34,598 nucleotides of DNA, taken from Thermoanaerobaculia bacterium (GTDB taxonomy: Bacteria > Acidobacteriota > Thermoanaerobaculia > Thermoanaerobaculales > Sulfomarinibacteraceae). The DNA is taken from contig JAMOVQ010000114.1 in assembly GCA_027067575.1 (NCBI GenBank), forward strand, positions 1-34,598, given 5' to 3'. The notes beneath the pieces were generated by a model. The model made no database searches, was not told the origin of the DNA, and saw only the letters and a list, made by a program, of their open reading frames with translations. How positions within the stretch are numbered: the stretch's first letter is position 1; each line of letters starts with the position of its first letter. Both the position numbers and the translations under genes were made by a program. Shown here piece after piece: positions 1 through 34,598 of this stretch.

Positions 1-132
1 CCGTTCCCGCAAGGGCGCGAGGAGGAACTGACCTGGCGGTCGTGACGACGAAGCGACCGCGGCGGGGGCGGTCCCGGGGTGCGAGACTCGCGGCCCCGTT
101 CATTCAAAGTCGATGACCCGAAGCCCTTCAAC

Positions 133-275
133 GAAGCCCAGGCGGCCGGCAGCGACGCCGCAGGCGGCGCCAGCGGATCGCCCGGACGGTCCGGGGGGAG
201 CTCGCTCCCACCGGGGTGCGCGGGCGAGGCGCGCAGCCCGCGCGCAGCGCGGGGGCCGGCCGCCGGTTCGTCCCA
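133..275 (+). repeat. Dispersed intergenic repeat, copy A (hairpin-rich, 10-bp inverted repeat near ends)
   Basis: GAAGCCCAGGCGGCCGGCAGCGACGCCGCAGGCGGCGCCAGCG...GGGGGAGCTCGCTCCCACCGGGGTGCGCGGGCGAGGCGCGCAGCCCGCGCG...GGGGGCCGGCCGCCGGTTC is nearly identical to 7058-7201 and, for its 3' ~130 bp, to 24178-24308. Confidence 0.9.
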
Positions 276-291
276 CGCCCCACCGCCTGCC

Positions 292-320
292 TTGACAGGC
301 CACCCGGGGCCGTTCACAAT
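292..320 (+). promoter_or_regulatory. Putative sigma70-type promoter TTGACA-N17-CACAAT for the 390-1064 gene
   Basis: TTGACA at 292-297, 17-nt spacer, CACAAT at 315-320; downstream AAGGAGG and ATG at 390. Confidence 0.6.
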
Positions 321-389
321 CACTGGCACGATGAAACTCCGTACCGAGAACATGGGGACCTCATCGAGAGGGCAAGGAGGACAGACGAA

Positions 390-1064
390 ATGAGGAAGAC
401 GACCATCATCGCAGTCACCGCCCTGGCACTGGCGACGGCACCATGGGCCGCGGTCTCGGCCGCCGACAACGAGAAACAGCCGGACACGTCGGAATTCCAC
501 ATCGGCGCGGACAGCCGTTCGGACACCACGACCGACACCATCGACGGCAGCCAGACCTACGACCGGCGGTACGGGGCCACGTACGACGGAACGTGCAATG
601 TATCAAGCTACGACTCCTCCAACGACGGGGTCGGTTATGTGGCCCTGGCCGTCCACTCCCCCTCGACCGAGAACCTCGTGGCCGAGGTCACCACCGCCGA
701 TTTCTCGGACTCGGTCATGACGCTGTACTGCGACCCGTTCGACCCGGCGAACCCCGAGCAGAACATGATGGCGTATGACGACGACGGTGGAACCGGCATG
801 CTCAGTGCCTTCACCGACGCAGACGGCTACGAGATCCAGGCGGACACGACCTACTGGCTCGTCATCGCGACGTACGGTCCGGGCGTCACGGGCGACCTCA
901 CCGTGACCCTCGGCGGCGACGCCGTGTTCGGTCCCGCCGGTGGCGGCCCGACGCCAACGCCGTTCGCGGCGCCCGGCATCCCGGCCGCCACGCCGTGGGG
1001 CCTGGCTGCCCTGATGCTGGCGTTCGCCGGCGTGGCGCTGGCGATCCTTCGCCGCCGCGCCTGA
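390..1064 (+). CDS. Secreted protein with IPTL-CTERM-like C-terminal sorting signal
   Basis: AAGGAGG ribosome-binding site then ATG; signal peptide MRKTTIIAVTALALATAPWAAVSA; C-terminus IPAATPWGLAALMLAFAGVALAILRRRA resembles IPTLSxWGL-TM-RRR. Confidence 0.8.
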   Translation: MRKTTIIAVTALALATAPWAAVSAADNEKQPDTSEFHIGADSRSDTTTDTIDGSQTYDRRYGATYDGTCNVSSYDSSNDGVGYVALAVHSPSTENLVAEVTTADFSDSVMTLYCDPFDPANPEQNMMAYDDDGGTGMLSAFTDADGYEIQADTTYWLVIATYGPGVTGDLTVTLGGDAVFGPAGGGPTPTPFAAPGIPAATPWGLAALMLAFAGVALAILRRRA

Positions 1065-1109
1065 TCCGATCCCGATCATCCGGATCGGTCCGCGCCGGAC
1101 CGGTCTCAC

Positions 1110-1134
1110 ACGGCCCCCGCAGAGCGGGGGCCGT
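1110..1134. terminator. Strong hairpin between convergent genes (probable bidirectional terminator)
   Basis: ACGGCCCCCGC-AGA-GCGGGGGCCGT, perfect 11-bp stem with 3-nt loop between the stop codons at 1064 (+) and 1175 (-); no U tract. Confidence 0.6.
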
Positions 1135-1174
1135 CGTCCGTCCGGCCATCACTCGCTGCCCGGCTGGCAGCGCT

Positions 1175-1825
1175 TCAGTCACCGGCCGGCCCTTCCAGGA
1201 GCTCGACCGCCGGAAACTCCCGGGCCATCGAACCGAGGACGGCCCCTGCCCCCTCCGCCGCCCCGGCGGGAGCGTACACCACGAGCCACGCCTCCTCCGT
1301 CGCCGGCGTCACGCGGACCCGCTCGTTGTCGGTGACCGGGGTCCCGAACGGCCCGCGGCGATCCTCCAGGACCGGCTTCCCCTCCAGGGAGAACGGCCCG
1401 CGCATGGAGTCCATGGTCTCGCCGGGGCAGCCGCGCCGCAGGACGAACGGAGGCACCACGGCGCCAGGCTCGATGACGCAGCATGGCAGGAGCAGCCGGA
1501 CGGAGAGCAGGTTGTTGAAGTCGACGAGCGGATGGATCGGCGGCGGAAGCGAGCCCTTGAGCACACGCCGCGCCAGCGCCTCCGACGAGGGCCGGTAGCG
1601 GGTCGGATCGGTCCCCGCCTCGCGGAACAGCCGCCGGATCGCGGCGACCTCGGGCAGCTCGCTGAGGTTTATCCCGCCGAGACGCTCCCGGAGCCGCGTA
1701 ATCTCCGTCTCCCAGGCCTGATCGAGATCCACGGTGGCGCCGGGTACGGCTGCGAGCCGGGCCCACATGAGCGCCCACCCCTCAAGCTCGTGGCCGGTTC
1801 GTGGCGGGAACGGTGTTCTCTTCAT
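1175..1825 (-). CDS. B3/4-domain (PheT-like, tRNA-editing-related) protein
   Basis: LVDFNNLLSVRLLLPCCV, FVLRRGCPGETMDSM and GKPVLEDRRGPFGTPVTDNERVRV resemble B3/4 domain proteins; start moved to MKRTPF inside the 1906 ORF. Confidence 0.7.
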   Translation of the reverse strand: MKRTPFPPRTGHELEGWALMWARLAAVPGATVDLDQAWETEITRLRERLGGINLSELPEVAAIRRLFREAGTDPTRYRPSSEALARRVLKGSLPPPIHPLVDFNNLLSVRLLLPCCVIEPGAVVPPFVLRRGCPGETMDSMRGPFSLEGKPVLEDRRGPFGTPVTDNERVRVTPATEEAWLVVYAPAGAAEGAGAVLGSMAREFPAVELLEGPAGD

Positions 1826-1861
1826 CGGCGGCCTCCCCGCCCAAGGATACCGCCGACGGGG

Positions 1862-1867
1862 TACACT
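1862..1867 (+). promoter_or_regulatory. Putative -10 element TACACT
   Basis: GGGGTACACTGTGG 12-18 nt upstream of the start codon of the 1886 gene; same pattern seen at other genes. Confidence 0.4.
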
Positions 1868-1885
1868 GTGGGCCTGGGGGTGACC

Positions 1886-2230
1886 ATGGCACGCTTCTTC
1901 ACACACTGGATACTGACGGGCCTCGCACTGTGGGTCACGGCGTGGATCCTTCCCGGCGTGACCATCCGCTCCCTGGGCGCCCTGGCCGTGGCGGCCATCG
2001 TCCTCGGATTCGTCAACGCGGTGATCCGCCCCGTGCTCCTGATCCTGACGCTCCCCATCACGATCCTCACCCTGGGGCTCTTCTACCTCGTGGTCAACGG
2101 ACTGGCGTTCGCCCTGGCCGCGTGGATCGTCCCGGGGTTCGAGGTCGCCTCGTTCTGGTGGGCCGTGGCTGGCGCACTGTGCGTCAGCGCCGTGTCCTGG
2201 TTCGTCGCCGCCGTCTCCGGGGAGGCGTGA
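1886..2230 (+). CDS. Phage holin superfamily IV (4-TM) small membrane protein
   Basis: Hydrophobic 114 aa; NAVIRPVLLILTLPITILTLGLFYLVVNGLAFALAAWIVPGF is the typical core; GTG at 1880 is an alternative start. Confidence 0.8.
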   Translation: MARFFTHWILTGLALWVTAWILPGVTIRSLGALAVAAIVLGFVNAVIRPVLLILTLPITILTLGLFYLVVNGLAFALAAWIVPGFEVASFWWAVAGALCVSAVSWFVAAVSGEA

Positions 2231-3150
2231 TGGCGACGATCAAGGTCCGGCGAATCCACCGGGAGGAGATCGCGGGCGTCCAGATCCTCAGAGAGGCCGT
2301 GCGGCGCGATGCGGGTCTCGCGGAGGGCGGAGCCGTCCGGCTGGACCTGGACGCCGAACTGGATCCCGAGCTCGTCCACCTCCAGGCGCACGACCCGGAC
2401 GGCTTCTTCTGTGCGCTGGACCGCGACGAGACACTGGGGTTTGGAGCCGCCCACGTCCGCTCCCGCCAGTGGGTCCTCTCGGAGCTGTGGGTGCTCCCGC
2501 AACACCAGGGGAAGGGGGCCGGGTCCGCCCTGCTCCGGCGCCTTCTCGGGTACGGCGAACGGTCGGGCGTGAAGGAACGGCTCGCCCTCATCCCGCCGCT
2601 GCCGTCGATCCAGGCGATCCTCCTCGGCGCCGGCCTCCGGGCCGTCTGCCCGGTCCACCGGCTTGCGATGGGCCGGGAGGACGCCGCCCGCCTGGCCAGC
2701 TCCCTCGGCCGGACCTTCCCCTCCCAGGACGTCACACACGAGCTGCTCAAGCGGCGCGGCCAGGCCGACCTGGACCGGATCGACAGGGTGGTCCGCGGCA
2801 TCGTCCGGGAGGTGGACCACGTCCACTGGATCAAGCAGCGCGGCCTCAACGTCGCCTTCGTCCGCCAGCGGGACCGGATCGCCGCCTACGGGTACGGCGG
2901 ACGGGACCAGGTCGGCCCCGTGGCCGGCAGCACCCGTGAGGCCGCCCTGGCCGCCATCGGCCGGGCCATCGAGCTCGCGCTCAGGGCGGGCACCATACGC
3001 CCCACGATCCTCGTACCCGAGCCGTTCACCGACGCCCTGGACGCCCTCTTCGACGCGGGCGCGCGGATCGAGAGCACCCTTCTCCTCCACGCCGACGGGG
3101 CGCAGCTCCAGCCGGACCGGTGGATCCCCGGGCCGCCCGACCTGCCGTGA
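2230..3150 (+). CDS. GNAT-family N-acetyltransferase
   Basis: VLSELWVLPQHQGKGAGSALLRRLLGYGE is the GNAT acetyl-CoA motif; start overlaps the previous stop (TGATG). Confidence 0.75.
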   Translation: MATIKVRRIHREEIAGVQILREAVRRDAGLAEGGAVRLDLDAELDPELVHLQAHDPDGFFCALDRDETLGFGAAHVRSRQWVLSELWVLPQHQGKGAGSALLRRLLGYGERSGVKERLALIPPLPSIQAILLGAGLRAVCPVHRLAMGREDAARLASSLGRTFPSQDVTHELLKRRGQADLDRIDRVVRGIVREVDHVHWIKQRGLNVAFVRQRDRIAAYGYGGRDQVGPVAGSTREAALAAIGRAIELALRAGTIRPTILVPEPFTDALDALFDAGARIESTLLLHADGAQLQPDRWIPGPPDLP

Positions 3151-5234
3151 ACGGGATCGTCCCGCCCGACGGCTCCGGCGGACCGCCCGCTCACCGCAGG
3201 CTCCGGTACGAGGACGCCCTCAACCCCGAGCAGCTCGAGGTGGTCCTGCACCCGGGCGGCCCGATGCTCGTCCTCGCTGGGGCCGGCACCGGCAAGACGC
3301 GGACCCTGGTCTACCGCGTCTGCCGCCTGATCGAGGACGGCGTCCCGCCGGGTCGCATCCTGCTGCTGACCTTCACGAACAAGGCCGCGCGGGAGATGCT
3401 CGACCGGGTCGGGGAGCTGGTGGAGCGGGGCGCCTCGCGGGTCATGGGTGGCACGTTCCACTCCGCGGGACACCGGATCCTGCGCCGGTACGCCGACCGG
3501 CTCGGGTACACCACCCGGTTCTCCATCCTCGACCGGGAGGACGCCGCGGAGGTCATGGGCGCGGCCCTCGCCGACGTGCTGCCCGACGTCCCGAAACAGC
3601 GGTTCCCCCGCCCCCCGCTCCTCGTCGACCTGTACAGCCTCGTCATCAACACCGGCCGGGAGCTTGCCGACGTCCTCGAGGACCGGGCGCCCCAGCACCT
3701 GGCCTCCCTGGACGCCATCACCGGCGTCTTCCGCCGCTACCTCGAGCGCAAGCGCGAGCGGAACCTGATGGACTTCGACGACCTGCTGCTCAACTGGCTG
3801 CTCCTCCTGACCCGCCATCCCGACGTCCGCCGGGAGCTCCAGAACCGGTTCGAGCATGTCTTAGTGGACGAGTACCAGGACACCAACCGGCTCCAGGCCG
3901 ACATCGTGGACGCCATGCTCGGCCCGGCCCGCAACCTGATGGTCGTGGGCGACGACGCCCAGTCGATCTACGGCTTCCGCGGCGCGGACTTCGAGAACAT
4001 CCTGGGGTTCCCCGAGCGCCACCCGGACTGCACCGTCTTCCGGCTCGAGACCAACTACCGCTCCACCCCCGAGATCCTCGCGGCGGCCAACGCCGCCATC
4101 GCCCGCAACGAGCGGCAGTTCCGGAAGAACCTCCGCGCCGTCCGGCCCGCCGGCGAACGGCCCCGCCGCGTCGCCGTCCCCGACCCGGAGACCCAGGCGT
4201 CGTGGGTCGCCGAGACGATCCTCGAGCTGCGGGAGGAGGGGGTCCCCCTCGAGGAGATGGCGGTGCTCTACCGCAACCACAACCACTCCCTCGACCTCCA
4301 GGTCGAGCTGACCCGCAGGAACGTCCCGTTCCGGGTCCGCTCCGGCCTCCGTTTCTTCGAGCAACGCCATGTCAAGGACGTCTTGGCGCACCTGCGGTTC
4401 GTCGAGAACCCGATGGACGAGGTCGCCTTCACCCGCATGGCGAAGCTTCGCGACGGCGTTGGCGAGCGGATCGCCGCGAGGGTCTCCGCCGCCATCGCCG
4501 GGGCCGAGGCCGTCGAGCGGTTGCTGGCCCTGGACCTCGAGGCCGCCGGCGTCCCGCCCCGCGCCCGGCCCGGCTTGGAGGGCCTTCGCCAGCTCCTGGG
4601 CGAGCTCGCCGGCCCCCGCCTTCTCGGCCAGCCGGGCGAGGCGATCCGCCGCATCGTCGAGGCCCACTACCGCGAGTACGCCCGCGCCCGGTTCGACAAC
4701 GCCGGCGCCCGCCTCGACGACCTCGAGCAGCTCGCCCTCTTCGCCGACGGCTACCCCGACGTGGCCGCCTTCCTCGGCGACGTCACCCTGTTCAACGAGC
4801 TTTCCGGCGAGGACGTGGCCGCCGGTCCGCCCGACGAGCAGCTGACCCTCTCCACCGTCCACCAGGCCAAGGGACTCGAGTGGCGCGCAGTCTTCGTCCT
4901 CTGGCTCGCCGAGGACCGTTTCCCGTCCGCCCGTGCCGACGACCTCGAGGAGGAGCGCCGCCTCTTCTACGTCGCCCTCACCCGCGCGAAGGACCTCCTC
5001 TTCCTCGTCCATCCCGAGATCGCCCGCGACCGCTACCGCGTCGACGTCATCGTCCGTCCCTCCCCGTTCCTCGAGGAGATCCCCGCCGACCTCCTCGACA
5101 CCCTCACCGTCCCCGCCGCCGGTACCCCCGCCCTCGATCCCGGCGCCCCGAGCCCGGCCCTCCGCTACACCCTCCCCGGCTTCCTCTCCCCGGACACCGA
5201 CGACGACCCGGAGGGACCGGACGAGGTGAACTGA
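3147..5234 (+). CDS. UvrD/Rep-family superfamily 1 ATP-dependent DNA helicase
   Basis: Motifs AGAGTGKTRTL, LVDEYQDTN, VVGDDAQSIYGFRGA, LETNYRS, STVHQAKGLEW, RLFYVALTRAKD; GTG start overlaps the GNAT stop (GTGA). Confidence 0.95.
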   Translation: MNGIVPPDGSGGPPAHRRLRYEDALNPEQLEVVLHPGGPMLVLAGAGTGKTRTLVYRVCRLIEDGVPPGRILLLTFTNKAAREMLDRVGELVERGASRVMGGTFHSAGHRILRRYADRLGYTTRFSILDREDAAEVMGAALADVLPDVPKQRFPRPPLLVDLYSLVINTGRELADVLEDRAPQHLASLDAITGVFRRYLERKRERNLMDFDDLLLNWLLLLTRHPDVRRELQNRFEHVLVDEYQDTNRLQADIVDAMLGPARNLMVVGDDAQSIYGFRGADFENILGFPERHPDCTVFRLETNYRSTPEILAAANAAIARNERQFRKNLRAVRPAGERPRRVAVPDPETQASWVAETILELREEGVPLEEMAVLYRNHNHSLDLQVELTRRNVPFRVRSGLRFFEQRHVKDVLAHLRFVENPMDEVAFTRMAKLRDGVGERIAARVSAAIAGAEAVERLLALDLEAAGVPPRARPGLEGLRQLLGELAGPRLLGQPGEAIRRIVEAHYREYARARFDNAGARLDDLEQLALFADGYPDVAAFLGDVTLFNELSGEDVAAGPPDEQLTLSTVHQAKGLEWRAVFVLWLAEDRFPSARADDLEEERRLFYVALTRAKDLLFLVHPEIARDRYRVDVIVRPSPFLEEIPADLLDTLTVPAAGTPALDPGAPSPALRYTLPGFLSPDTDDDPEGPDEVN

Positions 5235-5377
5235 ACCTCGCGGACAGGCTCTCCCGCATCGAAGGCACTCCCTCGAATCCGCGTGGCGATCCCCCCCCAC
5301 CGCGCCCCCGGGTCGAGTCCTCGGGATCGGTTCCTGGCCGGGTGGGCCGGGCAACGGCGGTCACCGCCCGGGGGGCG

Positions 5378-6424
5378 TCAGCGCGACGTCTCCGGGGAGC
5401 CCCTAGCGTGCTCCGGCTGCCGGGGTCCGGCGCCGGGTCCTCGTCCCTCGAACATCGACACGGTCCTCCAGCCTGCGATCGAGGCGATCACGGCGAGGAC
5501 GATCCCGGCCCACCCGTCCACCGCCCAATGCCAGCCGGTGGCCACCGCTCCAAGAAAGGTCAGTCCGGTAAGCACCAGGAACACCGTTCGCCAGCGGGTC
5601 CGCAGCCTGACGCACCACAGGAAGAAGAGGGCCTGCGCCGCCACGTGGAGGCTGGGCATCGCACCGATCCCCAGAGTGGGGGCGATCAAGGCGTGCCGCC
5701 CTTGTAGAACGGCCATGACGGACCGGAAGTTCTCGAGCAGTCTCAGCTGTGTGCTCGCCGCGATGGGGAAGACCGCCGAGACGTCGTGCCAGAGGCGGGA
5801 CTGGACGAAGACAGGCCCACGGGCGGGCACCGCGATGTAGAGCCACAAACCCAGGCTCCAGACGATGGAGACGGCCAGGAAGAACCCCTTCCTCCGGGCG
5901 GGCCGGTCGGTGCTGAACCAGGCCGTCACCGCGAGCATCGAGGGAACGAACAAGCCGTAGAACCGGTCCAGCAGGACGGCAGCCGGACGCGCGCCTTCGA
6001 AGATCGTCAGGAGCGCGACGTTTGGATCGACCCCGAGGCAGAGAAACCGGTCCACCGCGGCAAGGAGCCCGTCCCACGTCCGGGGATTGATCGCCGGCAC
6101 AAACACCTTCCCCCACACGTATGCCTCGGCGAGGAGAACGTACGAGAGAACGATGAACGGGTACTCCCACCACTGATCGAGAACCGTGCGGAGGCCCCGC
6201 CGGACGCTCCGTTCGGCCACCGCACGGAGGACGGCGCGCAGAGCCATGGCAGCCCCGAGCGGCACCACGATCCCCTCGACGATCGTCCCGAGGCCGTAGG
6301 AGAGCGGAACGACCACCCCGCCCTGGCGGATCGCGGCAACCACGGCCGCGAGCTGCACCGAGAGGGCCGCCACCAGCAGACCCCAGAACCACTCCTCCCG
6401 TCGCTGCGCTCCATGCCCGTCCAT
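5378..6424 (-). CDS. PAP2/Aur1-like membrane phosphatase or phosphotransferase
   Basis: GAMPSLHVAAQALFF and GWHWAVDGWAG PAP2 motifs, multiple TM segments; start at MDGHGAQRREEW. Confidence 0.85.
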   Translation of the reverse strand: MDGHGAQRREEWFWGLLVAALSVQLAAVVAAIRQGGVVVPLSYGLGTIVEGIVVPLGAAMALRAVLRAVAERSVRRGLRTVLDQWWEYPFIVLSYVLLAEAYVWGKVFVPAINPRTWDGLLAAVDRFLCLGVDPNVALLTIFEGARPAAVLLDRFYGLFVPSMLAVTAWFSTDRPARRKGFFLAVSIVWSLGLWLYIAVPARGPVFVQSRLWHDVSAVFPIAASTQLRLLENFRSVMAVLQGRHALIAPTLGIGAMPSLHVAAQALFFLWCVRLRTRWRTVFLVLTGLTFLGAVATGWHWAVDGWAGIVLAVIASIAGWRTVSMFEGRGPGAGPRQPEHARGSPETSR

Positions 6425-6434
6425 CCCGGGGAGT

Positions 6435-6440
6435 AGTGTA
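6435..6440 (-). promoter_or_regulatory. Putative -10 element TACACT, 10 nt from the PAP2 start codon
   Basis: Minus strand GGCGGTACACTACTCCCCGGGATG. Confidence 0.4.
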
Positions 6441-6687
6441 CCGCCCCGGCGATGGGTTCCGCGAACCCGAGCCCTCGTGCGAGCTATCGCCGTGTCGCGG
6501 TTGTATTGGCGTAAGGACATCGTTTCAGTCCGCGAGAACCAGGAGTGTGGGCTCCGGCGTTCGCGCATAACGACCCCGACAGACGATGACGGCCCTGGAA
6601 GGTACGGATTGCTGCAGATCTCCGGGAGGAAATCCAGCGAAACTCTGCGCTAGGGACCTGAGGACGACCTGCAAGGAGCCACCCGGT

Positions 6688-6826
6688 CGGATCGGAGGGT
6701 GCGAGCCCCTGACGCACCGCAATCCTCGACCGCCTGCTACACCACTGCCACGTGGTCCAGATCGACGGTGAGAGCCACCGTCTCAAGGACATCGAACGCC
6801 ACCTCGCTTCCAGAAACAACGGATGA
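6688..6826 (+). pseudogene. Remnant of an IS21-family istB (C-terminal fragment, frameshifted)
   Basis: 6722-6826 reads ILDRLLHHCHVVQIDGESHRLKDIERHLASRNNG*, characteristic of the IstB C-terminus; upstream RIGGCEPLTHR lies in another frame (extra base near 6721). Confidence 0.75.
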
Positions 6827-7057
6827 AGCTTGCAGGGAAACCACAACCCATTCGCGGCGCCCCTGCCCTCCTCGGGGTGCGGGATGGCACCCCCGAAAGG
6901 AGGTGAGCCCCATTTTCCGCCCCAGACCAACCGACACCCTCCTTGGGACGCATGCGGGAATCTGGGTGTCCCCAAACCGCGGAACCCTGGGTGCCCCTTG
7001 ACAGATGCCGCAGCGGCGAGGGGCAAGGAGGAGCTGACCTCCTACGATGCCGCTCCC

Positions 7058-7201
7058 GAAGCCCAGGCGGCCGGCAGCGATGCCGCAGGCGGCGCCAGCG
7101 CGTCGCGCGGGTGGAACGGGGGGAGCTTGCTCCCGCCGGGATGCACGGGCGAGGCGCTCAGTCCGCGCGAAGCGCCGGGGCCGGCCGCCGGTTCACCTCA
7201 C
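7058..7201 (+). repeat. Dispersed intergenic repeat, copy B
   Basis: Nearly identical to 133-275; shares GAAGCCCAGGCGGCCGGCAGCGAYGCCGCAGGCGGCGCCAGCG and GGGGCCGGCCGCCGGTTC. Confidence 0.9.
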
Positions 7202-7349
7202 GGTGAAGCGGTCCCGCCCGGTCGGATAGCGCACCACAGTCCAACGGTGCAACGGTCTGCTCCGGTCTCGCTCCAGGCAACCCCGGAGCGGTGGTGGTAG
7301 GATTCGGACGAATCACACGACGCGATCGTCGAGGTCCGGGGAGGAGACC

Positions 7350-10300
7350 GTGATCCAGCAGCGCTCCGTGCCGTTCGCTCGTATCCTCATCGTCCTGTCG
7401 GCCGTCCTGGCGTTCGCGGCACCGGTGTCCGCGGGCGGGGTTCGGCTGGAGGGCACCGCATGGGCCGAGGTTCCGGTGGACCGGCTGACGGTCCGCGCGT
7501 GGCCGCTGGGCCGGAGCGGATCATGGCCCGCCATGGAGACGGCGCCGCTCGCCGAGACGGTCATAGCGCCAGGCCGCCCCTTCGTTCTCGACCTGCCCCG
7601 GGACGCCCTGCCTGTCCGGGTCGAGATCGACGGGAAGGGGCTGGTGGCCGTGGCGCGCACGGTGGTGTTGGAGGAGGACGCCTCCCTTCCGCCAGCATGG
7701 CTCCGGCGGGGTCACCGGGTCGAGGCCGTGGTGCGCCGCAACGGCAAGCCCGCCGCGGGTGCGGTGGTCCGCGGCACCGTCCGGACCGGCTCCTGGTCGG
7801 TGCGGCCCGAGCGGTGGAGCCCGTCCGTCCCGGTCGCGGTCTGCCCGAAGAACGGGAGGGTCGCGTTCGAGATCCCGCCGAACGGGCCCGCCGTCACCCT
7901 CTCGGTGACGGATCCCGCCGATGGGGGCTGGGCCTCGTTGTCCCGGACGAACGTCTCCCCCGGCGCGGCCTTGACCGTCTCCATCGGGTCCAGGCCGTTG
8001 AAGGTGCTCGTGCGCGACCGCCGGGGGCGTCCCCTCGCCGGCGCCGTGGTGGCGCCAGCCGGCGCGCCGCGCGGCACGGCGGTCCGGACGGACGGGAAGG
8101 GCCGTGCGGCGGTCCAGGTCGGAGACGGGGAATGGCGGCTCGTGGCCCTGGCGGCGGATGCCGCCGGCACGCTCTCCGGCCGGGAGATCCCCGAGAACGG
8201 CGCCGTCGTCGACACGGAGCCGCTCGAGAAGCTGACCGTGCGGTGGGAATCCGGCCTCGGCCCGCTGGCCCTGTCCGGCCCGTGGCTCTCGGGCGCCCTC
8301 GGCCTCGGTCCCCTCCCCGCGCGGGGCGGCTCCGTCCGCCTGCCGTTCCTCTCCAGGGGCCGGATCACCTGGCACGGACCGGGCGTCGCGCCGGGCTCCA
8401 TGAGCGTCTCCGGCGCCAGGGCCCCCGTGACGCTCCACCCTGCCCCGGCCGTCCGCTTCGCGGGCCGGGCCGTCACCGCAGGTGGTGACCCGGCACCCGC
8501 CGGGCTGCCCGTGTGGGTCTCCCTTCCGGCGGAGTACGCCGCCGTCCGGGGCGAGATCCGCGGCAGCGCGTCGTGGATCCCATCCGTCCGTCCGTGGCTG
8601 CCGTGGGGTGTGACGGGCGCCGATGGAACGTTCACGATCGACGGCCTGCCGGCCGGACCGCTCTCCCTGGAGCTCCGCAAGACCGGGTTGCCGCCGGCCC
8701 GTACCCCCCGAACGGACACGAAGCCGGGCCAGACGGTGGAGGCGACCCTCGTGCTGCGTCCGGGCACAACCCTGACCGCGCGGGTCGTGGACCCCGACGG
8801 CGCCCCGATCCCCGGGGTCACGGTGGACGTCTTCCAGAGCCGGGATTCCGGACCCAGGAACGCCGTCGTCATCTCCTTCGGCGGACAGCCCCGGCGCGGC
8901 GATCCCGATGCGACCGGCGTCACGGACGGGGAAGGAGCGGTGACCGTGCGCCAGGTGCCCCGGGGGAAGGCCGTGGCGGCGTTCTTCGCCGGCGGGTACG
9001 TTCCGCGCAGGCTCCCGGACGTCGAGGTGCCTCCTGAGGGCGCGGACCTGGGCGAGGTCGAGCTGACGCCCGGGGTCACGATCCGCGGAACCACAACCGA
9101 TCCGGAGGGCCGGCCCGTCGCCGGCGCCGAGGTCGCGCTGCTCGAGTCGCCCCAGATGCCGTTCTTCAACCCGGTGACGCGGAGCGATGCGGACGGACGG
9201 TTCGAGATCCCGGACGTCGACCCGCACGGCGAACGGTACCTCCAGGCCCGCGCCGAGGGGTACGTCCCGCGGGCGCCGCTCAAGGTGACCCTGCCGCCCG
9301 AGGGAGACGTGGAGCTCCGGATGGACGTGGAGCGGAAGCTCACGGGGCTCGTGGTCTCGGCCGAGGACCACCAGCCGATCCGTGACGCCCGCATCGAGCT
9401 GATGCAGCGCAACACCATGTCCATGGGCGGGGTGCAGGTCGCCGGAATGATCGCAGCCGGCTCGGCCACGACCCTCCCCGACGGAACGTTCGAGATCGGC
9501 GGACTCTCCGAGGGCGGCTACTCCGCCGAGATCTCCGCCAGGGGGTTCCAGAGGACCAGCCGGTCCGTCGCCGTTCCTGCGGAGGGGAACCCGCCGCCGC
9601 TGACCGTGGAGCTCCGGAAGGGGTTCGAGATCCACGGCACCGTCGTGGACGAGAACGGCACACCCGTGGACGGGGTCCGGGTGATGGCCGGCGCCGGCGA
9701 GACGTGGAGCCACGCCACGTCCGGCCCGGGGGGCGCCTTCACCGTGGAGGGGCTGCCCAGGGGCACGGTGGAGGTCCGCGCCGTGGCGCAGGACGGCCGG
9801 AAGGGGAAGACCACGGCCGAGGCGGGCTCGGCGGAGCCCGTGACCGTGACACTGTCCCCGGGCGTCGCGATCCGCGGCACGGTGACCACCACCGGCGGCG
9901 AACCGGTACCCGGCGCCTCGGTGCTCGCCTTCTCACCGCAGGACGGCTCCCAGACCATCGAGGCCACCTCCGACGCGGCGGGATCGTTCGCACTCGAGGG
10001 CGCGCAGCCGGGATCGTGGCTCGTGAGGGCCTCGGCGGACGGGTTCGCCAGCGCCCGGAAGACGGTCACCGTTCCCGATCGGGGCGAACCGGAGCCCGTC
10101 CGCCTCGAGCTCGCTCCCGGCCACACGCTCCACGGCACCGTGCGGGGGCTCTCGGGCGCCGAACTGGAGGGGTGCGGGATCTGGTCCCCGTCCGGGGCCA
10201 CGGCGAAGCCGGACGCCGATGGCCGGTTCACGCTGGAGGGACTGCCGGCCGGGACGGTCGAGATCACCGCAATGGTCATGCCCGGGAACCGTTCACGGAC

Positions 10301-11384
10301 GGTCACCGCCGAGATCCCCGAGGACGCCGATCCGCCCGAGGTCGAGATCGACTTCGGCGGCGGTGCGACGCTCTCCGGGACGGTCACGCGGGGCGGTGCA
10401 CCCGTGCCCGGTCTCACCGTCACGGCTGGCAACGTCACCACGGGATCGAGCAACGCCACGGTGACCGGGGAGGCGGGCGGCTACACCTTCGAGAGCCTCG
10501 ACGCCGGCGAGTACCAGGTGGCCGTCCGGGGCCCCTCGGGCGAGGTCCTCGCCGGGGACCACGTGATCCTCGACGGCGACGGTGTCCTCGACTTCGAGCT
10601 CCCCACCGCGGCGCTCTCCGGGTTCGTCCTCGAGGAGGGGACACGCCGCCCGCTCGGAGGCGCCACCGTCACCGTCTCCGGTTCCGGCCTCCCCCACGTG
10701 GAGCGGACCGTCTCCTGCCGTGAGGACGGGTCCTTCGCAGTCGAGGAGCTCCCCCCGGGCGCGTACACCGTGCGGGCCACGGCCCAGGGCCACACGCCGG
10801 CCCAGCATGCCGTGACCGTCGAGGAGGGGGTTCCGGCCACCGTGACGCTCACTCTGGCGGACGAGTCCGCCCTCAGGCTGCGTCTCTCGGGAGCCGCACC
10901 GGCCCGCGTGTCGGTCATCCCGCTGGCGCAGGGCCAGGTGGGCCCGGCGGTGGACGGCCTCTGCGACCGTTCCGGACTCTGCACCGTCCGCGGCATTCCG
11001 GCCGGAACCCCCACGCTCCTCGTCCGGACCACCGGGGCCGCGGGCCTCGTCCGTGCCACGCTCCCCTCCAGCGATCCCGTACCCGTTGTCCTCCGCCCGA
11101 CCGGGCAGCTGAGGATCAGCGCCCCGCCCGGCGAGGGGGGTGCGGTCTGGAACGTCCGGCTCCGGGACGGTGCCACGGGCCTCGTCGTCCCGCTGTCCGG
11201 ATGGCGGAACCCGGCCCGCGGCGAGTGGGCCCCGGTCCCCGCATCCGGTCTCCAGGCGGACCTCCCGGCCGGTTCCTGCACCATCGAGGCGATCTCGCCA
11301 ACCGGCGCGACCGGGACGCGGACCGTCGAAGTCCCGGCAGGCGGCACGGCCCGCGTCGCGTTCGGCGCCGGAGAGGAGAACTGA
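7350..11384 (+). CDS. Large secreted protein of tandem carboxypeptidase-regulatory-like/Ig-like domains
   Basis: GGAGGAG then GTG start; signal peptide; repeated units such as TIRGTTTDPEGRPVAGAEVALLE, EIHGTVVDENGTPVDGVRV, AIRGTVTTTGGEPVPGASV, each followed by D-G-F-x-(I/L)-x-x-L/V-x-x-G. Confidence 0.85.
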   Translation: MIQQRSVPFARILIVLSAVLAFAAPVSAGGVRLEGTAWAEVPVDRLTVRAWPLGRSGSWPAMETAPLAETVIAPGRPFVLDLPRDALPVRVEIDGKGLVAVARTVVLEEDASLPPAWLRRGHRVEAVVRRNGKPAAGAVVRGTVRTGSWSVRPERWSPSVPVAVCPKNGRVAFEIPPNGPAVTLSVTDPADGGWASLSRTNVSPGAALTVSIGSRPLKVLVRDRRGRPLAGAVVAPAGAPRGTAVRTDGKGRAAVQVGDGEWRLVALAADAAGTLSGREIPENGAVVDTEPLEKLTVRWESGLGPLALSGPWLSGALGLGPLPARGGSVRLPFLSRGRITWHGPGVAPGSMSVSGARAPVTLHPAPAVRFAGRAVTAGGDPAPAGLPVWVSLPAEYAAVRGEIRGSASWIPSVRPWLPWGVTGADGTFTIDGLPAGPLSLELRKTGLPPARTPRTDTKPGQTVEATLVLRPGTTLTARVVDPDGAPIPGVTVDVFQSRDSGPRNAVVISFGGQPRRGDPDATGVTDGEGAVTVRQVPRGKAVAAFFAGGYVPRRLPDVEVPPEGADLGEVELTPGVTIRGTTTDPEGRPVAGAEVALLESPQMPFFNPVTRSDADGRFEIPDVDPHGERYLQARAEGYVPRAPLKVTLPPEGDVELRMDVERKLTGLVVSAEDHQPIRDARIELMQRNTMSMGGVQVAGMIAAGSATTLPDGTFEIGGLSEGGYSAEISARGFQRTSRSVAVPAEGNPPPLTVELRKGFEIHGTVVDENGTPVDGVRVMAGAGETWSHATSGPGGAFTVEGLPRGTVEVRAVAQDGRKGKTTAEAGSAEPVTVTLSPGVAIRGTVTTTGGEPVPGASVLAFSPQDGSQTIEATSDAAGSFALEGAQPGSWLVRASADGFASARKTVTVPDRGEPEPVRLELAPGHTLHGTVRGLSGAELEGCGIWSPSGATAKPDADGRFTLEGLPAGTVEITAMVMPGNRSRTVTAEIPEDADPPEVEIDFGGGATLSGTVTRGGAPVPGLTVTAGNVTTGSSNATVTGEAGGYTFESLDAGEYQVAVRGPSGEVLAGDHVILDGDGVLDFELPTAALSGFVLEEGTRRPLGGATVTVSGSGLPHVERTVSCREDGSFAVEELPPGAYTVRATAQGHTPAQHAVTVEEGVPATVTLTLADESALRLRLSGAAPARVSVIPLAQGQVGPAVDGLCDRSGLCTVRGIPAGTPTLLVRTTGAAGLVRATLPSSDPVPVVLRPTGQLRISAPPGEGGAVWNVRLRDGATGLVVPLSGWRNPARGEWAPVPASGLQADLPAGSCTIEAISPTGATGTRTVEVPAGGTARVAFGAGEEN

Positions 11385-11410
11385 CCGGCACGGCCGGCAG
11401 GAGGGAGTCG

Positions 11411-13282
11411 ATGCGACGGTCCGCAGGGGCTCGTGACAGGGCGACCCGGTTCGTGATGCTCGTGGCGGTGCTGGGCCTGGCCTGCTGGGCTGCCGGGCAG
11501 ACGACCTACCACGTCCGGCCCGACGGCGGCGACGCGGTCCAGTGCACGGGCACCGCCGATGCACCATACCCCGGCTCCGGGACGGGGATCGACTGTGCCT
11601 GGGACCACCCGTTCCGGGCGCTTCCCCCGGGCGGGCCGCCCCGGATCGCCGGAGGCGACACGCTCGTCATCGCGCCAGGGGCGTACCGGATGGGCCACGG
11701 CGCGCCCGGGGCCGGGGGCTGCGATGCCCTCGGCGCCTACGACTGCACGGCGGTCCCCGTCCCCTCGGGGCCCGACCCGGACCATCCGACCCGGATCGTC
11801 GGCGCGGGCTGGGATGCGGGGTGCCCGGACCCTCCGGAGCTGTGGGGTGCGGAGCGCGCCTGGCAGGTGCTCAGCCTCGACGGGTCGTCCAACGTCGAGC
11901 TGCGCTGCCTCGAGATCACCGATCACTCCTCGTGCATCGAGTTCCACGCCGACGCGGCCCACCGGTGCGAGCGGGATGCGCCGCCGTACGGCGACTGGGC
12001 CTCGGTGGGCCTCCACGCCTCGGACTCGGCCTCGGTGCTCCTGGAGGACGTGTCGATCCACGGGCTGGCCTCGGACGGCGTCCTGGCGGGCCGCCTCGAG
12101 GACTGGACGCTGCGACGGGTCCGGATCTCCGGCAACGGCTGGGCCGGGTGGGACGGCGACATCGACGGCGCCGACGGCGACTCCGGCGAGATGGTGTTCG
12201 AGTCCGTGGAGATCGCCTGGAACGGGTGCGGGGAGCTGTACCCGGACGGCGGCCCGGCCTCGTGCTGGGCCCAGCAGGCCGGCGGCTACGGCGACGGGCT
12301 GGCCGCCGGCGAGGGCGGCGGCCACTGGGTACTGCGGGACTGTCTCATCCACCACAACAGCTCGGACGGCGTGGACCTCCTCTACCTCCGGCCCGGCGCC
12401 TCGACCGAGGTCGAGCGGTGCCGGATGTGGGCGAACGCGGGCAACCAGCTCAAGGTCTCCGGCCCCCTGCGCCTGGCAGACTCCGAGCTCGTGGGCAGCT
12501 GTGCAGCCTTAGAGGGGTGGCCTCTGATGGACGCCGGCGACGTCTGCCGGGCCCTGGGGACCACCCTGGCGCTCGACCTGTTCCCGGGCGCCACGGCCTC
12601 CATCGTCGGGTGCACCCTCGCCGGCGAGGGCGACACCCTGGTGACCGCCGAGTGCACCACCGTGGGCGGGTGCAACGGGAGCGAGACCGTCGGGATCCGG
12701 AACACCGTCCTGGTCGGGGGCGACGACCACACCCAGCCGGGCGACACGGTGGCGCTCTACTGGACCGGCATGAGCCAGGACCCGCTCGACCTCGACTGGA
12801 GCCTCGCCTGGCGCGTCAAGGTGCCCGACGGTTTCACCTGGGGCCCCAACGACCTCCACGGGGCCGACCCGCTCCTGGAGGACGGGACCGCCGCGGCCTT
12901 CGATGGCCGGCTCCGTCCCGGGAGTCCGGCGCTGGACTCGGGCCTGGACGCCGGGACCGTCCTGCCCTGGGGGGCCACGGTCCCCGCCGAGGACCTCCGC
13001 GGGCTCCCCCGCCCCACCGGCTCCGGAACCGACCGCGGCGCCTGGGAGATGGGGCCGCTGGAGGGCGACGCCGACTGCTCCGGAGCGGTGGACGCCGCCG
13101 ACCTGCTCGAGATCGTCGGGGTGGTCTTCGGCGACGCGTCTACCTGCGGCGCCACGGACGCGGACTGTTCCGGAGCCACCGACGCCGCCGACCTCGCCGT
13201 CACGATCCGCAGGACCGGCGAGCCCGCCTTCGGCTGCCGCCGCGAACGCGAGCGCCGGCCCGCGGGACGCGGTCCCCGCTGA
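11411..13282 (+). CDS. Secreted right-handed beta-helix protein with C-terminal dockerin-like module
   Basis: Signal peptide VMLVAVLGLACWAAGQ; beta-helix-like region; C-terminal GDADCSGAVDAADLLEIVGVVFG ... DADCSGATDAADLAVTIRRTG. Confidence 0.75.
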   Translation: MRRSAGARDRATRFVMLVAVLGLACWAAGQTTYHVRPDGGDAVQCTGTADAPYPGSGTGIDCAWDHPFRALPPGGPPRIAGGDTLVIAPGAYRMGHGAPGAGGCDALGAYDCTAVPVPSGPDPDHPTRIVGAGWDAGCPDPPELWGAERAWQVLSLDGSSNVELRCLEITDHSSCIEFHADAAHRCERDAPPYGDWASVGLHASDSASVLLEDVSIHGLASDGVLAGRLEDWTLRRVRISGNGWAGWDGDIDGADGDSGEMVFESVEIAWNGCGELYPDGGPASCWAQQAGGYGDGLAAGEGGGHWVLRDCLIHHNSSDGVDLLYLRPGASTEVERCRMWANAGNQLKVSGPLRLADSELVGSCAALEGWPLMDAGDVCRALGTTLALDLFPGATASIVGCTLAGEGDTLVTAECTTVGGCNGSETVGIRNTVLVGGDDHTQPGDTVALYWTGMSQDPLDLDWSLAWRVKVPDGFTWGPNDLHGADPLLEDGTAAAFDGRLRPGSPALDSGLDAGTVLPWGATVPAEDLRGLPRPTGSGTDRGAWEMGPLEGDADCSGAVDAADLLEIVGVVFGDASTCGATDADCSGATDAADLAVTIRRTGEPAFGCRRERERRPAGRGPR

Positions 13283-13320
13283 GGCCGGGCCGGCCGGAAC
13301 ATCCGGTCGCCCGGTCACGT

Positions 13321-13326
13321 TACACT
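13321..13326 (+). promoter_or_regulatory. Putative -10 element TACACT upstream of the tricorn gene
   Basis: CACGTTACACTGCG. Confidence 0.35.
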
Positions 13327-13361
13327 GCGCGTGCCCCTCCGGGCCACGGGGAGAGCCTGCC

Positions 13362-16300
13362 ATGACCACGATCGTACGCCGCACCGTCCTGTCCGCCGTC
13401 CTCTGTCTCGCCGCGACCGCACTGTTCGCCGGGGAGACGCTGATCCTGCGCGATCCCGCCATTGGGGGCGGGAAGGTCGTCTTCGCCCACGGCGGCGACC
13501 TCTGGGTCGTCGGTCTGGAGGGCGGCGTCGCGCGCCGGCTGACCACGGCCGCCGGCCCCGAGCGGTCGCCGCACATCTCGCCCGACGGTTCCCTCGTGGC
13601 GTTCGCCGGGGAGTACGACGGCAACGTGGACGTCTACGTCGTCCCCCTCGAGGGCGGCGAGCCCCGCCGCCTGACGTGGCATCCCGGTTCCGACGCCCCG
13701 CGCGGCTGGACGCCGGACGGCAGCCGCGTGATCTTCGCCTCGGGGCGTGACGGGGCCCCCATCCCGCTGGCCCGCCTCTGGACCGTTCCGGTGGACGGCG
13801 GCATGCCCGAACCGCTGCCGCTGCCCCGCGTGTTCGACGGCGACCTGGCTCCGGACGGCCGGCGGCTGGCCTACGAGAAGATCCAGCGCTGGGACCGGGA
13901 GTGGCGCGGCTACCGCGGCGGGCAGGCGAACCCGGTCCGGATCGTCGACCTCGACACCCTCGACGTGGTGAAGGCCCCGTGGAACGGCAGTGTGGACACC
14001 TCCCCGGTCTGGCTCGGGGACCGCGTCTGCTTCCTGTCCGACCGCGACGGGGTGGTCAACGTCTGGTCGTGGGACCCGGGCTCCGGCGCGCTGGAGCAGC
14101 TGACCCGGTTCGACGCCCTCGACGCCAAGGGGCTCGACTCCGACGGCGCGCGCCTGGTGGTCTCCGAGGCCGCCCGGCTCTGGATCGTCGAGCCGGGCTC
14201 CCCGCCCCGCCCGCTCCACGTGGAGGTCCGGGGCGACTTCCCCCGGGCCAGGCCGCACTGGGCGAAGGTCGGGAAGGTTCTGGACAACCCCGACCTGTCC
14301 CCCCACGGCAAGCGGGTGGCGTTCGAGGCCCGCGGCGAGATCCTGACGGTGCCCGCCAGGAAGGGCGATCCGCGGAACCTGACCCGAAGCCCCGGCGCGG
14401 CGGACCGGTCGCCCGTGTGGTCCCCGGACGGCACGAAGGTGGCGTGGTTCTCCGACGCCTCCGGCGAGTACCGGCTCGTCGTCGCCGACCAGCACGGCGG
14501 GAACCGCCGCGAGATCGACCTTCCCGACCCGACCTTCTTCTCCACCCCGGAGTGGTCCCCGGACGGGAAGCACCTGGCGTACGGCGACGCCGACCGGAAC
14601 CTGTGGGTCCTCGACGTGGAGACCGGCACGGCCTCCATCGTCGGGAACGGGCGGTTCGCCCACCCGGACCGGATCATCGCCCCGGCCTGGTCCCCAGACG
14701 GGAAGTACCTCGCGTTCGCCGCACGGCTCGAGAACCAGTACGGCGCGATCTTCATCCACTCGATGGACGAGGGGTGGACGCGGCAGCTGACCGACGGCAT
14801 GTCCGACTGCCGGGCCCCGGTCTGGGACGCCGGCGGGAAGTACCTCTGGTTCCTGGCGAGCACCGACTACGGCCTGAACGTCGGCTGGCTCGACATGACT
14901 TCCTACGACCGGCCAGTGGACCGGGCGCTGTACCTCGTGGTGCTTCGCAAGGACGAGCCCTCCCCGCTCCTCCCCGAGAGCGACGAGGAGGGCGAGGCAA
15001 GGGAGAAGGACGGCGCGAAGGAGGACGGGAACGGCACGGCGAAGGCGGGGAAGGCACGGGCCGGGGAGGCGTCCACCGGTGCGAAGGAGGGCGGCGGCGG
15101 GGAGGAGCCGCCCTCCGTCCGGATCGACTGGGACGGGATCCGGCGGCGGATCGTCGCCGTGGACGTGCCCGAGCGCGACTACCGGTCCCTCGCTCCGGGC
15201 ACGAAGGGCGTGGTCTTCCTCCTCGACGCGCCGGAGGACGGGGACGGGCTCCACGTCCACCGGTTCACCCTGGAGGACCGCGAGGAGCATCCCGTGGCCG
15301 AGGGGGTCACGGCGTTCGACGTGTCCGCGGACGGCTCGACGATCCTGTTCGCGAAGGATGGATCGTGGACCGTGGCCAAGGCTGCGGGCAAGCCCGAACC
15401 GGGCAAGGGCGTGCTCGACACTGCGGGCCTCGAGGTCCGGGTCGACCCACCCGCGGAGTGGCGGCAGATCTTCCGCGAGGCGTGGCGGTTCGAACGGGAC
15501 TACTTCTACGTGGAGAACGTCCACGGCCTCGACATGGACTGGGCGTGGCGGACCTACTCCCCGTGGCTGGACCACGTCCGGAGCCGTGACGACCTCAACT
15601 GGCTCCTGGACATCCTCGGCGGCGAGACGTGCGTCGGGCACTCCTTCGTCGGCGGCGGCGACCTCGACCGGCCGAAGCGGGTCCCCGTCGGGCTGCTCGG
15701 GTGCGACCTGACCGTGGAGAACGGGCGGTACCGGATCGCCAGGATCTACGACGGCGAGAGCTGGAACCCCGACCTCGACGCGCCGCTGGCCGCGCCCGGC
15801 ATCGACGTCCGCGAGGGCGACTACATCATCCGGGTCGACGGCCGGCCGTTGGCCCCGCCGGAGAACCCGTACGCGCCGTTCGAGGCGCGGGCCGGCGTCC
15901 AGACGGTCCTCGAGGTCGCCGCGTCGCCCGGCGGCGAGGGATCGCGGACGGTCACTGTGGTCCCGATCCGGAGCGAGGCAGCGCTGCGGCGCGCCGCGTG
16001 GATCGAGGGGAACCGCCGGCTCGTGGACCGCCTCTCCGGCGGGCGGCTGGCGTATGTCTGGCTCCCCAACACGGGGCGTGGCGGGTACGACCAGTTCAAC
16101 CGGTACTACTTCTCCCAGCAGGACCGGCAGGGCGCGATCATCGACGAGCGGTTCAACGGCGGCGGATCGGCGGCGGACTACATCGTCGACCTGCTCGCAC
16201 GGCCCCTGATGGGGTTCTTCTCGAACCCCGTGGGCGACCGCCAGCCGTTCACCCTGCCCAACGCCGGGATCTGGGGCCCGAAGGTCATGGTCATCAACGA

Positions 16301-16664
16301 CTCGGCGGGCTCGGGCGGCGACCTGCTGCCGTACATGTTCAGGCTCCGCGAGATCGGACCGCTGGTTGGAACCCGGACATGGGGTGGTCTCGTTGGGATC
16401 TGGGACGTACCCGATCTCGTGGACGGCGGCCACATCACGGCGCCCCGGGGCGGCTTCTACGACCTCTCCGGCCACTGGGCGGTGGAGAACGAGGGGGTGG
16501 CGCCGGACATCGAGGTGGAGCAGACGCCGAAGGCCGTGGCCGCGGGCCACGACCCCCAGCTCGAACGTGCCGTGGAGGAGGCGCTGCGCCTGCTCGAGGC
16601 CCACCCCGTGCGGATCGTTCCCCAGCCGCCCGACCCGGTGAAGAGCGTCAGCCCCAGGCCGTGA
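13362..16664 (+). CDS. Tricorn-type S41-family protease (TolB/PD40 propellers, PDZ, S41 core)
   Basis: Repeated SPDG-type propeller motifs (WSPDGTKVAWFSD, WSPDGKHLAYGD, WSPDGKYLAFAA), core MVINDSAGSGGDLLPYMFRLREIGPLVGTRTWGGLVGI. Confidence 0.9.
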   Translation: MTTIVRRTVLSAVLCLAATALFAGETLILRDPAIGGGKVVFAHGGDLWVVGLEGGVARRLTTAAGPERSPHISPDGSLVAFAGEYDGNVDVYVVPLEGGEPRRLTWHPGSDAPRGWTPDGSRVIFASGRDGAPIPLARLWTVPVDGGMPEPLPLPRVFDGDLAPDGRRLAYEKIQRWDREWRGYRGGQANPVRIVDLDTLDVVKAPWNGSVDTSPVWLGDRVCFLSDRDGVVNVWSWDPGSGALEQLTRFDALDAKGLDSDGARLVVSEAARLWIVEPGSPPRPLHVEVRGDFPRARPHWAKVGKVLDNPDLSPHGKRVAFEARGEILTVPARKGDPRNLTRSPGAADRSPVWSPDGTKVAWFSDASGEYRLVVADQHGGNRREIDLPDPTFFSTPEWSPDGKHLAYGDADRNLWVLDVETGTASIVGNGRFAHPDRIIAPAWSPDGKYLAFAARLENQYGAIFIHSMDEGWTRQLTDGMSDCRAPVWDAGGKYLWFLASTDYGLNVGWLDMTSYDRPVDRALYLVVLRKDEPSPLLPESDEEGEAREKDGAKEDGNGTAKAGKARAGEASTGAKEGGGGEEPPSVRIDWDGIRRRIVAVDVPERDYRSLAPGTKGVVFLLDAPEDGDGLHVHRFTLEDREEHPVAEGVTAFDVSADGSTILFAKDGSWTVAKAAGKPEPGKGVLDTAGLEVRVDPPAEWRQIFREAWRFERDYFYVENVHGLDMDWAWRTYSPWLDHVRSRDDLNWLLDILGGETCVGHSFVGGGDLDRPKRVPVGLLGCDLTVENGRYRIARIYDGESWNPDLDAPLAAPGIDVREGDYIIRVDGRPLAPPENPYAPFEARAGVQTVLEVAASPGGEGSRTVTVVPIRSEAALRRAAWIEGNRRLVDRLSGGRLAYVWLPNTGRGGYDQFNRYYFSQQDRQGAIIDERFNGGGSAADYIVDLLARPLMGFFSNPVGDRQPFTLPNAGIWGPKVMVINDSAGSGGDLLPYMFRLREIGPLVGTRTWGGLVGIWDVPDLVDGGHITAPRGGFYDLSGHWAVENEGVAPDIEVEQTPKAVAAGHDPQLERAVEEALRLLEAHPVRIVPQPPDPVKSVSPRP

Positions 16665-16682
16665 GCCCGGCGTACCGGAACG

Positions 16683-18107
16683 TCACCCAGAGGTGAAGAG
16701 CCTGTCCGCCAGTGCGGAGCGGAGGAACCCGTCCGGATCGAGCCTGGCCTTGAGGCGGAGGAACCGGTCCAGCTCGCCGCCGGGGAAGCTGGCCCGGTAC
16801 AGCTCGCCGGGCAGCGCGGCGTCCTTCGCCGGGTAGAACCGTCCCCCCGCCTCGACGGTCAGTTCCCCGAGCCGCCGCACGAGCTTCCACAGCCGCCGGC
16901 GGCTCCCCGCGATGACCGGGAAGTCGAGGGCGAGGGAGTACCCGTCCACCCCGTGACTCAGGAGGAACGGGTCCGGGCGGTGCCGCTTCAGGACCGCCAG
17001 GAAGGAGGGCAGCCCCGCCCTGCGGCACGCCTCGAGCTGGGCGGCGAACACGTCGTGCGCGCGGCCGGTCGGGACGAACGACTGGTGCTGGATCATCCCG
17101 CCCGGACGGTAGATCCGCTTCCAGCCCGGAACGGAGTCCAGCAGGAAGGAGAACTCCGCCAGTGTCTGGCGGTACCGTGCGTCCTCCCCCACCGTGGCGC
17201 CGAGCCGGTACTTGACCGCGTTGACCGTCCGCATCCCCGGCCGGTTCGTGAGCGGCTTCAACGCCCGCCACACCACGCTCCGCGGGACGATCCCCAGGAG
17301 GGTGTCGGGAAGGTCCTGCCGCTCCGCGCGGAGCGTCTGGGCCGGCTCCGGATCCTCGCCCGGCTCCAGGTGGCGGGCCAGGTGGACGAGACCCCGCCCG
17401 AGCCGGCGTCCCCCCGGAAAGGCGTCGATCCACCCCACCAGGTACTCCCACCGCCCGAGGCCGTCCTCGAGCAGGCGGAGCATCCCCTCCAGGTCCGGCG
17501 CCGAGACCGCCTCGACCTCCACGAGCCCCGAGGCCACCCGCTTCATCGCGAGCCGTGCCCTGACCACGATACCGAGCTGGCCGAACGACCCCGGCACGGC
17601 GTAATAGAGTTCCGGGTCGCTCTTCGGCGACACGGTGGTGACGGCGCCGTCGGCGGTCATCAGGTCGAGCTCCAGACAGTGCTCCCCGATGGGGCCCCGC
17701 CGCCACGCGTTCTTCCCGTGCCCGTTCGCAGCGAGGACCCCACCGACGGTAGGCACCATGGTCCCAGTGACCACGGGAGGCCACCACCCGTCACCGAGGA
17801 CGTACCGCCACAGGTCGGCGACCGGGACGCCTGGCTCGACGTCGACGATCCCCGTCTCGGGATCCCATGCCAGTACCCGCCGCATCCTGCTCGTGTCCAG
17901 GACGATGCCCTCGGCAACGATCGCCGCATCGCCGTAGCTGCACCCCGCCCCGCGGGGGACCACGGGCACGCCCCGCTCCGCGGCGAGCTCCAGCACCCGG
18001 CGGACGCCGTCGAGGGTCGAGGGCCGGAAGACGTAGCCGGCCGCGCCGACGGCCATCCCCCACCCCTCCACCCACTCCAGGCGATCCATCGGGAGCGGCC
18101 CGGTCAC
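16683..18107 (-). CDS. FAD-binding oxidoreductase, DprE1-like
   Basis: VPRGAGCSYGDAAIV, GTMVPTVGGVLAANGHGKNAWRRGPIGEHCLELDLMTADG, C-terminal YPAKDAALPGELYRASFP...DPDGFLRSALADRL. Confidence 0.8.
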   Translation of the reverse strand: MTGPLPMDRLEWVEGWGMAVGAAGYVFRPSTLDGVRRVLELAAERGVPVVPRGAGCSYGDAAIVAEGIVLDTSRMRRVLAWDPETGIVDVEPGVPVADLWRYVLGDGWWPPVVTGTMVPTVGGVLAANGHGKNAWRRGPIGEHCLELDLMTADGAVTTVSPKSDPELYYAVPGSFGQLGIVVRARLAMKRVASGLVEVEAVSAPDLEGMLRLLEDGLGRWEYLVGWIDAFPGGRRLGRGLVHLARHLEPGEDPEPAQTLRAERQDLPDTLLGIVPRSVVWRALKPLTNRPGMRTVNAVKYRLGATVGEDARYRQTLAEFSFLLDSVPGWKRIYRPGGMIQHQSFVPTGRAHDVFAAQLEACRRAGLPSFLAVLKRHRPDPFLLSHGVDGYSLALDFPVIAGSRRRLWKLVRRLGELTVEAGGRFYPAKDAALPGELYRASFPGGELDRFLRLKARLDPDGFLRSALADRLFTSG

Positions 18108-18111
18108 GGCC

Positions 18112-18861
18112 TCACACCCTGAGGTGGCGGAAGATCCGGGAGGGGATCGCCCGGACGACCCAGCTGACCAGCCGCCACCGCGCCGGGACGTACGCCGTCA
18201 CGACGCCACGCCTCGCCTTCTTCAGGATGATCTCCGCCGCGCGCTCACGGGAGACGACCCAGAACAGGCCCGGCAGCCCCTCCGTCATCGCCGTCGCCAC
18301 GAACCCGGGCTTGATGGTCACGACACGGGCGCCGGTCCGGGCGATCCGGTTCCGGATCGCCTCGAGGTAGGTGTGGAGCCCGGCCTTCGAGGTGTTGTAC
18401 GCCGGCGCACCGACCCGGCCGCGGTCCCCGGCGATGGAGCCGATACCGACGATGGTCCCCCGCCCCAGCCGCCCGAACCGCGCCGCCGCGGGGTTGAGCC
18501 AGGCGACGGCGCCGAGCAGGTTGACCTCGAGGACCTCCACGTCCTTCTCCGTGTCGTACTCGGCAAACGCCACCCGGTGCGAGATCCCGGCCGCGTAGAC
18601 CACGAGGTCCAGGCCACCGAGCCACCGGCAGATCTCCTCGAAGAGGCCCGGGACTTCCCCGCGGTTCCGGACGTCGTGGACCCAGCCGCGGACCCGCTCC
18701 TCCCCGCCCTCGTTGAGTGCGGTCTCCAGCGCCTCCAGCCGTTCGGTCCGGCGCGCCACGAGCGCCACCCGGCATCCATCCGCCGCGAGCCTGCGGGCCA
18801 GCGCCTCGCCGATCCCCGACGAGGCCCCGACGATCAGCGCTCTCTCGAACCGTCGCGCCAT
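18112..18861 (-). CDS. Short-chain dehydrogenase/reductase, DprE2-like
   Basis: ALIVGASSGIGEALARRLA, YAAGIS, YNTSKAGLHTYLEA; C-terminal basic/hydrophobic tail RWRLVSWVVRAIPSRIFRHLRV; start at MARRFERAL. Confidence 0.85.
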   Translation of the reverse strand: MARRFERALIVGASSGIGEALARRLAADGCRVALVARRTERLEALETALNEGGEERVRGWVHDVRNRGEVPGLFEEICRWLGGLDLVVYAAGISHRVAFAEYDTEKDVEVLEVNLLGAVAWLNPAAARFGRLGRGTIVGIGSIAGDRGRVGAPAYNTSKAGLHTYLEAIRNRIARTGARVVTIKPGFVATAMTEGLPGLFWVVSRERAAEIILKKARRGVVTAYVPARWRLVSWVVRAIPSRIFRHLRV

Positions 18862-19062
18862 CACCACCTCCGCACGCCCACTCTGCCACGAAACCCCGCC
18901 CCGTGGAACCCCCGGCTCTTCCGAATATGGGGCACTCCCCATCGGAGCGGGCCACGAACGGCGAACCGGGACACCGCTTCGCTCGTCCCTGGGTGGGCGG
19001 CCGCCGAGACAAGCTGGGGATGCTCCCTTCCTGGTTGGCCGGAGCGACCTCGGGAGTGAGGG

Positions 19063-22000
19063 TCAGGCGATCCCGAGGCGATCCATGTGGTACAGGAGTG
19101 TCTGGCGCGAGATGCCGAGCTCCCGCGCAGCCGCGGAACGGTTGCCCCCGGCACGTTCCAGCGCCTCGACGATCAGCTGGCGCCTGAGCGTGTTCACAGC
19201 GTCCTCCCACCGCCGCGGTCCGATCCTCTCGGTGGCCGGCGGGAGGGGCAGGTGCTCCGGCCGGACGACACCGCCCCGCGCCCGCGTCATAGCCACGGCC
19301 ACCGTGTGGGCCAGCTCGCGGACGTTGCCCTCCCACGGGTGGTTCCGGAGCCGCCCGAGGGCCGCAGCGCTCCAACGTGCGGGAAGCACTTCCCCGCCGG
19401 CGATGAGCCGGGCCGCCAGTGTCTCCACGAGCTCCGAAAGGTCCTCCAGCCGGTCGCGGAGCGGCGGAATCCGGACGGTCACCGTGGCCAGCCGGTAGTA
19501 CAGGTCCCTCCGGAACCGGCCCTCGGCCATCATCTGTTCCAGGTCGCGGTGGGTCGCCGAGACTACCCGGACGTCGATCCGGCGGGCCCGGGTCGAACCA
19601 ACGGGCCGGACCTCCCCGGTCTCCAGGAACCGCAGGAGCTTCGCCTGGAAGCGGGGGTCGAGCTCCCCGATCTCATCGAGAAACAGCGTCCCGCCGTCGG
19701 CTGCCGCCACGAGACCCCGGCGTGCCTCCGCACCCGTAAAGGCGCCTTTCGCCGAGCCGAACAGCTCGCTTTCAAGAAGGTTCTCTGGAACCGCCGCCAC
19801 GTTCACGGGCACGAACCGCCCGGACCGTCCCGAGATTCTGTGAAGCGCCCGGGCGGCCAGCTCCTTGCCCGTCCCGGTCTCCCCGTGGACGAGAACCGGG
19901 AGCCGGGTCGGCCCCAGCTCGAGCAGATCTCTCCGGACGGCCTCCATGGCCTCACTCGATCCCACGAGACCCGTCGGGTCCCCCTTGCCCGCTCCAGTGA
20001 TCCCGGCGGACGCCATCACACTCCCGGCGAGAAGCTGACCGAGAAGCCTCCAGACCGGCCCCTCCGGCGTCCCGCCACCGAGGGAGACCAGGGTCAAGCC
20101 GCCGAGCTCCGCCTTCGATCCGGCCGCGCCCTCGCCAAGCCGGATTGTCCCGCCGGGGAACCGCACCTCCACGCCGGTGGCTCCCAGGACCGCGAGCAGT
20201 TGACGGCCAAGCGGTTCCGGGATTCCCTCGAACGTCCCGTTCTCCCCAATCCACGCAAGCGCCTCGAACGCCCCAACCCCAGCCCCCAAACGCGCGGCCA
20301 GTACCGAGGTCCACCCGTCCATTCCGGCGGCTTCAAGGGTGCCCCGGGCCGCCGCGGTCACTGCCGGATCGAACCGGATCGCGGGAGGAAGGAGCCGGCC
20401 CGCCAGCGCCAGGCCCAGAGCCTCCCGACGTACCCGTCCAGCCTCGCGGAGCAGCGAGACGTCCACGCGGCCCGATCGCGCCGAACGGACCAGCGCGGCG
20501 GCCAGGCAAACGCCCCAGCCATCCGGACCCCTGGAACGGGATCCCGTCTGGCCCGAGACAGCGTCGGCCAGCTCAAGCCAGCCCCTTCCCTCGGAGCCTC
20601 CCTCCTCGAGGTGCCGCCGTGCCTCCTCGAGCCGGCCGTCGAGAAGCGCCAACGCCCCGTCGAGGAATCGGACCGCCTCCCGGAGGCCGGCAGTCGCCTC
20701 CGGCGGATCGACGGCCTCCCGAAGGCGCGCACACTCCTCCAGCTGCCCCCGGGCCAGGGCGAGCCGGGCCCGTTCCGCCACCGCGAACGGATCCCGTTCC
20801 TCGGGATCGAGGGCGTCCAGACGCTCCCCCACCCTCTCCAGCCGCAACTCGTCCAGGTCGGCAACTCCCAGGTCAAACGCCGCCACGGCCGCCCGCCCCG
20901 GAAGTCCCGACGCTTCCAGCCGCCGGAGCGCCGCCAAGTGGGCGCGAGCCGCGGCGGCCCGGCGCTCCAGCAGCAGCTCGATACAGCCGAGGTCGAGCAA
21001 GACGAGGCCGAACCGGCCAGGCCCCATGGCCGACGGGGCCGACGCCAGCGCCGCGAGCGCACGCCGCGCGGCCCGGTACCGGCCGCGGGCGCGCTCGAGG
21101 AACGCCACCTGGTGGAGCCACTCCATCCGGAGGTACGAGTTCTCTCCGGCAAGCTCCCGGCCCTCCCGCCCACGGAACCGTTCCGGGGCCTCGATGGCGA
21201 GCTGCCGGAGTCCGGCCAGACACCGGGCGGTGCCCTCCAGCACTCCAGATGCCCGAACCGCCATCGCCACCCAGGGGCCGGGGGCCCTTCCCGTACGGAC
21301 GGAGCGCTGCCACGCCACCAGCGCGGCCATCGCCGCGGCGAGGGGCGCCTCGTCCATCCCATCCTCTTCCGGCTGATCCGGCAGGTCGCCGTCGATCGCC
21401 CGGAGCCACAACAGAACCTGCTCCGCGCCGCCACCCTGTTCTTCCCCCAGCGCCCGGCGGGCGCCGGCTGCGTCGGCCTCGAGCAGGCAGCCCTGGGCGT
21501 GGAGAAGCGCCACTTCCCTGCCGAGCGCTCCCGGCCGCACACCGCCGAGAAGCGACTGGATCTCCTGCCCGCACAGGGAACCGAGCCGGTCCGCGAGCCA
21601 GTCCCGCAACGGTCCGGACTCTCCCGCGAGCGCCCGGTGGAGCGTCGCGCGGGGATCGTCCGGGGCGTACAGCGCGGCCACATCCCGGTGCCGGGGGTCC
21701 GGCTCCATCGGGGCCGGCGTCGTCAGACGCCACCGCTCCCGGAAGCGGACGATGACGCCCTCGGCGGCGAGCCTCTCCAGCACATCACGGCCGCGGCCCG
21801 CCGCGGGCAGCAGGTACGCCTCCGGAAGACCGTCCCGGTCGAGCCGGAGCAGGTCGAGGACGGGTTCAGCCGTCCCGGCGGCGGACGCCTCCACGATCCG
21901 CCACCGCTGCCGCGCCGCTCCGGCCACGCCCCGGGCCACGGCTGCCGGCAGGAGCTCCTTCCCGAGCCCGAGCCGGACGGCGACGGAGGCCGTATCCCGC

Positions 22001-22827
22001 GGATCACCGCCCGCGGTCACCAGTCCCCCCGGCCTCGCCGCGGGCGGCACCCCGGGGGCCTCCTCCCAGCCAGGAGGCAGCACGCCGACCACCACCGACG
22101 CGCACCCGGGCTGCGCCGCCCACCTTTGGGCGGCCGCCATGTCCGCATCCTGCACCACCCCGGCCGTAACGAGCACGCCCGTGGCCTCCACCGCGGGCCG
22201 CGGCACGGTGTCGTCCTCCTCGATCCCTGCCACGAGGCACCACGAACCGGAGCCGTCCGAGGCGATCCGGCGGGACAGCTCCTGACCCAGACGAACGGCC
22301 AAGGCGGCGGAGGAAACCCGCCAGCAGGCGAGCTCGCCCTCCTCGGGCCGGGGGAGCGGCCGTGCGGCCACCCCCCAAAGCGCCGCGGAGACGGCGTCGG
22401 GCAGCGGTGGGCCGAGCCGGTCCAGGAGCGGTTCGAGCCACGCCTCAAGCCCGCGGCGCCCCCCGACCGGAGACCAGGGTGCGACGTGACAGCAGCGCTG
22501 CACCGCCTCCACCCACGCGGCGCACGCCGCCTCGAACCGATCGTGCCCGCCGCCGATCCAGCGGAGGAGTGCGAACAGCGGCACGGGCCCGCGCCCCAGG
22601 CTCGCCCGCGCGGGACCGCCGTCCGGAGGGATGCCGGCCGCACGGGCGGCCGCGACGGTGGGCCAGAGGTCCGCCTCGAGCAGCACGGCGCCCGTGGCGA
22701 GGAGCCGGGCGGCCGTCTCGAGCCGGCGCCGCCGGGACCATCCGGCCGGAAGTGGCCGCAGGATGCGCCATCCTCCAGGTCCTGGGACCGCCGGATGCTC
22801 GACCACGGCAGGTGGCGCCGGTCTCAC
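19063..22827 (-). CDS. Large (~1254 aa) sigma-54-dependent activator with long helical/TPR-like N-terminal region
   Basis: VLVHGETGTGKELAARALH, ELFGSAKGAFTGAEARRG, GGTLFLDEIGELDPRFQAKLLRFLE, Fis-type HTH GNRSAAARELGISRQTLLYHMDRLGI; GTG start overlaps the aroA stop (GTGA). Confidence 0.9.
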   Translation of the reverse strand: MRPAPPAVVEHPAVPGPGGWRILRPLPAGWSRRRRLETAARLLATGAVLLEADLWPTVAAARAAGIPPDGGPARASLGRGPVPLFALLRWIGGGHDRFEAACAAWVEAVQRCCHVAPWSPVGGRRGLEAWLEPLLDRLGPPLPDAVSAALWGVAARPLPRPEEGELACWRVSSAALAVRLGQELSRRIASDGSGSWCLVAGIEEDDTVPRPAVEATGVLVTAGVVQDADMAAAQRWAAQPGCASVVVGVLPPGWEEAPGVPPAARPGGLVTAGGDPRDTASVAVRLGLGKELLPAAVARGVAGAARQRWRIVEASAAGTAEPVLDLLRLDRDGLPEAYLLPAAGRGRDVLERLAAEGVIVRFRERWRLTTPAPMEPDPRHRDVAALYAPDDPRATLHRALAGESGPLRDWLADRLGSLCGQEIQSLLGGVRPGALGREVALLHAQGCLLEADAAGARRALGEEQGGGAEQVLLWLRAIDGDLPDQPEEDGMDEAPLAAAMAALVAWQRSVRTGRAPGPWVAMAVRASGVLEGTARCLAGLRQLAIEAPERFRGREGRELAGENSYLRMEWLHQVAFLERARGRYRAARRALAALASAPSAMGPGRFGLVLLDLGCIELLLERRAAAARAHLAALRRLEASGLPGRAAVAAFDLGVADLDELRLERVGERLDALDPEERDPFAVAERARLALARGQLEECARLREAVDPPEATAGLREAVRFLDGALALLDGRLEEARRHLEEGGSEGRGWLELADAVSGQTGSRSRGPDGWGVCLAAALVRSARSGRVDVSLLREAGRVRREALGLALAGRLLPPAIRFDPAVTAAARGTLEAAGMDGWTSVLAARLGAGVGAFEALAWIGENGTFEGIPEPLGRQLLAVLGATGVEVRFPGGTIRLGEGAAGSKAELGGLTLVSLGGGTPEGPVWRLLGQLLAGSVMASAGITGAGKGDPTGLVGSSEAMEAVRRDLLELGPTRLPVLVHGETGTGKELAARALHRISGRSGRFVPVNVAAVPENLLESELFGSAKGAFTGAEARRGLVAAADGGTLFLDEIGELDPRFQAKLLRFLETGEVRPVGSTRARRIDVRVVSATHRDLEQMMAEGRFRRDLYYRLATVTVRIPPLRDRLEDLSELVETLAARLIAGGEVLPARWSAAALGRLRNHPWEGNVRELAHTVAVAMTRARGGVVRPEHLPLPPATERIGPRRWEDAVNTLRRQLIVEALERAGGNRSAAARELGISRQTLLYHMDRLGIA

Positions 22828-24119
22828 CGGACGAGGCGTCCCCAGTCCCGCCAGAACTCCGGGTACGACTTGGCGACGCACCCCGGATCGTCGAGGAGGA
22901 GCGGCCCGGTCCCGAGCGCCGCCACCGCCATCGCCATGGCGATCCGGTGGTCCGCCGCGGCCGTCACCGCAACATCGCGGCTGCCGCCGCGGGGCAGCGG
23001 CTTCCGCACGACCATGGTCTCGCCGTCGGTCCCGACCTCGGCCCCGAGCCGCCCAAGGTTCCCAACCATGACGGCCAGCCGGTCCGACTCCTTGTGCCGC
23101 AGCGCGCCGAGCCCGCGGAGCACCGACCCTGCCGGCACCGAGGCCGCCACCACCGCAAGGGCCGGGAACAGATCCGGGGCATCCGAGAGGTCCGCCTCGA
23201 ACGCCACGGTGGCCGGTCCCTCGACCGAGACGCCCGACGCCCCCGACGTCACGTGGCATCCCGCCCGCGCGAGAATCCCCGTGAGGCAGCGGTCGCCTTG
23301 AGCGCTCCCCGGCGCGACGTTCGCGACGGTCACACGGCCCCCGGCCACCGCAGCGGCCGCCAGGGGAAACGCCGCTGCCGACCAATCGCCCTCGACGGTG
23401 TACGAAACGGGCTCGAGCCTGCCCGGCCTGACCCGCCACCGTCGCCCGGCCGCATCCACCGCCACAAAGCCGCCGAACGCCTCGAGCACCGCCCGCGTCA
23501 GCTCGAGGTAGGGTCGCGACGGGATGGGGCCCTCGAGCTGGAGGTCGAGACCGTCCCGCATCCCCGGGGCCGCAAGGAGCAGCGCCGAGACGAACTGCGA
23601 GGAGACCCCGGGGTTCAGCGCCAGCGGGCCGCCGTCGAGCCGCTTCCCGCGGATCCGCACCGGGAGCGCCCCGTCGCCCGTCTGCACGTCGGCTCCAAGC
23701 TCCCGGAGCGCGCCGAGCAGCGGACCCATGGGGCGTTCGCGGAGACGGGGGGTCCCGTCCACCACCGTCTCCCCCGTCACCGTCGCGGCCAGCGCCAGCA
23801 GGAACCGCGCGCCCGTGCCCGAGTTACCGAGGAACACGTGCGCGGCGCGGCATGGCGCCTCCCGCTCCCCCACCGTGACGACGTTTCCCCGCCACGCCAC
23901 CGGCCACCCCATCTCCGCCAGCGCCGCGGCGAGCAGGCGCGTATCCTCGCAGTCGAGCGGGTGGACGACCCGCCCCCCACCGGCCACGGCCGCGGCGACG
24001 AGCGCCCGGTTCGTCAGGCTCTTGGACGGCGGGACGCGGACCGTTCCCTCCACCGCGTTGCGCGGACCGGGGAGGCGGATGCCGGGCGACGGTCTCTCGT
24101 GCTGGGTTTCCACGGGCAC
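22824..24119 (-). CDS. aroA: 3-phosphoshikimate 1-carboxyvinyltransferase (EPSP synthase)
   Basis: VRVPPSKSLTNRALVAAA, LGNSGTGARFLLALAA, GDWSAAAFPLAAA, LRHKESDRLAVM, DHRIAMAMAVA; start assigned to a GTG downstream of repeat copy C. Confidence 0.95.
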   Translation of the reverse strand: MPVETQHERPSPGIRLPGPRNAVEGTVRVPPSKSLTNRALVAAAVAGGGRVVHPLDCEDTRLLAAALAEMGWPVAWRGNVVTVGEREAPCRAAHVFLGNSGTGARFLLALAATVTGETVVDGTPRLRERPMGPLLGALRELGADVQTGDGALPVRIRGKRLDGGPLALNPGVSSQFVSALLLAAPGMRDGLDLQLEGPIPSRPYLELTRAVLEAFGGFVAVDAAGRRWRVRPGRLEPVSYTVEGDWSAAAFPLAAAAVAGGRVTVANVAPGSAQGDRCLTGILARAGCHVTSGASGVSVEGPATVAFEADLSDAPDLFPALAVVAASVPAGSVLRGLGALRHKESDRLAVMVGNLGRLGAEVGTDGETMVVRKPLPRGGSRDVAVTAAADHRIAMAMAVAALGTGPLLLDDPGCVAKSYPEFWRDWGRLVR

Positions 24120-24177
24120 GTCCGTGACACCATTGTTCCGTACCTCCCCTGAAGCGTCAAGAATCTCTGCACCCGCA

Positions 24178-24308
24178 AACGCAGCGGCGCCGCAGGCGGC
24201 GCCAGCGCGTCGCACGGGCGACCCGGGGGGAGCTCGCTCTCACCGGGACGCACGGGCGAGGCGCGCAGCCCGCGCGAAGCGGGGGGGCCGGCCGCCGGTT
24301 CGCCCTAC
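24178..24308 (+). repeat. Dispersed intergenic repeat, copy C (5' end degenerate or truncated)
   Basis: GCAGCGGCGCCGCAGGCGGCGCCAGCGCGTCGC...GGGGGGAGCTCGCTCTCACCGGGACGCACGGGCGAGGCGCGCAGCCCGCGCGAAGCGGGGGGGCCGGCCGCCGGTTCG matches copies A and B. Confidence 0.9.
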
Positions 24309-24464
24309 GACCGAGCCGAATGACGAGTGGGGGACGTTGATTCTTCGATGGCACCGGTACGCTCCTGGGAGGTTCGGGGGCATGGGAGGCTCCGCAGGGA
24401 TCGGCCGGACGTCGATGCTCTGGGGCCCGGAGGAGCCTCGGGGCAGCGCAGGGAGATGGTGGCA

Positions 24465-24494
24465 TTGCCGTTCGCGCCGGGGACCGGATAGGAT
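24465..24494 (+). promoter_or_regulatory. Putative promoter TTGCCG-N18-TAGGAT, leaderless context
   Basis: TAGGAT at 24489-24494 ends 6 nt before the GTG start at 24501; no Shine-Dalgarno. Confidence 0.45.
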
Positions 24495-24500
24495 CGCACG

Positions 24501-25496
24501 GTGCGGATCTCCCTCGTCGTCGTCGGCTGGCACAGCGCGCCGTGGATCGAGCGTCTCCTTCCCACGGCGGCGGAGGCCGACGAGATCGTGGTGGTGGACC
24601 ACTCGGAGGACGGGGCCGAGGCGGCACGGCTCCGGGAGCTGCCGCTGACCCGGCTCGTCCTCCAGGCGAACCGCGGGTACGGCGCGGGCCTCAACCGTGG
24701 CGCCCGGGAGGCGGCAGGCGACGTGCTCGTCCTGGCGAACCCCGACGTGCGGTTCGCCGAGGGCACCATCGGCCGCCTCGCAGCGCTCGCGACCCGCCCC
24801 GGGGTCGGCGCCGCAGGACCGGCGATCCTCTGGACCCCGGAACGTCCCTGGCAGCTTCCCCACTCCGCCCACCACACCTGGGTCCGCGAGCTTCTCGCCG
24901 CCCGCCTCCCCGCCCTGGCCCGTCGCGTCTACCTCCGGCAGATGGACCGCGCCTGGAAGGCGGCCGTGCCCGCCGCCGTCCCGGTTCTCGGCGGCGCCGT
25001 GATCGTCACCACACGCGCCGTCTTCGAGGCCAGCGGCGGGTTCGACGAGCGGTTCTTCCTGTTCTTCGAGGAGAACGACTGGTGTCTGCGGGTCCGGCGC
25101 GCCGGTGGCCGGCTCCTCGTGGATCCCGGCGCAGCCGTGTACCACGAGTGGGGGCACGCCATCGGGGACGCCGCGGCGGCCCACCACGCCCGCTCCCTGG
25201 ACCGCTACCGGCGGCTCCACCTCCCACGCGCCTGGGTCGCCCGCCACCCGACCCCGCCAGCCGTCCGGGAGCCGCGACTACGCGAGGGCTCCGGGCCCGG
25301 CTGCGAGGCCGGGGACGAGCTGCTGCTCGTCACCTCGGCCCGGTGCGATCCTGCCGCGCGCCTCGTGGCGCGCTCGTCCACGGAAGACGTGGCCTCCCTC
25401 CTTCCCGAGTCGATCCATCCGGGCCGGTTCATGGTCGTCCGGCGCCGGGGTTCCTTCGAGCGGCTGAGGACCGTGGAGATCCCGGCGAGGGACTGA
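24501..25496 (+). CDS. Glycosyltransferase family 2 protein
   Basis: RISLVVVGWHSAPWIERLLP, IVVVDHSEDG, LQANRGYGAGLNRGAREAAGDVLVLANPDVRF, GGFDERFFLFFEENDWCLRVRRAG. Confidence 0.9.
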   Translation: MRISLVVVGWHSAPWIERLLPTAAEADEIVVVDHSEDGAEAARLRELPLTRLVLQANRGYGAGLNRGAREAAGDVLVLANPDVRFAEGTIGRLAALATRPGVGAAGPAILWTPERPWQLPHSAHHTWVRELLAARLPALARRVYLRQMDRAWKAAVPAAVPVLGGAVIVTTRAVFEASGGFDERFFLFFEENDWCLRVRRAGGRLLVDPGAAVYHEWGHAIGDAAAAHHARSLDRYRRLHLPRAWVARHPTPPAVREPRLREGSGPGCEAGDELLLVTSARCDPAARLVARSSTEDVASLLPESIHPGRFMVVRRRGSFERLRTVEIPARD

Positions 25497-25498
25497 GG

Positions 25499-25504
25499 TA
25501 CAAT
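25499..25504 (+). promoter_or_regulatory. Putative -10 element TACAAT, 8 nt from GTG start (leaderless context)
   Basis: GAGGTACAATCCGCCCCCGTG. Confidence 0.4.
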
Positions 25505-25512
25505 CCGCCCCC

Positions 25513-26505
25513 GTGACGGCGCCCCGGACCTTCGATGGCCTGCCGGCGGCGGTCGGGTGGACCCCGATGGTCCGCCTCCGCCGATCGGTGGAGGGTGCGG
25601 GATGCGAGGCGTTCGCCAAGCTCGAGTTCCTCAACCCGATGGGGAGCGTCAAGGACCGGATCGCCCGTTTCATGGTGGAACGGGCCTTCGAACGGGGAGA
25701 GCTCCGGCCGGGCGGCACGATCCTCGAGAGCTCCTCGGGGAACACGGCCATGGGGCTCGCCATGATGGCGATCGAGCACGGCCTGCGGTGCGTCATGGTG
25801 GTCCGGCGCCAGACCTCGCAGGAGAAGCTTGACTGCCTCCGGGCCATGGGCGTCGAGCTGGTCCTCGTGGACGGTGATCTCCCCCCCGAGGACCCCGAGA
25901 GCTACAACCAGAAGGCGCGCCGCCTCGCCGAGGAGCACCCGGACTGGTGGTTCCCCGACCAGCACAACAACCGGGAGAACTCCGAGGCCCACTACCGGAC
26001 CACCGGCCCCGAGATCTGGGAGCAGATGGAGGGCCGGATCGATGCTCTCGTGGCCGGGATCGGCACCGGGGGCACCATCTGCGGCACGGGACGGTACCTC
26101 AAGGAGCGCGACCCCTCGATCCGGGTGATCGCCGTGGATCCCGAGGGCTCGGTCTTCTTCGACTGGTACCACCAGCACCGCCTCGTGGAGCCCCGGCGCT
26201 ACCTGATCGAGGGCCTCGGCGACGAGGAGATCATCGGCTGCCCCGAGTTCGAGCTGATCGACGACATGCTCCGGGTCACCGACCGGGAGGCGTTCCTCGC
26301 CACCCGCGAGCTCGCGCGAACCGAGGGGATCCTTGCCGGCGGCTCCTCCGGCGCGGCGCTGTGGGGCGTCCGCAGGGTGGCGCGCACGCTCCGTGCGCAG
26401 GGGATCGAACGGCCGCGGATCGTCACCCTCTTCCCGGATTCCGGCAGCCGGTACCTCTCGACGATCTTCAGCGACCGGTGGATGGCGGATCACGGCCTCC
26501 TCTGA
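25513..26505 (+). CDS. PLP-dependent cysteine synthase family protein (CysK/CysM/CBS-like)
   Basis: KLEFLNPMGSVKDRIARFMVE, ESSSGNTAMGLA, GIGTGGTICGTGRYLKE, GGSSGAALWG. Confidence 0.9.
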   Translation: MTAPRTFDGLPAAVGWTPMVRLRRSVEGAGCEAFAKLEFLNPMGSVKDRIARFMVERAFERGELRPGGTILESSSGNTAMGLAMMAIEHGLRCVMVVRRQTSQEKLDCLRAMGVELVLVDGDLPPEDPESYNQKARRLAEEHPDWWFPDQHNNRENSEAHYRTTGPEIWEQMEGRIDALVAGIGTGGTICGTGRYLKERDPSIRVIAVDPEGSVFFDWYHQHRLVEPRRYLIEGLGDEEIIGCPEFELIDDMLRVTDREAFLATRELARTEGILAGGSSGAALWGVRRVARTLRAQGIERPRIVTLFPDSGSRYLSTIFSDRWMADHGLL

Positions 26506-26563
26506 ACTCTTTCCGTCCCCATGACTGGCCCGGCCGACCCCTCGCCACGCTGCGGCAACGTGG

Positions 26564-26569
26564 TAGACT
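26564..26569 (+). promoter_or_regulatory. Putative -10 element TAGACT with adjacent CCACG-N9-CGTGG inverted repeat
   Basis: CCACG at 26545-26549 and CGTGG at 26559-26563 lie directly upstream of TAGACT. Confidence 0.35.
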
Positions 26570-26593
26570 CGGTGCGGCATCGGGAGGGGGACC

Positions 26594-28183
26594 ATGGAGA
26601 GAACCGACTTCGACACCGACGTGGCCATCGTGGGTTCCGGGTTCGGCGGATCGGTCGCCGCGCTCCGCCTGAGTGAGAAGGGCTACTCCGTCACCGTGCT
26701 GGAGAAGGGCCGCCGCTGGCGCCCCGAGGACTTTCCGAAGACCAACTGGAACATCCGGCGCCAGTTCTGGTTCCCCGCCATCGGCTGCTACGGCACCTGG
26801 GCGCTCCACCTGCTGCGCGAGGCGCTCGTGCTCCACGGCGTCGGCGTCGGGGGCGGCAGCCTGAACTACGCCAACACCCACTACGACCCGCCCGATACCG
26901 TCTGGGACGACCCCCAGTGGAAGGGGCTCGTGGACTGGCGGCGGGAGATGCCCGCCTTCTACGCCGAGGCGCGCCGGATGCTGGGGACCACGGACGACCA
27001 CCCCGTGTGGCCCGCGGACGAGGCGCTCCAGCGGATCTCCGAGCGCCGCGGCCGCGGCGGCTCCTACAGCCGGACCCCCGTCGGCGTCTACTTCGGCGAC
27101 CCCGACGTGGAGGTCCCCGACCCGTTCTTCGGCGGCGAGGGCCCCCGGCGGCGCGGATGCACGATCTGCGGCGCCTGCATGGTGGGGTGCCGCGACGGCG
27201 GCAAGAACACGCTGGACAAGAACTACCTGTGGCTCGCGGAGAAGCGGGGCGCCCGGATCGTCCCGGAGACCGCGGTGGAGCTCGTGGAACCGCTGGAGGG
27301 CGGGGGCTACCGCCTCCTGTGGCGGCGCTCCACGAGGCGGCTGTTCCCCGAGCGCGGCGCCCTGACCGCCAGGAAGATCGTGCTCTCGGGCGGCGTGCTC
27401 GGGACGGTCCCCCTCCTGATGACCTGCAAGGAGAAGGGCTCCCTCCCCCACCTCTCGGACCAGCTCGGCAACTTCGTCCGGACCAACTCCGAGGCGCTCC
27501 TCGGCATCGTCTCCCGAAGCCAGAACGACCTGTGGAAGGGGATCGCCATCGCCTCCAAGGCGGAGATGGACGACGTCACCCACATGGAGGTCGTCCGGTT
27601 CCCGAAGGGCTCGGACGTCATGCTGCTGCTGGCGACGATCCTGACCGACGGCGGCACCGGGGCGCCCCGTCCGCTCCGGTGGCTCGGTAACGCCCTGCGC
27701 CACCCGATCGAGTTCCTCCGGGTCTCGAAGCCGTGGGGGAAGGCCGCATCCTCGGTGGTCCTGCTGGTCATGCAGACCGCCGACAACCACACCCGGATCG
27801 TCCGCAAGCGGCAGCTCCTCTGGCCGTTCTCACGGACGCTGACGACCCGACCCGAGCCGGGACAGCCCGGAATCCCCTCCTACATTCCCATCGCCAACGA
27901 GGTGGCCCGGGAGCTCGCGGAGGAGATCGACGGGATCCCGGCGAGCACCCTCAACGAGGTGCTCCTGGACACGGGGACCACGGCGCACATCCTGGGCGGC
28001 TGCGCCATCGCCGGGAGCCCCGACCGCGGCGTGGTGGACGCCGGAGGGCAGGTGTTCGGGTACCCGGACCTCTACGTGATGGACGGCTCGGTCATCGGCG
28101 CCAACCTCGGCGTCAACCCGTCGCTGACCATCACGGCCCTGGCCGAACGGATCGCCTCCACCATCCCGCCGAGGGACGCGTAG
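26594..28183 (+). CDS. GMC-family FAD oxidoreductase (cholesterol-oxidase-like)
   Basis: VAIVGSGFGGSVAALRL, VGGGSLNYANT, CTICGACMVGCRDGGKNTLDKNYL, C-terminal LGVNPSLTITALAERIA. Confidence 0.9.
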   Translation: MERTDFDTDVAIVGSGFGGSVAALRLSEKGYSVTVLEKGRRWRPEDFPKTNWNIRRQFWFPAIGCYGTWALHLLREALVLHGVGVGGGSLNYANTHYDPPDTVWDDPQWKGLVDWRREMPAFYAEARRMLGTTDDHPVWPADEALQRISERRGRGGSYSRTPVGVYFGDPDVEVPDPFFGGEGPRRRGCTICGACMVGCRDGGKNTLDKNYLWLAEKRGARIVPETAVELVEPLEGGGYRLLWRRSTRRLFPERGALTARKIVLSGGVLGTVPLLMTCKEKGSLPHLSDQLGNFVRTNSEALLGIVSRSQNDLWKGIAIASKAEMDDVTHMEVVRFPKGSDVMLLLATILTDGGTGAPRPLRWLGNALRHPIEFLRVSKPWGKAASSVVLLVMQTADNHTRIVRKRQLLWPFSRTLTTRPEPGQPGIPSYIPIANEVARELAEEIDGIPASTLNEVLLDTGTTAHILGGCAIAGSPDRGVVDAGGQVFGYPDLYVMDGSVIGANLGVNPSLTITALAERIASTIPPRDA

Positions 28184-28191
28184 CCCGGACG

Positions 28192-28626
28192 CTACCCCCC
28201 GCGGCCGGAACGCCCGGACCGCCGGTGGACGTTGTAGACGCCGCGCCCCACGGCGATCGGCTCACCGGACGTGCCCGGCTGCCACGCCCTGAGCTCCGTG
28301 ACGCCCACCCGGTTCCCGACCCGGATGACCCGCGCCTCGGCGAACAGGTCCTCCGGACGGCCCGGCCTGAGGTAGTCCACGCGGAGGTCCACCGTGGAGA
28401 CGCGGTCCTCCGGGGCGATCCGGGTCCAGACCGCCGCGCCGCCGCAGGTGTCCAGCAGAGCCGACACCACGCCGCCGTGAAGCGCCGGCAGCTCCGGGTT
28501 GCCGATCAGCTCGCGGCGGAAAGCGACCCGCATCACCACCCTGCCCTCCTCCACGCTCTCGAACTCCATGCCGAGGAACCCCAGGAACGGCGACAGCTCG
28601 AAGATCCTCCGGACGTGATCGGCCAT
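28192..28626 (-). CDS. PaaI-type hotdog-fold thioesterase
   Basis: NPELPALHGGVVSALLDTCGGAAVWT; CACAAT -10-like box at 28667-28672 supports the start at MADHVRR. Confidence 0.85.
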   Translation of the reverse strand: MADHVRRIFELSPFLGFLGMEFESVEEGRVVMRVAFRRELIGNPELPALHGGVVSALLDTCGGAAVWTRIAPEDRVSTVDLRVDYLRPGRPEDLFAEARVIRVGNRVGVTELRAWQPGTSGEPIAVGRGVYNVHRRSGRSGRGG

Positions 28627-28708
28627 GTTCCCTCCGTACCCGCGGCAGCCTTCCGCGAGCGGGCCCATTGTGCCACGGGACGGCCGAGAGACTCACGGGC
28701 CGTCCGTG

Positions 28709-30436
28709 TCACACCCCGCGGCGCGGCCGGCCGCGCCGTGCCGCCTCTCGGCCCACCCTGCCCCCCGGCCTCCGTGCCGGACGCCCCAGGAGCTCCAGGG
28801 CCTCCGAAGCCGCCCGGAACCCGGACGTGATGGCGCTGTCGATGTACGGGATCCCGACGGTCTCGTGCCCGGCGAACAGGATCCGGCCGACCCGGCGGCC
28901 CGCCGCGATCCGCGCCTCCGAGAACAGGAACCCCGGCTCGTCGAGCACCATGGGGTGTCCCCAGCGGAACAGGTCGAACCCCGTCACCGTGTCGCGGACC
29001 CCTGGGAGCACCGCCTCGAGCCCGTCCAGGATCGACGCCTCGATCGACTCGAACGGCTCGTGGCCGACCCCCCGCCGGTCCGTCCGCGCCGCGTAGACCG
29101 TCAGGATGTTGGGACGGTCCGGCGGCGCAGCCGATGGGTCGTCGTACGCCGCCCAGTCCGCCACGACGAAGTCGGTGAACGGGTGCTCCCCGTGGACCTC
29201 GTTGGCGTACGCGAGTCCTTCCGGCGTCCGGGAGACGTGGACGTTGGCCACGAGGTAGGTGGAGTAACCGAACGCTCCGCCGCCCGTCTCCTCCGTCAGT
29301 CCCGGAACGATGTGGGGCACGATCAGGCGCGGGCAGGCCAGCACCGCCGTCCGGCAGAGGATCGCGCGGGGCGTGTCGCCGTCGAGGAACGAGACCTGGA
29401 CGAGCGATCCCCGGTTCTCGACGCGGAACGCGAACGCCCCGGTCCGGACGGTCCCGGGCTCGAGCAGCGCCTCGATCCGCCACGCCAGCGCCGCGTTGCC
29501 TCCGACGAGGCAGATCGCGCTCTCGTCCGGGCCGCCGGGCAGGATCTCCTCGGTCAGGAAGTCCAGCGCCACCCACGCCGAGAGACGGTCGGAACCGATC
29601 CCGAACACCGACCGGAGGAACGGATCGAAGAAGACGGCCGTCTCGTCGGGCCAGCCACGCTCGCGCACGTACTCGAGCAGGGTCTTCCCGTCCAGGCGGC
29701 GCACCCGCGGATCGACGGTGGACTCGTCCGGGGGCCAACCGAAGGCGGACCGGCCGTCGGAGCCGACGAAGTCCCACCAGTCGCTGACGTCGTCCCGGAG
29801 GGCGCGAAGCCCCGCGACCACCGGCGCCGGGTACGGAAGGGCGTCCATCGCCGCCTCGCTGGCCCAGGGGTCGTCGTACCACGCGCCGTCGATGAAGTGG
29901 CGGGCGTACGGCGGCCGCAGCAGGAACCGGGGATCGACCACCGGCTCGCCGTCCGCCGTCCATCCCGTCACGATCCCGACGGCCTCGTACAGCTCGGCGA
30001 GGTCGTCGTTGTACGGCGGCGAGGCGTACGCCGAGCCCATGGCCGCCACGGGGACGCCGTCCTGCTCCAGTGCCCGGGCCTGCCCGCCGACCGTCCCGTT
30101 CTTCTCCAGCAGGAGCACGTCCGAGACCCCGGCCTCCTGCAGGCGCCACGCCGCCACGAGCCCCGCGAACCCGCCCCCGACCACCACCGCGTCGAGGACC
30201 GCCCCGCCGGGAGCGGGCGCCTCGTACCCCGACCCGAACGCCATGGCGTGGCACCGCGAGGGATCGTTCCACAGGTCGAGCCCTCCCGGTCCGGCGTCCA
30301 TCACCCTCCCGGCTGCCGACCCCCGCCCCGGAGCGCCCAGCGCCACCGCGGCGCCCGCCGACGCCACGAGCACGCCGTCGATGAACTCCCGGCGGGTGAT
30401 GCCGCTCTTCCCCTGTGCCCAGCTTTCACGTCCCAC
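28709..30436 (-). CDS. Tat-exported FAD-dependent amine-oxidase-like oxidoreductase
   Basis: ITRREFIDGVLVASAGAAVALGAPG twin-arginine signal; LDAVVVGGGFAGLVAAWRLQEAGVSDVLLLEKNGTVGGQA dinucleotide-binding motif. Confidence 0.85.
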   Translation of the reverse strand: MGRESWAQGKSGITRREFIDGVLVASAGAAVALGAPGRGSAAGRVMDAGPGGLDLWNDPSRCHAMAFGSGYEAPAPGGAVLDAVVVGGGFAGLVAAWRLQEAGVSDVLLLEKNGTVGGQARALEQDGVPVAAMGSAYASPPYNDDLAELYEAVGIVTGWTADGEPVVDPRFLLRPPYARHFIDGAWYDDPWASEAAMDALPYPAPVVAGLRALRDDVSDWWDFVGSDGRSAFGWPPDESTVDPRVRRLDGKTLLEYVRERGWPDETAVFFDPFLRSVFGIGSDRLSAWVALDFLTEEILPGGPDESAICLVGGNAALAWRIEALLEPGTVRTGAFAFRVENRGSLVQVSFLDGDTPRAILCRTAVLACPRLIVPHIVPGLTEETGGGAFGYSTYLVANVHVSRTPEGLAYANEVHGEHPFTDFVVADWAAYDDPSAAPPDRPNILTVYAARTDRRGVGHEPFESIEASILDGLEAVLPGVRDTVTGFDLFRWGHPMVLDEPGFLFSEARIAAGRRVGRILFAGHETVGIPYIDSAITSGFRAASEALELLGRPARRPGGRVGREAARRGRPRRGV

Positions 30437-30476
30437 GTCTGTCCCTCCCCATGTCCGATGAGGTCTGCGTCGTCCG

Positions 30477-30482
30477 ATTCTA
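30477..30482 (-). promoter_or_regulatory. Putative -10 element TAGAAT for the Tat oxidoreductase gene
   Basis: Minus strand CACGGTAGAATCGGACG between the two minus-strand genes. Confidence 0.35.
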
Positions 30483-30493
30483 CCGTGTCCGGC

Positions 30494-31381
30494 TCACGCC
30501 CTGGACGCGCCCTGATCCCCGCCCAGCGCCGCGAGGTCGGACGGCGCGATTGCCGCCCACTCCGTCCGCCGCCACCGGAACCCCGGCTCCAGGATCGTGC
30601 CAGGCTTCGTCACCCCCCACAGCGCCCGGAACAGCTCCCCGAGCACCGTCAGGTGGCCGACCCGGTCCCCCGGAACACCGAACGGTGCCCCGTGGGGGTA
30701 GCGCACGAACACCGTCCTCGGCGCGACGACCTTCCGCGAGATGTCGAGGTTGATGGAGAGGTTGACCGTCGCGATGCCGTACCCCTCCACCACACGCGCG
30801 ACCAGACCGCCGGTCCGGTTGCACAGCGGTCAGGCCGGCACGAGGAGCGCCAGGTCCACGCCGTCGTCCACCAGCGCCCGCGCGACCTCATGGGCCGTTC
30901 CCTTCCCCGGATCGGTGTACTCCCGTGTCAGGAGCCCGCCGAACCCGAAGCTGAAGAACCGTGGCGCCAGACGCAGCACACCGGCCTCCTCGAGCTCTCG
31001 CAGCCGCTCGAAAGGCAGCAGGACCTCCCGGTCCGCCTCCCACCACCGGTGGGTGTAGTGGGCGTGGGCGATGCGCAACACCGCCGGGTCCACGTCCGAG
31101 GGGATCACCCTCCAGCTCGGGTCACCCTTCGGATCGTCCACGTCGAAAGGCTCGTCGCCATCCAGGTGGAGTCCGGAGGTCGTGATCACGGCCACCGTGC
31201 ATCTGCGGAGCGCCCTGCCCGGCCGGACGAACGGGGGCGGCCCGTCGAGCCGGGGCCCGGGCAGGAGCCTCGTGGACAGATTGAGGAGCCCGCGGCTGGC
31301 TTCCATCACCCGCGCCCCCGCCGCCGTGTTCAACACCCGCCCAACCGTCCGCCAGAATCCCAGCCTCTCGATCAACCCCAT
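30494..31381 (-). CDS. Glycine/sarcosine/betaine/D-proline reductase selenoprotein B family protein, predicted selenoprotein (Sec184, in-frame UGA at 30830-30832)
   Basis: ORFs 30830-31408 and 30494-30793 are in the same frame, separated only by one TGA and 12 sense codons; read through as ...DLALLVPA-U-PLCNRTGGLVARVVEGYGIATVNLSINLD...VRYPHGAPFGVPGD...; GGGAGGG SD precedes ATG 31381. Confidence 0.85.
30801..30832 (-). promoter_or_regulatory. bSECIS-like stem-loop directly downstream of the UGA
   Basis: UGA-CCGCUGUGCA-ACCGGACC-GGC-GGUCUGGU: 8-bp stem (one G-U), 3-nt loop beginning with G, loop 18 nt after the UGA. Confidence 0.7.
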
Positions 31382-31406
31382 GAAGCGCCCTCCCGCGGTC
31401 CGAGAC

Positions 31407-31412
31407 ATTGTG
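31407..31412 (-). promoter_or_regulatory. Putative -10 element CACAAT for the selenoprotein gene
   Basis: Minus strand GTGACACAATGTC overlaps the upstream ATG at 31408, favouring the ATG at 31381 as start. Confidence 0.4.
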
Positions 31413-31597
31413 TCACGCCCCGCGGACCGCGATCGCCTTCACCCCGGAGCGATGAGGGTGACAGCGAACCGCCCCGCTCTGGGACCTGCCAACATGGAAG
31501 CGCCCCTCATCGGGCGGCTCCCCGGATGCCCGCTCCGCGGATCCGGGCTATGATGGCCGGCGTGTTCAACCTCAGGAAGCCCGATGGAGGCCCCACG

Positions 31598-33727
31598 ATG
31601 CGGCAACTCGCGATTCTGGCCCTCGTCCTTTCCCCCGCCTTGGCGGCCGGCTCACCCGGCGGCCCGCCGGACTTCGACAGCCCGAGGAAGTGCGCCGAAG
31701 CGCGGATCGCCCGGGCCCTGCGTCTGGCCGCGGCCAAGACGATGCCGTTCACGCCCCCGGCGGACTGGGCCCTCACCGACGTGCTCCACCTCGACCTCCA
31801 GCTCAAGGCCGACCCGGCGACCCACCGGATCGACGGCGTGGCCAGGGAGACGGTGCGCTCCCTCGCCCCCGGGCTCGACCGCTTCTCCCTGCGGCTCCAC
31901 CCCTCGCTGAGGGTCATCTCGGTCCGTGTGGACGCCTCGGATGCCGCCTGGCAGCGGACGGGGGACGGCTCCGTGCTCGAGGTCGCCCTGGACCCGCCTC
32001 GCGACGCAGGTGGTGAGTTCGAGGTCGAGGTCACCTATGCGGGAGTTCCACCGGGCGCCGGCTTCGGCGAAAGCGGCCTGTACTTCGAGCGCCCCGACGG
32101 ACCGCTGATCTACACGCTCTCGGAACCGTGGCTGGCGTACACGTGGTGGCCTGTCAAGGAGGACAACACCGACAAGGCAACCCTGGACATCACCGTCACC
32201 GTACCGAACGGCCTGTCCGTTGCCGCCAACGGCGTCCTGGCCGGGACGATGGACGCCTCGCCGGGATGGACCGCCTGGCACTGGAGGAGCCGCTACCCCA
32301 TCGCCCCCTACCTGGTGGCGTTCGCCGCCGCCCGGTACAACACCTTCTCGGACACGATGCACGTGGGGAACCTCTCCATGCCCGTCCAGTTCTGGATCCT
32401 CCCCTCCTCCGACACCCCCTCGAACCGGGAGGGGTGGCTCCGCGCGGTGGCGATGCTCGAGATCCTGGGCCCGTTCTTCGGCGGGTACCCGTTCACCTAC
32501 GAGAAGTACGGGATCTACGAGTTCGGCTTCGGCGGCGGGATGGAGCACCAGACGGCGACCGGGCAGTCGGGGTTCGGCGAGGTGCTGACCTCCCACGAGC
32601 TGGGCCACCAGTGGTGGGGCGACCTGATCACCTGCGCCACCTGGCACGACATCTGGCTCAACGAGGGGTTTGCGACCTACTCCACGGCGCTCTGGTGGGA
32701 GTTCCGGAGCGGTGAGGACGACCGGGAGGCGCTCCGTTACGTGATGGACGCCTACCGTCCCGACGATCCCGACGAGACGGTGTACGTCTTCGACGACTCC
32801 GATCCCCACCGGATCTTCTCGTTCAACGCCTCCTACGAGAAGGGCGCGTGGGCGCTCCACATGCTTCGCGGCGTCACGGGCGACCCGCGGTTCTTCACGA
32901 TCCTCCAGGTCTACAGGCAGCGGTTCGGGTTCGGCGCGGCCACGACGGAGGACTTCAAGGCCGTCGTCGAGTCCGTGATGGAGCAACCGATGGACTGGTT
33001 CTTCGACGAGTGGATCTACGGCAGCGGCGCGCCGGACTACCGCTTCTCCTGGCGCGAAACGGAGGTCGACGGCCAGCGCTACCTGGAGGTCGGTCTCCGC
33101 CAGGTCCAGCCTGGGCGCGTGTTCACCATGCCCGTCCAGATCATGATCAGGGGAGGCGGAGCCGCCCCGGTCGTGACCCTCTGGAACACCGCCCGGGAGC
33201 AGACCTGGACACTCCCCCTCGCCGAGGACGAGGTGGACTCCGTCACCCCCGATCCCTGGATGTGGATCCTGGCCCGCGGCTGGGGGGAGGACACCACCCT
33301 GCCCCCCACCCCGCCGCGCATCGTCGCCGTCTCACCCGCGCCCGGCCGTCCTGCGGAGGTCTCGCCCGCGCGGCCGATCACGGTGACGTTCCAGGAGAAC
33401 GTCCGGATCGGCAGCGGGGACGTGCGCCTGACCGACCGGCTCCGCGGAACCGACGTGCCGGTGACGGTCTCCTGGGATCCGGACACCCTGACCGCCACCC
33501 TCGTTCCCGAGACCTCCCTCGCCCCCCACCGGTGGATCCTGACCGTCCGGGACACGGTGACCGCGGCGGCATCCGGCCTGCCGCTGGACGGGGAGGTTCC
33601 CGGCGCGTTCGCCCACTCGCTGCTTCCCAGCGGGGACGGCCTGCCCGGTGGCGACGCCGTGATCTGGTTCTCCGCCGTGTCAACGGACGAGCTCGAGGGT
33701 GGGCTCATCACCCTTCCCGGCGACTGA
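31598..33727 (+). CDS. M1-family zinc metallopeptidase with C-terminal Ig-like (Big_5-type) domain
   Basis: GGGMEHQT, HELGHQWWGDLITCATWHDIWLNEGFATY; C-terminal PPRIVAVSPAPGRPAEVSPARPITVTFQENV; signal peptide; SD GGAGG before ATG 31598. Confidence 0.9.
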   Translation: MRQLAILALVLSPALAAGSPGGPPDFDSPRKCAEARIARALRLAAAKTMPFTPPADWALTDVLHLDLQLKADPATHRIDGVARETVRSLAPGLDRFSLRLHPSLRVISVRVDASDAAWQRTGDGSVLEVALDPPRDAGGEFEVEVTYAGVPPGAGFGESGLYFERPDGPLIYTLSEPWLAYTWWPVKEDNTDKATLDITVTVPNGLSVAANGVLAGTMDASPGWTAWHWRSRYPIAPYLVAFAAARYNTFSDTMHVGNLSMPVQFWILPSSDTPSNREGWLRAVAMLEILGPFFGGYPFTYEKYGIYEFGFGGGMEHQTATGQSGFGEVLTSHELGHQWWGDLITCATWHDIWLNEGFATYSTALWWEFRSGEDDREALRYVMDAYRPDDPDETVYVFDDSDPHRIFSFNASYEKGAWALHMLRGVTGDPRFFTILQVYRQRFGFGAATTEDFKAVVESVMEQPMDWFFDEWIYGSGAPDYRFSWRETEVDGQRYLEVGLRQVQPGRVFTMPVQIMIRGGGAAPVVTLWNTAREQTWTLPLAEDEVDSVTPDPWMWILARGWGEDTTLPPTPPRIVAVSPAPGRPAEVSPARPITVTFQENVRIGSGDVRLTDRLRGTDVPVTVSWDPDTLTATLVPETSLAPHRWILTVRDTVTAAASGLPLDGEVPGAFAHSLLPSGDGLPGGDAVIWFSAVSTDELEGGLITLPGD

Positions 33728-33730
33728 ACC

Positions 33731-34598
33731 GTGCGCCGGCTCCTGCCACTCGCCACCCTGCTTCTCGCGGCCCTGCCCGCGGCAGGGGCGGATCACGCCG
33801 CGGTCTGGCAGATCCAGGGTGACGGCGCGGCCTCGCCGCTGGACGGGCGGGAGGTGGAGACCGGTCCAGTGGTGGTCACCGCCGTCGGGCCGTCGATCCT
33901 GTTCGTCCAGGAGCTGCCCGGGAACGGCGACGGCGATCCGGAGACCTCCGACGGGATCGCCGTCTACACCGGTACGGTACCGGGCGTTTCTCCCGGCGAC
34001 CTCGTCATGGTGACGGGAACGGTCCAGGAGTACCACGGGATGACCGAGATCGCCGGCTCGCCCCGGATCGAGGTCGTGGGAACGGCACCCCTCCCCGCCC
34101 CCGTCCCGTTCGACGCGGAGACGCCGTCGCCGGACCGGCCGTGGCCGGAGAACGAGCTGGAACGGTTCGAGGGGATGCGGGTCGCCGTGGCCGAGGGGTT
34201 CGTCTGCGGTCCGACGGACGCCTACGGCGAGGCCGTCGTCTCCGCCGCGGGAGCGCGGGCGTTCCGGGAACCGGGAATCCCGTGGCCGGGGCGGGAGGGT
34301 CTCCCTGTCTGGGACGGCAACCCCGAGCTGTTCGAGCTGGCGCCGGACGCCCTCGGCCTGCCCGGGCGCCAGCTTCCGGCCGGAGCCCGGTTCTCCGCGA
34401 CGGGCGTCCTGGCCTGGGCTTGGGGGACGTGGCAGCTGTGGCCCACGGACCTCGACGTGACCGAACCGCCGCTACCGGTCCCGGCCCCGGAGCGGCTCCC
34501 CGGAGCGTTCCGCATCGCGACCCAGAACCTCGAACGGCTGTTCGACACCGAGGACGATCCCGCGACGGACGATACGGTGCTCTCGCCCGAGGAGGAGG
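33731..34598 (+). CDS. Secreted endonuclease/exonuclease/phosphatase-family nuclease with N-terminal OB-like region (partial, runs off the window)
   Basis: Frame from GTG 33731 is open to the window end; signal peptide VRRLLPLATLLLAALPAAGA; IQGDGAASPLDGREVETGPVVVT; start of nuclease core FRIATQNLERLFDTEDD. Confidence 0.75.
   Translation, partial: MRRLLPLATLLLAALPAAGADHAAVWQIQGDGAASPLDGREVETGPVVVTAVGPSILFVQELPGNGDGDPETSDGIAVYTGTVPGVSPGDLVMVTGTVQEYHGMTEIAGSPRIEVVGTAPLPAPVPFDAETPSPDRPWPENELERFEGMRVAVAEGFVCGPTDAYGEAVVSAAGARAFREPGIPWPGREGLPVWDGNPELFELAPDALGLPGRQLPAGARFSATGVLAWAWGTWQLWPTDLDVTEPPLPVPAPERLPGAFRIATQNLERLFDTEDDPATDDTVLSPEEE

What the first reader, a model, noticed from the sequence alone, without database searches (positions are those of the whole stretch)
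133..275. Three-copy family of structured intergenic repeats (copy A is the reference)
Copies at 133-275, 7058-7201 and 24178-24308 share long near-identical blocks (GCCGCAGGCGGCGCCAGCG; GGGGGAGCTYGCTC; CGGGCGAGGCGC; GGGCCGGCCGCCGGTTC). All are on the + strand, lie outside the assigned genes, and end 115, 149 and 193 nt before a + strand start codon (390, 7350, 24501). The downstream genes are unrelated, so this is a mobile or regulatory non-coding family rather than gene duplication. I do not recognise it as a named element.
Basis: partly seen in the sequence, partly recalled or inferred. Interest (0 to 1): 0.78.

Follow-up and report, generated by a model that had tools for sequence, protein, structure and literature searches.

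The report
Dispersed three-hairpin non-coding element
The three repeats are worn ends of a much larger non-coding element, present in roughly 115 copies in this uncultured Acidobacteriota genome, whose long hairpins are preserved by matched base changes across seven genera of one bacterial family; it looks like a new structured mobile element or RNA.

Summary
The three copies are real, but they are only the 3' end of a larger element. The window is one whole contig of a 3.08-Mb Acidobacteriota (Thermoanaerobaculia-like) assembly, in which the terminal motif occurs about 115 times above background. In 1.55 Mb sampled, none of 118 element pieces overlaps a predicted gene. A full copy has tandem 137-bp units (0 to about 8), each carrying the palindrome GGGACTGTCCCC (a REP-like core that also flanks REP-transposase genes here), then about 620 nt in three hairpin domains; the finding is domain III. 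Domains I and II recur in other genera with different stem sequences but the same pairing: for domain II, 34 of 39 pairs show compensatory double changes across eight genomes in seven genera, and all 22 copies fold better on the + strand. A covariance model finds domain II in 8 of 22 family genomes, 0 of 129 others in the class, and one distant genus. No Rfam match; no reverse transcriptase found. Most likely a non-autonomous mobile element with selected single-strand structure, possibly moved by RAYT-type transposases; a transcribed structured RNA is not excluded.

The parts
1..276 (+). Copy A, cut at its 5' side by the contig start: most of domain II plus spacer plus domain III
   Evidence: BLAST extent 1-276; aligns to full copies
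1..97 (+). Domain II remnant of copy A (apical part and 3' strand of the long hairpin)
   Evidence: Matches the 123-nt hairpin modelled as R1; coordinates read by eye
141..264 (+). Domain III of copy A, closed by the inverted repeat GGCGGCCGGC / GCCGGCCGCC
   Evidence: Sequence; pairs counted on 50 copies
292..320 (+). Sigma70-like promoter TTGACA-17-CACAAT just downstream of copy A, before the gene at 390; outside the element
   Evidence: Read by eye; not tested
7006..7201 (+). Copy B: domain II remnant (about 7006-7057) joined by an internal deletion to domain III (7066-7189)
   Evidence: comparison with the L034 subfamily
24178..24308 (+). Copy C: domain III only, lacking the 5' closing arm

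Best explanation
The finding is domain III, the 3' end, of a non-coding element of one Acidobacteriota family. SHOWN by sequence: the element is intergenic, present from once to about 115 times per genome, and its body folds into long hairpins (domains I and II) whose pairing is kept by compensatory changes within and between genera, with conserved apical internal loops; the top strand is the one that folds best. In this genome many copies also carry a 5' array of 137-bp units, each with a REP-like palindrome. INFERRED: it is a non-autonomous mobile element. The top strand is presented single-stranded, its hairpins are recognised by a HUH (Y1, RAYT-type) transposase acting in trans, and copies survive in spacers; arrays grow by rolling-circle copying or slippage at the REP-like cores, and defective copies arise by deletion between GC-rich repeats, leaving stubs such as copies B and C. 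My confidence that it is a structured dispersed non-coding element is about 0.9; that it spreads by RAYT-type transposition, about 0.5.
For: Dispersal at unrelated loci with a sharp 3' end. No overlap with genes in 118 pieces. Homologues in seven genera of the family and 0 of 129 other genomes of the class. Covariation: domain II 34/39 pairs with double changes, score 0.591 vs 0.197 shuffled; unfitted alignment 13/37 pairs, 0.296 vs 0.123; domain I 23/38 pairs. Top strand more stable in 22/22 copies. REP-like core in array units, 72 of 84 occurrences inside elements; the core flanks RAYT genes here and forms REPIN-like inverted pairs beside a Y1 transposase gene in G088. One G007 copy lies 34 nt after a Y1-transposase-like ORF.
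Against: No empty site, target duplication or movement was shown; the relatives tried do not share flanking genes. The RAYT link rests on the array core and one adjacent gene; no other RAYT locus examined (four in this genome, twenty in others) carries domain II nearby. RAYT genes were not counted across the family. A 600-nt body is far larger than known REP units. Compensatory changes would equally arise in a transcribed RNA.
Confidence: 0.5

Rival explanations
1. The body is a gene for a large structured non-coding RNA, ancestral in the family, that works as RNA; genomes with one copy keep the original gene, and this genome and G010 amplified it.
For: Strong covariation with conserved apical loops, top-strand preference including G.U pairs, single copies in G004, G005 and G015, three-domain fold of the G004 single copy between purH-like and sucD-like genes (gene names from the translations, not profile-tested).
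Against: About 115 copies in one genome, many of them partial; no conserved neighbouring gene; expression unknown; other genomes of the family lack detectable copies.
Confidence: 0.3
2. Cis-regulatory elements (leaders, terminators or operators) of the genes downstream.
For: Window copies lie 114-193 nt before starts; preference for divergent spacers.
Against: The 3' end faces a gene's 3' end in 23 of 64 cases; copy A lies upstream of a likely promoter, not in the leader; neighbours are unrelated.
Confidence: 0.07
3. A retroelement with SINE-like 5' truncation, copied through RNA by a reverse transcriptase.
For: Constant 3' end with variable 5' extent.
Against: No RVT_1 match in a genome rated 100% complete; several short copies are internal deletions or array-only forms.
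Confidence: 0.03
4. Ordinary REP/BIME clutter with no constraint on the 620-nt body; the pairing is a by-product of GC-rich palindromes.
For: The array part resembles BIMEs; domain III covariation is weak.
Against: Cross-genus covariation in domains I and II, far above shuffled and slid controls; model hits confined to the family within the class.
Confidence: 0.07

Closest known systems
REP / REPIN / BIME repeats with RAYT transposases (PMC2817692, PMC3116915)
   Same: High-copy intergenic palindromic repeats, mosaic and partly tandem arrays, a core that flanks RAYT genes in this genome, and compensated stem changes
   Different: REPs are 20-40 bp; here a ~620-nt three-domain body follows the array, is conserved across genera, and exists without the array in G010 and G004
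BrickBuilt, a minisatellite inside a MITE of Porphyromonas gingivalis (PMC4596501)
   Same: Tandem units with a leader and tail, always intergenic, multiple copies, restricted host range
   Different: Units are 23 nt there and 137 nt here; no cross-genus covarying tail structure is described in the part of the paper I read (abstract and outline)
Large ornate RNAs OLE, ROOL, GOLLD (PMC12286853)
   Same: Hundreds of nucleotides, many covarying helices, function poorly understood
   Different: No match to their Rfam models; here up to ~115 intergenic copies per genome; transcription unknown
HEARO / OMEGA RNAs of IS605-like elements (PMC9755519; from memory for copy number)
   Same: Structured non-coding sequence tied to single-strand transposons and multi-copy in some genomes
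   Different: No Rfam match; no nuclease gene beside the copies examined; IscB and TnpB were not searched

Membership tests
REP/REPIN/BIME (RAYT-associated) | Short palindromic unit, high copy, extragenic | tested here: met
   GGGACTGTCCCC 106 times in the genome; 1 of 84 cores in a called gene
REP/REPIN/BIME (RAYT-associated) | The same palindrome flanks a RAYT gene in the genome | tested here: met
   Two Y1/RAYT genes (L151, L153) are flanked by GGGACAGTCCCC or GGGACTGTCCCC; holds for the array core, not for domains I-III
REP/REPIN/BIME (RAYT-associated) | Whole element built of REPs and short inter-REP spacers | tested here: not met
   The ~620-nt body lacks the core and has its own cross-genus structure
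MITE | Terminal inverted repeats and target duplications | tested here: inconclusive
   Domain III is closed by an inverted repeat, but the element's 5' and 3' ends are not inverted copies by inspection; target duplications not established
Known Rfam family | Match at the gathering score | tested here: not met
   Window at gathering threshold; full element and G010 copies at E up to 10, nothing near a gathering score
Large structured RNA (OLE/ROOL/GOLLD kind) | Covarying secondary structure | tested here: met
Large structured RNA (OLE/ROOL/GOLLD kind) | Transcribed | not testable with these tools
   No expression data available
HEARO/OMEGA RNA | Adjacent IscB, IsrB or TnpB gene | not tested
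Retroelement moved by reverse transcription | Reverse transcriptase in the genome | tested here: not met
   PF00078: 0 matches

The most novel reading that the evidence does not exclude
A large, three-domain structured RNA whose gene is itself a high-copy mobile element in Acidobacteriota: a previously undescribed RNA class, possibly acting in its own spread.
Probability: 0.3. Interest if true: 0.88.

Novelty: new variant of a known kind. Interest (0 to 1): 0.68.

Why it matters
The body of the element shows strong covariation across seven genera yet matches no known RNA family, and its copy number varies from one to about 115 among related genomes. If it acts as RNA it is a new large RNA class with a natural copy-number experiment attached. 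If it acts as single-stranded DNA it enlarges what REP-type transposition is known to carry by more than tenfold. It also offers a likely cause for the fragmentation of this assembly: 53 of 118 pieces run off the end of the stretch held, many of these being contig ends.

Tried and rejected
1. Retroelement with 5' truncation, suggested by the constant 3' end: no RVT_1 in the genome, and copy B proved to be an internal deletion, not a truncation. 2. Orientation rule upstream of genes: fails in tandem spacers. 3. Known RNA: no Rfam match in three searches. 4. tRNA-like fold: none found by ARAGORN in the element. 5. Exact 28-nt element pattern in 85,462 species genomes: 0 hits, but the own genome may be left out there. 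6. Empty site at copy C: among the 80 relatives fetched through the neighbouring PALP gene none shows the flanking glycosyltransferase next to it, so no comparison was possible. 7. RAYT gene adjacency as a general rule: one case only. 8. A larger hidden insert at the contig breaks: complete copies such as L035, L045 and L049 are contiguous and show none. 9. Coding potential: open frames exist in several frames, as expected in GC-rich DNA; not pursued, no formal test.

Full report
OBSERVATION. The three copies are the longest repeat family in the window, 87% and 79% identical to copy A over 146 nt. They lie outside predicted genes and end 114, 149 and 193 nt before predicted starts. The window is contig C114 of a 3,082,781-base, 191-contig assembly. 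The best protein relatives of a window gene are Holophagae/Thermoanaerobaculales MAGs at 76-80% identity, so the host is an uncultured Acidobacteriota.

EXTENT. The terminal 17-mer with up to 2 mismatches gives 130 matches against 14 for the reversed control. Listed copies near contig starts are on + and those near contig ends on -, so the assembly tends to break 5' of the finding. Aligned full copies show that the finding is the last ~140 nt of a longer repeat. In L035 the element spans about 9350-10455: tandem 137-bp units (2.7 copies), a linker, and a body of about 620 nt ending sharply at GGCCGGCCGCCGGTTC. Arrays hold from none to about seven or eight units, and some copies lack the middle. 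In window terms, A is domain III plus most of domain II, B is domain III plus a domain II remnant with an internal deletion, and C is domain III alone.

GENOMIC SETTING. I fetched 1.55 Mb and called genes with a simple codon model (1193 genes, 86% coding). Of 118 element pieces, none overlaps a called gene. The sample was chosen partly because it holds elements, so densities are not genome averages. Spacers with elements and both neighbours known are 19 divergent, 17 tandem and 3 convergent, against 60, 111 and 37 for element-free spacers above 150 bp. The 3' end faces a same-strand start 41 times and an opposite gene 23 times; in tandem spacers 7 against 10. Neighbouring genes are unrelated: 125 of 147 are singletons. 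The position upstream of genes seen in the window is therefore not a rule.

RELATIVES. BLAST of the 143-nt query finds nothing in 21 other genomes of the family. The whole element as query finds genome G010, another genus, with at least four copies of a ~540-nt homologue having the same order of parts. G007 has one solo array unit. A covariance model of the 123-nt domain II hairpin, searched over 151 genomes of the class, hits 8 genomes in 7 genera, all in this family: own genome 23 (capped), G010 19, G013 3, G007 and G006 2 each, G004, G015 and G005 1 each; 0 of 129 genomes outside the family match. A refined model over 396 genomes of the phylum adds two genomes of one distant genus (best E 1.4e-8), which could not be fetched.

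STRUCTURE. Domain II folds with z-scores from -6.5 to -10.5. On 22 copies from eight genomes, 34 of 39 predicted pairs show double compensatory changes. For the stored 37-pair structure 93% of cells pair, and the covariation score is 0.591 against 0.197 +/- 0.015 shuffled and at most 0.183 slid. That alignment was fitted to the model and leans to it; an unfitted MAFFT alignment of this genome and G010 alone gives 13 of 37 pairs with double changes and 0.296 against 0.123 +/- 0.013. The apical part is conserved (roughly GCGAGGAG, a short stem, CUGAYC-NNNN-GRUC, the stem, GACGAAGC) while the stems change. Domain I has 23 of 38 pairs with double changes, with a core CAG[stem]UUGGCCCGA...GGGUAAG[stem]CGAG whose five-base stem takes several matched sequences within this genome alone. 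Folds of domain I in this genome, G010 and G004 share their shape. Domain III shows three compensated pairs, all in essentially one subfamily, which is weaker evidence; by eye, its counterparts in G010 and G007 are closed by different inverted repeats. All 22 domain II copies fold better on the + strand, by 10-31 kcal/mol, with similar numbers of Watson-Crick pairs on both strands. G.U outnumbers A.C 57:13 and 83:9 in domains II and I, but those structures were predicted on +, so one search is the fairer test.

REP AND RAYT. Array units carry GGGACTGTCCCC or a close variant; 72 of 84 exact cores in the sample lie in elements. The genome has Y1/RAYT genes (one scores against NCBIfam REP_Tyr_transpos below its cut-off). 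Several copies nearly identical at their 5' ends have left ends GGGACACTGTTTTTC, and two others are flanked by GGGACAGTCCCC or GGGACTGTCCCC. REP-like GGGACA[CG]TGTTT occurs 16 times within 150 bp of elements (21 kb) and 15 times in 143 kb of other spacers. In G088 the same core forms inverted pairs 54 nt apart, one of them upstream of a Y1 transposase gene. In G007 a copy begins 34 nt after an ORF 95% identical to the C-terminal part of a Y1 transposase; this is one case, and no other RAYT locus examined shows domain II nearby. Published work proposes that RAYTs mobilise REPs and build modular arrays (PMC2817692). No reverse transcriptase was found.

INTERPRETATION. Well supported: a dispersed, intergenic, structure-conserved non-coding element of this family, absent from Rfam. 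Inferred: mobility, and transposition as top-strand DNA by a RAYT-type enzyme. Not excluded: a transcribed structured RNA. Compensatory changes are also reported for REPs, so they do not separate RNA from single-stranded DNA. The array resembles known REP arrays; the 620-nt body is the new part. I found no description of it in the literature searches made, which cover open-access papers only.

Noticed in passing
L249 (C154), L252 (C140) and contig ends L062, L085, L099, L108, L120: A Y1/RAYT transposase gene in at least seven copies, 91-98% identical over the 125-200 nt shared at their 5' ends, each starting GGGACACTGTTTTTCTCTTGACA; it probably also breaks the assembly.
   Followed up: partly
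L287-L292, L295 (genome G088, same class): REPIN-like inverted pairs of GGGGACWGTCCCC 54 nt apart (77 in one case), one pair beside a Y1 transposase gene.
   Followed up: partly
G362:C7:184-533 and G404:C77:21689-21809 (distant family f31): Domain II model hits far outside the family, two of them in tandem in G362; could not be fetched.
   Followed up: no
L310 (G015) and L321 (G013): Domain II copies lie about 260-280 nt downstream of serine acetyltransferase-like genes in two genera, in opposite orientations.
   Followed up: no
L247, L041, L070: A separate hairpin repeat, GCGGGCTGAAGCCCGCGCTCCATCG, sits 5' of or inside some arrays.
   Followed up: no
window 7350-11384: 1344-aa protein with nine carboxypeptidase-regulatory-like stretches (PF13620).
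   Followed up: no
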